Below are positions 1 through 56,333 of a stretch of 56,333 nucleotides of DNA, piece after piece. The notes under the pieces were generated by a model. That model worked only from the letters and a program-made list of their open reading frames with translations, had not been told where the DNA came from and ran no database searches. The DNA is from Rhodothermia bacterium. Its GTDB lineage: Bacteria > Bacteroidota > Rhodothermia > Rhodothermales > UBA2364. Each line of letters starts with the position of its first letter. Position 1 is the stretch's first letter. The translations under genes were made by a program, and so were the position numbers. The stretch spans positions 1 through 56,333 of the forward strand of contig JAFLBZ010000030.1 of the NCBI GenBank assembly GCA_017303715.1, given 5' to 3'.

Positions 1-150
1 CCTTTTGTTTCAACCGAAGATGTAAAAACGATGGAAAAGACGGTTAAAATGGCGAAAATTATTATTTCTGCAACTTCCAAAACCGATGCAAACATTTTTA
101 ATCCCAATACATTGAGAGATATTGCCAAATTTGAGGCGATTAACCTCTAA
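1..150 (+). CDS. C-terminal end of an unidentified protein (partial)
   Basis: An open frame runs from the first base of the window to a TAA stop at 148-150, giving the last 49 residues of a protein whose start lies outside. The visible tail is lysine- and isoleucine-rich and ends in FEAINL. I do not recognise a family in so short a piece. It is called a gene end because the frame is open to the edge and base use looks coding. No terminator hairpin is evident directly after it, and the next 500 bases look degraded. Confidence 0.5.
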   Translation, partial: PFVSTEDVKTMEKTVKMAKIIISATSKTDANIFNPNTLRDIAKFEAINL

Positions 151-654
151 ATATGGCTAAGATATAGTATAATTTGATCTATTTTATCCACCTACGCAAT
201 TGGGGGAGTTCCTCCACCATCCTTGAAAGGCAGTACGACTCTTAGAAAAATCCGCCTCAGCAAGGATGGCTTAGACTAAACTCCTGCCAGCTAAATCTTT
301 CTCGATGAAATATGTCGCCCCTACCGGATTTTACTGTTCGTTCAAAAATACTTTATGCGTATTTTTATAGCATTCAAGTGTGTAAACTATTGTAATGAAT
401 ATCCATAAGGACATAAGCTTGTGATCTTGGTAGTCGTGCAAGATTAATCCATCTATCAGGACTAATTTCGAAACGCAGGTCGCATAAATACACCCATTTG
501 GATCCTACAGACAAGCGCTAAAGGACAGATTAAACCTTTTAAGGATCAAAAGTATTTTAGTGATGGTGGTTATGTTTTGGATTTATTAGGTGTCTTTAGC
601 AATATTAGGCGTCAAATAAAAAACAAAACAAATCTATAACAATTAAATACTTAC
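151..654. other. Gene-poor, apparently degraded stretch
   Basis: No intact gene with a start codon and a recognisable product is visible on either strand. Short open pieces occur in the same frame as the upstream partial gene, at about 181-282 and 451-639, without start codons. This resembles decayed coding sequence more than a normal regulatory region. I see no tRNA, inverted terminal repeats or transposase motif. Confidence 0.4.
451..639 (+). pseudogene. Possible remnant of a coding sequence
   Basis: A frame without a start codon runs to a TAA at 637-639. Its last half reads like a real protein tail, with a stretch similar to YFSDGGYVLDLLGVFSN. The pattern of a glycine turn followed by hydrophobic-D-hydrophobic-G-V-F loosely recalls the C-terminal end of nucleotide-sugar dehydrogenases, but the match is too weak to name a function. 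Upstream the frame closes at a stop, so if this was a gene it has lost its front part. Confidence is low; chance openness is possible. Confidence 0.22.
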
Positions 655-789
655 ATGAAAAATAAAATTCGCCCACAAGCCGAAATTAAAGGCTTAGACC
701 GTGATTTTCCGGAAATTGCAATGGCTTTACTGAAAGGGGCTTTCTTATTGGGTTCGCTCAAGTTTATTGGGTATTTACTGATTCCGTAA
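655..789 (+). CDS. Small ORF of 44 residues, hypothetical or gene fragment
   Basis: An ATG at 655 opens a 44-residue frame ending in TAA at 787-789. The product has a charged N-terminal half and a hydrophobic C-terminal half that could span or associate with a membrane (about residues 24-43). It overlaps the 3' end of the oppositely oriented acetyltransferase gene by 26 bases. I do not recognise the family. It follows a stretch that looks like decayed coding sequence, so it may itself be a remnant. Confidence 0.3.
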   Translation: MKNKIRPQAEIKGLDRDFPEIAMALLKGAFLLGSLKFIGYLLIP

Positions 790-1768
790 GCACGAGCCTC
801 ATGCTTATATCTGCACGCTTATAGTCATTGTTTTCGGGCAAAGATTCCTCCACAAAGCCCAATTTCTGATACAACTGTCTGGCAACGACTAACCTTGAAC
901 TTGTTGAGAGCCATACACTTTGCACACGTAGTGCCCGTGCAACTTCCAAAGCAGCTTCTACCAACCTTTGTCCCAAGCCCAACCCTTGTTTTTCTGGTAT
1001 AATGGCCAATTTGGCCAATTCCATCTCGTCTAAACCAGATTTAAGGAGCGCAACAGTTCCTAAAACAGATTCGTTTTCAAGCAGGAATAATATTTCGCCT
1101 CCCTTTTCCAGAATATACGCTTCAGGATTTTCGAGATACAACCGGTCTGGCGCTTCTATGGCAAAATAGCGTTCTATCCATTGGTAGTTTAAGGATGCAA
1201 AAGCATCTCGGTACTGTGTATGGAACGGGACGATACAAATCTTGCCCAAGTCTTTCTGCATGAGGAAATCTGTTGGTGGGTTCTCGCTACCAATGGGGAA
1301 GTTTACATAGCGCATTTTCCGGAACCCCCAACGTTCATAGTACCTAACTGCGCCCTGATTCTGATCCCAAACGGTAAGCCAGAGAGCATCATGGCCATGT
1401 TTAACGGCTTCTCCAATCGCTTTTTGCATGAACAACTGCCCTACCTTCTGTCCCGTCCATACACGTTTAAGGTAAATCCGATGGAGCCAGAGCGGGTTTA
1501 TGCCCGATACGCCAATAATCCGCTTACCAGATTCGAGTTGTAGGTAGCCTACCGCCTCTTCGCCAGCATATGCCAACCAAATACGGATGCTGGGATCGGC
1601 AAGTTCCCGTTCCAATTGAGGAATATTATAAGAGGTTTGCACCACTTTCCGACATTCTTCGGGGTCGTAAATGGCCTCAAACGCATCACGAAAGGTTTGC
1701 TCGGCCAATACCGACAATTGGGCAGCATCGGCAACTGAAGCAAGAACTAATGAGATTTTTGCGGTCAT
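764..1768 (-). CDS. Tandem GNAT-family N-acetyltransferase
   Basis: A 334-residue protein made of two consecutive GNAT acetyltransferase domains, which transfer an acetyl group from acetyl-CoA to an amine. Domain 1 spans about residues 5-172. It has the acetyl-CoA-binding strand-turn-helix region around LHRIYLKRVWTGQKVGQLFM and the WDQNQGAVRYYERWGFRKM region typical of the C-terminal GNAT motif. Domain 2 spans about 178-327, with LAIIPEKQGLGLGQRLVEAA as motif A and ARQLYQKLGFVEE as motif B. Two complete GNAT modules in one chain are less common than a single one and suggest duplication or fusion. The substrate cannot be read from sequence. The start at 1768 gives a direct entry into domain 1. 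It lies downstream of the pepQ-like gene on the same strand, 63 bases apart, so cotranscription is possible. Confidence 0.85.
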   Translation of the reverse strand: MTAKISLVLASVADAAQLSVLAEQTFRDAFEAIYDPEECRKVVQTSYNIPQLERELADPSIRIWLAYAGEEAVGYLQLESGKRIIGVSGINPLWLHRIYLKRVWTGQKVGQLFMQKAIGEAVKHGHDALWLTVWDQNQGAVRYYERWGFRKMRYVNFPIGSENPPTDFLMQKDLGKICIVPFHTQYRDAFASLNYQWIERYFAIEAPDRLYLENPEAYILEKGGEILFLLENESVLGTVALLKSGLDEMELAKLAIIPEKQGLGLGQRLVEAALEVARALRVQSVWLSTSSRLVVARQLYQKLGFVEESLPENNDYKRADISMRLVLTESVNTQ

Positions 1769-1831
1769 AAAGGCTCAAAAAGGCCTACCACATCCGCAGT
1801 AAGCCTTTGTTTTTTTTATTACTTAAAATAC

Positions 1832-3169
1832 TTATCGATGATCGCCAATCAGATTACGGCTTAGGTTCTCCGGTCCTTGCTCGGTCACATACACATCGTC
1901 TTCTACACGAATTCCGCCCAACGGTAGCAATTCATCCACCAAGTTCCAATTAAAACAAGATTTGTGTTCCCCTGTTCGGTGCGGATTTAGCAAGAGCGGG
2001 ATAAAATACAACCCCGGTTCTACGGTAAGCAAGTGTCCGGCTTCGATGGGTCGCGTTGTCCGGAGCCAAGGATATTTGGAATCGGGAGGCAAAATTGTAC
2101 CTTCAATATCCACTTGGCGTCCGCCCACATCATGCACCTGGATACCCAAGTGATGCCCCAAGCCATGTGGGAAAAACACGCGGCTTAACCCTTTTTCAAA
2201 TGCTTCGTCTGCCCCAACGGTCAAGACGCCCACTTCCGAAAGCATTCCGGCAATGGCCTTGTGTGCATGTACATGAATCTCGGAATAGTCGGCTCCAACC
2301 GTACACATAGACAAACAGTCCAATTCCAAGGCATCCATTTTGTCCAATAAGTGTGCAAAAGCAGGATTCGGGTTTGCGCGTAAATATGTACGTGTAATAT
2401 CGCTTGCATATCCAAATGTTGCAGCTCCGGCATCTATCAAAAACGTGTGTCCCGGATTGGGTGCAGTGGTTTTTTTGGCGGTATAATGCAATGTGGCGGC
2501 ATCGGTATCCCAGCCAATGATGTTGCCATACGGCGTGTCACGATCCAATTGTCCAGTGGCAGCAAGATAGGCAGCATGGATTTCTCGCGCACTTCTGCCC
2601 TCAGACACCATTTTTTTGGCCACTCGATAGCCCTCTGCCGTACGGCCCATTGCCATACGGATACAAGAAACCTCGTACTCGGTTTTGTATGCACGGAACC
2701 AATCGAGGGCGTGTAACAATGCTGCTGGCTCAACCGCAGACTGGGGTAAGCCAAGTGCATCTGCCGCTTTGGAGCTATTACCAATGTAGGCAAATTTCCA
2801 AAGTGTACCTGCTGCTTGGATTGCCTCCTCGAAAGACGAAACAACGGTTACGTCCAAGACTTGTGCATAAGGATGGTCTAACGGCTCTGGCGATTCATAC
2901 CAAAAATCTTGTGGCACTACATGAATTAACCGGATGGCCTCTCCTGGCTTAAAAATAACCAAGTGATCTGGACCAACCACTGGCGCAAACCGAACAAAAT
3001 GGGGTACGGTATGGAACAACACGTCGTGGTCATCGGCATGATAAACCGATGAAGCTCCCGCATGAAAAACAATGCCATCGTATGCAGCTCCTTTCTGTGC
3101 TGCATGAGCCAATGCTTCTGTGGTATAACGGCTCACCTCCTGAAGGTGATTTCTGAAGAGCGTTTCCAT
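1832..3169 (-). CDS. pepQ: Xaa-Pro dipeptidase (M24B family)
   Basis: Cytoplasmic metallopeptidase that cleaves dipeptides with C-terminal proline. The 445-residue length and the whole sequence follow the E. coli PepQ pattern closely. The five expected metal ligands are visible: D246 (in IDAGA), D257 (in SDITR), H339 (in HGLGHH), E384 (in TVEPG) and E423 (in IRVEDD). The N-terminal creatinase-like domain covers about residues 1-160 and the pita-bread catalytic domain about 165-440. No signal peptide is present, consistent with a role in recycling peptides inside the cell. The ATG at 3169 matches the usual family start. The next gene on the same strand downstream is the tandem acetyltransferase. 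Confidence 0.93.
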   Translation of the reverse strand: METLFRNHLQEVSRYTTEALAHAAQKGAAYDGIVFHAGASSVYHADDHDVLFHTVPHFVRFAPVVGPDHLVIFKPGEAIRLIHVVPQDFWYESPEPLDHPYAQVLDVTVVSSFEEAIQAAGTLWKFAYIGNSSKAADALGLPQSAVEPAALLHALDWFRAYKTEYEVSCIRMAMGRTAEGYRVAKKMVSEGRSAREIHAAYLAATGQLDRDTPYGNIIGWDTDAATLHYTAKKTTAPNPGHTFLIDAGAATFGYASDITRTYLRANPNPAFAHLLDKMDALELDCLSMCTVGADYSEIHVHAHKAIAGMLSEVGVLTVGADEAFEKGLSRVFFPHGLGHHLGIQVHDVGGRQVDIEGTILPPDSKYPWLRTTRPIEAGHLLTVEPGLYFIPLLLNPHRTGEHKSCFNWNLVDELLPLGGIRVEDDVYVTEQGPENLSRNLIGDHR

Positions 3170-3281
3170 AAAATCTTGGATTTATTATAAAGGGTAAATG
3201 GTCTTAATGTTTCTTTTAAGGATCGAAGTACCTTCTTTTATGAATCTACCATGCAAGATACAGTGCATACGCCTCAAAGTA

Positions 3282-3311
3282 TTGACTTTTGTAAAGTTTT
3301 ATTTGTACATT
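3282..3311 (+). promoter_or_regulatory. Candidate promoter of tRNA-Gln
   Basis: TTGACT at 3282-3287 and TACATT at 3306-3311 are separated by 18 bases and end 19 bases before the mature tRNA. This matches a sigma70-like promoter for a stable RNA. It rests on pattern only. Confidence 0.4.
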
Positions 3312-3330
3312 TCTGGTCTAAAGAAGAAAT

Positions 3331-3401
3331 AGCCCGATCGTCTAACGGTAGGACAGCGCCCTTTGGAGGCGTACGTGGTGGTTCGAATCCTCCTCGGGCT
3401 A
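3331..3401 (+). tRNA. tRNA-Gln (anticodon TTG)
   Basis: The 71-nt gene folds as a cloverleaf. The acceptor stem AGCCCGA (3331-3337) pairs with TCGGGCT (3394-3400). The anticodon stem GCGCC/GGCGT encloses the loop CTTTGGA, giving anticodon TTG. The T loop is GGTTCGAATCC. The 3' CCA is not encoded. A strong terminator follows within 20 bases, so this is probably a single-gene transcript. Confidence 0.96.
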
Positions 3402-3416
3402 CAAATATAAGGCACA

Positions 3417-3445
3417 AAAACGGGGCTTGATCCTCGTTTTTTTTT
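3417..3445 (+). terminator. Rho-independent terminator after tRNA-Gln
   Basis: AAAACGGGG (3417-3425) pairs over nine positions, one a G-U pair, with CCTCGTTTT (3432-3440) across a six-base loop and is followed by a run of T. An upstream in-frame ATG at 3444 falls inside this T run, which argues against it as the start of prs. Confidence 0.8.
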
Positions 3446-3488
3446 GTGTGTCTGCTCGCATCGAAAATACCGCAGTTGTGGTAACGAT

Positions 3489-4442
3489 ATGCTTCACCAC
3501 TACGATTTCCGGCCCATTTCAATTTTTGCGGGGCGCTCGAATCCCGTTCTCGCAGAAGCCATTGCGGGCTATTATGGCCAATCACTTGGGCAGGTTACGA
3601 TCAAAGAATTTTCGGACGGCGAGTTGTATGTCCGCTATGAGGAGTCTATACGTGGTCGCGATGTATTTCTGATACAAAGCACCAATCCACCTGCTTCCAA
3701 TTGGTTGGAGCTTTTGTTGATGATTGACGCCGCACGCCGTGCCTCGGCAGACCGGATTACAGTGGTCATTCCATACTTCGGGTATGCAAGACAAGAAAGG
3801 AAAGACCAGCCCCGTGTTTCGATTGCTGCCAAATTGATGGCGAATATGCTTACTACCGCAGGCGCCGATCGGATCCTAACCATGGATTTACATGCGCCGC
3901 AAATTCAGGGGTTCTTTGATATTCCGGTAGATCACTTGTATGGCTCTGCTGTTTTTGTAGAGGCTATACGAAAGTTAAACATCGAAAATCTATTGATTGT
4001 TGCCCCAGACATGGGCTCCATCAAACGGGCAAGGGCTTATTCGTCCAAACTTGGGTGTGGCTTGGCGGTGATAGACAAAAGGCGGGCGCAGGCCAACCAA
4101 TCCGAGGTGATGAGTATTATTGGGGACGTGAAGGGGAAGAATGTCATCTTGGTGGATGATATGGCGGATACCGCTGGAACGCTGGTTAATGCCGCTGTTG
4201 CCTTGCACGAACGTGGCGCATTGGAAATTAGGGCGGCCTGTACGCATGGTGTTTTCTCTGGCCCTGCCCTTGAACGGATTGCAAATTCCGATCTGATTGA
4301 GTTTTTGGTTACCGATACGATTTACCACGACCCGGCAACTTTGCACAAGAAAATAACGACTATAAGCGTTGCCTCTGGATTCGCGGATGCCATCCGTCGA
4401 ATCTATACGGATGACTCGATCTCCACCCTATTCACAGAATAA
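3489..4442 (+). CDS. prs: Ribose-phosphate pyrophosphokinase (PRPP synthetase)
   Basis: Makes phosphoribosyl pyrophosphate from ribose 5-phosphate and ATP for nucleotide, histidine, tryptophan and NAD synthesis. The 317-residue chain has the usual two phosphoribosyltransferase folds. Visible motifs are IFAGRSNPVLAEAIA near residue 12, FSDGELYVRY (41-50), the flexible-loop region YARQERKD (99-106), MDLHAPQIQGFFD (132-144) and the PRPP-binding loop ILVDDMADTAGT near residue 225. The start was placed at 3489 because it gives the family length and the upstream ATG at 3444 lies in the tRNA terminator. A short GC hairpin and the rplY gene follow, as in many Bacteroidota genomes. Confidence 0.95.
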   Translation: MLHHYDFRPISIFAGRSNPVLAEAIAGYYGQSLGQVTIKEFSDGELYVRYEESIRGRDVFLIQSTNPPASNWLELLLMIDAARRASADRITVVIPYFGYARQERKDQPRVSIAAKLMANMLTTAGADRILTMDLHAPQIQGFFDIPVDHLYGSAVFVEAIRKLNIENLLIVAPDMGSIKRARAYSSKLGCGLAVIDKRRAQANQSEVMSIIGDVKGKNVILVDDMADTAGTLVNAAVALHERGALEIRAACTHGVFSGPALERIANSDLIEFLVTDTIYHDPATLHKKITTISVASGFADAIRRIYTDDSISTLFTE

Positions 4443-4449
4443 AATCATT

Positions 4450-4465
4450 GCCCTTTGGGCTTTTT
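4450..4465 (+). terminator. Short hairpin between prs and rplY
   Basis: GCCC (4450-4453) and GGGC (4457-4460) form a four-base stem with a TTT loop followed by five T. It is small, so it may be a weak or leaky terminator between prs and rplY. Confidence 0.4.
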
Positions 4466-4517
4466 ATCAGGTACGGGACGCCAAATACTTGGCCTATCCC
4501 CTTAAAACCATAAGATT

Positions 4518-5069
4518 ATGGAAAAAGTAATTCTAAATGCTACCCCGCGCGAAGTGGGAAAGACCGCCAGTGCTGCCGAGCGCCGCAAGGGATTGGTTCC
4601 GTGTGTATTATACGCCAATGGCGTTGCTCCGGTATATTTTTCGGTGACGGAAATTAACCTGAAGCCATTGATCTTTACCAACAAAAAAGCCATTGCCTAC
4701 GTGGAAGTAGATGGTAAAGGGTATGACTGCATTATCAAACAACTTGACAATCACCCCACAACCGACCGACCGATCCATGTGGATTTTCAGGCATTGATTC
4801 CCGGCAGTAAAATCCGCACCTCCGTTCCTCTCCACACTACGGGTACGCCCAAAGGTGTTGTAGCTGGTGGTGCTTTAAAGAAAGTCATCTTTAAGGTAAA
4901 TGTTGAATGTGATCCCGCAGATTTGCCTACCTATATTCCAGTAGATGTATCGCATTTGGAAATCGGGAAAGACATTCGGGTTCGGGAATTAAACGTTCCG
5001 GGCATTACCTTCCTGACCGATGCCAGTCAGTCTATTGCAAAGGTGGTTACAAAACGGGCTGGCCGCTAA
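4518..5069 (+). CDS. rplY: 50S ribosomal protein L25 (CTC/TL5 type)
   Basis: Binds 5S rRNA in the large ribosomal subunit. The 183-residue protein is the long CTC form: an N-terminal L25 domain (about 1-90) with R-KGLVPCVLYANG and VDFQALIPGSKI, followed by a beta-rich C-terminal domain (about 95-180) with GTPKGVVAGGALKKV and LPTYIPVDVSHLEIGKDIRV. The length is close to that of Thermus/Bacteroidota homologues. It is placed 75 bases after prs and before pth, a very common order (prs-rplY-pth). The ATG at 4518 is preceded by AT-rich sequence without an obvious Shine-Dalgarno site. Confidence 0.95.
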   Translation: MEKVILNATPREVGKTASAAERRKGLVPCVLYANGVAPVYFSVTEINLKPLIFTNKKAIAYVEVDGKGYDCIIKQLDNHPTTDRPIHVDFQALIPGSKIRTSVPLHTTGTPKGVVAGGALKKVIFKVNVECDPADLPTYIPVDVSHLEIGKDIRVRELNVPGITFLTDASQSIAKVVTKRAGR

Positions 5070-5094
5070 GCGCAAAAACAATCTTGTAACGGTG

Positions 5095-5130
5095 GCGCGT
5101 CGTGTGGTTTTGCATGACGCGCTTCTTTTT
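5095..5130 (+). terminator. Strong terminator between rplY and pth
   Basis: GCGCGTCGTG (5095-5104) pairs over ten positions with CATGACGCGC (5113-5122) across an eight-base loop, followed by TTCTTTTT. It lies before the chosen pth start and overlaps an in-frame ATG at 5102, which is therefore unlikely to be used. Confidence 0.8.
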
Positions 5131-5155
5131 GATTCGGCTTTTCCAAACAAAAAAC

Positions 5156-5767
5156 ATGGGACATCGGTTAATTGTAGGCTTAGGTAATCCGGGCACCACC
5201 TACCTCCATACCCGTCATAACATTGGCTTTATGGTGATAGACGCCATTGCCGAAAAAACCAAATCAACGATCGCTTCGTCCGACATTGCCCGATTAGCTC
5301 CTTTTTTTGGTCAACAATCCGTTGCCATCGAGGCTGAGGCCAAGTTTAAAGGATACCCATTTTATTTGCTTAAACCACTAACGTACATGAACTTAAGTGG
5401 ATCAGCAGTAAAAAAAGCCGCCAATAAACATGGGATTCCAACGGAGAATATCTTGGTCATTTATGATGATATTGCGCTCCCTGTAGGTGGGATACGGATA
5501 CGTCCATCTGGAAGTGCGGGAGGACACAATGGCCTACAAGACATTATAGACGCATTGGGAACGGATGCTATCCCACGGTTACGCTTTGGTATTGGCAATG
5601 CTTTTGAGCGCGGAGAGCAGTCTAACTACGTTTTATCCCCATTCGAAGAAGCGGAATTAACCGTTGTAAAAGCCTCCATCAAGACAGCCATGGATGCCAG
5701 CCTGGCCTTTGTCCGAGAGGGGTTGCATGTAGCGATGAACCGTTATAATCGGAAGGGCGGTGCATAG
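5156..5767 (+). CDS. pth: Peptidyl-tRNA hydrolase
   Basis: Cleaves the ester bond of peptidyl-tRNAs released from stalled ribosomes, recycling tRNA in the cytoplasm. The 203-residue chain begins MGHRLIVGLGNPG and keeps the catalytic N11 and H21 (in RHNIGF), the KPLTYMNLSG substrate loop, YDDIALPVGGIRIRPSGSAG with the catalytic-site aspartate, and GGHNGLQDII. The start at 5156 puts the first strand at the family position. The earlier in-frame ATG at 5102 lies within the preceding terminator hairpin. It is the third gene of the prs-rplY-pth block, and a terminator begins directly after its stop codon. Confidence 0.95.
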   Translation: MGHRLIVGLGNPGTTYLHTRHNIGFMVIDAIAEKTKSTIASSDIARLAPFFGQQSVAIEAEAKFKGYPFYLLKPLTYMNLSGSAVKKAANKHGIPTENILVIYDDIALPVGGIRIRPSGSAGGHNGLQDIIDALGTDAIPRLRFGIGNAFERGEQSNYVLSPFEEAELTVVKASIKTAMDASLAFVREGLHVAMNRYNRKGGA

Positions 5768-5768
5768 A

Positions 5769-5805
5769 AAAACGGAGAACCGTTTGCTGATCGGCTCCCC
5801 GTTTT
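5769..5805. terminator. Bidirectional terminator after pth
   Basis: Arms at 5769-5782 and 5792-5805 pair with two mismatches, with AAAACGG on one side and CCGTTTT on the other. The hairpin sits between the convergent pth and heptad-protein genes, and both orientations end in a T run, so it could serve both. Confidence 0.65.
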
Positions 5806-5845
5806 GTCTCACCCATTATTTACCCAAACAATTTCCCAAATCGAA

Positions 5846-6274
5846 TTAGCCTCGGCATGGCCCTGTTTTGCGGTCTTTACGGTCTTCCCGACGATCCCCT
5901 TTATCTTCTTTTCGGTCTCTTTTGTCCTCGGCACGGTCTCGGCGGTCTTCTCGGCGGTCACGACGATCCTCGGCACGGTCTCGGCGGTCTTCGAGACGGT
6001 CTTGGATGCCTCCATTATGACGTGCATCTCGGATGTCTTCTTTACGGTCACGTCGGTCTTCGGCACGATCGCGGCGATCTTCCCGGCGATCACGTTTGTC
6101 TTCGGCGCGATCTCGGCGGTCTTCGAGACGGTCGCGGAGGTCTTCTTTACAGTCTGCCGGAATCGGTTTTGCTTTCCGTTTGATGAGTTGTGCTTGTGCT
6201 GCATCAGCCGTTGCAAAGAAGAGAACACCCGCAACAAAGGTGGTGCTTACGAAGGTTTTGAACATACTTTTCAT
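5846..6274 (-). CDS. Exported protein built of charged DRxEDRR heptads
   Basis: A 142-residue protein with a signal peptide (hydrophobic core at about residues 8-22, cleavage likely after AQA near 29). The mature part is almost wholly built of heptads of the form D-R-x-E-D-R/K-R: about six copies, a short break around ARHNGGIQ, then about six more. The alternation of acidic and basic residues fits a stable charged single helix or a coiled coil in the periplasm. Cysteines lie near both ends of the mature chain (about residues 42 and 140). I do not recognise a named family. The opposite strand and other frames are also open because the DNA is a 21-base repeat, but only this frame has a signal peptide. 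Partner unknown; a polyampholyte spacer, envelope-stress protein or ion binder are guesses. Confidence 0.72.
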   Translation of the reverse strand: MKSMFKTFVSTTFVAGVLFFATADAAQAQLIKRKAKPIPADCKEDLRDRLEDRRDRAEDKRDRREDRRDRAEDRRDRKEDIRDARHNGGIQDRLEDRRDRAEDRRDRREDRRDRAEDKRDRKEDKGDRREDRKDRKTGPCRG

Positions 6275-6557
6275 GACGATGTTTTTTATGATGATGAAGT
6301 AGGCCGAGGCTTTTGGCTCATTTTAAAGTTCCCTGCCTTACACTGAAATAATACGGCAAACGCCATAAGAAAGTATTGTCGGAATGTCGGGAAGACCATG
6401 GCCATTTATCGGCGAAAATATGGCAAAAGTGTGACCTGCTTGTTTTTTGGAAAAGGTACTGTAGCGAAATTCTTACAAAGAGGAACCTCGGAAACTTATT
6501 TTCGGTATTATTTTGGCTTCATCATTTTTATCATCCTTAAACTCGGCTTCAACGCTA

Positions 6558-6821
6558 ATGCTCACCTATAACGATCCGGCTTTGTTTAAGAAAGTGGAAG
6601 ACGCGCTTGAACTTATCCGCCCATACTTAAAAGCAGATGGCGGTTCTGTTCGTATCTCCGACATTACACCGGAAATGGTGGTAGAGTTAGAATTACTGGG
6701 GGCGTGCGAGTCGTGCCCGATGAGCCTCATGACCTTGCGTGCAGGTATTGAGCAGACCATCAAAAATGCCGTTCCACAGATTAATCGGGTGGAGGCGGTT
6801 AACGTAGCAACAGCGTTATAA
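6558..6821 (+). CDS. NifU-like C-terminal-domain Fe-S cluster scaffold protein
   Basis: A small (87-residue) single-domain NifU_C protein that holds a transient iron-sulfur cluster and passes it to target proteins. It starts with a helix region, ALELIRPYLKADGGSVRI, and has the key CxxC motif (C50 and C53 in LLGACESCPMS), followed by TLRAGIEQTIKNAVPQI. The start at 6558 places the domain at the N-terminus as usual. An in-frame ATG at 6513 would add 15 serine-rich residues that look non-conserved. No other suf or isc gene is next to it; a cysteine-desulfurase-like gene lies about 19 kb away at 25901. Confidence 0.9.
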   Translation: MLTYNDPALFKKVEDALELIRPYLKADGGSVRISDITPEMVVELELLGACESCPMSLMTLRAGIEQTIKNAVPQINRVEAVNVATAL

Positions 6822-6866
6822 TCAGGTTCCCATTGCGGAGTGTCCGATCTGTATTTTTCATAGCAC

Positions 6867-8156
6867 TTAATTTTCCGCCACTTCCGAGATCATCAACTTA
6901 TCCACTCGGTTATTGTCCATGTCCACAATTTCAAAGCGATAATTACGCCACTCGAAAGTATCACCAACTTTGGGAAGGCGGCGTAGTTTTTGTAAAACGA
7001 ACCCACTGATGGTATAGAACTCGCCGTGACGGTATTGGTCATCTATAATATCAAACTCGCGGAGGAAGTCGTCGTAAGGCAAGCGTGCATCTACCAACCA
7101 AGATTGTCCGTCACGTTTTACAATCCAATCGTCCTCCTGATCGTCGTCCTCTTTTGGGATAAGGTCGCCAAAAAGTGCCTCGAAGATATCGTCCATCGTC
7201 ACCAAGCCTAACAGTTGACCAAACTCATCAACCACAAATCCTTGATGTGTTTTCTCCTCACGAAAGCGCTCCAGAACCTTCCATGCACGCACGTTTTCAG
7301 GGAAGAAAATAGCTGGTCGAATGATTTTCCGGAGGTCTGGTTGGGTATTTTCCGTTAAAGCCACCACCAAATCTTTTAAATGAATCAGACCCAGCACACG
7401 GTCTAAAGATTCTTCGCAGATGGGATATACATCGTGTTGCTCATCCACAAGAATACTCCTGATGGTAGGCCAATCGTCGGTAAGGTCTAACCAAACGAGA
7501 TCAGAACGGTGGGTCATTAGGGAGCCTACACGTTTATCACCCAAATGGAACACATTTTCAACAATGTCCTGCTCGATCGCCTCGATGGTTCCGGCGGTTG
7601 CCCCTTCTCCGACGATGGCTTTTATTTCTTCTTCAGTAACCGCAGCCCCATCTGTTTTAATACCGAACAGGCGGATAAACAACTCGGTCGTTGCTGTCAA
7701 AAGCCAAATAAAAGGTGCGGTTATTTTGGAGACGGTAGTCATCGGCCCGGCCACTAACCGTGCAATGTTTTCTGGGTTGGACATTCCGATCCGTTTTGGC
7801 AATAATTCCCCAAAGACCAATGAAAGGAATGTAATCGCAATCACAACAATACCTATTGCAGCGGCCTCGGCATAGGGCACATGAAGCCCTTTTAAGGTAT
7901 TCTTGATAAAGACGGTAATCTCGCCGCCACTAAAAAAACCGTTCAGGATCCCCACCAAGGTAATGCCAATTTGGACACTAGATAAGAAGCGCGTTGGCTC
8001 TGCTGCTAATTTCAGGGCTTGAGAGGCGCCACGTATTTCGCGCTTAGCGGCGGCCTCCAATCGTGCTTTTCTCGCTTGGACGACGGCGATCTCGGACATG
8101 GAAAAAACACCGTTGATGAGGATTAAGACCCCAATAATGATCAGCTCGGTTAGCAT
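6867..8156 (-). CDS. CNNM/CorC-HlyC family membrane protein with CBS domains
   Basis: A 429-residue inner-membrane protein of the hemolysin-C/CorC type, linked in known members to magnesium or cobalt efflux. The N-terminal DUF21/CNNM domain (about 1-190) has four hydrophobic stretches, at about residues 2-22, 60-82, 98-120 and 138-160. Two CBS domains follow (about 200-335), with GSLMTHRSDLVWLDL and GFVVDEFGQLLGLVTMDDIF, and a CorC_HlyC domain (about 345-425) with SWLVDARLPYDDFLREF and GDTFEWRNYRFEIVDM. CBS domains usually bind adenine nucleotides and gate transport. The transported ion cannot be read from sequence. It is convergent with the NifU-like gene and has 215 bases to the rhomboid gene upstream. 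Confidence 0.9.
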   Translation of the reverse strand: MLTELIIIGVLILINGVFSMSEIAVVQARKARLEAAAKREIRGASQALKLAAEPTRFLSSVQIGITLVGILNGFFSGGEITVFIKNTLKGLHVPYAEAAAIGIVVIAITFLSLVFGELLPKRIGMSNPENIARLVAGPMTTVSKITAPFIWLLTATTELFIRLFGIKTDGAAVTEEEIKAIVGEGATAGTIEAIEQDIVENVFHLGDKRVGSLMTHRSDLVWLDLTDDWPTIRSILVDEQHDVYPICEESLDRVLGLIHLKDLVVALTENTQPDLRKIIRPAIFFPENVRAWKVLERFREEKTHQGFVVDEFGQLLGLVTMDDIFEALFGDLIPKEDDDQEDDWIVKRDGQSWLVDARLPYDDFLREFDIIDDQYRHGEFYTISGFVLQKLRRLPKVGDTFEWRNYRFEIVDMDNNRVDKLMISEVAEN

Positions 8157-8371
8157 AGGTAGGTTTTCGGGAATTGTTTAGACACTTGGCTGTTGTGCAC
8201 GAGGTGAACATCCTGTCATAGTACCAATCCAATTTATATAAAATGTACTTCTGAAACACCAAAGTACGCACAACAACAATAGGGAATCATGTTAAAGATA
8301 CCAAAGCACGTTCAGGTTGCCAAAATGTTTTTTATTCTTGCATCAACCTCTTTTCCATGAGGCTCCAAAAA

Positions 8372-9079
8372 TCAGACCAACCTCAAAAATTGTGCTATTT
8401 CATTAATAAAGATTAGGAGTGAGACGGGTTTCACCAAAATTGTCAGAAGAAGACCGCCAATAGCACCGCCCAAGTGTGCTTCGTGTGCAATATTGCCCCA
8501 GTTGGCATGTGTATCAGACTTGGCCGCATAAATAGAGGCTCCAATATAAAGCACCGCAAAAAGAATGGCAGGCATGGGAAAAAACATGACAATCATCATC
8601 CGGAATGGCTCGAAGAGCACAAACCCCAACAATAAGCCAGAAATGGCTCCAGATGCACCCACCGCATTGTACGATGTCTTGTTCTTGTATTTATAATAGG
8701 TCAGTGCATTTGCTGCCAACTCGGAGCCGAAGTACACAATTAAGAAACCAATGCTCCCCAGCACTTCCTCCATGTATGGCCCGAACGACCAGAGGGTAAT
8801 CATATTAAATAAAAGATGCATCCAACTTCCATGCAAGAACCCACTGGTAACAAATCGGTACCACTCTTTATGACGCGCTACTTCATAGGGCTTCATGCCC
8901 CATTTTTCGATCAGTTGCGGTTGTGCGGTAAAGGCAAGAACGCTTACCAAGATGTTGAGCATCAAAAGGTTAAACGTAACCGGAGAAGAAAGAAAAAACG
9001 TTTGCAAGAGGATTTTTTTTTTAGGGAGACGACACAGAAATAAGACTCTCGAACGCAAAAAAGTAAGGCTGGGTTTCAA
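8372..9079 (-). CDS. Rhomboid family intramembrane serine protease
   Basis: A 235-residue polytopic membrane protein with about six transmembrane helices. The catalytic serine is S143 in the GxSG motif (NAVGASGAISG) and the catalytic histidine is H202 in HEAHLGGAIGG. The upstream HxxxN motif HLLFNM (88-93) and the first-helix start SPVTFNLLMLNILV are typical. Rhomboids cut substrates within the membrane; the substrate here is unknown. The first 30 residues before SPVT are basic and poorly conserved, so translation may start downstream of the given ATG at 9079 or at a non-ATG codon. A hairpin with a T run lies 45 bases upstream. Confidence 0.87.
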   Translation of the reverse strand: MKPSLTFLRSRVLFLCRLPKKKILLQTFFLSSPVTFNLLMLNILVSVLAFTAQPQLIEKWGMKPYEVARHKEWYRFVTSGFLHGSWMHLLFNMITLWSFGPYMEEVLGSIGFLIVYFGSELAANALTYYKYKNKTSYNAVGASGAISGLLLGFVLFEPFRMMIVMFFPMPAILFAVLYIGASIYAAKSDTHANWGNIAHEAHLGGAIGGLLLTILVKPVSLLIFINEIAQFLRLV

Positions 9080-9123
9080 ATATACAAAGCCTTCATCTAG
9101 TATGTGGATGGGGATAAATAACG

Positions 9124-9157
9124 AAAAGCGCCACCAACTTTTTGGCGACGCTTTTTT
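9124..9157. terminator. Hairpin terminator between lpdA and the rhomboid gene
   Basis: AAAAGCG (9124-9130) pairs with CGCTTTT (9149-9155), with extra CCA/TGG pairing inside the loop and T runs in both directions. It is about 175 bases after the lpdA stop on the minus strand and probably separates it from the rhomboid gene. Confidence 0.55.
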
Positions 9158-9332
9158 AAAACGCTCCCAGGCACTTTAGTAGTTACGTTGAGGCACAAAA
9201 GCCTACGCCCAACATTGCCAGAGAAAACCTTAAGGGAGTTCACCAGTTTGACTGACACTCAGCTCATACCAAAGATAAACTCCGATTTGTTCTTGGTGGA
9301 TTCTGATCAGTTTCTACAAGTTAAGGTCATAA

Positions 9333-10763
9333 TCACATATTGATGGCATGGCCATAAGCGGCACGGGCAGCCTCCATAATGGCTTCGGAAAGTGTGGGAT
9401 GTGGATGAACGGCTTCTTGTACCTCGTGGTAGGTGGCTTCGGCCTTACGTGCAGTCACAATTTCTGCAATCATCTCGGTGGCATCCACCCCAATGATGTG
9501 GCATCCCAAAATTTCACCATATTTGGCATCAAAAATAATTTTTACAAATCCTTCGTTGTGCCCAATAGCAGAGGCTTTTCCTGAAGCGGTAAAGGGGAAT
9601 TTGCCTACCTTAACCTCATATCCCGCCTCTTTTGCTTTCGCTTCGGTATATCCAACAGAGGCGATTTGTGGTTGGCAGTAGGTACAGCCCGGAATATTCC
9701 CATAATCGAACGACTCCGGATGTTTGCCTGCAATTTTTTCTACACACAAAACACCCTCGTGCGAAGCCGCATGTGCCAACCAAGGTGGTCCGTTGATATC
9801 ACCAATTGCATAAATCCCCGGTACATTGGTTACATAAGAAGCATCGTCACGACGTGCAACGATCCAGCCACGCTCCATTTGAATGCCCAATTTTTCTAAG
9901 CCGAGATTCTCAGTATTAGGTTGTACTCCCACCGCAGAAAGCACCTGATCTACCTCAAGCACTTCCACACCTTTTTTAGTTTTGATGTGTACTTTACAAC
10001 CTACACCACTCGTATCCACCGATTCTACCACGGCGTTTGTCAGCAGGCCAATGCCTTGTTTTTTGAAATTGCGCTCCAACTCCTTAGAAACATCGGCATC
10101 CTCAACCGGAACCAAACGATCCATCATTTCTACAATGGTGACTTCCGTACCCATTTGGTTGTAGAAATAGGCAAACTCCACCCCAATCGCACCAGCTCCC
10201 ACAATTAAGAGCTTCTTGGGTTGCTCGGTTTGCATCAATGCCTCGGTAGAACCAATGATTTTTTTGCCGTCAATGGGCAAATTTGGCAAAATACGGGTAC
10301 GGGCGCCCGTTGCAATGATGATATGGGCCGCTTCTACGGTTTGAGGCGTTCCTTGTTCTTTGCCATCCATATTTACGGAAGGCCTTACTGAAATTTGACC
10401 AACAGCCTCGATGGTTCCGTGCCCATAAAGAACGTCTATTTTATTTTTCTTCATCAGAAACTCGACGCCTTTGTTCATCTTATCTGCCACACCACGGCTG
10501 CGAGAGATAACTTTTGGGAAGTTAATCCCGATGGTTCCCGAAAATTCGATCCCAAAATCCGCCATATGTTTGGTATAATCCAATACTTCAGCAGACTTTA
10601 AGAGGGCTTTGGTGGGGATGCAACCCACGTTTAGGCAAACACCACCCAATTTGTTTTTTTCGACAATGGCGGTCTTAAGCCCTAATTGAGAAGCCCGAAT
10701 CGCACATTCGTAGCCACCCGGACCAGAGCCGATTACCACGACGTCATATTTGTTCTGAGCCAT
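9333..10763 (-). CDS. lpdA: Dihydrolipoyl dehydrogenase (E3)
   Basis: Flavoprotein that reoxidises dihydrolipoamide with NAD+ in the 2-oxoacid dehydrogenase complexes and the glycine cleavage system. The 476-residue chain begins MAQNKYDVVVIGSGPGGYE, an FAD-binding GxGxxG fold. The redox-active disulfide is C43/C48 in GGVCLNVGCIPTK. The NAD site is at VGAGAIGVEFAYFYNQMG, the second FAD motif at VPGIYAIGDINGPPWLAH, and the catalytic His-Glu pair at AVHPHPTLSEA. The start at 10763 removes nine non-conserved residues that an earlier ATG would add. It stands alone here; gcvP of the glycine cleavage system is about 37 kb away. Confidence 0.95.
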   Translation of the reverse strand: MAQNKYDVVVIGSGPGGYECAIRASQLGLKTAIVEKNKLGGVCLNVGCIPTKALLKSAEVLDYTKHMADFGIEFSGTIGINFPKVISRSRGVADKMNKGVEFLMKKNKIDVLYGHGTIEAVGQISVRPSVNMDGKEQGTPQTVEAAHIIIATGARTRILPNLPIDGKKIIGSTEALMQTEQPKKLLIVGAGAIGVEFAYFYNQMGTEVTIVEMMDRLVPVEDADVSKELERNFKKQGIGLLTNAVVESVDTSGVGCKVHIKTKKGVEVLEVDQVLSAVGVQPNTENLGLEKLGIQMERGWIVARRDDASYVTNVPGIYAIGDINGPPWLAHAASHEGVLCVEKIAGKHPESFDYGNIPGCTYCQPQIASVGYTEAKAKEAGYEVKVGKFPFTASGKASAIGHNEGFVKIIFDAKYGEILGCHIIGVDATEMIAEIVTARKAEATYHEVQEAVHPHPTLSEAIMEAARAAYGHAINM

Positions 10764-11021
10764 AAAGGTTAAATCTTTGAAATGAAACACTATAATGAAC
10801 GTGAAAAGTTAGGGTCATGCTTGCAATTTTGCAACCAAGGGTACGTGAACTTTCTTGCATTAACGGCGTCTTCTTAAGCATTAACAAGGTCTTCTTTAAG
10901 AGGTGCCCAGATTTGCAAACCATGAGGTATGCCCCTATATTCCATAATATTATGGCGATATTGGCTGTATTATTTTTGGTAACGGTCAATATTCTTTCAT
11001 CTTAAGCTTGAAAAGGAAAAA

Positions 11022-11525
11022 ATGATACAAAAAAAGGTTTGCATGCTCGGCTCATTTGCCGTCGGTAAAACCAGTCTGGTTAAGCGATTTGTGAGCAGCA
11101 TCTTCTCCGAAGAGTACCTCACGACGGTGGGTGTAAAAGTGGATAAGCGATTGGTAAAAGTTAATGAAACTGAAGTTAATTTGATGCTTTGGGACTTGCA
11201 CGGCGAAGATGAGTTCCAAAAACTACGCCTTTCCTATCTCCGAGGTATGTCTGGCTATATTTTGGTGGTGGATGGAACCCGAAAAACGACTTTAGACAGG
11301 GCTTTTGCTTTACAACGCAATACGGAAGCTACTTTTGGACCAATGCCTTTTATTTTGGTACTAAACAAGGCCGACCTGAAGCAAGAGTGGCAAATTCCCG
11401 ATGATGTTCTGGAGGGCTTGCGTGCAAAAGGTTGGCTGATTAAGAAGACGAGCGCACTTACGGGAGAAGGCGTCCCCGAAATCTTTGAATCCTTAACCGA
11501 GCGAATCTTGATTGAGGCGACATGA
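11022..11525 (+). CDS. Ras/Rab-like small GTPase of prokaryotic type
   Basis: A 167-residue stand-alone Ras-superfamily GTPase. Its nucleotide-binding motifs are clear: G1 GSFAVGKTS (10-18), switch I YLTTVGVKV with the conserved threonine, G3 WDLHGED (57-63), G4 NKAD (115-118) and G5 TSAL (143-146). In G3 the residue that corresponds to the catalytic glutamine of Ras is glutamate (E62), which suggests slow intrinsic GTP hydrolysis or a different activator mechanism. No lipidation motif or membrane segment is seen. A GGA-rich stretch lies just before the ATG. The stop overlaps the start of the next gene by four bases (ATGA), so the two are almost certainly cotranslated. The GTPase is probably a switch controlling the following cyclase-fold protein and kinase. 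No roadblock-type activator (MglB-like) is adjacent. Confidence 0.9.
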   Translation: MIQKKVCMLGSFAVGKTSLVKRFVSSIFSEEYLTTVGVKVDKRLVKVNETEVNLMLWDLHGEDEFQKLRLSYLRGMSGYILVVDGTRKTTLDRAFALQRNTEATFGPMPFILVLNKADLKQEWQIPDDVLEGLRAKGWLIKKTSALTGEGVPEIFESLTERILIEAT

Positions 11526-12445
11526 ACTTGATGCCCTCTTCCGTCAAAACGTATTTGGAGTCCATTTCCATAGAACGCTTCAAGCCTGCTTTCGTACAGG
11601 CCGATCCTGCGGGTCATATTGTTTTGGTGGGAGGTGATTGGTTTAACCTTGGCGTTCCGGATCCATTACCCGAAACCATTTTAGAGCGGGTTCCCCTTTT
11701 GGTCGGCTTATTGCCACTACAAGGTGCTTCTTTTTTGATACCGGACGTCCAAATGAAAAACGGGCGCATAGCCGATGCCCATTTTTTTCATGAACCAGCG
11801 GGGGATTGGGTCGTCTTTGTGGATGTAACACCACATCATGTGGAAAAACAGCAGTTGTTCCAGCAAGCCAATGAGCTACAACTCATTAAACAAAATTTAG
11901 GCAACCTCAAGATCAATGCACACGGCCGCATTGGGAAAGCCTTACAACAGGAACTTCAACGCCGCTATCAAGACGGACGAGCGGCCTATATCGCCGCTTT
12001 AGAAGTTACTTTTGAGATTGACACTACTGTAAAAGATGCCGAAACCATCCGAATGGCGATTGTGAGTATCGAACAAATATCACAGAAGATCGAGCTTCTC
12101 TTGGGCGAGGCATTGGCTTGGCCTATTTATCCTTGCCCATCTGGTTTTCAAGCAATTATTGGGCTAATTCCTACCGAAAAAAAACTTGAAAACGTGGTAC
12201 AAACTTTATTGGAGCAAATACTTGCACTTATGAATGATGTTGCAACGTACTTTGACCCAAAAGAAGGGCTACGCCCTATGGTACATCTACGGGGAGGTGT
12301 CTCTTGCGGCGATGCGGTTGTGGCAAACATCACCGCTCAAGCACAAAATCGTGTCACGGTTCTCAGCAAAGCGATGAATCGCGCACATGAATTAACATCA
12401 AAAGCCCACCCTGGTCAAATTTTAAGCAAATTCTTAGTACATTAG
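11522..12445 (+). CDS. PAS-like plus class III cyclase-fold signalling protein, probably without cyclase activity
   Basis: A 307-residue soluble protein. The N-terminal 115 residues look like a PAS sensor (FKPAFVQADPAGHIVLVGG ... DWVVFVDVTPHHVEKQ). A helical linker (about 118-150) follows, then a divergent adenylate/guanylate cyclase homology domain (about 155-305), best recognised by RGGVSCGDAVVANITAQ and VTVLSKAMNRAHELTSKAHP near the C-terminus. The two metal-binding aspartates and the purine-binding lysine of active class III cyclases are not evident, although the asparagine of the VNxAxR-like motif is kept. I infer a pseudo-cyclase acting as an interaction or ligand-binding module. It overlaps the upstream GTPase gene by four bases and precedes a histidine kinase by 82 bases. 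An active but very divergent cyclase remains possible. Confidence 0.75.
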   Translation: MNLMPSSVKTYLESISIERFKPAFVQADPAGHIVLVGGDWFNLGVPDPLPETILERVPLLVGLLPLQGASFLIPDVQMKNGRIADAHFFHEPAGDWVVFVDVTPHHVEKQQLFQQANELQLIKQNLGNLKINAHGRIGKALQQELQRRYQDGRAAYIAALEVTFEIDTTVKDAETIRMAIVSIEQISQKIELLLGEALAWPIYPCPSGFQAIIGLIPTEKKLENVVQTLLEQILALMNDVATYFDPKEGLRPMVHLRGGVSCGDAVVANITAQAQNRVTVLSKAMNRAHELTSKAHPGQILSKFLVH

Positions 12446-12452
12446 TCCTTTC

Positions 12453-12462
12453 TTGTATCTTA
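12453..12462 (+). promoter_or_regulatory. Candidate -10-like element TTGTATCTTA
   Basis: This 10-base element lies 65 bases before the histidine kinase start. Nearly identical copies precede other genes in the window (25858 and 40822), so it may be a core promoter giving the kinase its own transcript. Pattern evidence only. Confidence 0.35.
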
Positions 12463-12527
12463 TTTTCCGGTGCTACTAATCGCTTGGTGAGCCTTCACGT
12501 ACCAAGCCTCAAATCCTAAATTCCGCC

Positions 12528-13679
12528 ATGAAACAAGAAGTAACTGCAAATAAACAGCCTTTGATAGACCAATCCTTGCTTCCAGCCCTGCTCAAAGCAA
12601 TGGATACCGCTGTTTTTGAACGTCGCAAATTAGGTAATTTTGTCCTCGTAAGCGAAATTCCGGAATGGTTTACACGTTTATTTCCCAATTTTGAACAGTA
12701 TTTACAGAACCATCAATTAGGCCAGCTCTCTCCAGTCTTAGAAAACTTCCTGATTGATGCAGAACGGCTTTGGCAAACCCATACCCACCAACAATTACAC
12801 TCTGGGGTATGGGAAGAAGCAGATGAGCAAGAGGATGATTATTTTTTAGAAGCAACGGCTTTGTTTGTCCAAAACCGAAGGGTACTTATGATTCGCTCAA
12901 TGGGGAGCAGTTATGCAGAAAGACACAATTTACTTCAGAAAGCACGGGAACACACCCTCGAATACCGCCGCGTGCGTGACGAGATGGAGCAAAAAGACGT
13001 ATTATTACATACGATTGTTCATGATATGTCTGGCCCATTAGCGGGATTAAAAGGGTATTTGGATTTATTAGGCAAAGAGAACCTAAGCCCCAATGGCCGT
13101 GAATTTATCGAAATCTGCCAGCGACAAGCCGCCCGTCTTGATAAATTGGTGTTAGAGATTTTAGATTCATTTGCTGCAGAGCTTGATTCGGGCGCTTTTG
13201 CCGCACCCACTACTGCCGAAGCACCCGACATGTTGGCAACCACATTAGACGTCATCAAGTCTGTACTTTCTACGGCACTACTCAACAAGGTCAATCTGTT
13301 GTTAGATCCCAAAACGGATCATAGCGCCAACTGGAAGGTGGCTGCGGACAAACTGCGCTTAGAACGTGTTCTGTTCAACCTGATAGGAAATGCCCTCTGG
13401 CACAGCAGTGAAGCCGGAACGGTACTCGTTCGTTTAGCGGATTTGGGCAAGTCCATTCGGGTTGAGGTTTTGGATGAAGGCCCCGGCATCCGACCAGACT
13501 TGATAGATGTGGTCTTCCAGAAGTTTCAACAAGGCAAAGAGCGCCGTGGGAAACTAGGACTGGGCCTCTATTTCTGTAAAATCACCATAGAGCATTGGGG
13601 CGGAAAAATTGGCTATCAGCCACGAGAAGGTGGTGGTTCCATTTTCTGGTTCGAGCTTCCACGTCCCATGCTCGCCTGA
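12528..13679 (+). CDS. Soluble sensor histidine kinase
   Basis: A 383-residue histidine kinase without signal peptide or membrane segment, so it is cytoplasmic. Residues 15-135 form a PAS-like input domain (LPALLKAMDTAVFERRKLGN onwards), followed by a short coiled region. The dimerisation domain has the phospho-accepting H165 in HTIVHDMSGPLAGLKGYL. The ATPase domain has an N box (FNLIGNALWHSS), a G1 box (DEGPGIRPD), an F-like box (VFQKFQQG) and a G2 box (GKLGLGLYFCKI). There is no receiver domain and no adjacent response regulator; the nearest are at 21301 and 23560. With the GTPase and pseudo-cyclase upstream it forms a likely signalling cassette. The methyltransferase begins 14 bases after its stop. 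Confidence 0.9.
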   Translation: MKQEVTANKQPLIDQSLLPALLKAMDTAVFERRKLGNFVLVSEIPEWFTRLFPNFEQYLQNHQLGQLSPVLENFLIDAERLWQTHTHQQLHSGVWEEADEQEDDYFLEATALFVQNRRVLMIRSMGSSYAERHNLLQKAREHTLEYRRVRDEMEQKDVLLHTIVHDMSGPLAGLKGYLDLLGKENLSPNGREFIEICQRQAARLDKLVLEILDSFAAELDSGAFAAPTTAEAPDMLATTLDVIKSVLSTALLNKVNLLLDPKTDHSANWKVAADKLRLERVLFNLIGNALWHSSEAGTVLVRLADLGKSIRVEVLDEGPGIRPDLIDVVFQKFQQGKERRGKLGLGLYFCKITIEHWGGKIGYQPREGGGSIFWFELPRPMLA

Positions 13680-13693
13680 TCTCCTTGGATATT

Positions 13694-14434
13694 ATGGCCG
13701 TTGATCACTCGCTCACGTACAAAAATCGCAGTTTTCGCAATATCGGCCATAGGAGCCGTTTAAAGGCTTTAGAGATGGAGGTGCGGTACCTGCGTGCGCA
13801 ATATGTTTTTACCTCGCTTGCAGATTTTGGTTGTTCAAACGGCTACTTAACAGCACATTTAGCCAACTGGAGTGGCGTTAACGAGGTCTATGGATATGAT
13901 GTAGAGGTGCAACACCTGCGGGATGCACAATCTCGGTTGCCACATGCTCAAATTGCTTTCTTCGACCTTAACCGTGCGCCCACACCTTTAGCGGTTCAAG
14001 CATCGCTAGTATGTTGCTTGGAAACGTTAGAGCACACAGGAGACTTGAGCAATGCGCTCCGCAATGTTTTGAACAGCATTTCATCTACAGGTGTAGCGCT
14101 TATCTCCGTTCCCATCGAAATCGGACTGATTGGACTGGGCAAGTTCATCCTCAAAACCTTAGTCTATCGCGACTCGCTTGCGGAATTACCCAATGTAACA
14201 TGGCATCGTTACTTCATGAAACTCCTAACCGGACAATCCATCTCGGTCTTTCGCGACCAAAGAACCGCTTGGAGTACCCATTTGGGATTTGATTGGCGCG
14301 ATGTTGACGATTTACTCCAGCAGTGGGGCGTCCCATATCAGGCAAAAAATCAGGGAACGGCGCGGATCTACACCATTCCCTGGAACCCTTATCTCTCAAA
14401 GATTGGCCTATCGAATGACGGTCATAAAGGATGA
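13694..14434 (+). CDS. Class I SAM-dependent methyltransferase
   Basis: A 246-residue soluble methyltransferase. Motif I is SLADFGCSNGYLTAHLA near residue 40, the acidic strand end is YGYDVEVQHLRDA, and the region LVCCLETLEHTGDLSNALRNV matches the later motifs of Methyltransf_11/23-like enzymes. The acceptor substrate is not predictable. The start at 13694 is 14 bases after the histidine kinase stop and gives a normal N-terminus; a longer frame reaching into the kinase gene would add non-conserved residues. The close spacing suggests cotranscription with the kinase. Its last 27 bases overlap the end of the convergent lipoprotein gene. Confidence 0.85.
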   Translation: MAVDHSLTYKNRSFRNIGHRSRLKALEMEVRYLRAQYVFTSLADFGCSNGYLTAHLANWSGVNEVYGYDVEVQHLRDAQSRLPHAQIAFFDLNRAPTPLAVQASLVCCLETLEHTGDLSNALRNVLNSISSTGVALISVPIEIGLIGLGKFILKTLVYRDSLAELPNVTWHRYFMKLLTGQSISVFRDQRTAWSTHLGFDWRDVDDLLQQWGVPYQAKNQGTARIYTIPWNPYLSKIGLSNDGHKG

Positions 14435-15307
14435 GGCGCGCGCGAAGCTACCAAATACCCCAGTTCCACCTTGAATATTGCTCACCGCATTCGGAATTTC
14501 TCCGGGAGACAACGTAGAACCACCCAACTGAACGGACTGTGTACGGAAGAACTCGTAGGTTGCATCATCCAAAACGGTTGTTGTCACCTTGTTTCTTCCA
14601 AAATAAACGACCGTCAACCAAGGCAGTTGTACCAACAAATTGCCTTCCGGTGTGCGATAATTAGCCTCATTCAAAATGGGTGAGGCGTAAATTTTTGGCG
14701 GTTTACGATCTCCCCCAAATCCATTATCAGGATCCCAAAACGGCACTAAATTCTCCGGCGATGGCGTTAAGCTCTCTACCGAAAAAATAAAATAGGCTTG
14801 TCGGTTCGGGTTTTTACTTTGGCTAATGAGTTGTTCAAATTGTGGTTGTTGTTGATATTTGAAGGTGCTACCATTGGTTCGCATCACCTTCATGGTGTCT
14901 GGCACTTGGGTTTTGGCCGTAATCACGTCTGGTTTATCCGGAAATGTAACACGCAAGGCATAGGTTCGGCTCGGTAAAACAGGTGTTACGATATCTATTG
15001 GTTTATATAGGCTCGCCGAGTCGGGGTCGGCCTGATAAAGAAATGTTTTTTCTGGCTGCCCTTTGTCATTCAAAAGCTGAACCTCCACTTGAGCATTTTT
15101 CACGGCAGTATCGGTTAGACCATAACGTTCGTTGAGCGGCACGGTCGTCGAGAGGGAAATGGGCGTCAGTGGCTCAAGTGCCACCAAATACCCTTGTACC
15201 ACATATTGTTTTTGGTATTTATCTTGCTCATAGGCATCGCATCCATTAAGGACAAGAACCAGAAAAGCAACCAAAAGAACAAAGAGAGATCGGAGTAAAT
15301 GATGCAT
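14408..15307 (-). CDS. DUF4249-type lipoprotein, partner of the adjacent TonB receptor
   Basis: A 299-residue lipoprotein with a lipobox ending at C23 (LVLVLNGC). The mature part has the beta-rich layout of DUF4249 proteins, including YVVQGYLVALEPLTPISLS near the N-terminus, TYALRVTFPDKPDVITAKT in the middle and QSVQLGGSTLSPGEIPNAVS towards the end. Such proteins are regularly encoded next to a TonB-dependent receptor and are thought to help capture its ligand on the cell surface. The receptor gene ends 12 bases upstream on the same strand, so the two form an operon with the receptor first. The ligand is unknown. The 3' end overlaps the convergent methyltransferase gene by 27 bases. Confidence 0.82.
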   Translation of the reverse strand: MHHLLRSLFVLLVAFLVLVLNGCDAYEQDKYQKQYVVQGYLVALEPLTPISLSTTVPLNERYGLTDTAVKNAQVEVQLLNDKGQPEKTFLYQADPDSASLYKPIDIVTPVLPSRTYALRVTFPDKPDVITAKTQVPDTMKVMRTNGSTFKYQQQPQFEQLISQSKNPNRQAYFIFSVESLTPSPENLVPFWDPDNGFGGDRKPPKIYASPILNEANYRTPEGNLLVQLPWLTVVYFGRNKVTTTVLDDATYEFFRTQSVQLGGSTLSPGEIPNAVSNIQGGTGVFGSFARASSFMTVIR

Positions 15308-15319
15308 AAACGGGAAGGG

Positions 15320-17599
15320 TTAGAACCGGATGGTGTAAGCAATATTTGGCAAAATGGGCAACTGGAGCGTATCAATCCGTTTTACGGGATTAGACTCAAA
15401 GTCGTATTGATAAAACCAGATATTCCGGTGAGAATACGCATTGATCAGTTGTAGTTGTAATTCAGATTTGCCCCAACGACCTAATTGGCCTTTTCGGGTA
15501 AATCCAATATCTAAACGATGATACGCCGGCAATCTGCTTGCATTTAACTTCCCAACCGTAAGGACATTCCCACCAATATTGGCAAATCCTTCGCCAAAAG
15601 GACTTTGGATAAAGGTACGTCCCAATGGCTCGGTATAGGCTTGACCAGTTGCGTAGGTAAAAACGGCAGTTGCCGTCCATTTATTTGTAAGGTCATAATT
15701 GGCGGTTAGGTTGAGGTCGTGGGTACGGTCGTACTTGGGTGGGTAATAAGCACCATTGTTGACATTGGGAAATTTTCGCCAAGTACGTCCAAAGGTATAG
15801 CCCATAAACCCATTCAGGCGACCTGCATATTTTTCCAGAAAGAACTCTGCTCCCCAAGCATAGCCTTGCCCGAACCGGAAGAGTTTGTTATACGGCAAGC
15901 CTGCTGTATCGTTTAGGAAGGGGTCTAAGTCAAAAAGATCGTTCATATTGCGGTAATAGCCTTCCACATCAAAATTCCAGCCCTTCAGCGGCCTTGTTTT
16001 AAGGCCCAAAACAAACTGATCTCCCCACGCAGGCTTTACCCCCTCATCTGCCGTCACCCAGACATCGAATCCAGAAAATGCCTCATTGGTGATCAGCGAC
16101 AAAAACTGGTAATAACGTCCATAGGCGGCTTGAACCCTGAGCCATTCACTATAGGAAAAATCGGCGGAGAGGCGAGGCTCCACGCGCAAATAATTTCCAT
16201 CACCAAAATAATTGGCCCGCAAGCCTGCTTTTATTGTCCATTGGATGTTAGGCCGCCACGTCTCCTGCGCATATCCAGACACATAGGGCGTTTGGATATC
16301 TAGAACGTCATTGGTAATCTCGTTAAAAGCATCTTGCAAAAAAATAGACATACGGCCTGCCCAAAATCCCACCTGTACTTGATGTGTTTGGTCTGGAATG
16401 TACTCAAAATCACCTTTCGCCGACCACTCCGTCACCTCGTTACGGCGCTTAAACTCGGTAGAGGCGATTTTTCCACTTGGATTGCTGAAATAGCGGGATC
16501 CCGTGAACGTAAAATTAGAAAACAGCCGCGACGAGAAAATATGAGTCCAGTTTGTGTTTCCCGTGATATTGCCATAGCGCACTTTAAAAGCCGTTTGCTC
16601 GCCCACGGGGATACTCACCTTGTCTTGTCCGGCATAAAAACCAAGGCTCACCTTGTCTTTTGGGGAAAAATCGTAGGTAAACTTGCCATTAAAGTCGTAG
16701 AAATAAAAGTTGTCTGGGATGCCTTGGAAACGTGGTTTCCCGTCTGCATCTTTCAGGTTGCGCAAAACTGCCAAAACTGGCTCGGTGGTAGAGCGTCGTG
16801 CGGCAAGCATCCAACTGCTTTTTTCCTTCTGAAGCGGACCTTCTACCGCAATTCGGGACGAAAGTAGTCCCAAACTCGCCACGCCATGCACCTGTTTTTG
16901 ATTGCCTTCTTTGTTGTAAATGTCCACTACGGAACCCAGTCGTCCACCATACTCTGCCGGATAACCGCCTTTATAGAGCTTAACATCCTTGATAGCATCA
17001 GGATTGAAAGTGGAGAAAAAGCCAAAGATATGGGTTGGGTTGTAAACGGTGGTTCGGTCTAACATAATTAGGGTCTGGTCTGGACTTCCACCACGAATGT
17101 ACAAGCCGCTTGAAAAGTCGGAGGAACTCTTAATTCCGGGTAACAACTGCAAAGACCGGAAAACATCCGCCTGTAACACCGAAGGTAAACGGGTGATGGT
17201 AGAAACCGACATTTGGGTGACACCCACATTACGCTGCTCGGATTCTTCCCGCTCTGAAGTCACGGTTACTTCCACCGAGGTCTCCTCTGGTTCCAATCGG
17301 ATGTCCAAATTCAGCACGGCGCCTTCCGTCAGTTTTATAGGAATACGACGGGCTTTGTATCCGATGTACGAACAAATGAGGGTGTAATTTCCGGGTTTAA
17401 TCCGATTGATCGTGTAATAGCCACTGGTATTGGTCACAGCTCCTGTAGTGGTACCTTGGATGATTACCGTCGCCTGAATCAAGGTTTCGCCAGAAGCATC
17501 ATCTCGTACATAACCACTCACAGACGCATTTTGGGCAAAGGCAGGAAGAAAGGCAGAGAACATTAAAAGGCTCCAAAAGCCCAAAAGACGAAAATACAT
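15320..17599 (-). CDS. TonB-dependent outer membrane receptor with carboxypeptidase-regulatory-like domain
   Basis: A 759-residue outer-membrane receptor. A signal peptide (about 1-22, ending AFAQ) is followed by a CarboxypepD_reg-like domain (about 25-110) with SVSGYVRDDASGETLIQATV and GYYTINRIKPGNYTL. The plug domain (about 130-240) has LLPGIKSSSDFSSGLYIRGG and YKGGYPAEYGGRLGSVVDI. The rest forms a barrel of alternating beta strands, ending in an aromatic phenylalanine (IAYTIRF). It is shorter than SusC proteins and belongs to the receptor class paired with DUF4249 lipoproteins. It would import a ligand using TonB energy. No binding clue for iron, cobalamin or sugar is visible in or around it. 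Confidence 0.92.
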   Translation of the reverse strand: MYFRLLGFWSLLMFSAFLPAFAQNASVSGYVRDDASGETLIQATVIIQGTTTGAVTNTSGYYTINRIKPGNYTLICSYIGYKARRIPIKLTEGAVLNLDIRLEPEETSVEVTVTSEREESEQRNVGVTQMSVSTITRLPSVLQADVFRSLQLLPGIKSSSDFSSGLYIRGGSPDQTLIMLDRTTVYNPTHIFGFFSTFNPDAIKDVKLYKGGYPAEYGGRLGSVVDIYNKEGNQKQVHGVASLGLLSSRIAVEGPLQKEKSSWMLAARRSTTEPVLAVLRNLKDADGKPRFQGIPDNFYFYDFNGKFTYDFSPKDKVSLGFYAGQDKVSIPVGEQTAFKVRYGNITGNTNWTHIFSSRLFSNFTFTGSRYFSNPSGKIASTEFKRRNEVTEWSAKGDFEYIPDQTHQVQVGFWAGRMSIFLQDAFNEITNDVLDIQTPYVSGYAQETWRPNIQWTIKAGLRANYFGDGNYLRVEPRLSADFSYSEWLRVQAAYGRYYQFLSLITNEAFSGFDVWVTADEGVKPAWGDQFVLGLKTRPLKGWNFDVEGYYRNMNDLFDLDPFLNDTAGLPYNKLFRFGQGYAWGAEFFLEKYAGRLNGFMGYTFGRTWRKFPNVNNGAYYPPKYDRTHDLNLTANYDLTNKWTATAVFTYATGQAYTEPLGRTFIQSPFGEGFANIGGNVLTVGKLNASRLPAYHRLDIGFTRKGQLGRWGKSELQLQLINAYSHRNIWFYQYDFESNPVKRIDTLQLPILPNIAYTIRF

Positions 17600-17843
17600 A
17601 CATGAATAGGATTGATGAAGTCACCCTTTTAGCGACACAAATAAGCTCTCTACTTAACGTAAACCAATTTAGCCTTGTTTCTGATCAAGCCATGAAGTTT
17701 CCATAAGCAACACCAAAAAAAGGCTTTGCTCATACAATTTTCTTTTGTCTTCCCTTAAAGAAAATGCGGTCTCGGCGTTTAATAAGCGTATTTTCCTTCT
17801 ATACAACTTCATTATTCCTCGTTCTTCCAAAACCTGCACCACC

Positions 17844-18869
17844 ATGAAAACCTACCACCACTGGGTGTTGCTGGCCCTTTTATTGCCTCTTGGGGTCTAT
17901 GCGCAGCAACCTTCTCCAAACACACCTTGTAAACCGGGCACCCCTACCGAACAAGCCCGCTGTTTACTACGGCCAGTAGGAAAATACGGCATCCTTGGCC
18001 CCAGCCGGATTTCTCTACCCATACCCTTTGAAAACCTTATGGGAAAACGGGTTAGCCTGTCGGCCCGTGCGTTGCGGAAATTTCTTGCCACAAAACAAAT
18101 TGAAGAGTCGGATTTAGGTGGCTCTGTCTATGATAAAGTCTCGCAAAATGACAAAAAAACCAGTGCACGCTACTTTGTGATCCACGACACTGGAACACCA
18201 ACCCTTGAGAAAGACAGTGTTTTCCCACCAGACATGAACGACGCCATATGGTCTTTTAACGACTTTGGCTATTATCCCGCGCTCGCACATGTTCTAATCA
18301 ACCGAGTGGGAGCCTCCGCGACCAAAGTAGATTTTAATACCCCTTTAGCCACAACACAGTACGAAAAAGAAAATCAAGAACGGACAGGCTTGTTTCTAAG
18401 CGTTTCCATGATTCAACCCCGTATGCGTGATGAAACCGGATTAGATGCGCTTGCACCAGAAGAAGGCTTTACCCTCGCACAATACGACCGACTTGCCCTT
18501 TTGTATGTGTCGGCAAGTGTTCGCAAAGGCTACTGGCTCGTACCTGCTTTCCGTGCGGCTGTGGATGCGGGTCTAAGCGAAGCGCATGATGCCCCACAAC
18601 GTTTCGACTTAAACTTATGGGCAGAACGTTTGGCTCTTTTGACAACAGAACTCAACATCAATACCAAGACTACGTCGCGTACAAGTACCCGTCCAAAAAC
18701 ACGGACAGCCAGTACCACCAAATCTAAAAACACCACACAAACCAAACCCAAAACACCATCTACCACCCGAAACTCGTCGGGAAGTACGAACACCAAACCC
18801 CTAAACAGTTCGCAAAAACAGAAACCCCAAACGGGAACCCAATCCACAAATCGCCGGACGAACCAATAA
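17844..18869 (+). CDS. Exported N-acetylmuramoyl-L-alanine-amidase-like protein with Ser/Thr/Lys-rich tail
   Basis: A 341-residue exported protein with a signal peptide (about 1-20, ending VYA). The segment ARYFVIHDTGTP, with H114, and AHVLINRVG, with H149, resemble the zinc-binding histidines of the amidase_2/PGRP fold, so cell-wall amidase activity is plausible. The third zinc ligand is not certain. The last 65 residues or so are a low-complexity tail of T, S, K, N, Q and R, probably disordered and basic, which might bind envelope polymers. The start at 17844 was chosen because the signal peptide begins there; an upstream ATG at 17745 would add a poorly fitting 33-residue stretch. It stands alone between two differently organised blocks. 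Confidence 0.65.
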   Translation: MKTYHHWVLLALLLPLGVYAQQPSPNTPCKPGTPTEQARCLLRPVGKYGILGPSRISLPIPFENLMGKRVSLSARALRKFLATKQIEESDLGGSVYDKVSQNDKKTSARYFVIHDTGTPTLEKDSVFPPDMNDAIWSFNDFGYYPALAHVLINRVGASATKVDFNTPLATTQYEKENQERTGLFLSVSMIQPRMRDETGLDALAPEEGFTLAQYDRLALLYVSASVRKGYWLVPAFRAAVDAGLSEAHDAPQRFDLNLWAERLALLTTELNINTKTTSRTSTRPKTRTASTTKSKNTTQTKPKTPSTTRNSSGSTNTKPLNSSQKQKPQTGTQSTNRRTNQ

Positions 18870-18955
18870 GCATGGGAACCTTTTGGACTTTGGGCGATTT
18901 AGGCGTAATATGTTGCTAAACAGATTTTCTTAACCATTATCCAAATCGCTGGGTT

Positions 18956-19495
18956 ATGCGCAAATTCATCTATATGCTATTGATTGCTTTCAGCGTATCG
19001 GCAACCACGGTACAAGCACAATTGCTAAAAGATACCGCTAAGCTACGTCCTGCCAGTTCGATTTTTAACTCGAATGGTGTTTTGTCTAAGGTCTTTGCAC
19101 CGGATAAATTCCGCCTCTCCCATAGCTATGAACTCAGTACAGGGTCTTATGGCGGAATGGGGCTTACGACAGGCGTTTATACCGCCAGTATGAATTGGAA
19201 TTTGGGCGCAAAGTTCGATGCAAATGTGGATGTGAGTGCTCTACATGCCCCCTTTGGCAAAACAACCCTTGCCCAGCAACTCATGGGCGATGAGCAGGTA
19301 AAAGTCTTTGTTCGAAATGCCTCCCTCTCGTACCGACCTTCAAAAAACCTGATGCTTAACCTCTCTTTCCACCAAAATCCATATGGATATTATGGATATG
19401 GCTACGGAGACGGTATAGGTTATGGATACAGCCCTTATTCCGGAAACCGATTCGGACTACGTTTCGGATCAAATGCAACGAACGACAATTGGTAA
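18956..19495 (+). CDS. Small outer-membrane-like protein, hypothetical
   Basis: A 179-residue exported protein with a signal peptide (about 1-22, ending TVQAQ). The mature part alternates polar and hydrophobic residues in strands such as FRLSHSYELSTGSYGGMGL, YTASMNWNLGAKFDANVDV and VFVRNASLSYRPSKNLMLNL, which suggests a small beta barrel or a membrane-associated beta sheet. A Gly-Tyr-rich run (about 145-163) follows the last strands. I recognise no family. A well-formed terminator follows the stop, which suggests that its transcript ends there. The 87-base gap to the amidase-like gene upstream could allow cotranscription. Confidence 0.65.
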   Translation: MRKFIYMLLIAFSVSATTVQAQLLKDTAKLRPASSIFNSNGVLSKVFAPDKFRLSHSYELSTGSYGGMGLTTGVYTASMNWNLGAKFDANVDVSALHAPFGKTTLAQQLMGDEQVKVFVRNASLSYRPSKNLMLNLSFHQNPYGYYGYGYGDGIGYGYSPYSGNRFGLRFGSNATNDNW

Positions 19496-19518
19496 AAACG
19501 TTTGACCTAGGATCTTGC

Positions 19519-19552
19519 AGGCGCAGGTGTACTTAAAACTTGCGCCTTTTTC
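19519..19552 (+). terminator. Rho-independent terminator
   Basis: AGGCGCAGGT (19519-19528) pairs over ten positions, one a G-U pair, with ACTTGCGCCT (19538-19547), followed by five T. It closes the transcript of the outer-membrane-like gene. Confidence 0.8.
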
Positions 19553-19587
19553 GTACCAATACAAACTGATTTCAGTCTAAAAAACCC

Positions 19588-19594
19588 TATCTTA
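19588..19594 (+). promoter_or_regulatory. Candidate -10-like element TATCTTA
   Basis: This seven-base element lies 82 bases before the LytR_C gene and just after a terminator, where a new promoter is expected. It matches the core of the element before other genes in the window. Confidence 0.3.
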
Positions 19595-19676
19595 CCAAAA
19601 GTCTAACCGTCAATCCCTTGTAGAGAACATGAACGGCGACAGCAATTTTCCTTATCCGTAACTATTTTAGATTGGA

Positions 19677-20144
19677 ATGGAACCCTCCACTATACAGACC
19701 TTCTGGCGTAACCAGAAACTGAACATAGGTTTAATTTTGGCCATTATGGTTATGCTGGTTTTAATTTGGGCCTTGTTATCGCGACTGATCACACCAAACA
19801 CCAATCCGGAACGTGCCTCGAATCCATTAAACCTAATGGGAGACCGTATTCAGTTGGAGGTGCGGAATGCAACCCAAGTTAAGGATGTTGCTGCAAACGT
19901 TAGACGATACCTTGAAGGCTATAAATTTGATGTCGTTGAAAGCGGAAACGCAGAGAAAAAAGGGGAGGCTTATACGATGGTGATAGATCGGTCGGGCGTT
20001 AAGGAACACGCCGAGCGCGTAGCGTATCTGCTGGGAGTTCCATCCAATAGGGTTCGACAAGAAGTGGTGCCCGATGCTTTTTTGGATGTCAGCATTGTCA
20101 TTGGTGAGGACTTCCCAAACCTAAAACCGTTCGCAAAGAATTAA
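19677..20144 (+). CDS. LytR_C-domain membrane-anchored protein
   Basis: A 155-residue protein with one N-terminal transmembrane helix (about 17-38, GLILAIMVMLVLIWALL) and a periplasmic LytR_C domain (about 57-145). The domain shows QLEVRNATQVKDVAANVRRY, YTMVIDRSGVKEHAERVAYL and a final VVPDAFLDVSIVIGEDF. LytR_C domains are found at the end of wall-polymer ligases, but in this group stand-alone copies sit next to rsfS and their function is not known to me. The 97-base gap to rsfS contains no hairpin, so the two are probably cotranscribed. Confidence 0.8.
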   Translation: MEPSTIQTFWRNQKLNIGLILAIMVMLVLIWALLSRLITPNTNPERASNPLNLMGDRIQLEVRNATQVKDVAANVRRYLEGYKFDVVESGNAEKKGEAYTMVIDRSGVKEHAERVAYLLGVPSNRVRQEVVPDAFLDVSIVIGEDFPNLKPFAKN

Positions 20145-20241
20145 ACACCAAAAGAACCAAACGATCGCCCCAACATTGCTGTTAAACCAGAAGTTGGGAT
20201 CATAAACAACGAAAACAATCCGTAGAACCAAACCTAAATTA

Positions 20242-20676
20242 ATGGAAACCTTAAACGAGTTGTCTGGCTTGCCGGAGCGAAAAAAACCGGAAAATGCCGC
20301 CCCTACCAAAGAACTTGCCCGCGAAGCCATTTTTGCAGCATTCCGAAAAAAAGCCACCAATGTTGTGGTGATGGATATTCGTGAAGTAAGTGGAATTGCT
20401 GATTATTTCGTGATCTGTACCGGAGATTCCCAGCGGCAGATTAAGGCTATTGCCGATGGAATCAGGGAAGATGTGCGCGAGGCTCTGGGCGAAAAACCAT
20501 GGCGAAGCGAAGGATACAAACAACAAGAATGGATTTTGTTGGACTATGTGGATGTGGTGGTACATGTCTTTAACGAAGAGAAACGCACCCATTTTGGGCT
20601 GGAGCGCCTATGGGGTGATGCACCCCGCGAGGAAATCCAAGACGGCGTAACTGAAATTGTGCTCTTGGGTCAATAA
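20242..20676 (+). CDS. rsfS: Ribosomal silencing factor RsfS (RsfA/Iojap family)
   Basis: Binds ribosomal protein L14 and blocks joining of the subunits when nutrients are low. The 144-residue protein has an N-terminal extension (1-30) and then the conserved domain with VVVMDIREVSGIADYFVIC, GDSQRQIKAIADGI, KPWRSEGYKQQEWILLDY and DVVVHVFNEEKRTHFGLERL. The length is slightly above the E. coli protein (105) because of the N-terminal extension and the tail. It directly follows the LytR_C gene, as seen in many related genomes. An ftsH gene, often next in Bacteroidota, is absent here. Confidence 0.93.
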   Translation: METLNELSGLPERKKPENAAPTKELAREAIFAAFRKKATNVVVMDIREVSGIADYFVICTGDSQRQIKAIADGIREDVREALGEKPWRSEGYKQQEWILLDYVDVVVHVFNEEKRTHFGLERLWGDAPREEIQDGVTEIVLLGQ

Positions 20677-20814
20677 GATCCATACAGTCGTTTTTTTTGT
20701 CTGTTCAAGGAAAAAAAGAAGCCATTCGCTCGATCGCAATAAACTTTAGCCGCGATTTTTGTTAGGTTCTTCTATATATAACAACCTTAACACATGTGCG
20801 TTATGTTTCTCCGT

Positions 20815-21279
20815 ATGAAATCATGGTTCGGCGTGGGTCTCTTCACCTTGTTCTTGGCCGCTTGTAATGGCGCAAGACCTGAACTTGTATCCGAGACTTT
20901 GGGGCAAACACCAGAAGAGGGGAAGCAAACCGCCGTCATTAAGCCCATATCTCCTGAAGCAGCGATGGCCTTTAGAATTACACCCGCTCCGGTGGATACC
21001 GTACAGGTTCATGCAGAACGCGCCACTACGAAAGGTGCTGCCGTAGAGGTCTTGGTGAAAGGCTATTTGGCAGATGGATGTACAGAACTCCACGAAGTAG
21101 CCCAGTCGCGAGAATCGCAGACTATACGGGTAAACGTCTTGGTGAGGCGGAAAACAGAAGCCATGTGTACGATGGCGGTTAGGCCATATAAGTTTTACCT
21201 CAAATTGAACGACCGCCTCACCTCAGGCTCTTATAACTTGGCACTAAACAACCATGTCTATCCCTTTAAGGTAAACTAA
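20815..21279 (+). CDS. Small lipoprotein with a conserved DGC...C beta domain
   Basis: A 154-residue lipoprotein: MKSWFGVGLFTLFLAAC gives a lipobox with C17. The C-terminal 90 residues form a beta domain with VLVKGYLADGCTELHEVAQ followed by RKTEAMCTMAVRPYKFYLKL; the two cysteines could form a disulfide. I recall similar DGCTE-type domains in secreted proteins of other bacteria, without a known function. The start was set at 20815 because it opens the lipoprotein signal; ATGs at 20794 and 20803 would only lengthen the N-terminus. The response regulator gene begins 21 bases after its stop, so a shared transcript is likely. Confidence 0.72.
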   Translation: MKSWFGVGLFTLFLAACNGARPELVSETLGQTPEEGKQTAVIKPISPEAAMAFRITPAPVDTVQVHAERATTKGAAVEVLVKGYLADGCTELHEVAQSRESQTIRVNVLVRRKTEAMCTMAVRPYKFYLKLNDRLTSGSYNLALNNHVYPFKVN

Positions 21280-21300
21280 TCTTGTCCGAAAGAAGTTCTT

Positions 21301-21951
21301 ATGGCCATTCAGATCCTCATTGCAGATGATCACCCCTTGATGCGGCTTGGCATCCGTAATCGTCTGGCCCAAGAAGATGACTTTCTGGTGGTGGCAGAGG
21401 CAAAAGATGGCTTGGAAACGGTACGGCTGACGATAGCGCATGAACCGGATGTCTTGTTGTTGGATTTAGACCTGCCAGAAGCCAATGGTATAGAGGTATT
21501 GGAAAAGCTTTCTGCTCAAAAGATTAAAACCAAAATACTGATCCTTAGTGCCTATAACAGCCCACACTATGTTAGACGGGTTTTGGGCTTTGGTGTAATG
21601 GGCTATCTCAATAAACGAGAATCTCTTGATACGATTGCAGTGGCAGTACGAGGCGTTGCAGCCGGACAATCCGGGTGGTTTAGTCCAGATATCGCAGGGC
21701 AAATGTCTGCTCAAGCAAAAAACAACCCTATTATTGCTTTAGAAAACCCTCAACAACTTCTTACGGGCAGGGAATGTGATGTACTTATTGCTGCTGCAAA
21801 GGGAATGGCGATGGATGCCATCGCGGATCATTTGTGCATCTCGGTTCATACGGTACGGAAACACCTCTCAAACATTTATGAGAAAATCGGCGTTTCAGAT
21901 CGCTCGGAAGCCATCGCTTGGGCGTGGCAAGTCAAACTGATGCAGGCATAA
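21301..21951 (+). CDS. LuxR/NarL-type response regulator (no adjacent kinase)
   Basis: A 216-residue transcription factor. The receiver domain (1-120) has the acidic pair D9-D10, phospho-accepting D55 (VLLLDLDLPEANG) and the conserved lysine near YLNKRES. The C-terminal LuxR-type helix-turn-helix (about 152-212) has LTGRECDVLIAAAKGMAMDA and SVHTVRKHLSNIYEKIGV. It would bind DNA as a dimer after phosphorylation. It follows the small lipoprotein gene by 21 bases, and tRNA-Leu follows. Candidate partners are the soluble kinase at 12528 and the membrane kinase at 24501, although the latter has its own regulator. Confidence 0.92.
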   Translation: MAIQILIADDHPLMRLGIRNRLAQEDDFLVVAEAKDGLETVRLTIAHEPDVLLLDLDLPEANGIEVLEKLSAQKIKTKILILSAYNSPHYVRRVLGFGVMGYLNKRESLDTIAVAVRGVAAGQSGWFSPDIAGQMSAQAKNNPIIALENPQQLLTGRECDVLIAAAKGMAMDAIADHLCISVHTVRKHLSNIYEKIGVSDRSEAIAWAWQVKLMQA

Positions 21952-22034
21952 TAAAAAACATAACGCCTCTTTTTTTTGAAGAAAAAAAACTTGCTATACC
22001 CTAAAAAAAAACATATATTCAGAATTCTTCCCAA

Positions 22035-22118
22035 GCCCGAATGGCGGAATTGGTAGACGCGACGGACTCAAAATCCGTTGGCAGCGATGTCGTGGGGGTT
22101 CGAGTCCCTCTTCGGGCA
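22035..22118 (+). tRNA. tRNA-Leu (anticodon CAA)
   Basis: The 84-nt gene has a long variable arm, as expected for leucine. The acceptor stem GCCCGAA (22035-22041) pairs with TTCGGGC (22111-22117). The anticodon stem ACGGA/TCCGT encloses loop CTCAAAA, giving CAA. The T loop is GGGTTCGAGTCCC. CCA is not encoded. Confidence 0.96.
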
Positions 22119-22127
22119 CAAGTCTTT

Positions 22128-22163
22128 AAGCTGAATAAACCCAAGTGTTTGTTCAGCTTTTTT
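22128..22163 (+). terminator. Terminator after tRNA-Leu
   Basis: AAGCTGAA (22128-22135) pairs with TTCAGCTT (22152-22159), with further AAAC/GTTT pairing inside, and is followed by a T run. It ends the tRNA transcript 10 bases after the mature 3' end. Confidence 0.8.
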
Positions 22164-22420
22164 GTTTACGGTTCGGCACGCATTATAACTTATTGTTGCC
22201 TTCACCAATGGTTTTCACCTCTTTCAACGTGGGTTTCAGGCGACTCAAGCCTTTGATGAGCGATCAAAATGGATGTGGTTGAGTATGTTAACCGTCCTGC
22301 TGGGGATAAGATTGCACCTTATCCGATAACGTGCAAGTACAAACGATAACCCTTTTCCTTTTAGAACGACTTCAAACACACAAGGCAATTGGGACTGCCG
22401 TCTTGCACGAGTGGCAAAAT

Positions 22421-22455
22421 AAAGGCCACATCCAGCGTTGGACATGGCCTTTTGG
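22421..22455. terminator. Hairpin terminator at the end of the lipoprotein gene
   Basis: AAAGGCCA (22421-22428) pairs perfectly with TGGCCTTT (22445-22452), and TCCA/TGGA pair inside. It lies 55 bases after the stop of the minus-strand gene at 22509. The rest of 22164-22508 shows no supported gene. Confidence 0.65.
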
Positions 22456-22508
22456 CAGGTAACCTACGAGAAATGTATGAGGTTATTTTTGAGGTGTTCT
22501 TAAGAAAT

Positions 22509-23516
22509 TTATTCGTTTATGGGGAGTCCAGAAACTTGTTTAAAACGTTCCAACTCGACCATAAAAGGAACAGAAAACTCACTGGGTGCGCGCCGATAGC
22601 CTGCAAGCCCAAATGCAGTATCGCCCTCCATCACATAGGCCGCTATCATTCGTTCGGGCGCTGTAAAAGCGAGCGGATTCTGAGGATCGAGTACCAGATG
22701 GAAGTCTAACCGTAGATGGGCATCCGCATCCGCAGTTGTAGAGGACTTAGAGAGGGCACTATCGTTTCCCCAGCAGACATAGTTGATTCCCCCGCTTCCA
22801 ATAGAGGCGGGCAGACAAATCTTCGCTTCTGAAATGGCATGGGCGGATGTCCCAGACTTCTTCAATGCCCTTGTGTTTATCGAGATGCTTTCGCAGAGTG
22901 CTACTTGATCAGCATTACCCAAACAAGTACCAAGCGTTGATGTTTGTAGGTTTAGGATACCCGTTTCAAGTTGGCTCCGATTGAATAACTTGAAATATTG
23001 CGCATCATTTGTCAAAGCCTCTTCGTCATAGAAAGCAACCAAAACCTGCGTAGCATTATTAGCTTCTGGCAGAAAAGGATTGGGGTAAAAACGTGCTTGG
23101 GTGGTAAATCCATTCGTAGCACGAGATACAGAAATCCTACTCATTTGGCGTGTGGGGCCATCGGCTTCATAGCTATTTAGTTTTTCCCCTACTTGCATAT
23201 TTTCTAATGGGTCTGTTAACTCCAAATGCGGGTTACTAACAGAACCGTCGGAAATAAACGCGACGCCAAATGCCGGATCTGCTGCATTCGAGACTTCTTT
23301 TGAAACGATGAAGGGGAACTGGAAGGTTTCTGTTTTAGAAATAAATTGTGTACCGCTCAGAGGCTTTAGGGTCAAAGCGGACGACAGTTTGGTATGCAGC
23401 TTTTGCTGTGCCGTTCCGTGCGATTCTTGTATTGGCGTGATATTGTTCTGGTCGCAGCCAGCAACCAATATCAATAACAACCAAACTAATTTTCGAGGTG
23501 AGTAAAAATTGTACAT
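22509..23516 (-). CDS. Hypothetical lipoprotein
   Basis: A 335-residue lipoprotein with lipobox LILVAGC (C21). The mature part is rich in polar beta-type sequence, with segments such as ETFQFPFIVSKEVS and FTTQARFYPNPFLPE near the front and LRLDFHLVLDPQNPLAF near the end. Several cysteines (around LGTCLGN, VALCES, KICLP and NYVCWGN) could form disulfides after export. I recognise no family. It lies 43 bases downstream of the response-regulator gene on the same strand, so it may be part of the two-component operon or its target. Function unknown. Confidence 0.65.
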   Translation of the reverse strand: MYNFYSPRKLVWLLLILVAGCDQNNITPIQESHGTAQQKLHTKLSSALTLKPLSGTQFISKTETFQFPFIVSKEVSNAADPAFGVAFISDGSVSNPHLELTDPLENMQVGEKLNSYEADGPTRQMSRISVSRATNGFTTQARFYPNPFLPEANNATQVLVAFYDEEALTNDAQYFKLFNRSQLETGILNLQTSTLGTCLGNADQVALCESISINTRALKKSGTSAHAISEAKICLPASIGSGGINYVCWGNDSALSKSSTTADADAHLRLDFHLVLDPQNPLAFTAPERMIAAYVMEGDTAFGLAGYRRAPSEFSVPFMVELERFKQVSGLPINE

Positions 23517-23559
23517 AATTTTGGCAAGGTTTTATGTGTTAATATATCTTAATTTGGGT

Positions 23560-24504
23560 TTATATATAGGACAAATCATAATACTTAGACAAGTCCCATT
23601 TTTGCGCCCAAAGCAAGGCTTCAATAGTAGATTCCACCTCCAGTTCATCGAAGATTTTGGGAAGGACAACCCTCCGTATCCGGCCTTCTTCTCGTTTGAG
23701 GAGAATATCCAGTTGATCCTCTATGGGTAAATTTGTACTTGAAGATTTTTCATATCGCACGCTTCCGTCCTCCTGAAGGATTTGTTTGCGGACGAAAGCC
23801 AATTCGGTGGACAGTTTCTGTACTGCCGCACTTTCTGGAGGCAAAAAATGCTTAAGGCAGGTACTGACACTTTTTTCTGTGGGCTTAGACGCCGGAACGT
23901 CTTCTGGTAAAAGGTATTTTGTCCGCTTCAAATGAGCAAAGAAATCCCCATCCTCCAAGTCCAATGAACGTGCTAAAAAATATCCAGCCAAGCGGTTGGT
24001 ATTCGTATAACCTTTCGTAAGCAGATAAAGCACCTCGGTTTCTTCTTCTGAAAGTGTATAGAAGTTTCGGAAGTCTCTGTTTTGCAGTATGTCCGTACAT
24101 TCAAGAGAATAAAATCCGGTTTTTCCTGAGGCGATACCACGAATCGCTTTTTTGATCAAAGCCTTGTCTTCATTTTTATGTAAGATGCCTTCGACCTGCC
24201 CTTTGAAAGGCAATACATAAGCCACTTCATGAACCAAGCCAGAAACAATCAAGGTTTTAAGGTGTACATTCTGCTTTTTTAATTCGCGAATAACATCAGT
24301 TGCATACCCACCGTGTCCCAGATCCACATCTAATACCATGACGTCCAGATGATTTTGGTGAGCGATTGCTTGTGTAATGGCGTCTTCTGCCGAAGTAGCC
24401 GTTGCAACAACATTAATTTCCGTACCCGCAAAGTATCGAGAACAGGTGTCTAAAAAGGCCCCGTCATCAACAATCATAACTTTGATGTATGCACTTTTTT
24501 TCAT
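23560..24504 (-). CDS. Response regulator with receiver domain and long divergent C-terminal region
   Basis: A 314-residue regulator. The receiver domain (about 6-130) has D13-D14, phospho-accepting D59 (VMVLDVDLGHGG) and K at LHKNED. Residues 148-195 start like a LuxR-type helix-turn-helix (YTLSEEETEVLYLLTKGYTN) but then diverge, and a further 115 residues or so with mixed charge follow (ILQEDGSVRYEKSSSTNLP, EGRIRRVVLPKIFDELEVES). DNA binding is plausible but not certain; the tail may be a new output domain. The start codon overlaps the stop of the kinase gene (four bases, ATGA), so the kinase at 24501 is the expected partner. Confidence 0.82.
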   Translation of the reverse strand: MKKSAYIKVMIVDDGAFLDTCSRYFAGTEINVVATATSAEDAITQAIAHQNHLDVMVLDVDLGHGGYATDVIRELKKQNVHLKTLIVSGLVHEVAYVLPFKGQVEGILHKNEDKALIKKAIRGIASGKTGFYSLECTDILQNRDFRNFYTLSEEETEVLYLLTKGYTNTNRLAGYFLARSLDLEDGDFFAHLKRTKYLLPEDVPASKPTEKSVSTCLKHFLPPESAAVQKLSTELAFVRKQILQEDGSVRYEKSSSTNLPIEDQLDILLKREEGRIRRVVLPKIFDELEVESTIEALLWAQKWDLSKYYDLSYI

Positions 24505-25592
24505 CGGAATAGATGTATTTTTGCATAGGGCGCTGGTATCCGAACCTCGACCACCGTTCCTTGAGACGGGCGCGAGACTATACTAAATTTGGCGCCGGCA
24601 GATTCAGCGCGGAACTTCATATTGGCAAGCCCAGTGTGCTTGGTTCGTACCAAAGCGCCAAAATCACTTGGAACCTCAAATCCAAAGCCATTATCCTTGA
24701 TGACCAAAACCGCACTGTCGTTGTTGAGTTCGACCAACCGCACATCAATGTGGTTTGCTCTTCCGTGTAATACGGCATTTCCAAGTGCTTCTTGCAGGAT
24801 TCTAAAAACTTGGATACCCATATTTCCATCCAAGAAAGGTATTTTTTCGATTACGCAGTGTATGGTAATGGATGGGTTTCGTTTTTCATATTCAGCTAAA
24901 AAGTCCGTGATCGTATTGTTCAAGCCAATCAGGTGAATGGGTGGCGCAATGTCACGGTAAATGTCATGGGCCAGACTTGCCATATGGTTTACTTGGTCGG
25001 TGAGTTCCTTGAGCGGCTTATGCAGTTGCACCGCTAATTCGAGGGCTTCGTCCTCCTCCGGAATAGCGGTTGTAATTTGCTTCATAAGGGCGTGCGGGAG
25101 TTGCTCTGCAAAGTACTTGAGTGGGTTAATGACCACATCGTGTAGGTTGCTACCGCGTGCCCGGAACCGTTCCTCTAATTCATGAAGCATAATCAACTTA
25201 AGTTCGCGCTCTACCCGTGTTTTTCGTTTGTCCTGCATATAAAAGAACAGCAATACCAAAATGGCCATATAGGGGGCATAGATACCCAGTATTATATTTC
25301 CAGCAGGGTCTATATTTAAGAAGGTTTCTGGCTTTGGAAATTCATATTGGATCAACGTCCCAATGGCGCGTACCTCCTCTATCGGAGCAGAAAAAATAAT
25401 TTTAGAAAATTCATTATTTCTTTGCTTTACTTGAATGATTTCCTTGGTGTCTCCAAAGCGTTCGAGGTATAAATCACCTAATTTTCTGTCAGATGTTGGA
25501 TAAAGTTGAACAAACGCACTAAGTATTAATACATAAGTAAAGGCAATACCTAATACCCATTTAGCAGTAGAAAAAATCCATTTTGGAATCAT
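24501..25592 (-). CDS. Membrane sensor histidine kinase (HisKA_3/NarX-like)
   Basis: A 363-residue inner-membrane kinase. Helices at about 11-30 and 100-119 enclose a 70-residue periplasmic sensor region. The cytoplasmic part has a dimerisation helix with the likely phospho-accepting H151 (ARGSNLHDVVINPLKYF) and an HATPase domain with FRILQEALGNAVLHGRANH, VIKDNGFGFEVPSD and TGLANMKFRAESAGAKF. This arrangement is that of LiaS/NarX/DegS-type kinases, which pair with LuxR-type regulators. The response regulator follows with a four-base overlap. The periplasmic sensor matches no domain I recognise. Confidence 0.88.
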   Translation of the reverse strand: MIPKWIFSTAKWVLGIAFTYVLILSAFVQLYPTSDRKLGDLYLERFGDTKEIIQVKQRNNEFSKIIFSAPIEEVRAIGTLIQYEFPKPETFLNIDPAGNIILGIYAPYMAILVLLFFYMQDKRKTRVERELKLIMLHELEERFRARGSNLHDVVINPLKYFAEQLPHALMKQITTAIPEEDEALELAVQLHKPLKELTDQVNHMASLAHDIYRDIAPPIHLIGLNNTITDFLAEYEKRNPSITIHCVIEKIPFLDGNMGIQVFRILQEALGNAVLHGRANHIDVRLVELNNDSAVLVIKDNGFGFEVPSDFGALVRTKHTGLANMKFRAESAGAKFSIVSRPSQGTVVEVRIPAPYAKIHLFR

Positions 25593-25900
25593 GGTGTTTT
25601 GTATTTTGCTTGTGTATTTTCAAAATAAATAAAACAGCCCCAAAAAGCAGGGAAATTATTCTCTACTCAGGGACTATTGGCAGGAGGTGAAGGTTCTTAT
25701 AGGGATACTTCGATAAGAGGTGGCCTACCTATCTGAGATGAAGTGGCCCTAATCACGGAAGGACGTAGCATTTGCGATATAACAGTATAGCATTTTCCAT
25801 ATGACATGATTATGGCCCATATTTTGTAAAGGCTTGGCTAAACAAAAGGAGATTGTTTTGTATCTTAATTCAACACTTCTAACGCATCGGTAAAACCACA
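25593..25900. other. Divergent intergenic region with a candidate promoter
   Basis: This 308-base gap lies between the start of the kinase gene (minus strand) and the start of the PLP-enzyme gene (plus strand). It holds no supported gene. It contains the plus-strand TTGTATCTTA element at 25858-25867. Confidence 0.5.
25858..25867 (+). promoter_or_regulatory. Candidate -10-like element TTGTATCTTA
   Basis: Lies 33 bases before the ATG of the PLP-enzyme gene at 25901. Identical to the element at 12453 and one base different from that at 40822. Pattern evidence only. Confidence 0.4.
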
Positions 25901-27619
25901 ATGAACGAATTGGCCAATATGCTCGGTACCGAGCCCGAGGTACAAACACCGCTCGAAAAATATTTCAGGCGTTTTCGCCGCAACATCGTCGGGATAGACC
26001 AGATGTTTGAGTCGCCATATGGTCGAAAAAAAATTGTCTATGCGGATTGGATCGCGAGTGGGCGCTTATATGAGCCGATTGAGCGGAAAATGCACGAGCA
26101 GTTCGGGCCTTTTGTCGCCAATACCCATACGGAAACCAGCATTACAGGTTCTTTAATGACGATGGCTTACCATAAGGCACAAACCATCCTAAAAAAGCAC
26201 GTCAATGCAGGGCCAAACGACGCTTTACTCCTAAGTGGGACTGGTATGACCGGAGCAATCAATAAATTCCAACGCATCTTGGGTCTTCGTGTCCCAGATC
26301 CACTTAACGAGTTTATTCAAGTGCCCCCGCAAGACCGACCGGTGGTGTTTATTTCCCATATGGAGCATCACTCGAACCAAACGTCTTGGTTAGAATGTTT
26401 GGTTGATGTGGTTTGCTTGGAGCCGTGCGAACGAGGTTTGGTAAACCCAGATCAACTACGGTTTGCCCTTTCCAAGTTCAAAGACCGCAAACATAAAATT
26501 GGGGCTTTTTCCGCATGTTCTAATGTAACGGGCATTGAGACGCCTTATCATGAGTTGGCCCGCATTATGCACGAAAATGGTGGTGTATGCTTTGTGGACT
26601 TTGCCATGAGTGCGCCTTATGTGGACATCAACATGCACCCAGAAGACCCTTTAGCGGCATTGGACGCCATTTTATTTTCTCCTCATAAATTTTTGGGTGG
26701 ACCCGGAACGCCGGGCGTTTTGATATTTAACAGCCAACTCTATCGGTCGCATGTCCCAGACCAACCCGGAGGAGGGACGGTAGCCTGGACGAATCCGTGG
26801 GGAGAGCATCGGTATTTTGATGATATTGAAGCGCGAGAAGATGGTGGGACGCCGGGTTTTTTACAAGCAATGCGAGCCGCATTCTCTGTTCTACTTAAAG
26901 AAGAAATGGGAACGGTCAACATTCGCAATCGGGAGCATGAATTACTGGCCATCGCATTTGAACGGCTTCGTAAAATACCGGGGGTGTATATTTTTGCCGA
27001 GGAACACACCAACCGTCTGGGGGCCATCTCGTTTATCCTTCAGCCTTTACACTACAATTTGGTTGTTCAACTCTTGAACGACCGCTTTGGCATACAGGTA
27101 CGGGGCGGATGTTCTTGTGCTGGTACTTATGGACACTATCTGTTACAAGTCGCTCCAGAGGTTTCGCACCAAATGGCGGAACGGATTGATAAAGGCGACC
27201 TATCTGCAAAGATGGGCTGGGTTAGGCTCTCCTTGCATCCGACGATGACAAATGCAGAAGTAAACTATGTATGTGATGCCATAGCCGCCATTGCCCGTAA
27301 CCATACCGAATGGGTGAAAGACTATTTCTACAAATCCACAACAAACGAATTTGTGCATAAAACCCAGCCGGATTATCGTCCTTTGGTTGAAAAGTGGTTT
27401 AGGTTGGCGTCCGAGGACAACTTCTTTCAGCAAACGGCCCGCCAAGAGGTATCTGCCAAAATGCGGGTACAAAATCCAATTATACAACACCATTTGGAAG
27501 AAAAACTTCCGGTAGTTGCAGAAAACCCACTGCAAACTAAGGAACGCGAAGCGCAGCATTCTCACCCACCCGCCAAAGCAAAAAAATACGCTTTTGAAGT
27601 TCGGACGTTGTTCGAATAA
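25901..27619 (+). CDS. Class V aminotransferase / cysteine-desulfurase-like PLP enzyme
   Basis: A 572-residue PLP enzyme. The PLP-binding lysine is K263 in FSPHKFLGGPGTPGVLI, with the substrate and cofactor region GTGMTGAINKFQ and the SHMEHHSNQTSW segment before it. RGGCSCAGTYGHYLL in the second half has a cysteine where SufS-type desulfurases place their catalytic cysteine, although the flanking motif differs. The aminotransferase part covers about 1-460; about 110 residues then extend beyond the fold, with LVEKWFRLASEDNFFQQTAR near 500-520 and a Lys/Gln-rich end. It may be a sulfur-transfer enzyme or another class V lyase. A glycosyltransferase gene begins four bases after its stop. Confidence 0.82.
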   Translation: MNELANMLGTEPEVQTPLEKYFRRFRRNIVGIDQMFESPYGRKKIVYADWIASGRLYEPIERKMHEQFGPFVANTHTETSITGSLMTMAYHKAQTILKKHVNAGPNDALLLSGTGMTGAINKFQRILGLRVPDPLNEFIQVPPQDRPVVFISHMEHHSNQTSWLECLVDVVCLEPCERGLVNPDQLRFALSKFKDRKHKIGAFSACSNVTGIETPYHELARIMHENGGVCFVDFAMSAPYVDINMHPEDPLAALDAILFSPHKFLGGPGTPGVLIFNSQLYRSHVPDQPGGGTVAWTNPWGEHRYFDDIEAREDGGTPGFLQAMRAAFSVLLKEEMGTVNIRNREHELLAIAFERLRKIPGVYIFAEEHTNRLGAISFILQPLHYNLVVQLLNDRFGIQVRGGCSCAGTYGHYLLQVAPEVSHQMAERIDKGDLSAKMGWVRLSLHPTMTNAEVNYVCDAIAAIARNHTEWVKDYFYKSTTNEFVHKTQPDYRPLVEKWFRLASEDNFFQQTARQEVSAKMRVQNPIIQHHLEEKLPVVAENPLQTKEREAQHSHPPAKAKKYAFEVRTLFE

Positions 27620-27623
27620 GTGC

Positions 27624-28928
27624 ATGAAAAACATTTTGGTAATTGCCTATTACTTCCCGCCCTCCGGTGGGCCGGGGGTGCAACGAAGTTTGAAATTTGT
27701 ACGCTATTTACCGGATTATGGGTGGATGCCGACGGTCTTGACAGTGAATCCGGAAGATGCCGCTTTTCCAGCGGTGGATGAGTCCTTGTTGAAAGAAATA
27801 CCGCCTATGGTCGAGGTGGCCCGTACAAGTGCTTTCAATCCCTTCGAGATTTATGCCCGACTCACAGGGCGCACAGAACAGTTGGTGACAGTTGGAACCT
27901 TGCACGCGGCCAAAAACACCAAAGAACGCCTGATTCAATGGCTTCGTGCCAATCTTTTTATCCCTGATGCCCGCATTGGCTGGAACCGTTCGGCCATAAA
28001 AAAAGCCTTCCACCTTTTGAAAGAGCGTAATTTTGACGCTATCCTTACTACCTCACCACCCCACTCCACTCACCTCATCGGGCGAAGATTGCACCAGAAA
28101 ACAGGAGTCCCTTGGGTAGCGGATTTCAGGGACCCTTGGACGGGCATTAGTTATTATCATACCTTACCACACACCAAATTGGCTCGCTGGTGGGATGCCA
28201 AACTTGAGCAATCCATACTAAACGAAGCCACTTTGGTCACCATGGTTTCCCCATATTACCGGAAGCAGATGCAGCAAAAAATGCACGCTCCAGAAAAGGT
28301 ACGACTTTTATCGAACGGATTTGATCTGAATGACTTCCCACCGTTCTCCAGTAGCAACACTCCGAAAAAAGGATTCACTTTAGGGTACATCGGAAGTTTA
28401 TTTGTAAATCCGGCGGGCTTGTGGGAGGCTCTTTCCGACGTCAGAAGCACGATGCCCCACTTCAAAGTAAGTATCACCGGACGGATAGATGAGCGGGTTT
28501 GGGCAGATATTTGTACAAAAAAAGTGGATGATTTGGTGGAGATAACGCCTTATGTACCTCATGACGAGGCATTAAAACGAATGCAGGAGGCCGATGCGTT
28601 GCTCTTGGTCATAGAAGAAAACAAGGGAACAGAGGGCATTATGACTGGAAAGCTGTTTGAATACTTGGCCACCCAAAAGCCGATCTTGGCCATTGGGCCT
28701 CCGCAGGGCGATGCAGCAAAGGTTTTACAAGAAGCAGGGCATGGGCGTATGATATCAAAAGATGATGTGTCTGATATTGGCGCTCGTCTTTTGGACTTGT
28801 ACCAAAATCGAAATGTTCCATCAGATCTTCCTTACCCAAACAACTTTACTCGGCAAGCGCTTACACAAACCTTGGCCAATTGGTTAGATGAAATAACAGC
28901 ATCTAACAAACCAGTTTACGCAAAATAA
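27624..28928 (+). CDS. Glycosyltransferase of the GT4 family
   Basis: A 434-residue cytoplasmic GT-B glycosyltransferase, likely adding a sugar to a cell-surface glycan. The N-terminus IAYYFPPSGGPGVQRSLKF is typical of GT4 enzymes acting at the membrane. The middle has the inter-domain region FTLGYIGSLFVNPAG. The C-terminal nucleotide-sugar site shows LLVIEENKGTEGIMTGKLFE, with the E-x7-E-type acidic pair, and EYLATQKPILAIGP. The start at 27624 is four bases after the PLP-enzyme stop, which argues for cotranscription. A second GT4 gene is at 42138. Acceptor and donor are not predictable. Confidence 0.9.
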   Translation: MKNILVIAYYFPPSGGPGVQRSLKFVRYLPDYGWMPTVLTVNPEDAAFPAVDESLLKEIPPMVEVARTSAFNPFEIYARLTGRTEQLVTVGTLHAAKNTKERLIQWLRANLFIPDARIGWNRSAIKKAFHLLKERNFDAILTTSPPHSTHLIGRRLHQKTGVPWVADFRDPWTGISYYHTLPHTKLARWWDAKLEQSILNEATLVTMVSPYYRKQMQQKMHAPEKVRLLSNGFDLNDFPPFSSSNTPKKGFTLGYIGSLFVNPAGLWEALSDVRSTMPHFKVSITGRIDERVWADICTKKVDDLVEITPYVPHDEALKRMQEADALLLVIEENKGTEGIMTGKLFEYLATQKPILAIGPPQGDAAKVLQEAGHGRMISKDDVSDIGARLLDLYQNRNVPSDLPYPNNFTRQALTQTLANWLDEITASNKPVYAK

Positions 28929-29310
28929 TAATCCCCAAACCATTTCGACAAAACACCTGATACAAGCAGTACCTTTAAGCGTAGCGTGTTTGGGGAAGGA
29001 TGGATCCACAAGTAAATGCGATAGGCATTACGGTTCAAAATGAACGCAAATCATAGATTAAAAACGATTGTTATTAAACGAGTTGGCTCTTCATAATCAT
29101 CATTAAAAAAACCGTACACTAAAGCATGGGATTAATGCCAAGCCGAAAAGCATGTGGCAACATCACCCGTCTTAATAGAGACGTAAAGCAATTTAAGACT
29201 ATGCATAATACGACATTAACTTCATCCTTAAGGGCGACGAAGTAGGCGGTCAAACCTACATGGTTGTAACCCTGAACTATAGGAAGATGCCAGCCCGATA
29301 GAGCCAAATA
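28929..29310. other. Intergenic region with one inverted repeat
   Basis: No supported gene in this stretch. An eight-base perfect inverted repeat is at 28933-28995. Several short open frames on both strands lack ribosome-binding sites or recognisable products. It leads into the tandem repeat array. Confidence 0.4.
28933..28995. repeat. Inverted repeat CCCCAAAC ... GTTTGGGG
   Basis: CCCCAAAC (28933-28940) and GTTTGGGG (28988-28995) are exact reverse complements separated by 47 bases, just after the glycosyltransferase stop. The long loop and lack of a T run argue against a simple terminator. It may be a structured 3' end or a protein-binding site. Confidence 0.4.
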
Positions 29311-29550
29311 TTGTCCAAGCAATCTTGTTGGTTGTCCAAGCAATCTTGTTGGTTGTCCAAGCAATCTTGTTGGTTGTCCAAGCAATCTTGTTGGTTGTCC
29401 AAGCAATCTTGTTGGTTGTCCAAGCAATCTTGTTGGTTGTCCAAGCAATCTTGTTTGTTGTCCAAGCAATCTTGTTTGTTGTCCAAGCAATCTTGTTTGT
29501 TGTCCAAGCAATCTTGTTTGTTGTCCAAGCAATCTTGTTTGTTGTCCAAG
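29311..29550. repeat. Tandem array of eleven 21-bp repeats
   Basis: The unit TTGTCCAAGCAATCTTGTTGG is repeated with no gaps: 11 full copies (29311-29541) plus nine bases of a twelfth. The first six copies end in TTGG and the next five in TTTG, so two sequence classes are blocked rather than mixed. Each unit contains CAAG-CAAT-CTTG, a four-base-pair palindrome. As 21 is a multiple of three, several frames are open on both strands, but none has a convincing start, signal or product. The array lies in a convergent intergenic region. The spacing is zero and the unit shorter than in CRISPR arrays. Confidence 0.9.
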
Positions 29551-29581
29551 ATCATCGAGGATCCGGCCCCTACAAACCCAA

Positions 29582-29606
29582 AAGCCCCACAATATGTGCA
29601 GGGCTT
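29582..29606. terminator. Hairpin downstream of susD-like gene
   Basis: AAGCCC (29582-29587) pairs with GGGCTT (29601-29606) across 13 bases. On the minus strand it is followed by TT and lies 29 bases after the SusD stop, so it may be a weak terminator for that transcript. Confidence 0.4.
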
Positions 29607-29634
29607 CTGGTAAGGAGGAGGAGGTTTCCTTGTT

Positions 29635-30846
29635 TTATTTCAGGTTCGGGTTTGCGTTACGTTCCCGTTCTGTAATCGGCATAAACCGCCAAGTAGGTGT
29701 ACCAGCGGGCGTGTTACCGAGGTGCCATTTTCCAGCACGACGTTGGTCAATTAACCGAACCCCTTGACAGAACAGTTCTTTCTCGCGTTCCACGAGAATG
29801 GTATCCACGGTTGGGTTTACGGTCAAGGCTGGAATGGTGCGGCCTGTTGTCCGGACTTCGTTCACCAATGGGAGGGCATCGGCAGCAGCGCCTTCACGTA
29901 CTGCAATTTCGGCGAGCATCAGGTTGTTTTCCTGCCATGTAACAAATGGGATGGACGACTCGCGGGCTGGGTATTTCTCTTGGCGATAATACACGAACGT
30001 TGTACCGAGTTTGGTCAACGGAACCCGTGCAGCCTCACCGGTTTCGGCGGCATAGGTTGCATAGCGTGGGTCGGCAACCAACTGGGTACGTCCTATGCCT
30101 GCGTTGTTGTACCAACCATTGACGGCGGTGGTGGCATAAAGCGCCAACATCGGGTTGTCTCCTTTCTTCAACCCGGCTTGGGCATGGGCTTTGGCAGCGG
30201 CGTAGTCACCTTTTGCAAAGAGTACCTTTGCAATGACTGAATTTACGAGTTTTGTTTCGTAGGCTTTGCCTTGCACAAACGTTAGTGCGGTTTTGAGCCT
30301 TGTCACTGCATCGTCATACATTTGGTTGGAAGCAATAAATGGCCCGGCATTAATTACCCCGCCCCCTTGTTCTGGGTTTAGACCAAAGTATGCGCCCCAG
30401 AAATAACGTGCAATCGCCCCATATAGGTTTGCATTGTAGAGGGCATCGTTTTTGGTTGCTTCTGTTTTGAAGGTGATCTTCCCAACTCGCTCGGCAAGGT
30501 TATCCGAAAAATAGAGGAGTTCCCCCAATGCCAACATACCCCCTGTGACGGAGTTATTGTCCAAGAGAATATCGGCTTTGTTCAACTGGTCAAATGTCGG
30601 GAAGGTGGCATTTGGCACGCGGGTATCAAAGATCAATTCGTCCGAAAGCGCCCCAGCCATAAAGGCCATTTGGTCATAAGTAGTAGAGAAACGGGCTTTA
30701 ACCCCCGCAACGAGGAATGGAACCTGCGCCTCATCGGTTAGGTCGTCCTCGGTAATCACATTGATGGGCTTTTCGATATCTTGCACCCAGTTGTCACAAC
30801 CAGCCAGCGCAAATACAAGCCCAAAGAGCAAAAGGTACTTTTTCAT
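29635..30846 (-). CDS. SusD/RagB-family outer membrane lipoprotein
   Basis: A 403-residue lipoprotein with signal MKKYLLLFGLVFALAGC (C17). SusD-like features include a helix-rich fold with TPR-like segments, ALGELLYFSDNLAERV, YDDAVTRLKTALTFV, and the C-terminal RLIDQRRAGKWHLGN. SusD proteins form a lid over the SusC channel and bind the nutrient. It is shorter than typical SusD (450-650 residues), so the ligand-binding part may be reduced. The start at 30846 opens the lipoprotein signal; upstream ATGs at 30888, 30870 and 30858 would spoil it. The SusC-like gene lies 45 bases upstream on the same strand, and the two form an operon. No glycoside hydrolase is adjacent, so the nutrient is unclear. 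Confidence 0.9.
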   Translation of the reverse strand: MKKYLLLFGLVFALAGCDNWVQDIEKPINVITEDDLTDEAQVPFLVAGVKARFSTTYDQMAFMAGALSDELIFDTRVPNATFPTFDQLNKADILLDNNSVTGGMLALGELLYFSDNLAERVGKITFKTEATKNDALYNANLYGAIARYFWGAYFGLNPEQGGGVINAGPFIASNQMYDDAVTRLKTALTFVQGKAYETKLVNSVIAKVLFAKGDYAAAKAHAQAGLKKGDNPMLALYATTAVNGWYNNAGIGRTQLVADPRYATYAAETGEAARVPLTKLGTTFVYYRQEKYPARESSIPFVTWQENNLMLAEIAVREGAAADALPLVNEVRTTGRTIPALTVNPTVDTILVEREKELFCQGVRLIDQRRAGKWHLGNTPAGTPTWRFMPITERERNANPNLK

Positions 30847-30891
30847 ATTTGTGTTCATATTAAAGTCCATAAGAGAAACCGATTGCATGGC

Positions 30892-33837
30892 TTAGAAGCC
30901 CAAGCTAAGGGTTGCATAAAATTGGCGTGGCGTTTGGAGGGTTAGGAAGTCTTGTCCACGACCCAAACTACGGGCGCCCGTTCCGTTGATTTCGACATCA
31001 GCGCCTTTAAATTTCGAGTTATAGAGGCTCCATAGGTTCCGTCCGGCTACCGAAAGCGTGGCTCCTTTAAGCACTTTATTTGCTGTTGACTTGGAAAGCA
31101 GTTGGCCAATGTTATAGCTCACACTCACTTCGCGAATCTTGAAGTAATCTGCGGGTTGGATGTAGTTCGAGATCACCGTGTGTTCCATATAAACCAATTT
31201 CTCGGCAACAGCTTTGTACTCGTTGGAGCCTACGGCCAAGGCAGTGATGCCCGGAATCGTCACCAAACCCAACTGTGCACGGAGTTCGTTATAGGCTTTA
31301 TTGTTGCCATAAACAGGGTTGCTGTGGAATTGTTGGGTTCCGTTAAATACGCTATGTCCAAGCGCCCAATCGGTAAGAACATACACATTCACACGCTTGA
31401 AGAGGTTTAGGTTTGCCGTAAACGAGCCGTTGTAGAGCGGAGTTGGGCGGCCGACATATACCCGTTCTTGTACACCCTTTGCATCCGTCTGGAATTTAGG
31501 GCTAAGGTATTTACCATTGGCATCAAAGTTTGCACCGATCACGACTGGCAAAAAGAAAGCACTACGGGTGAGACCAGCTTTGATGACGTTACGGCTAAAG
31601 CCATCATAAATTGGTTGTGAGTCGCCGATGTCCTTTACTTCGTTATCGTTGTAGTTCCAGATCATTGTCAGGTCTAAGACGGCATTTTGCGTTTTTAGCG
31701 GTGTACCATAGATTTTGGACTCAACACCCCATCCATTCAGTTTACCAACGTTGAAGGGAACCGTAGAAGCGGTTTGCCCAGTAGAAGGTGCATTGGGTTT
31801 GCCTATGATGGCATTCGTTGCAAAGTTATAAAAACCTGTTACTTCTAAGCCGAGACGGCTACCTAAAAACTCTGCATCTAATCCCGCTTCAATTTCTTGA
31901 AGGCTTTCTGGTTTGATGCCTGCATTACCAATCAAAGCCAATACACCCGCGCCGCCATATCCAGAGTTCACAGCTGTCCAAAGGCGATCATATCCATCTA
32001 ACGAGCCGGGCAATACTCCGGAAGCGCCATAGGCTGTGCGGATTTTTAATAAATTCACAAAAGAAGGCAGGATGCCAAGGCGCTCAAAGTTTACCGAAAC
32101 CCCTGCTTGCGGATAGACCGCGTTGGGGGCATCGCGCCCTACGGAGCTTGCAAAGTCCATCCGTGCACCACCATAGACCAAGATGGCATCTTTGAACGTA
32201 AGTTCTTGACGAGCAAAAACCCCAGCCTCGCGGCTATCACCAAAACCTTCGTTCCCCCCAATAAAATCGGCTCCAGCGCCCACATTGGTGGTCAACTCGG
32301 TGGCAAAATTTTGCTTGGTGATAAAGAAGTTTGACGTGGTACTGGCAAAAGCCGTAAGCCCCACACTTGTATTGGACTTAATGTTGCTAAAAGCGGTGCT
32401 GTACCGTGCGGTTGCATCATAGTTTAACAACTGATAGCGCCGCATGGCCACGTTGCGCTCCCCTTTGGTTCTACCGGAATAGCGGAAGTTTGCAGGGAAA
32501 GTTTGGTCGTCGCGTTGGTCAAAGCCATCAAAGCCCATGGTAGCCTTCAAGGAAAGTCCTTGGAAAGGATTAAAATCTAAGCCGACGGATCCAATAAAGC
32601 GGTTTACCTCGGATTGTGTTTGGATATTCTCCACGGCCAAGCTATCTGTAAAGCGCCAATCACCACGCGCACCCGTTGTCAGGTTTGGCCCATAGAGCAA
32701 GGTATTTCCCAAATAGCCCAAAATGTTGTTATCGTTTTGTGGCAAATCGGCCTTGCTATTCGAGAAATTGGAAGAAACGCGAATGGTGAACTTATCGCTC
32801 GGATATGCCTCAAAGTTCGCACGGAAGCTCGTCCGATCGAGGCCATTGTTGCGAAGAATACCTTCTTCTTGGCGTTGGTCGAACGAGGTGAAATAGTTGA
32901 TCGCACCTGTGCTACCTGCTGCACTCAAGGTATGCTGCTGGATTGGCCCCTTGATGTACAGGGCATTGTGCCCTTTATAGGACATCGCCATGTCTTCGGT
33001 ATATTCTTTTTGGCGCTCGTTATATCCCGTAATCCCTTTGTATTCTACCCTCAAACCACCAGAGCCTTGTGCTTTTTTACCAGATTTGGTGGTAATGATT
33101 ACCACACCGTTTGCACCACTTGTTCCATAAAGCGCTCCACCAGCGGGGCCTTTAAGCACCTCGATATTCTGAATATCATCTGGGTTAAGGGTGACAAGGG
33201 TTCCCATAGACTGGCCACCAGTCCCGAAGGTGAGGCTCTGTACGTCCAAAATCCGTGCGCCATCCACAATAATTAAGGGTTGGCCGCCCCCAAAGAGGCC
33301 GCCACCCGAACGGATATCGAAGCGTAAGCCACCAGCCACGTTACCCGAAGAAGAAGCAACCGTCACACCAGAGACTTTTCCGGCCAACATTTGGTTCACG
33401 TTTGAGAAAGACTTGTCTTGGGTTAGCGTACCCACATCTACCTTAGAGGTGGCGACAGGCGCAATCGCTTTTGAGTTGGTAGCAGCCAAACCCGTCACTA
33501 CCACTTCATCCAAACCGGTTGGGTCTTCTTGAAGTGCAACATTTGCAACGACCTCGCCACCATTGCGCACAGTAACAGCACGCTTAAAGTTGCGGTAGCC
33601 CACAAAAGTAACCGAGAGGGTGTATTCGCCATCGGGCACGCGGGAGATTACAAAGCGGCCATCCCCATCGCTCGCTGCACCGAGACGAGAAGGTTCTAAG
33701 CGAACAGTGGCGCCCGGCAATGGAACACCCGAACCAGCATCGGTTATTTTACCAGCCACTTTTCCACTTTGGGCATATGCTACAAAGGGTGTGAGCAGGA
33801 AAACCAAACCGACCAGTTTTTTGAGAGGTTTAAACAT
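30892..33837 (-). CDS. SusC/RagA-family TonB-linked outer membrane transporter
   Basis: A 981-residue outer-membrane transporter. A signal peptide (about 1-23, ending AYAQ) is followed by a CarboxypepD_reg-like domain (about 26-100) with KVAGKITDAGSGVPLPGATV and GDGRFVISRVPDGEYTLSV. The plug (about 110-235) contains VVVTGLAATNSKAIAPVATS and ALYGTSGANGVVIITTKSGK, the latter close to the SusC signature. The barrel runs to a terminal aromatic residue (YATLSLGF). It would import a nutrient with the SusD partner downstream. The start at 33837 begins the signal peptide; an upstream ATG adds a polar stretch. Upstream lies a 680-base AT-rich gap that probably contains the promoter. Confidence 0.95.
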   Translation of the reverse strand: MFKPLKKLVGLVFLLTPFVAYAQSGKVAGKITDAGSGVPLPGATVRLEPSRLGAASDGDGRFVISRVPDGEYTLSVTFVGYRNFKRAVTVRNGGEVVANVALQEDPTGLDEVVVTGLAATNSKAIAPVATSKVDVGTLTQDKSFSNVNQMLAGKVSGVTVASSSGNVAGGLRFDIRSGGGLFGGGQPLIIVDGARILDVQSLTFGTGGQSMGTLVTLNPDDIQNIEVLKGPAGGALYGTSGANGVVIITTKSGKKAQGSGGLRVEYKGITGYNERQKEYTEDMAMSYKGHNALYIKGPIQQHTLSAAGSTGAINYFTSFDQRQEEGILRNNGLDRTSFRANFEAYPSDKFTIRVSSNFSNSKADLPQNDNNILGYLGNTLLYGPNLTTGARGDWRFTDSLAVENIQTQSEVNRFIGSVGLDFNPFQGLSLKATMGFDGFDQRDDQTFPANFRYSGRTKGERNVAMRRYQLLNYDATARYSTAFSNIKSNTSVGLTAFASTTSNFFITKQNFATELTTNVGAGADFIGGNEGFGDSREAGVFARQELTFKDAILVYGGARMDFASSVGRDAPNAVYPQAGVSVNFERLGILPSFVNLLKIRTAYGASGVLPGSLDGYDRLWTAVNSGYGGAGVLALIGNAGIKPESLQEIEAGLDAEFLGSRLGLEVTGFYNFATNAIIGKPNAPSTGQTASTVPFNVGKLNGWGVESKIYGTPLKTQNAVLDLTMIWNYNDNEVKDIGDSQPIYDGFSRNVIKAGLTRSAFFLPVVIGANFDANGKYLSPKFQTDAKGVQERVYVGRPTPLYNGSFTANLNLFKRVNVYVLTDWALGHSVFNGTQQFHSNPVYGNNKAYNELRAQLGLVTIPGITALAVGSNEYKAVAEKLVYMEHTVISNYIQPADYFKIREVSVSYNIGQLLSKSTANKVLKGATLSVAGRNLWSLYNSKFKGADVEINGTGARSLGRGQDFLTLQTPRQFYATLSLGF

Positions 33838-34518
33838 ATGATTTTGGTTTTGGTTGGTTGAGTGAGATCTCTGCAACCCCTATTAGACAAAAGCCGTCCT
33901 CTGGGGGGCAAAGACACTTGAGGAAAAGCATACCACGCAAAACCAACGTCCACTCCATGCTAAACAGTTCGTTATATATAACAATAGTTCTTATATAATA
34001 AGACACACAGACTCTTCCTTATAAAAACAGAAAAAGAGTACTGCGTATAAATGGCAGGATGTGGGGAAATCCCTGCGCATCACTTTTAGCACTTAATGAT
34101 AGACCAATGCCCGCGTGGATAGCCAATAATTAGGTTATAAGGTTAGGGATTTATACAACAAACTTTAGGTGGGAAGGTTTAGGCCTGTTGTACCTTAGGT
34201 AGGATAAAATCGGTGGTTGGGGTGGAAGGTAAAAAAAACGATTTTTATATACAAGGCACTTTTTAATCACCTTAAGAGATTTTTAAGAATATAAGAGGTG
34301 TTATGATATTGAATATTGCATTAAATTAGAATTAGAGTTTATTTTTAGTGTTTCTTTTTTGAACATCGCATCAAAACAGCGCCTGCTTTTTCCGACCAAT
34401 TTCTTTGCTCCGGTAGCCACCCTGATGGATGGTGGGCATTAGGTGGTGCTTGCTTCTATAACATCTGGACTTCTTTGCCAGCATCCCCTATATTGCAGAA
34501 AAAAGCCCCAAATAGAAC
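33838..34518. other. Large AT-rich divergent intergenic region
   Basis: This 681-base gap separates the SusC-like gene (minus strand) from the aminotransferase gene (plus strand). It has no supported gene, RNA or clear repeat. It must contain the promoters of both operons, but I cannot place them. No riboswitch-like conserved core was recognised. Confidence 0.5.
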
Positions 34519-35691
34519 ATGAAACCACTTGCACAACGTACCAATGCACTATTCCAAAGTGACATTCGCGCAGTAACAGCCCTTGTCAACCGCGTAAATG
34601 GTATCAACTTGGGACAAGGTATTTGTGATTTGCCCACACCAGAACCCATCAAAAAAGGCGCAGAGGCGGCTATCGAGGACAACAGAAGCATCTACACCTC
34701 ATATGCAGGCATCCCCGAATTAAGGTCTGCCATCACAGAAAAAGCACGTCGGTTTAACCTCATTCCGGTTCCATCGTCCGAGGATGTAATGGTAAGTGTA
34801 GGCTCTACAGGTGCGTTTGTTTCCACCATGTTTGCCCTTTTTGAACCCAGCGACGAGGTCATTTTGTTTGAGCCATTTTATGGGTATCATCGCAATTTAT
34901 TGAGTTTGACGGGCGTTGTGTCGAAAACTATTACCATGCGTGGCATCCACTGGACGATAGATTTTGACGAAGTACGCACGGCGATTTCGCCCAAAACCAA
35001 AGCTATTGTCATTAACACCCCTTCCAATCCGTGCGGCAAAGTCTGGACACGCGCCGAGTTATTAGAAGTCCAAGCCATTGCCGAGGCATACGATTTATAT
35101 GTCATCACCGATGAAATTTATGAATACATGACGTATGACGGACACGAGCATGTGTCTTTTGCGTCACTGCCTAACGCCTATGAACGCACGATCACGCTTT
35201 CTGGCTTCTCGAAAACCTATAACATGACCGGATGGCGGCTTGGCTATGCACTTGCCCCCGAGCCGCTTATCGAGAAGATGGGCCTACTCAACGATTTATT
35301 CTACATTTGTGCGCCAGCCCCTTTGCAATATGGGCTTGCAGAGGCGTTTATGATGCCCAATGATTATTTTGTGGACATGATGGCCGATTATACCCGAAAG
35401 CGACAACTCATGGGCGAGACCTTGGAGGCGATTGGTTTTGATGTTCCTTGGCCACAAGGAGCTTATTATATATTGGCCAATTTTGAAAATTTATCGCACA
35501 AAACCGCTGGATTTTCTAACGACAGAATTGCCTGCGAGACCTTGGTAAATCGCGCAAAAGTAGCCTCGGTGCCCGGAAATTCCTTTTTCAATCATCCAGA
35601 GGACGGGCAATTCTATTTGCGTTTTTGTTTTGCAAAAGAGTGGCCCGTCTTGGAAGAAGCCTGCGAGAACCTTATTCGGGCATTTGGATAA
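34519..35691 (+). CDS. Class I/II pyridoxal-phosphate aminotransferase
   Basis: A 390-residue cytoplasmic aminotransferase of the fold type I, aspartate-aminotransferase-like subgroup. Conserved features are GINLGQGICDLPTPEPI near residue 30, ITDEIYEYMTYDGHEH around 200, and the PLP lysine in TLSGFSKTYNMTGWRLGYA near 237, with the C-terminal FYLRFCFAKEWPVLEEA. This pattern occurs in kynurenine-, methionine- and aspartate-aminotransferase-like enzymes, so the substrate is not fixed by sequence. It is convergent with folE, the stops being three bases apart. The adjacent genes concern pterin synthesis, which gives no direct clue. Confidence 0.9.
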   Translation: MKPLAQRTNALFQSDIRAVTALVNRVNGINLGQGICDLPTPEPIKKGAEAAIEDNRSIYTSYAGIPELRSAITEKARRFNLIPVPSSEDVMVSVGSTGAFVSTMFALFEPSDEVILFEPFYGYHRNLLSLTGVVSKTITMRGIHWTIDFDEVRTAISPKTKAIVINTPSNPCGKVWTRAELLEVQAIAEAYDLYVITDEIYEYMTYDGHEHVSFASLPNAYERTITLSGFSKTYNMTGWRLGYALAPEPLIEKMGLLNDLFYICAPAPLQYGLAEAFMMPNDYFVDMMADYTRKRQLMGETLEAIGFDVPWPQGAYYILANFENLSHKTAGFSNDRIACETLVNRAKVASVPGNSFFNHPEDGQFYLRFCFAKEWPVLEEACENLIRAFG

Positions 35692-35694
35692 ACA

Positions 35695-36342
35695 CTACCG
35701 ATCGTTGGAGCGGATGAGTTTCATAAACTCGGCACGGGTTGCATCTTTCATAAACTCGCCACTGACCGCACTCGTAATGGTGGAAGAATCTTGCTTTTCC
35801 ACACCACGCACCATCATACACATATGGCGTGCTTCTATCACCACTGCGGCCCCCAATGGCTGCAAAACCTCTTGAATGGCATCCCTGATTTGCAGCGTCA
35901 TACGCTCTTGTACCTGTAAGCGCCTTGCAAAAACGTTGACCACACGCGGAATTTTGCTCAAACCCACGATATGACCATTGGGGATATAGGCCACGTGTGC
36001 TTTCCCAAAAAAGGGCAACATATGATGCTCGCACATAGAATAAAACTCAATATTCTTGACCAAAATCATCTCGCTGTAGCTCTCTGCAAAAAGTGCTGAA
36101 GTGAGAATGTGCTTGGGGTCTTGATGATAGCCCTGCGTCATAAATTGCATGGCTTTGGCAACCCTTTCCGGTGTTTTGAGCAAGCCCTCTCTCTCAGGAT
36201 TCTCGCCTAAGAATTGAAGATTTTGCCGAATATTCTGAGCAAGTTTGGCCGTTACTTCGGCGTTATAGGTATCGCTTCGTTGATAGCCATAAGCCATCGC
36301 TGGCGTTTCAAAATCATCTGGTTCTGAATAAAAATCGCACAT
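35695..36342 (-). CDS. folE: GTP cyclohydrolase I
   Basis: Converts GTP to 7,8-dihydroneopterin triphosphate, the first step of folate and other pterin pathways. The 215-residue protein has the zinc ligands C104, H107 (in [11 protein letters not shown]) and C175 (in [11 protein letters not shown]). It also has the active-site segments [20 protein letters not shown] and [16 protein letters not shown]. The N-terminal 35 residues are variable, as in the family. It is 36 bases downstream of the pyruvoyl-tetrahydropterin-synthase-like gene on the same strand, so the two are probably cotranscribed. Together they could lead to tetrahydrobiopterin-type pterins or to preQ0, depending on the second enzyme's specificity. 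Confidence 0.95.
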
Positions 36343-36378
36343 ATGATAAATTTGGGGTTAACATGCAAAAAACGGCGA

Positions 36379-36798
36379 TCAAGAGATCTCTCCAAAATAC
36401 TCGGCCATATTCCGTGGGGTCTCCCATAACCGGACAGCATACAACAATCCCGCTGGTAAAACCTGTACCAATTCGTTCCAAAAGGCAACGACCAAGTTTT
36501 CGGCAGAGGGGATAATCCCTTGAAGGAAATCCACATCTAAATTCAAGTTCCGATGGTCACATTTAGCAACAATACGTTCATGAAGAACGTGGCTCAATTT
36601 GCCTAAATCCATCAAGTATCCAGTATGAGGATCGGGCGAACCAGCCAATGTTACTTCTAAGACATAGTTGTGCCCATGCCAGTTCGGATGATTGCAATGG
36701 CCAAAAATTGCCTGGTTCCAAGCATCGTCAAACGCAGGATTGTGCAGGCGATGTGCAGCGTTAAAATGGACTTGGCGGGTAATGTAAACGCGGGGCAT
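36379..36798 (-). CDS. 6-pyruvoyl-tetrahydropterin synthase / QueD family enzyme, animal-like
   Basis: A 139-residue enzyme that acts on dihydroneopterin triphosphate. The zinc histidines are H16 (NAAHRL), H41 and H43 (NWHGHNY), and the catalytic cysteine is C35 (GHCNHPNWHGHNY). The spacing C-x5-HGH is that of animal PTPS, whereas bacterial QueD usually has a shorter C-x3-HGH loop. Further segments also resemble animal PTPS: GYLMDLGKLSHVL, CDHRNLNLDVDF, SAENLVVAFWNEL and LYAVRLWETPRN. It may therefore make 6-pyruvoyl-tetrahydropterin for a biopterin-like cofactor rather than 6-carboxytetrahydropterin for queuosine, but activity must be tested. It precedes folE in one operon. Confidence 0.88.
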   Translation of the reverse strand: MPRVYITRQVHFNAAHRLHNPAFDDAWNQAIFGHCNHPNWHGHNYVLEVTLAGSPDPHTGYLMDLGKLSHVLHERIVAKCDHRNLNLDVDFLQGIIPSAENLVVAFWNELVQVLPAGLLYAVRLWETPRNMAEYFGEIS

Positions 36799-37031
36799 GA
36801 AGAATTTGAGATCGTTTACTGTATATAAAAATTACATAAAAACATCTATTTGCACGCTTTTATCCTTTTTATCAGTAATAAACAAAAACGTTGATGTTTT
36901 TTTGCTATCAGCCTTCAACCAGCCATCATAATGATAAGTTTCTGGTAGCACCTGTGTAAGAATGGCATTATATTGTTGCAAACGTCAAATGGTCTTTATA
37001 GATCGGTTAATGGCAGCAAATGTAAAAATCT

Positions 37032-37376
37032 ATGGCAGTAAAGACTTTATTCCAGCGCATTATGGACGGGGAAATACCGGCTGAAATCGTCTATGAAGAC
37101 GAAATTTGTATTGCTTTTCGGGACATTGCGCCCAAAGCTCCTACGCATATTCTTGTTGTTCCGCGCAAGCCCATACCGCGTCTTGATGTCTTGACGCCAG
37201 AAGATGCACCCATTATCGGTCATCTGTTTTTGGCAGCCAAACAAATTGCAGCAAACGAGGGGTTGGTAAATGGCTATCGGACGGTTTTCAACTGCGGGGA
37301 AGATGCTGGACAAACGGTATTTCATCTTCACCTCCATTTAATGGGTGGGCGCTCTTTTGCATGGCCTCCCGGTTAA
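37032..37376 (+). CDS. hinT: HIT-family purine nucleoside phosphoramidase-type hydrolase
   Basis: A 114-residue histidine-triad protein of the Hint branch, which hydrolyses AMP-lysine and AMP-phosphoramidates. The active-site triad H98, H100, H102 appears in GQTVFHLHLHLMGGR, with the earlier conserved segments MDGEIPAEIVYEDE and APKAPTHILVVPRKP. The final WPPG is the usual Hint C-terminus. The ATG at 37032 gives the standard length. The next gene begins 33 bases later on the same strand and may be cotranscribed. Confidence 0.93.
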   Translation: MAVKTLFQRIMDGEIPAEIVYEDEICIAFRDIAPKAPTHILVVPRKPIPRLDVLTPEDAPIIGHLFLAAKQIAANEGLVNGYRTVFNCGEDAGQTVFHLHLHLMGGRSFAWPPG

Positions 37377-37409
37377 GTGGACTTTCATTCGTTAAAGGGT
37401 TAAGTTAAT

Positions 37410-38090
37410 ATGCGCAAAACTTTTGGATATTTGGCAGTGGTTTTTGTGATGGCCATTGTATTGTTTCGGGGCGCCTCGTCTTGTGAAAAACCAGACTCTA
37501 CCGCCAAAAAGGTTACTCCACCGAGAGCGCCAATCTCTCGGTTCTCGGTGTTCCGCGAGGAATTCGAGGACAACCACAACAAATGGAGTGTGCGGGAAGA
37601 AGAAGGCCGCACTTATGCGATCATTGATGGACACTATCGGATGAACAACCGTGCAGAAAAAACGTTTTACTGGTCTAATATTACCGTTCCGGGGCTTTCC
37701 GATAGCTTGAACTATGTTGTAGAAACCAAAATGATTAAACGATCGGGCATAAACAACAACAGCTACTCCCTTATTTGGGGCTTGGACGATGGAAAAAGTC
37801 GTTTTTATGCATTTGGTATTACGGGCGATGGGCAGTACCGCGTTTCTCGTTTCGAGAACAGAACATGGACAGACCTTATCCCGCTAAAAGACGCAAAAGC
37901 GATTCGCAAAAAAGACAACCAAGAAAATGTGTTGATGGTGCAGAAAAAAGGGTTTAAGCTGTATTTCTTCATAAACGACAAGCAAGTAGATACCCTGCCC
38001 GTATATCCACTTTTTGGTAGTGGGATTGGGTTTGGCCTTAATTCGCCGATGGAAATTGAAGCCGATTACATCCGCATAGAACGGCTTTAA
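37410..38090 (+). CDS. Exported protein with concanavalin-like beta-sandwich domain
   Basis: A 226-residue protein with an N-terminal hydrophobic segment (about 7-24). It may be a lipoprotein with C25 in GASSC, although the residue at -3 is atypical, or it may be released by signal peptidase I. The rest (about 45-226) looks like a single beta-sandwich of the concanavalin/LamG type: FREEFEDNHNKWSVREEEG, YSLIWGLDDGKSRFYAFGI, DGQYRVSRFENRTWTDLIP and NVLMVQKKGFKLYFFINDK. Such domains bind or contain glycans in other proteins. No catalytic residues are recognised. It lies 33 bases after hinT, with 165 bases to priA. Confidence 0.7.
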   Translation: MRKTFGYLAVVFVMAIVLFRGASSCEKPDSTAKKVTPPRAPISRFSVFREEFEDNHNKWSVREEEGRTYAIIDGHYRMNNRAEKTFYWSNITVPGLSDSLNYVVETKMIKRSGINNNSYSLIWGLDDGKSRFYAFGITGDGQYRVSRFENRTWTDLIPLKDAKAIRKKDNQENVLMVQKKGFKLYFFINDKQVDTLPVYPLFGSGIGFGLNSPMEIEADYIRIERL

Positions 38091-38255
38091 GCATAAGGTG
38101 AGTTTCGGGTTTATCAAACCACTGCCATGATAAAAGTCAAGTCTTACATAACTACCAAGATTGCAGTACAAAGAAACCAACAGATTCTAAACAATCTCAT
38201 ACTTTTAATAACAATAATATAACAACCAAAACCGACATTAAACATAACACCTCTT

Positions 38256-40751
38256 TTGAAAACGGCCCAAGTTGTCTTGCTTGGCTTTCCATTCTTGGAG
38301 CCATACACCTATGCCATACCAGATGACCTTCTGGTTGTATCGGGCATGGCAGTGGTTGTCCCATTAGGGAGCCGCCAAGTTACGGGCATTGTGGTAGAAG
38401 TTTCTGAAGTACCACAACTCCCCAAAGAACCTGCTAAAATTCGCCCCATTGCACAAGTTTTGGACGAAAGACCCGTTTGTGATGCTGCCATGCTCCGCCT
38501 GACCAAGTGGGTGGCGGATTATTATGTCTGCGGCTGGGGCGAGGTTATCCGTACAGCCCTACCCAATGGCATCGGGCGGGTGAGTCAACTCACCTATTTT
38601 GTCCGCGAAGGAAGCACGCCGGGCACTTCCGAGATGCAAAAAGCCGTCTATGCAGCACTAAAGGTGCAACCCGGCCAATCTTTTGTAGCATTAAGCCGTA
38701 CTCTTGGCTCGGAACTCCGCCCTTCCTTGCTCCGGCGTATGGAACAAACGGGCGTACTGCTCGCCGAACTCGAATTGGAAGCGGCCAAGGTGCGCATCAA
38801 AACCGAAAAACATCTTCGTTTTACCACTGGAACGCAACAAAATTTGCAAGAGATTTTGCCCGCCCTCAAAGGCGCAAAACAACGACAACTGCTCATCACC
38901 TTAGACGAATGGACGCGCAACCACCGCCCTGAACCAGCACAAAAGACCCTACTCACGGAAGCCAACGTGAGCACAGCAACGGCGAAATCCTTGATTGAAT
39001 CCGGCTTGATTGAAGTGGTGGAAAAGGAGGTAATCCGAACGCCCTATGGCGACGAACCGGACAATGGAACTACCGCACCACCGAGCCATGCCTTACATCA
39101 AGCACAAGCTTTGGCACTCGACGCCTTAGACAAAGCAATAGAAAAACAATCTTTTAGCCCATTCTTATTGCATGGTGTAACTGGCTCCGGAAAAACCGAA
39201 GTTTATATCTCCGCACTAAAAAAGGTACTTGATCGTGGGCAAACGGGCATGGTTTTAGTGCCCGAAATTGCCCTAACACCCCAAACCGTCCGCCGATTCA
39301 GGGCACATTTTGGAGACAGGGTAGCCGTTCTCCACTCCCGTATGAGCGATGGAGAACGCTATGATGCGTGGCGATTGCTGCGCGACGGGCGCTATCAGGT
39401 GGTAATTGGCCCACGTTCGGCGGTTTTTGCACCGCTTGAAAACATCGGACTGATTGTGGTGGATGAGGAACACGAGACGAGCTACAAACAATTTGATCCT
39501 GCTCCCCGTTATCATGCCCGCGACGTGGCCGTATATCGTGCCATGATCGAGCAAGCAACCGTGGTACTGGGTTCCGCCACGCCTTCTATCGAGAGTTTTG
39601 TCAATACCGAGCAAGGCAAATATACCTTGTTAACCATGCCTGTTCGGGTTCCCGTTGCCGGACATGCCGCCGCACCCTTGCCAGAGATTGAAACAATAGA
39701 CCTAAGTATTGAGCAAAAGAAAAAAACACTCTCTGGAACCATCTCGCCGCATTTAAAAGCCGCCATCCAATCGCGCCTCGACAAAAAAGAACAGGTTATT
39801 CTCCTCCAAAATCGGCGGGGATATGCGCCCGTACTGTCTTGCACCGACTGTGAGTGGACAGCTTATTGCCCATTGTGTGCCGTTACACTTACCTTACACA
39901 AAAATGACCATCGGCTCCGTTGCCACTATTGCGGATACCACGAACCTATCCCCTACCGTTGCCCCAAATGCCACTCACGATCCATAAAGGAAGTAGGTGT
40001 AGGAACCCAACGGGTGGAAGAAGAGCTACACCTCCTGTTCCCTAATGCCCGCATTTTGCGCATGGATCAGGATACAACTGGGAAAAAAGAAGCTCACGAG
40101 AAACTCCTTTCTGCATTTGGACGAGGCGAAGCCGATATTTTGCTTGGCACTCAAATGGTGGCAAAAGGGTTAGACTTTCCACACGTCACATTGGTAGGGG
40201 TGGTCAATGCAGATACAGGTTTACTTTTTCCTGACTTTCGTGCAGCAGAACAGACGTTCCAATTATTGGCACAAGTGGCGGGGCGTGCCGGACGTGGCGA
40301 CCTACGCGGCGAGGTGATCTTCCAAACCCGGAATCCGAGACATCCTGCCATTTTTTATGCCGAACGACACGATTTTCATGGTTTCATGGCCACGGAGTTG
40401 CCTGCACGGAGCAGTTTACGCTATCCACCCTATGGACGTTTGGTAGCGATTGAATTTGGTGGGCCTGATGAACAACAGACCCAGAAATTGGCCGAAGAAT
40501 GGACTTCGGTTCTTAATCAAGTATTTATGCAAAAAGAACTGCCACAAAACCGCTTCGAGGTAAATGGCCCCGTGCCTTCGATGATCCCCAAAATCAATCG
40601 CATTTTCCGATTCCGCACCCTTGTAAAGGTCTCCAAACGAATTCCGGCCATTACCTTACAAGAGGTTTTGCGCGAAACCCAAATCCGCTTTGGAGGCCCT
40701 AAAAATCACTACCGAGTTTCCATAGATGTGGATCCAATGGGGCTGATGTAA
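38256..40751 (+). CDS. priA: Primosomal protein N' (PriA helicase)
   Basis: An 831-residue replication-restart helicase that reloads the replication machinery at stalled forks. It has an N-terminal DNA-binding domain (about 1-100) and the DEAD/DEAH helicase core with Walker A GVTGSGKTEVYIS near 306-318 and the Walker B DEEH at 403-406 (VDEEHETSYKQF). A zinc-binding region with paired cysteines follows (CTDCEWTAYCPLC, RLRCHYCG, YRCPKCHS, about 529-575), then the C-terminal helicase lobe with GTQMVAKGLDFPHVTLVGVV and AQVAGRAGRGDLRGEVIFQT. The start at 38256 is TTG, as no in-frame ATG lies upstream close by. This fits the family N-terminus. Confidence 0.96.
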   Translation: MKTAQVVLLGFPFLEPYTYAIPDDLLVVSGMAVVVPLGSRQVTGIVVEVSEVPQLPKEPAKIRPIAQVLDERPVCDAAMLRLTKWVADYYVCGWGEVIRTALPNGIGRVSQLTYFVREGSTPGTSEMQKAVYAALKVQPGQSFVALSRTLGSELRPSLLRRMEQTGVLLAELELEAAKVRIKTEKHLRFTTGTQQNLQEILPALKGAKQRQLLITLDEWTRNHRPEPAQKTLLTEANVSTATAKSLIESGLIEVVEKEVIRTPYGDEPDNGTTAPPSHALHQAQALALDALDKAIEKQSFSPFLLHGVTGSGKTEVYISALKKVLDRGQTGMVLVPEIALTPQTVRRFRAHFGDRVAVLHSRMSDGERYDAWRLLRDGRYQVVIGPRSAVFAPLENIGLIVVDEEHETSYKQFDPAPRYHARDVAVYRAMIEQATVVLGSATPSIESFVNTEQGKYTLLTMPVRVPVAGHAAAPLPEIETIDLSIEQKKKTLSGTISPHLKAAIQSRLDKKEQVILLQNRRGYAPVLSCTDCEWTAYCPLCAVTLTLHKNDHRLRCHYCGYHEPIPYRCPKCHSRSIKEVGVGTQRVEEELHLLFPNARILRMDQDTTGKKEAHEKLLSAFGRGEADILLGTQMVAKGLDFPHVTLVGVVNADTGLLFPDFRAAEQTFQLLAQVAGRAGRGDLRGEVIFQTRNPRHPAIFYAERHDFHGFMATELPARSSLRYPPYGRLVAIEFGGPDEQQTQKLAEEWTSVLNQVFMQKELPQNRFEVNGPVPSMIPKINRIFRFRTLVKVSKRIPAITLQEVLRETQIRFGGPKNHYRVSIDVDPMGLM

Positions 40752-40821
40752 ATCACCAAACGTGGTTTCCCGCACCAAAAGTGCTCGTCAAAAGAATTCT
40801 TGCTTGGGTTTTCCCAACTTT

Positions 40822-40831
40822 TTGTAACTTA
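40822..40831 (+). promoter_or_regulatory. Candidate -10-like element TTGTAACTTA
   Basis: Lies 38 bases before the lipoprotein hydrolase gene. Differs by one base from the elements at 12453 and 25858. Pattern evidence only. Confidence 0.38.
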
Positions 40832-40869
40832 GTCGTTCATTTTCCTTTACCTCAAAACATCCATTCTAT

Positions 40870-42075
40870 ATGTTGCGTATTTCCCATTTCTTACGTGGAA
40901 TATTGGTAATATTCCTACTTGTGCAAGCTGGTTGTGACCTCTTAAAGCCAGAGGACGAAACCGGTCGCGGCAGCATCGTTTCCTCATCGCTTGTTTGGAG
41001 CAAAACCAAGGACGAGCTTACAAACATCTATAATACAGACCTCCCGCTTCAACTTGGGACTTTTGGGGTGGATACCTACAAAGTGGTCTATAACACCGTA
41101 GATGCCGAAGGCAAAGCAACCATTGCTTCCGGTTTGGTACAATTCCCAACCAATACAGGGTCGCTTAAAAACTACCCAATGCTGGTTGAGTTTAACGGAA
41201 CCATCTCCCATGACAACCAAGCCCCAACCCGCTCGGCTTTTTATCCCGTACTGACGTCCATGTATGCTACCAATGGATACCTCGTCGTGGTTCCAGATCT
41301 TCTCGGCTTTGGGGACAATCCGCAAGTTCTACATCCTTATGTTCATGCAGGAACCACCGTTACAGCTTCGGTGGATTTGATGCGGGCGGCGCGGAAATTG
41401 GCTTCTGAAAAAGGGGTTAAATGGAACAAAAAGGTTTTTATCACGGGCTATTCGCAAGGTGGATACTCCACAATGGCACTCCACAGAGGTTTGGACGACG
41501 AGTACAGCAGCGAGTTTACTGTTACCGCATCCGCGCCGTTGGCTGGCCCACACAGCCTTGCCGGAGCAATGGCGGACATGATCTTGGCCGGCAAACCTCA
41601 TCCCAACCCCGTGTATTTGCCTTATATCCTATTGGCATACAACGACATTTACAAGTTTGGCCCTACCGATTCCGACTACTTGGTTGCTCCATACCATACA
41701 ACCATCCGGCCTTTATTTGATCGTAAACATTATCTGGGCGAAATCAATCAGATTTTACCTTCTATTCCGCTACAAATCTTGAAAGAATCGTTTTTGAACG
41801 ACTTCAAAACCAATCCCAATAATGCCTTCCTGAAAGCCCTCAAAGCCAATGAGCGCTACGACTGGAAGCCCAAAGGAGCCATTCATCTTTACCACTGCTC
41901 CGGTGATGCCGACGTACCGGCTTCCAACAGCAAAATTGCCTATGACAAACTTAAGACCAATGGCGCAAATGTAAGCCTAACCGATCCCGCACCAGGTCAG
42001 GATCATGGTGGGTGTTTTGTCAGTGCTTTTCTTGCTTCCAAAGGCTGGATTGCAGAACAGAACCTTGCAAACTAA
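40870..42075 (+). CDS. Alpha/beta-hydrolase lipoprotein (secretory-lipase-like)
   Basis: A 401-residue lipoprotein with lipobox LLVQAGC (C22). The mature part has an alpha/beta-hydrolase fold. The nucleophile elbow is GYSQGGYS with S195, and the likely acid and histidine are in CSGDADVPASNSKIAYDKL and DPAPGQDHGGCF. The segment YPMLVEFNGTISHDNQAPT and the pre-nucleophile region VVVPDLLGFGDN resemble secretory lipases and fungal-type Lip enzymes, so lipid esters or other esters are plausible substrates. It stands between priA and a glycosyltransferase with terminators on one side. No lid or calcium site was recognised. Confidence 0.82.
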   Translation: MLRISHFLRGILVIFLLVQAGCDLLKPEDETGRGSIVSSSLVWSKTKDELTNIYNTDLPLQLGTFGVDTYKVVYNTVDAEGKATIASGLVQFPTNTGSLKNYPMLVEFNGTISHDNQAPTRSAFYPVLTSMYATNGYLVVVPDLLGFGDNPQVLHPYVHAGTTVTASVDLMRAARKLASEKGVKWNKKVFITGYSQGGYSTMALHRGLDDEYSSEFTVTASAPLAGPHSLAGAMADMILAGKPHPNPVYLPYILLAYNDIYKFGPTDSDYLVAPYHTTIRPLFDRKHYLGEINQILPSIPLQILKESFLNDFKTNPNNAFLKALKANERYDWKPKGAIHLYHCSGDADVPASNSKIAYDKLKTNGANVSLTDPAPGQDHGGCFVSAFLASKGWIAEQNLAN

Positions 42076-42093
42076 TTGTACCAACAAGAATGG

Positions 42094-42130
42094 ACATCCG
42101 GTCGTTTTGTTCAGCCGGATGTTCTTTTTT
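42094..42130 (+). terminator. Rho-independent terminator
   Basis: ACATCCGG (42094-42101) pairs perfectly with CCGGATGT (42115-42122), followed by TCTTTTTT. It ends the hydrolase transcript, only eight bases before the glycosyltransferase start at 42138. Confidence 0.85.
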
Positions 42131-42137
42131 GATCGTT

Positions 42138-43292
42138 ATGAAGGTATTCTTGCTTAGTACGGCCTATCCTTATCGGGGTGGCATTGCACATTTTGTGGAG
42201 GCTCTGGCGCGTGGCTTGACCGATCGTGGAGACGACGTCCAATTGGTCACGTTTACGCGGCAATATCCAGAACGGCTGTTTCCGGGAAAAACGCAGTTAG
42301 AAACCGCACCACCACCCGAAGACCTACGGATAAAACGCCTCTTGGACACCCTCAACCCTTTATCTTGGTGGCAAACGGCACGGTTTATTGCCCGCGAAAA
42401 ACCTGATATGGTCATCTTGAAATATTGGATGCCTTTTTTTGCACCAGCATTTGGAACGGTGGTACGCTATTTACGCAAACGCGGAATTCCGGCCATTGCT
42501 ATTGTGGATAATGCCATCCCACACGAAAAGCGTTTGGGAGACGTCCTACTTTCTCGGTGGTTTTTAAATGCTTGCAAAGGCTTGGTGGTGATGTCGGCCT
42601 CGGTACAAAGAGATGTAGAAACGCTCGGCGTAAGACGCCCATTGCGGCTTGTGGCGCACCCCATTTACAACCTTTTTGGCCATTCCATTCCGAAAAGCCA
42701 AGCACGGCAACACCTACAAATACAGGAAAAAACACCCGTTCTACTCTTTTTTGGGTTTATTCGGCGGTACAAAGGCTTGCATATTTTATTAGAAGCCATG
42801 CCGATCATCAAGGCCGCACTGTCCGATGTGAAATTATTGGTTGCAGGCGAGTTTTACGAAGATGCTTCCCCCTACCAAACACAAATCCAGGCATTGGGCA
42901 TTGGAGATGCTGTTCAGTTGCATAGCACATATATTCCCAATGACCAAGTACCCATTTTTTTCTCGGCGGCGGACGTGGTGGTTCAGCCTTACATCACGGC
43001 CACCCAATCCGGTGTGGCACAAATCGCCTTTCACTTTGATAAACCCACCATTCTAACCGATGTAGGTGGCCTTGCCGAAGTGGTTCCTGATGGTGTTGCG
43101 GGTTTGGTAGTTCCACCCGAAAATCCAAGAGCACTTGCAGCAGCCGTTATCCGGTTTTTCCGCGAAGACCTTGCCCCCCGTCTGACACAAGGCGTTCAAA
43201 CTGAAAAGGCCAAATACGATTGGGGGCATCTCTACAAGGCCATAGACGAACTTTGCCTTGAACATGAATCCCATTTAGGCGCTAACGTTTAG
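42138..43292 (+). CDS. Glycosyltransferase of the GT4 family
   Basis: A 384-residue cytoplasmic GT-B glycosyltransferase. The N-terminus shows LLSTAYPYRGGIAHFVEALA. The linker between the two Rossmann-like halves contains VLLFFGFIRRYKGLHILLEA, and the donor-binding C-terminal half has ATQSGVAQIAFHFDKPTILT and DVGGLAEVVPDGVAGLVVPP. The start at 42138 was chosen because the family N-terminus begins there; the frame extends upstream into the preceding hydrolase gene. The gene begins eight bases after a strong terminator, so its promoter must lie in or before that hairpin or readthrough must occur. Its TAG stop shares bases with the TAA of the convergent protease gene. Confidence 0.9.
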   Translation: MKVFLLSTAYPYRGGIAHFVEALARGLTDRGDDVQLVTFTRQYPERLFPGKTQLETAPPPEDLRIKRLLDTLNPLSWWQTARFIAREKPDMVILKYWMPFFAPAFGTVVRYLRKRGIPAIAIVDNAIPHEKRLGDVLLSRWFLNACKGLVVMSASVQRDVETLGVRRPLRLVAHPIYNLFGHSIPKSQARQHLQIQEKTPVLLFFGFIRRYKGLHILLEAMPIIKAALSDVKLLVAGEFYEDASPYQTQIQALGIGDAVQLHSTYIPNDQVPIFFSAADVVVQPYITATQSGVAQIAFHFDKPTILTDVGGLAEVVPDGVAGLVVPPENPRALAAAVIRFFREDLAPRLTQGVQTEKAKYDWGHLYKAIDELCLEHESHLGANV

Positions 43293-46200
43293 TGCCGCCG
43301 CACCATTTTCCCGCTAAATCGTCTTATACCTGTTCCGTCGGCAATGGTAACGGAATAGAAATAAATGCCATCGGCCCAATGGCCTGCTTGGAGTTCTAAG
43401 GCTTGCGATTTCCCGGCTCCCATCGCCACCGGAGCCCTTTGCTGGATCATCCGGCCAAGAGCATCATAAATGGTCACCCCAACTTCAGCCGGTTTCGGCA
43501 AATCTATTTGAATGCTGGTTTTGTTGTGGAACGGATTGGGGAACACCTGCGATACTTGTGTATGTTGTGGTAATGCACCCTCCGACTCGCTACTCGTGAT
43601 ATTACGGCTTAGGTTTACTTTTGCAATCGCGCTAAAAATGGGGCTATTTACGCCATCCGAGCTTAACACTCGGTGAAAAAGGCTTGCAGTTGCACCTGCC
43701 GAGATACTTTTGAGCAAGGCGTTTAGGTTACCATACGTCATCTTATATTCTAATGTACTTTGGCTGGAGCTGGTAAACAAAATCCGCGAAAAATCGGAAG
43801 TGGCACTTAATTGCCATTGGTAGGTGAGCGGGTCACCGTCGGGGTCTATACTGGCCGTCCATGTAAACGACACAGTATTGGTGGCTGGACCATCTAAAGA
43901 GATATTGGTATTATTGGCCGGATTCGTGACTTTAGCGGCAGCGGGTACGCGATTCCCCCCAAAAGTAAACCAATACAAATTGAACAACGGAATCGAGAAG
44001 GATAAGCGCGTTACCTTTTGGGTGGCACGCTCATAAAACAAGAGACTTTTATGCGCTTGGCTTGTTGCAGCGATAAGTTTATCATCGGGCGAAAACGTGG
44101 GGCGGCTTGCATCCAATATCCCACTTCCATTGATCGTCCATGAAGGAAAATCCGCAAACACATCTTCTTGTGTATCTAAATTGGTGAGCAGCACATCCTG
44201 TTCGCTCTCCGCAATCACATTATAGGCCACCAAGTCGGGGTTGGTCTTGCTATAAGTCACGTTACCAATGCTCAAATCTGCACCATAACCGGGGACGAGG
44301 TTATAAATCCGTCCGGTATTAAAATCAATCTCGTGCGTATTCCAATAAGATGTTTGTGTGGTTCGATGTAGGGCATCGAAGGCCACCCGCAGTTCGTTCA
44401 TGTTCGGCGACCACGCCACCACATCGGGATAGACGATGGTTTTATCACGAATCCCCGATTGTGTCGTTTCCGGCAACAACTGAATAGGCATAATTTCTTC
44501 GCCGCACCAAAAGTACAGATTAGGATCGTTGTCATAAGAGGAAACGATGGCCACACAGCTTTCATCGGGAGCAATGGCCACATTCCACAAGTCATTACCG
44601 GAGGCATTGGACTTTAATTTTAAGGTTTCATAGGTCTTCACTTCGCCCGTTTCGACCGTGATATACGCCAACTGCTGATTTTGATTGATAAACCAAATGC
44701 GTTCGCCGTTCCTTCCGGTGGTGAGTTGCGAACGGTCAATTCCGGCATCGGTCTCGGTGATGCGTGCAACGGCGGCGGCACTGCTAAAATAATTGGCTTT
44801 ATTGGTAGCGACATCAAACAGCCCAATTTGCCCGCCTTCATCCATAAAAGCAATGTAGGACTTCCCACCACTTACAACGGCTACGTCATCCTCCTTACCG
44901 GACGTTCCCGATCCACCCTTAATACCAACAGTGTCGAAGGCAGATTTTACGGCGGAGACCTCGGCTCCTTCCCCATACAAGTCGCGCGCCGATTGTTCCA
45001 ACGCATTGCGTGCATCTATAAACTGGCTATTTCGGGTTAGGTATTTGGTGAGGGCGCGATAATAGATTTTTTCCGCTTTGTCGTGACCAATGGCTGCAAC
45101 CACCAAATACGCTGCACGGTTGGGTATCCCACTGTTTACGTGTACCCCACCATTGTCTTCGTCTGGGCCTAAATTTTGGTATTGGCCCATACTGGAGGGT
45201 TGAGGATCAACGACGTTCGCATTGGCGGGATTCGCCATGTCGCGGAGTGCAATTCCTTTGCCTTGTTGGATGATGGTTTCGCCAATCAGGAAGTTGGAAC
45301 GGTCTATCAACATTCCAAATACATCCGCGAAAGACTCGTTGAGTGCGCCCGATTGTCCTTGATATTCTAAGTCTGCGCTGTGCTGAATCACCCCATGCGT
45401 CATTTCGTGCGCAGCCACATCCAACGCACCTGCTAAGGGCTTAAACGTACTTCCGCCATTTCCATAGGCAATAAAGGAGCCATTCCAATACGCATTTTCC
45501 ATGGTTCGCCCACCATCGGTTACATTCACCACCGACCAAATGGTCTTCCCTGCACCATTTATGGCATTGCGTCCATGTTTTTCTTGGAAATATTGATACG
45601 TAATACTTCCATTATAATGCGCAGATACTGCACTTGCATCTGCCCAAGTTGTACTGTTTTGGCTCACGTATTGCTTAGGCTCATCAGTATTGTTGGCGGT
45701 AAGGGTCAATGCGCCGCCTTTCTCCCAAAGACTTGTGTTGTTGAAAGCAAAGTCTTGGCCTAAGTTGGCCAAGTCCCATACCATATAATAAAGGCCATTG
45801 GTGTGTTGTAGCGCCCTCAAATTACGACTTATGCCGTTCAGGTCTTTGGCTGACGTATTAAGGAAGGTTGCTGATGTCCCCAAAGTTGTAAAGACTTGGT
45901 CATTAGGAAGATTAATCGCAAAATCGGTTGTGTGTATTTCGGGATTTTCGTGCTTATGCCCCAACAAGTCGCAGTGGTGCGGTGTGCGGCTAAGGATGCG
46001 CCCATCTTGCGCCGAAATGAGGTAGGTAAACGATTCCAAAAAGTTGGCCTGTACCCGAACGGCATATGCGCGTTCTATGGTTTTTGCACCCGTAGCCACC
46101 CATACAGGATTTGCAGTATCAGGCACCAAGCCGAGCCAACGGGTTATGGTTGCCTTCCAACGCCCTTCTTCTTGCAAATCGGCTATGGCACGGTTTAGCG

Positions 46201-46798
46201 CCTCCGTATTGGATAAACGCGGTGCATCAATCACAATGTTTGGTGTGGGTTCATAGGTTCCATTGATGATATAGCTGTCCTCGCGGAGGTGTACCCATAC
46301 GTCCCGCCCCCAAATGGGCAAACCACGATACATTTGCGCATACCGAACGTGTGCCATGCCCAGCTCATCCGTTTCTTGGTGCATGATCTGGAGTTCTTCA
46401 CCTGGTTTTGCAAGTAGAAGGGTTGTTTGGTTTTGGTTTAGCGCTACCGAGGCCGCCGCCAAAGCGGACGAGGTTTTGTGCAGACCCTCTATCCGGCCTT
46501 CCATCCAGCGAATGGTTCCGTTTGTTGCGCGTTGGAGGTTGCCCCGTTGGATGGTCTCGACGGTTCCTTGGATCACAAGCGGTGTCGTACCGGAACCAGC
46601 GATGGGGGTTGCCAACTGGACGATTGACTTTTTCGCAGTTAAGGTCTTTTGCGCTTTGGGGAATACAGCGGTGACAGGCACGGATTGTAATCCGGGATTT
46701 CCCTTGAGTGGGCGCTGCTGTAGTTTTGTGGTTTGGGCTTGGACGAGCGTGAACATCCAAAATAAAATCAAGATGAGGCGTATGATGGGCGTTTTCAT
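43289..46798 (-). CDS. Large secreted M4 (thermolysin-like) metalloprotease with T9SS sorting domain
   Basis: An 1169-residue secreted protease. A signal peptide (about 1-22) is followed by FTP/PepSY-type pro-regions (about 70-300). The M4 catalytic domain has zinc motif H464-E-M-T-H (AAHEMTHGVIQHS), glutamate ligand region GALNESFADVFGML, and the M4_C catalytic histidine near GGVHVNSGIPNRAAY (about 553). About 660-960 form a beta-propeller-like region of WD40/TolB-type repeats (ESCVAIVSSYDNDPNLYFW, NPDLVAYNVIAESEQDVLL). A fibronectin/cadherin-like domain (DPDGDPLTYQWQLS) and a C-terminal T9SS type A sorting domain (QVFPNPFHNKTSI at about 1082 to the end) follow. It would be secreted across the outer membrane and mature by pro-domain removal. 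The stop overlaps the convergent glycosyltransferase stop. Confidence 0.94.
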   Translation of the reverse strand: MKTPIIRLILILFWMFTLVQAQTTKLQQRPLKGNPGLQSVPVTAVFPKAQKTLTAKKSIVQLATPIAGSGTTPLVIQGTVETIQRGNLQRATNGTIRWMEGRIEGLHKTSSALAAASVALNQNQTTLLLAKPGEELQIMHQETDELGMAHVRYAQMYRGLPIWGRDVWVHLREDSYIINGTYEPTPNIVIDAPRLSNTEALNRAIADLQEEGRWKATITRWLGLVPDTANPVWVATGAKTIERAYAVRVQANFLESFTYLISAQDGRILSRTPHHCDLLGHKHENPEIHTTDFAINLPNDQVFTTLGTSATFLNTSAKDLNGISRNLRALQHTNGLYYMVWDLANLGQDFAFNNTSLWEKGGALTLTANNTDEPKQYVSQNSTTWADASAVSAHYNGSITYQYFQEKHGRNAINGAGKTIWSVVNVTDGGRTMENAYWNGSFIAYGNGGSTFKPLAGALDVAAHEMTHGVIQHSADLEYQGQSGALNESFADVFGMLIDRSNFLIGETIIQQGKGIALRDMANPANANVVDPQPSSMGQYQNLGPDEDNGGVHVNSGIPNRAAYLVVAAIGHDKAEKIYYRALTKYLTRNSQFIDARNALEQSARDLYGEGAEVSAVKSAFDTVGIKGGSGTSGKEDDVAVVSGGKSYIAFMDEGGQIGLFDVATNKANYFSSAAAVARITETDAGIDRSQLTTGRNGERIWFINQNQQLAYITVETGEVKTYETLKLKSNASGNDLWNVAIAPDESCVAIVSSYDNDPNLYFWCGEEIMPIQLLPETTQSGIRDKTIVYPDVVAWSPNMNELRVAFDALHRTTQTSYWNTHEIDFNTGRIYNLVPGYGADLSIGNVTYSKTNPDLVAYNVIAESEQDVLLTNLDTQEDVFADFPSWTINGSGILDASRPTFSPDDKLIAATSQAHKSLLFYERATQKVTRLSFSIPLFNLYWFTFGGNRVPAAAKVTNPANNTNISLDGPATNTVSFTWTASIDPDGDPLTYQWQLSATSDFSRILFTSSSQSTLEYKMTYGNLNALLKSISAGATASLFHRVLSSDGVNSPIFSAIAKVNLSRNITSSESEGALPQHTQVSQVFPNPFHNKTSIQIDLPKPAEVGVTIYDALGRMIQQRAPVAMGAGKSQALELQAGHWADGIYFYSVTIADGTGIRRFSGKMVRRH

Positions 46799-46828
46799 AT
46801 AGCTTGGACTTGGTTTAAGAAAGAAAGG

Positions 46829-47278
46829 TTATTGCTTCTGCGGTAAGTTATGAACAGCCTGCATACACAGGGCATAAAGCCGAATAACAGGGTCTTTCTC
46901 CGAGGTGGATGGCTCATGCGGCATTGGGAAGCGGACACTATGGGCTTTTCCCGCTTGCGAGAAGGTGATTTGTACCGTCATGTTGGCGGGTTCATCACGG
47001 TTTATCTCTTGAAATCCTGCTTTTTTAAACGCCTTGAAGAGCGTCTGGAGTTCTTTCTTGGGTAATGTACCAATACGTTCGGTTTGTTTTTGGGAGCCGA
47101 AGCCGCGCCACTCGTGGAGGTTGCCGAGGTGGTCTATCGCATAGCCCTGCCAACGCCCTGTAAATCCTCCGCCGGCTCCGAAGGTGAGGCTAAAGTCTTC
47201 GGGTATTCTTTGGCTTTTGCATCCAGCAAAGCCGCCCACGAGACAAAAGATCAAGAAAGGAACGATTATTTTCATCAC
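46829..47278 (-). CDS. Small hypothetical lipoprotein
   Basis: A 149-residue lipoprotein with lipobox GGFAGC (C20). The mature part starts with a beta region, FSLTFGAGGGFTGRWQGYAI, and continues through GTLPKKELQTLFKAFKKAGF, MTVQITFSQAGKAHSVRF and a helix near the end. I recall similar short lipoproteins in the group with a beta-sandwich that measures a threshold by comparison, but no family name. It is 30 bases upstream of the protease on the same strand and 44 bases downstream of gcvP, so all three may lie on one transcript. Function unknown. Confidence 0.65.
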   Translation of the reverse strand: MMKIIVPFLIFCLVGGFAGCKSQRIPEDFSLTFGAGGGFTGRWQGYAIDHLGNLHEWRGFGSQKQTERIGTLPKKELQTLFKAFKKAGFQEINRDEPANMTVQITFSQAGKAHSVRFPMPHEPSTSEKDPVIRLYALCMQAVHNLPQKQ

Positions 47279-47322
47279 GTAGGCGGCTATTTAGCCGAAA
47301 TTAAAGGGTTAATAGGGATGTG

Positions 47323-50175
47323 CTACCTATATTCTTCCATCGGTGGGCAAGCACAGACCAAGTTACGGTCGCCAAACGCATTGTCCACCCGCCCTACATA
47401 TGGCCAAAACTTGTGGCTTCGGATCGTTGGGGAAGGATACGCCGCTTTTTCGCGTGAATACGGCCTATCCCATGTTTCGCTAAGAAGAACCTCGGCGGTG
47501 TGGGGTGCGTGTTTGAGGACATTATTATCAGCAGGATAAAGCCCGTTTTTTACTTCTTCCATCTCTTGGCGTATAGAGATCAGCGCATCACAATAACGAT
47601 CTAACTCGGCTTTGGTCTCGGACTCGGTTGGTTCAATCATGATGGTTCCCGCTACCGGAAAGCTCATGGTTGGTGCGTGGAAACCATAATCCATCAAACG
47701 TTTGGCAACATCTTGTTCATCAATGCCCGTTTCCTTTTTTAAGGGTCGTAAATCGAGCATAAACTCATGTGCAGACCGCCCATGAGTTCCTTTGTATAAA
47801 ATAGGATAGTGGGCTTCCAAGCGTTTAGCCATGTAATTGGCATTCAGAATCGCATATTTGGTGGCATTTGTCAACCCTTCCGAACCCATTAAAGCAATAT
47901 AAGCCCAAGAGATCAACAAGACACTTGCTGAGCCATAAGGTGCTGCCGAGACAGGGCCTTGTGCTAAACCCAAGGAGACCACATTATGTCCGGGCAAGTG
48001 CGGGGTTAAGTGTTTTGCAACACAAATAGGTCCCATCCCTGGCCCACCACCACCATGCGGAATGGCAAAGGTCTTGTGCAAGTTCAGGTGGCACACATCC
48101 GCACCAATGGCCGCCGGAGAGGTTAGCCCAACTTGGGCATTCATATTGGCACCATCCATATATACCTGACCACCGTTTTGGTGGATGATTTCGCAGATTT
48201 CATGAATAGCTTCTTCAAAAACACCATGCGTAGAAGGATACGTTACCATGAGCGCCGCCAAATTCGGGGCATTTTCTGCTGCTTTTGCCCGTAGGTCTGC
48301 CACATCTATGTTGCCATGATCGTCACAGTTGACCACCACCACCTTCATACCCGCCATTACTGCCGAAGCCGGATTGGTTCCATGCGCCGAGGAAGGGATC
48401 AAGCAGACATTGCGATGATCATCCCCGTTTGCATGATGCCAAGCCCGAATGGTAAGGAGGCCCGCATATTCGCCCTGTGCACCAGAATTGGGCTGGAGGG
48501 ACACGCCATCAAACCCTGTGATCTCGGCAAGCCACCGCGAGAGTTCCTCGAAAACAACTTTGTAGCCCATCGCTTGGTCTTCGGGCGCAAACGGATGCAG
48601 ACCGCCAAATTCCGACCAAGTCACAGGAATCATTTGCGTGGTGGCATTGAGCTTCATCGTACACGATCCCAGCGGAATCATACTGGTGGTCAGCGAGAGG
48701 TCGCGCGATTGTAGGCGATGAATATAGCGGAGCATCTCGTGTTCGCTCTGGTATTGGTTGAAGATCGGATGCGCCAGAAAGTCGGAGGTACGGGCCATTT
48801 TGCCTTTGTACCCACTGTCTAAGTCTTTTGCATACACATCGGCTGTTCGGAGAAAGTTGGTATGCAAAAAAACCTCCAATAAGGCATCCACATCTTTGGC
48901 GGTCGTAGTCTCGTCCAACGAAATACCCAAGTTACCATTTGGGAACCTTCGGACGTTGAGGTGTCGTGCAAATCCACGCGAGACGGCAAGATCGGCATCA
49001 TGATGGCTCATCTCAACACAAATGGTATCGAAGAAATCGGTTGTGAGAACGTTAAACCCTTTGTCTAAGAGTCCTTCTGCCAAAATTTTGGTGAGGTCAT
49101 GAATGCGCGTAGCGATCTTACGCAAGCCTTCCGGTCCATGATATACTGCGTACATGCCCGCCATTACCGCCAGAAGTACCTGTGCGGTACAGATATTCGA
49201 GGTCGCTTTGTCGCGCCGGATGTGTTGTTCGCGAGTTTGAAGGGCCATCCGAAGCGCCCTTTTGCCATTGGCATCTTTCGAGACCCCAATAATCCGTCCG
49301 GGCATTTTGCGGGTAAACGCCTCCGAAGCCGCCATATATGCCGCGTGAGGCCCGCCATAACCCATCGGAACGCCAAAGCGTTGGGTATTACCCACCACCA
49401 CATCAGCGCCAAACGCTCCGGGTGGCGTCAAAAGCACAAGGCTCATCAGATCGGCTGCCACGATAACGCTCGCTTTGGCCGTCTTTGCTTTTTCGCAGAA
49501 AGCGCGGTAATCCTGTACCTGCCCAGTGGTATCTGGATATTGTAAAACCGCCGCAAAAACATCATCATGGAAGGTATAGTGCTGCCAGTCGCCCACTTCC
49601 ACCTGAAATCCCAAAGGCAATGCCCGCGTTTGGATTACCGCAATATTTTGTGGATGACAATGTGCATCTACAAAAACGGTATGTCGCTTAGGCTGTTGCC
49701 CATGTGCCATACTGACAGCTTCGGCACATGCAGTGGCTTCGTCCAAAAGAGACGCATTCGCAATGGGCAATCCGGTCAAGTCGGATACCATCGTCTGAAA
49801 ATTCAACAATGCTTCCAAACGGCCTTGTGCAATCTCGGCTTGATAGGGCGTGTATTGTGTGTACCATCCCGGATTCTCCATGATGTTCCTAAGAATCACC
49901 GGAGGCGTGAGGGTTCCTGAATAACCCATACCGATATAGGACTTGAAAACCTTGTTTTTATCGGCAATTTGTCTAAGGCGTGTAATCACCTCCGACTCTG
50001 AAAGTGGGGCATCTAAGGCCAACGGCTTAGATAAGCGGATAGACTCCGGAACGGTTTGTTCAATCAGTTCTTCCAACGTATCCGCTCCTACCACAGCCAA
50101 CAGAGCCTCAAGATCGGCAGCGGGCGCATTATGACGGGGTTCAAAACGGTCTAAAGGGGTGAGTTGAATAGACAT
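47323..50175 (-). CDS. gcvP: Glycine dehydrogenase (decarboxylating), single-chain P protein
   Basis: P protein of the glycine cleavage system: decarboxylates glycine and passes aminomethyl to the lipoyl H protein. The 950-residue chain is the fused form; some bacteria split it into GcvPA and GcvPB. The N-terminal half contains [16 protein letters not shown] and [20 protein letters not shown]. The C-terminal half contains the PLP lysine K701 in [16 protein letters not shown], with the glycine-rich strip right after it, and [15 protein letters not shown] near the end. It precedes a lipoprotein and the M4 protease on the same strand. The other glycine-cleavage genes are not adjacent, but lpdA (L protein) is in the window. 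No glycine riboswitch core was found upstream. Confidence 0.97.
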
Positions 50176-50642
50176 AACAGCGTTTGTATGTGAATATTAA
50201 AGGCTTCGTTAAAGTTAATGATTCTGGGCTGGAAGATGTGCGAATTTGTCTTCAGGTTCTCTATAAGTGCATAAAGAACACAATCTGGAAAAGGTTAGTG
50301 TGGCGAGAATAACTATGCTTTTTGCCGACGTTAACCAGCATTATGGGTTTAAAATTATTGTTGTTGTTTAAGTATATTAGGGGCTTACAAGTAATTGCAC
50401 GTAGGCTTCACAGGTACACTTAAAAAAAGAAAATGACGCATCTACATTTCGTATAAATTATTGAATCAATTATGAATCACAAAATAATGAATAACCCGTC
50501 CTTTTAGCCCTATAGTCTTGAGTTGTGGCACAAGAATGGGCCATCCATCACGGTGACCATCTGCTGAGCCTGAAACGCTTGTTAATAAAAAAACCGGAGC
50601 AGTACAACACCACTCCGGATTTTTGGCCTATTAAGGTGATCC
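50176..50642. other. Intergenic region between gcvP and the CreD-like gene
   Basis: This 467-base gap holds no supported gene. It contains the terminator at 50587-50618 near the CreD-like gene. The gcvP side must hold the gcvP promoter, which I cannot place. Confidence 0.5.
50587..50618 (-). terminator. Rho-independent terminator of the CreD-like gene
   Basis: CCGGAG (50594-50599) pairs with CTCCGG (50613-50618) across a 13-base loop. On the minus strand the stem is followed by seven T. It lies about 24 bases after the CreD-like stop codon. Confidence 0.75.
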
Positions 50643-51878
50643 TTATGCACTTTTGGGTTTAGAGAAAATTTCTTCCCAATTTACACGACCCGTCATTTGC
50701 ATCACCACAAAAAGCGTAAGGATGGACAAAATGGTCACCGCTAATCCAACATAATGTTCTAAGAAAAAGGTATAGGAAAACAATACCAGATAGACAAATT
50801 GGCTAAGACCCACCTCGCGCCACGCAAAGGTATTTCCGGCCACCAAGCGCATGTACGAAACGGTAAGCGCAATCGAAACCACCGAACAGATCATCATAGC
50901 CCACTCTACCGAGATGTGATCCACCAAGTAAGCGAGTAACAAGTGGAAGCTAAAGAAAGAAGCCCCAATAAAGAAATAGTTCATGGGGTGGATGTTCACC
51001 TTCCGGATGACCGTGATAATAAAGAGGACAAAAAAGAAGAGGAAGAGCGAAACTGGTGCAAAAAAAGTGACCTTCGCCACCCAAGGGCCGGGATTTAATT
51101 TTTGTGGCATCACCAAACCCACATTAATGTCCGCCAATAAATTGGTATAAGCCCATGTGAGTTTCCAGCCATCGTTGGTTTGTGACTTTTGCGTAGGAGA
51201 AGCACCTGTTGCCGGAAAATCCACATCAGCAAAATTGGTATGAGCCGTCAACCGAAAGTTCCGAACTTGTTGCACGCCATCACCCAAATTGTACATCCAT
51301 GTTTTCATCCCTTGCGTCTTGTATTTAATCCTTATAACCTGTGAGGCACCATTTGCCAATTCCAAATCCTCAACCATCTCGCTACCTTCAACCGTCATAT
51401 CCGAGCGCGTCTTATCGCCCACTTGAAAGGTGAAGTCGTCATAGGCCGCTGACGATGAGGGAAACAAGTAATGAAACCGAAGTTTTCGCGGTTGGCCGGT
51501 ATCATTTCGGACGGTGTAAGTGGCCTCGTACCAAAGGGTATAGGTCGGATACCACATCAGCCCTTTTTGGCGGTGTTCTAAGGCAAACCGTACATCAATG
51601 TTAGAACTTGCCAGATTTACATGGTGCTGGATGGTCTCGGTTTGTGTGCGGGACACATTTTTACCCTCCACGGACTCTACGACGGCGCGACTCGTTGTTT
51701 CTTCCCAATACACCTTTGGCGCCGCTTGTTCTAATGGCCGACCCCAAAGGTCGCCAACAGCTTGCGTCAAACTTTGGTCTGATTCGTTGGAACGGATGAA
51801 CATGTTGGCTCCAAGGATGGACCATGCAATGGCTGTTACCACAAAAATGAAGCCGATGGCAATGATTCTTTTCAACAT
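50643..51878 (-). CDS. CreD-like inner membrane protein
   Basis: A 411-residue inner-membrane protein. One N-terminal helix (about 5-25) leads to a large periplasmic beta-type domain (about 60-270), with LMWYPTYTLWYEATYTVRND and WMYNLGDGVQQVRNFRLTAH. Five or more C-terminal helices follow (about 273-400), including VNIHPMNYFFIGASFFSFHL. The membrane part and the HPMNYFFIG motif resemble CreD, an E. coli inner-membrane protein of the CreBC regulon whose role is related to envelope integrity and is not fully known. No creBC-type kinase is adjacent. A terminator follows the stop. A minus-strand TTGTAACTTTG element near 51930-51940 may be its promoter. Confidence 0.7.
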   Translation of the reverse strand: MLKRIIAIGFIFVVTAIAWSILGANMFIRSNESDQSLTQAVGDLWGRPLEQAAPKVYWEETTSRAVVESVEGKNVSRTQTETIQHHVNLASSNIDVRFALEHRQKGLMWYPTYTLWYEATYTVRNDTGQPRKLRFHYLFPSSSAAYDDFTFQVGDKTRSDMTVEGSEMVEDLELANGASQVIRIKYKTQGMKTWMYNLGDGVQQVRNFRLTAHTNFADVDFPATGASPTQKSQTNDGWKLTWAYTNLLADINVGLVMPQKLNPGPWVAKVTFFAPVSLFLFFFVLFIITVIRKVNIHPMNYFFIGASFFSFHLLLAYLVDHISVEWAMMICSVVSIALTVSYMRLVAGNTFAWREVGLSQFVYLVLFSYTFFLEHYVGLAVTILSILTLFVVMQMTGRVNWEEIFSKPKSA

Positions 51879-51929
51879 ACGGTTGATGGTTTTACTAAAG
51901 AATTAAAATTTTAAAAGTACTTTGTATTT

Positions 51930-51940
51930 CAAAGTTACAA
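51930..51940 (-). promoter_or_regulatory. Candidate -7-type promoter element for the CreD-like gene
   Basis: The minus-strand sequence TTGTAACTTTG fits the Bacteroidota TAnnTTTG consensus. No clear -33 TTTG at the expected distance was found, so confidence is limited. Confidence 0.35.
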
Positions 51941-52155
51941 CATAAACGGGACAATCCCTGCAATGTTGCATAAAAATTTTGAGTGAAGTAAAAAGTGTGC
52001 GTTATGACCTAAACACCATATGGCCAAGGTTTTTGTTGCCCCCAAAAAGACCTTATCCCTATATAGGCGGAACAGAGTCCTATCTGGCAACTACTACAAC
52101 AGGTTAAAATCTACCCAACCGCACGAAAATTTTGCCAAAGCCGGAGCAAAACCAT

Positions 52156-52162
52156 TAACTTA
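52156..52162 (+). promoter_or_regulatory. Candidate -10-like element TAACTTA
   Basis: Lies 45 bases before the GH13 gene. It shares the TAWCTTA core of the other elements noted in the window. Confidence 0.28.
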
Positions 52163-52207
52163 TCGTTCCTGAACAAATCCTCCCTTGGAATTATCCCTAA
52201 AACACCT

Positions 52208-54151
52208 ATGTTACGACGTGTACCCCTCTTGCTGATTTTGGTGCTGGTTTCTACTGGATGTCGTAAGCGACCACAAGTAGAAAAAAATACGACTTATTCG
52301 GTTCCAGAAGTCTCGGAAGATGTTCTAAAGAAAGTGCCCGAATGGGCGCAAAAGGCCATTTGGTACCAAATATTCCCAGAGCGCTTCCGAAATGGCGATC
52401 TCAACAACGATCCTAGGATGGTAGATATGGAAGGTGCGTGGCCGCATACCAAATTTGCGGGATGGAAGCCAACTACTTGGGGACAAGATTGGTTTGTTCA
52501 GGAAGATTGGGCCTTGGCCTCTGGAAAGGATTTCTACTTTACGGTACAGGCACGGCGGTATGGTGGCGACTTTCAGGGCATTATAGACAAAATGGGCTAC
52601 CTAAAAGACCTCGGCATTAACGCCATTTACCTCAATCCAGTCAACGACTCGCCCTCCCTACATAAATACGACGCACGGAGTTATCACCATATGGACAGAA
52701 ACTTTGGCTCCGATCCCGACGGCGATGCCGCCATCATGAAGCGTGAAAAACCCGAAGACCCAAGCACATGGGAATGGACATCGGCGGATAAACTCTTCCT
52801 CAAACTCATCGAGACCGCACATAAAAACGGCATTCGGGTAGTGGTGGATTACTCATGGAACCATACAGGAAAGCAATTTTGGGCATTTCAAGACGTCATT
52901 AAAAACGGTAAGAAGTCAAAATTTGCTGACTGGTACTACATAGACCAATTTGATGATGTGGAAACGCCGGATACGAATGAATTTGTGTATCGCGGTTGGG
53001 CAAATGTGAAAGAACTGCCCGAACTCAAGAAGGTGAATGTGAAAAACCGCGTACATGGTCGGGCATACGAAGGGAACCTACACCCAGACGTAAAGCAACA
53101 TATTTTTGCCGTGACCAGTCGCTGGATGGATCCAAATGGGGATGGCGATCCATCGGACGGCGTAGATGGCTTCCGGTTGGATGTCGCCGAACAGGTTCCT
53201 TTAGGATTTTGGCGGGAATACCGCCGTTTTGTGCGCGGGCTAAATCCAGAAGCGGTCTTGATTGGCGAAATTTGGTGGGAAAAATACCCTGACCTCATGA
53301 CCGATCCTGCACCTTACCTACAAGGTGATGTATTTGACGGGGTTATGAACTACCGTTGGTACAAGAGTGCCCGCGAGTTTATTGGCTACATCACACCTGC
53401 CATGAGCGGTGCGCAGTTTGCACGCGAGATGGAGGCCCTGAAAAAAGGCATTGCCGAGCCTTACCAAAAAGGCATGATGAATGTAACCGCCACGCATGAT
53501 ACCGAACGCCTGCAATCTTCGCTATTCAATAAAGGACGCTACAAAGTTGGGGTAAATCCCCGCGATAACAAAGGCTTTAAGGTGGGCAAACCGGATCCAG
53601 TTTCGGTGGAACGGCAGAAGATGCTCCTCGTTCAGCAATTTACCTATACAGGCGCACCACAACTTTTTTATGGTGATGAAGTGGGCATGTGGGGGGCGGA
53701 CGATCCCGATAACCGTAAACCCATGATTTGGGACGACATCACCTTCCAAAACGAAAAGTCTGTCCCATTCAAAGAAATGACCCGTTCGGATGATGTGGTC
53801 GCTCCCGATAGGGGCTTATTGGCCTTTTATAAAAAATTAATTGCCATGCGTACCCGCTACGCCGATCTGTTTGTGGACGCACCTTTAGAAATGGTTTTTG
53901 CCCGCGATGGCTCGGATGCGGTGATTTATCGGCGTGTAATGCCCAATTCCAACAAAATGGCTCTTGTGTTCATCAATAAAGGTGCTGGCTCCATTCCGAT
54001 GAATGGAAACCTCGTTGGTGACATCCAACGGGCGATGAAGTTTGTGAATCCCCTAAACGAAGCGGAACAATACACGGTTACCCCCGAACAGCCCAATATC
54101 TCATTCTATTTGGGGGCACGGACGTATAAGGTGTTGGTTTCTGAAGAATAA
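52208..54151 (+). CDS. GH13 family glycoside hydrolase lipoprotein (alpha-amylase superfamily)
   Basis: A 647-residue lipoprotein with lipobox LVSTGC (C18). The catalytic TIM barrel has the GH13 triad: nucleophile D325 (GFRLDVAEQ), acid/base E354 (VLIGEIWW) and the stabilising aspartate D431 (TATHDTERL). The first conserved region is VVDYSWNHTG. The start KAIWYQIFPERFRNGDLNND resembles cyclomaltodextrinase/neopullulanase-type enzymes, so maltodextrins or alpha-glucans are likely substrates. It would act at the membrane or cell surface. A C-terminal beta domain (about 550-647) completes it. No sugar transporter adjoins; the SusCD pair is about 20 kb away. It is convergent with the VanW-family gene. 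Confidence 0.92.
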   Translation: MLRRVPLLLILVLVSTGCRKRPQVEKNTTYSVPEVSEDVLKKVPEWAQKAIWYQIFPERFRNGDLNNDPRMVDMEGAWPHTKFAGWKPTTWGQDWFVQEDWALASGKDFYFTVQARRYGGDFQGIIDKMGYLKDLGINAIYLNPVNDSPSLHKYDARSYHHMDRNFGSDPDGDAAIMKREKPEDPSTWEWTSADKLFLKLIETAHKNGIRVVVDYSWNHTGKQFWAFQDVIKNGKKSKFADWYYIDQFDDVETPDTNEFVYRGWANVKELPELKKVNVKNRVHGRAYEGNLHPDVKQHIFAVTSRWMDPNGDGDPSDGVDGFRLDVAEQVPLGFWREYRRFVRGLNPEAVLIGEIWWEKYPDLMTDPAPYLQGDVFDGVMNYRWYKSAREFIGYITPAMSGAQFAREMEALKKGIAEPYQKGMMNVTATHDTERLQSSLFNKGRYKVGVNPRDNKGFKVGKPDPVSVERQKMLLVQQFTYTGAPQLFYGDEVGMWGADDPDNRKPMIWDDITFQNEKSVPFKEMTRSDDVVAPDRGLLAFYKKLIAMRTRYADLFVDAPLEMVFARDGSDAVIYRRVMPNSNKMALVFINKGAGSIPMNGNLVGDIQRAMKFVNPLNEAEQYTVTPEQPNISFYLGARTYKVLVSEE

Positions 54152-54153
54152 GC

Positions 54154-54864
54154 TTAATCAATCCGATAAGACGAGGTCGCTACCCATTTAGGTGCGGCCT
54201 CGCTTGCTTTCTGGGCAAAGGTCTCTACTTTTCGTATATTGCCTTCATCGGGGAACCGCACAAAAGAAACCGCGACGGCGTCTAACACCATTTCTGCACA
54301 TAACGTGGCCGAAAGGCTTTCCACACCCACTTCCACCAGAAGTTGTAATGGTGAAGGGTATGGATTCCGCAGCCGCAGGTCTTTATACCCAAAGGCAACC
54401 GCAGCATCCGCACCAAGTGGCGTAAAACGTTCTTCTTCGGTATAGAGGTCGCGGGAGTGGGCATGTCGCTCCAAGATGTCTAATCCGCAGACCAAAGAAA
54501 GGTGATACAAAATTCCCGCCAACTGACACAGGCCGCCGCCATCGTCCAAGACGGCGCGCCCGTTAACCAAGGACCGCGAAGGCAGAAAGTCACGTGTATG
54601 GGAGGGCTTCCCCACCAATTTCCAAAAGGAGAAAACCTCGTTTGGCGCCAATATCAATCCGTGGACATGTGATGCTCCTTTAGAAATATTGTGGTGTTTG
54701 GCGGCAAAGCTCTCGGTTCGTCGGATTTTTTGTTGGATTTCCACTCGGATGGGTAAACAAGGAAGCGAAAGCCGTGTCGCAAAACGTGTTCCAGAGGCCA
54801 CATCTTTTACATAGCGTTGTGCGGCACGAAGGGAACCTGAGAGGCGGCGTCTAATAGGCATCAT
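54154..54864 (-). CDS. VanW-family protein
   Basis: A 236-residue protein with no clear signal peptide or membrane helix; the N-terminus is basic. The VanW domain covers about 75-185: LAPNEVFSFWKLVGKPSHTR, VLDDGGGLCQLAGILYHLSL, ERHAHSRDLYTEEERFTPLG and DAAVAFGYKDLRLRNPYPSP. VanW is an accessory protein in some vancomycin-resistance clusters, but most relatives occur outside such clusters and their activity is unknown. No van resistance gene is nearby, so the gene should not be read as a resistance marker. The stop lies two bases after the convergent GH13 stop. Confidence 0.87.
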   Translation of the reverse strand: MMPIRRRLSGSLRAAQRYVKDVASGTRFATRLSLPCLPIRVEIQQKIRRTESFAAKHHNISKGASHVHGLILAPNEVFSFWKLVGKPSHTRDFLPSRSLVNGRAVLDDGGGLCQLAGILYHLSLVCGLDILERHAHSRDLYTEEERFTPLGADAAVAFGYKDLRLRNPYPSPLQLLVEVGVESLSATLCAEMVLDAVAVSFVRFPDEGNIRKVETFAQKASEAAPKWVATSSYRID

Positions 54865-54967
54865 TGTTTTTGGGAGGTGTGTAAAAATTGAAAATACAAC
54901 CTTTTTTCAAAAAGAAAAAATTCACAAAAGGCTCCTTAATTGGCGCTACTTTCTCGGAATGAGGCAT

Positions 54968-54999
54968 AAAAAAGGCGCTACGGCAATACCGATACGCCT
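54968..54999 (-). terminator. Rho-independent terminator of the NYN-CSD gene
   Basis: AGGCG/CGCCT (54973-54977 and 54995-54999) form the outer stem and CGG/CCG the inner stem, with a run of six T on the minus strand. It lies about 70 bases after the stop of the NYN gene. Confidence 0.7.
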
Positions 55000-55070
55000 A
55001 TAAAATAGAACCAAATGCTAAACCATGTTTATGGTTCCTCGCGAAGATCAACACCTCACGAATAACATGA

Positions 55071-55895
55071 TCACCAAGTAAGAAGTTTAATTTCCTCGGC
55101 TTTTAACCCGCGTTCATTTTCCACCACCGTAAACTCAAAAATATGGCGGCTGCTCGGTAACTGATACTGAACCGAAGTGTTATACAATTCTGAAAAATGA
55201 AAAAATGCACTCTCGAAATAATCTGGATTTCGGACATCATTTAGGTACAACGAGTGGGGAATTTGCTTAAGATAGGTCATTGAGCCAATGCCTTTATCAG
55301 GGTTGTAACGGCTACACCATCCACGAACGCGGGTTCCGGATGCGCCCCAACTTTCGCGCTCAAGCGCACTACCCATTGGGAGTAAATTGGGGACAATATA
55401 GCCTGAAGTAAAATAATCCGCCTCGGTTCGTAGCTGGTTGGAGATGTTTTCAAAAGCCAGAACCTCTACACGAACACCTTTGTTTTGTAAAGCCTCAACC
55501 AAACGTACAAAGTCTCCATCCCCAGTTGCAAGCAGTACCCGATCCAAATAATCCGACTGCAACATCATATCCACTACCATATCTATATCTGCATTTGCTT
55601 TGGTATAGGTATTCCCCTCGTCATCTTTATAGCGAATGACATCTTTGATTACTACCTTATAACCAAGCGCGCGGAGCGCATCATGGAAGGACAGTGCTTT
55701 GTTGCGGTACATCAAATCTTCCAAAGACCGCTCCCGATCGAAAGAGACATAGGCATTCATCCGGACAGGTTCCGAGCCATCGCGGCAGGCGTAATCTCGG
55801 AGAATATCATATTGCATTTTGAAGCCGCCATTGTAATACAAATTGCTGCTGTCCACATAAATTCCGACTTTGTTGCTGGTTCTGGGGTTATTCAT
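55071..55895 (-). CDS. NYN-domain (PIN-like) nuclease fused to a cold-shock-like domain
   Basis: A 274-residue protein. Residues about 8-165 form an NYN/DUF88 domain of the PIN-like ribonuclease fold. Its acidic residues appear in GIYVDSSNLYYNGG, KANADIDMVVDMMLQSDYLD and LLATGDGDFVRLVEALQNKG. Residues about 187-273 look like a divergent cold-shock/OB domain: GWCSRYNPDKGIGSMTYLKQ matches the first strands, ESAFFHFSELYN matches the FFHxS motif, and VVENERGLKAEEIKLL matches the terminal strands. A nucleic-acid-binding domain joined to a metal-dependent nuclease suggests an RNA-processing enzyme. No neighbour gives a target. The ATG at 55895 precedes the NYN domain directly. Confidence 0.82.
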   Translation of the reverse strand: MNNPRTSNKVGIYVDSSNLYYNGGFKMQYDILRDYACRDGSEPVRMNAYVSFDRERSLEDLMYRNKALSFHDALRALGYKVVIKDVIRYKDDEGNTYTKANADIDMVVDMMLQSDYLDRVLLATGDGDFVRLVEALQNKGVRVEVLAFENISNQLRTEADYFTSGYIVPNLLPMGSALERESWGASGTRVRGWCSRYNPDKGIGSMTYLKQIPHSLYLNDVRNPDYFESAFFHFSELYNTSVQYQLPSSRHIFEFTVVENERGLKAEEIKLLTW

Positions 55896-56333
55896 TTTGT
55901 TTTATTAACTCCTTAATAGATACGTACAATGCATCTATACATAAGATGGATAGAAAAAAAGATTCAATAACAAGATGGGTTCTTTTATGTTTATCAAACA
56001 GACCTAATTAAGCCTCTTGGGTACAAAGAGGTTTATTAGCCGGATAAAAATACGGCGAGATAAAGAAAGAATCGCGATGTATTGTGGGTTATATCTTGGG
56101 TAGCTTATGCTCTTCCCTAAAAACAAAAAAGAACGACAAAGAATACGAAATATTTACCGATGAAAGAAAGCGGCTGCTTAAAAATAACTTGAAAAACGAC
56201 AAATATTAGACTTGTTGCGCTTGTTTTTATTGAGTTTAGAAGGAATTAAGTTTGGGTGCAAAATTCATGTTTTGAATTTTTGAGCTTTAAATTGCATAAT
56301 CCTGCACAAATTTCCAGTATCATTTCAGCAGTC
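55896..56333. other. Right-end intergenic region
   Basis: The 438 bases upstream of the NYN gene to the window end hold no supported gene, tRNA or repeat. The stretch is AT-rich and must contain the NYN gene promoter. No open frame runs off the right edge with a recognisable product. Confidence 0.5.

Follow-up and report, generated by a model that had tools for sequence, protein, structure and literature searches.

Group 1 Rup proteins are single-domain, Ras-like small GTPases of 150-240 aa which are defined by the lack of the G3 glutamine and have no MglB, and the eukaryotic Rab, Ras and Rho GTPases have been placed nearest to them (Wuichet and Sogaard-Andersen 2014, PMC4316618). Their genomic neighbourhood was described in the same study: a coiled-coil gene, a gene encoding a domain left unnamed in 2014 followed by a transmembrane segment and OmpA, and a kinase or c-di-GMP output whose N-terminal domain carries an invariant Gln, for which a catalytic role in trans was proposed (PMC4316618). 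Experimental work on any Rup protein was not found in the literature searched, most subscription journals being outside its coverage.

Other described systems share parts of this organization. In the MglA-MglB system of Myxococcus and Thermus, a bacterial small GTPase is linked to a Roadblock/longin partner and to two-component signalling, and MglB is both GAP and GEF (PMC11016934). The actinobacterial conservons (CvnA-D) also hold a small GTPase, a Roadblock-superfamily protein and a histidine kinase in a conserved set. Among eukaryotes, several Rabs work with longin-type exchange factors (Rab23/Fuzzy-Inturned, Ypt7/Mon1-Ccz1, TRAPP). An archaeal origin has been assumed for the longin/Roadblock proteins, as cited in PMC10933270.

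The system studied here resembles Group 1 Rup in its GTPase and in its output, and the genome also has the coiled-coil and OmpA genes, away from the GTPase. It differs from the 2014 description in being split into two loci and in including an extra gene, here P2, with a dead cyclase domain. To that description we add the predicted longin/Roadblock fold of the unnamed domain, an invariant Arg beside the known Gln, and more output types. Compared with MglA-MglB, the G1-G3 motifs of Rup are Ras/Rab-like rather than MglA-like, and Rup is partnered by a longin/OmpA protein that spans the membrane and for which no relation to MglB can be detected by sequence. The conservons differ in having an MglA-family GTPase, a soluble Roadblock protein and a membrane kinase, with no pseudo-cyclase. 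The likeness to the eukaryotic Rabs lies in a GTPase whose closest sequence match among solved proteins is Rab23, in a predicted partner fold like that of longin GEF subunits and possibly in a Gln and an Arg given in trans, as by TBC-type GAPs; on the other hand, the Rup system is bacterial, has no lipidation tail and no vesicle traffic, has a cell-wall-anchored partner and acts on kinase and c-di-GMP outputs, its GEF and GAP roles being putative.

The GTPase of the cassette

The window (the whole stretch of DNA analysed, 56,333 nt, which spans all of contig C30) carries three tightly packed genes on its forward strand: a small GTPase (11022-11525), P2 (11522-12445) and a soluble histidine kinase (12528-13679). 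The start of P2 overlaps the stop of the GTPase by 4 bp (ATGA at 11522-11525). Genes, order and overlap are those that an earlier note on this DNA had reported. That note also called the system little described, and rightly so: apart from the 2014 publication of the GTPase family and some of its neighbourhood (PMC4316618), the literature searched yielded no experiments on it.

The first gene encodes a stand-alone Ras-superfamily G domain of 167 aa, which lies inside the size range of Group 1 Rup. The Pfam Ras match (6e-29) covers residues 5-162, and the best sequence match among solved proteins is Rab23. No second stand-alone Ras-type protein was found in the genome: whatever else matches the Ras profile falls within far longer open frames. 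Its G3 motif reads WDLHGEDEF, in which Asp58 is retained and the position of Ras Gln61 is occupied by Glu62 (codon at 11205-11207, + strand).

This glutamate had been correctly read in the earlier note, where it was treated as a special loss at this locus. Instead, the substitution is family-wide: Gln never occupies the equivalent position among 89 Rup copies, of which 78 have Glu there, 5 have Asp and 4 have Arg. The G3 Glu is a hallmark of the Rup family and is not peculiar to the cassette. To take Glu62 as an activity loss is also unsafe, since the Ras Q61E mutant is reported, as cited in passages of PMC10515638 and PMC2987813, to hydrolyse GTP faster in its intrinsic reaction; Glu62 thus need not lower hydrolysis or signify a dead or permanently-on switch.

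On motifs, size and output the GTPase fits Group 1 Rup, with the neighbourhood present but split, an assignment made from these features, our own Rup tree covering the relatives gathered here. The features of the MglA family are not those of this protein: Asp58 is present in G3, where MglA has Thr, and a Roadblock gene is absent, no protein in the genome matching Pfam Roadblock (PF03259).

P2, a pseudo-cyclase

P2 (307 aa) is formed by an N-terminal domain, P2N (aa 1-128; 11522-11905, + strand), and a degenerate class III cyclase domain (aa 150-302; 11969-12427, + strand). The earlier description of P2 as a PAS plus class III cyclase-fold protein was confirmed in its second part. Pfam Guanylate_cyc is sub-threshold on the single P2 sequence (17.5 bits vs a cut-off of 21.9), but the profile of the P2 family finds class III cyclases of known structure (2w01, E 2e-28), and the predicted model has the class III fold, with a Z of about 15. 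The PAS-like character of P2N, for its part, is a prediction from topology only: the model has a PAS-like strand order, and neither the window protein nor its relatives have a Pfam match in this domain.

The C-terminal half of P2 shares fold and sequence family with class III cyclases such as Cya2, CyaB and CyaC, and differs from them in the loss of the catalytic residues. The metal aspartates, not evident to the earlier note, are indeed replaced by Thr (Asp-1) and Ser (Asp-2); moreover, the base-selecting Lys is replaced by Tyr, the base-selecting Asp by Lys and the transition-state Arg by Glu. The Asn alone is retained, and the alignment with class III cyclases, in which five of the six catalytic positions are lost, gave no sign of intact activity. 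None of the 26 relatives has all six positions intact, and the routes of decay differ among them; in two (L054 and L099) both metal Asp, the Asn and the Arg are kept and the base-selecting residue alone is changed. Many lineages lack the whole cyclase part; Nostocales and some Nitrospirota have, in place of P2, a gene for the N-domain only (120-134 aa).

Judging from these residues, P2 is a pseudo-cyclase that cannot act as a normal cyclase. As normal activity is precluded, a role as scaffold or partner is likely, and the cyclase domain is likely a scaffold at most. Given this decay and the frequent loss of the cyclase part, P2N is the conserved element of the gene (56 of the 89 Rup copies have P2N nearby). 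The cyclase domain of P2 is a clear example of a signalling enzyme retained, if at all, for its shape.

The histidine kinase and the N-domain of the outputs

The output protein of the system is a histidine kinase of 383 aa. The dimerisation/phospho-acceptor domain HisKA (PF00512; aa 156-213, 12993-13166, 1.6e-9) and the catalytic domain HATPase_c (PF02518; aa 274-380, 13347-13667, 1.2e-23) both match above the Pfam cut-off, and the VHD and GLGLYF motifs are legible. Hydropathy gives no transmembrane segment in the kinase, in agreement with its earlier description as soluble.

Upstream of these domains lies HKN (aa 18-150; 12579-12977, + strand), an N-terminal domain common to the outputs near Rup, where it precedes kinases, hybrid kinases, GGDEF-EAL proteins, sigma-54 activators and one HD-GYP output. 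Two of its residues, Gln137 and Arg140 in the numbering of kinase P0003 (Gln137-x-x-Arg140, 12936-12947), are invariant in 69/69 sequences with letters there, regardless of the output type, and both sit in a helix that runs into the output domain. In eukaryotes, TBC-type RabGAPs lend two residues in trans, one Arg and one Gln, in the so-called dual-finger mechanism. By analogy, the Gln/Arg pair of HKN could be a trans-acting catalytic finger for Rup, a possibility that we consider nearer a coin toss.

P2N and HKN were also considered as members of one family. Their C-terminal helices share register in the profile alignment. An equal score was reached, however, by 2 of 100 shuffled profiles, and an unrelated profile scores like the P2N-HKN alignment; a common family is no more than possible. 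The two domains are fused in a single protein in 11 ORFs, which suggests that they work together.

Conservation of the gene neighbourhood

The profiles of the four partner families were run over the neighbourhoods of the 89 Rup copies. The gene of the longin/OmpA membrane protein was found near Rup in 80/89, an HKN output, located downstream, in 73/89 and the coiled-coil gene in 70/89. Typically the coiled-coil gene comes first, followed by those of the OmpA protein, Rup, P2 and the output. This neighbourhood is present in Cyanobacteriota, Acidobacteriota, Nitrospirota, Myxococcota, Bacteroidota, Rhodothermota, Planctomycetota, Verrucomicrobiota, Gemmatimonadota, Pseudomonadota and others, and the order GTPase/partner/output recurs over about ten phyla, as labelled in the sequence records, many of which are metagenome bins.

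The exact trio of Rup, cyclase-fold P2 and kinase is found in Cyanobacteriota, in one Acidobacteriota and in one Myxococcota record (L039, L041, L043, L044, L049, L050, L052 and L055). Within the order to which the window belongs, P2 is confined to this genus, and the other members have Rup and kinase alone, with the coiled coil and the OmpA protein close by.

Gene order in related genomes had been set beforehand as a check on the earlier proposal that the three genes form one functional unit. Both the order, conserved across phyla, and the fusions of P2N to a kinase-type output agree with that proposal, and on sequence grounds the GTPase, P2 and the kinase are supported as a conserved functional unit. 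The cassette belongs to an ancient and widespread bacterial signalling system.

The probable membrane half of the system

No coiled-coil or OmpA partner is present inside the 56,333-nt window. The genome has one copy of the coiled-coil gene and one of the longin/OmpA gene, adjacent to each other on contig C8 (E 3e-24 and 8e-135). Neither locus reaches an end of its contig, so that, by their coordinates, the two should be at least about 60 kb apart. In the other two genomes of the genus the coiled-coil/longin pair is likewise on a contig separate from Rup, and the halves of the Rup system are not co-transcribed in the window genus. The trio, which the earlier note had taken as the complete system, thus has two further members elsewhere in the genome.

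The separated genes keep company across genomes. Among 60 related genomes, Rup and the membrane protein occur together in 17 and are both missing from 42; the membrane protein occurs without Rup in one genome, and Rup without the membrane protein in none (Fisher p = 5e-14, in a test that ignores relatedness). The genome with the membrane protein only is 85% complete, and in the three genomes with two copies, two Rups are matched by two membrane proteins. The best explanation is a Group 1 Rup system in two halves, the cytoplasmic one encoded by the cassette and the membrane one on contig C8.

For the cytoplasmic domain of the membrane protein, structure prediction gives a longin/Roadblock fold. 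In the AlphaFold2 (AF2) model of the copy of the window genome, residues 148-273 follow the order beta-beta-alpha-beta-beta-beta-alpha-alpha, that of longins; the model has a mean pLDDT of 76.6 (at least 90 in most core strands) and a pTM of 0.51. The top Foldseek matches are all longin-type proteins or MglB, including adaptor/coat subunits and the Rab GEF Mon1-Ccz1, and the VIA-align Z was 13.8 for the Vamp7 longin, 13.7 for Fuzzy, of the Rab23 complex, and 11.1 for MglB. Sequence methods detect no longin/Roadblock relation for this domain, which would account for its lack of a name. The domain is followed by a membrane helix (about residues 314-333) and then by a periplasmic part with Pfam OmpA. 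The earlier statement that no MglB-type activator is nearby is correct for the window and has to be revised for the genome, where contig C8 encodes this protein of predicted longin/Roadblock fold. A longin fold alone is no proof of GTPase binding, and the longins of SNAREs are not GEFs.

A model for the Rup system and its alternatives

Gene linkage, the split locus, the lost catalytic residues, the predicted folds and the invariant residues are what the computation gives. From gene linkage and fold class we infer all the contacts and regulatory steps of the following model. The transmembrane protein, with its cytoplasmic longin-fold domain, one helix and a periplasmic, peptidoglycan-binding OmpA end, would monitor the cell envelope, probably with the coiled-coil partner. 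Its longin domain would serve as platform and exchange factor, and perhaps as activator, for Rup, by analogy with the longin/Roadblock proteins that act on Rab GTPases and on MglA. Rup-GTP would then bind P2 and the kinase, each at its N-domain; P2 would yield no cyclic nucleotide, its dead cyclase domain being a dimerising scaffold, and binding would alter the kinase output toward a response regulator encoded elsewhere. The invariant Gln-x-x-Arg would act back on Rup, probably donating the catalytic residues that Rup lacks, and so help to reset it.

We lean, by a little, towards the view that an envelope-anchored longin protein loads Rup, which in turn switches the pseudo-cyclase/kinase complex, a degree of confidence set mainly by the longin-Rup and Rup-output links. 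A complete bacterial Rab-longin-GAP cycle, in which a peptidoglycan-anchored longin exchange factor is combined with a Gln/Arg pair returned in trans, as in TBC RabGAPs, across many phyla, is a bolder reading that we hold to be rather unlikely.

Three other readings compete with this model. The trio could be a self-contained switch, in which P2 itself is the GTPase activator or effector and the distant coiled-coil/longin pair is otherwise employed. The presence of the halves on separate contigs in three genomes of the window genus and the close packing of the three genes, with the 4-bp overlap, would be expected under this reading, but the coiled-coil/longin pair adjoins Rup in most copies elsewhere, and not one Rup genome among the 60 relatives is without the longin gene; we regard it as improbable. 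Even less credible, and in our judgement very improbable, is that the cyclase domain of P2 retains enzyme activity, on a different substrate or with its metal ligands in new places. In the window genus neither metal Asp remains, nor do the Lys and Arg, the domain is absent from many lineages and decayed by differing routes in others, and the genome has no other Pfam match to a class III cyclase, all of which weigh more than the intact fold of the predicted model and the near-complete sites of L054 and L099.

A closer contest regards HKN and P2N, which could be plain effectors that read Rup-GTP, the Gln and Arg being binding contacts or residues of a signalling helix rather than catalytic fingers. 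Conservation would likewise be required for signal transfer along their helix, which runs into the output domain, and Glu62 may suffice for hydrolysis, as the raised intrinsic activity of Ras Q61E indicates. Against this, the 69/69 conservation across kinase, GGDEF-EAL, sigma-54 and HD-GYP outputs fits a role directed at the GTPase, as does a GTPase without its own G3 Gln. We give the plain-effector reading slightly less than an even chance.

Several elements of the system appear to be new. The membrane partner has a predicted longin/Roadblock fold, a fifth component is present in P2, whose cyclase is decaying, the outputs have an invariant Arg and are of more types than described, and in the window genus the genes are split over two loci. 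If the model of an envelope-anchored longin protein that loads Rup is true, a longin-fold membrane protein linked to a Rab-like GTPase in about ten phyla would be the missing regulator of Rup, and the stalled Rup system would become directly testable. It would also provide a bacterial example for the debate on the rise of GTPase-longin regulation and, if the whole Rab-longin-GAP cycle were true, it would bear on the origin of the eukaryotic Rab/longin pairing.

Phylogeny and P-loop of Rup

Horizontal acquisition of the cassette by the genus was considered and set aside: in the free tree Rup falls outside the clade of the order, but a single clade is not rejected in the AU test (p 0.59). For the longin tree, a single clade is likewise not rejected by the AU test (p 0.35).

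The G1/P-loop of the GTPase (GSFAVGKT, 11049-11072, + strand) has a Phe, Phe12, at the position of Ras Gly12, a feature absent from the earlier note. Phe occupies the equivalent position in 66 of the 89 Rup copies.

Gene downstream of the histidine kinase

In the window, a gene for a SAM-dependent methyltransferase (13694-14434, + strand) starts about 15 bp past the stop of the histidine kinase gene, and the two may belong to one transcript. The kinase is also followed by an ORF close in size to the window methyltransferase in L038, a locus from the same genus. In other phyla, the SAM-dependent methyltransferase is outside the Rup set.

Rup and its partners in other genomes

Among the 60 related genomes surveyed, L134 (G017:C75:75-971) represents the sole case in which the longin/OmpA membrane protein gene is present and Rup was not found. 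Because this genome is 85% complete and the longin/OmpA gene lies at a contig end, Rup is possibly just absent from the assembly.

A Rup operon of cyanobacterial type occurs in a record labelled Tatlockia, of the Legionellaceae (L057, 6278-7788), and the tree places it among cyanobacteria. Mis-binning of the contig is the probable explanation, not a relative of Legionella that has the Rup system.

In two Acidobacteriota loci, Rup GTPase genes lie side by side in pairs (L058, 8001-9133; L100, 5417-6604), as if they encoded a heterodimer or a duplicated switch.

Lastly, the coiled-coil partner of locus L043 (2884-3525) weakly resembles part of the anti-phage motor protein ZorA (NCBIfam E-value 9e-5, far below the cut-off), a resemblance that probably reflects a generic coiled coil.
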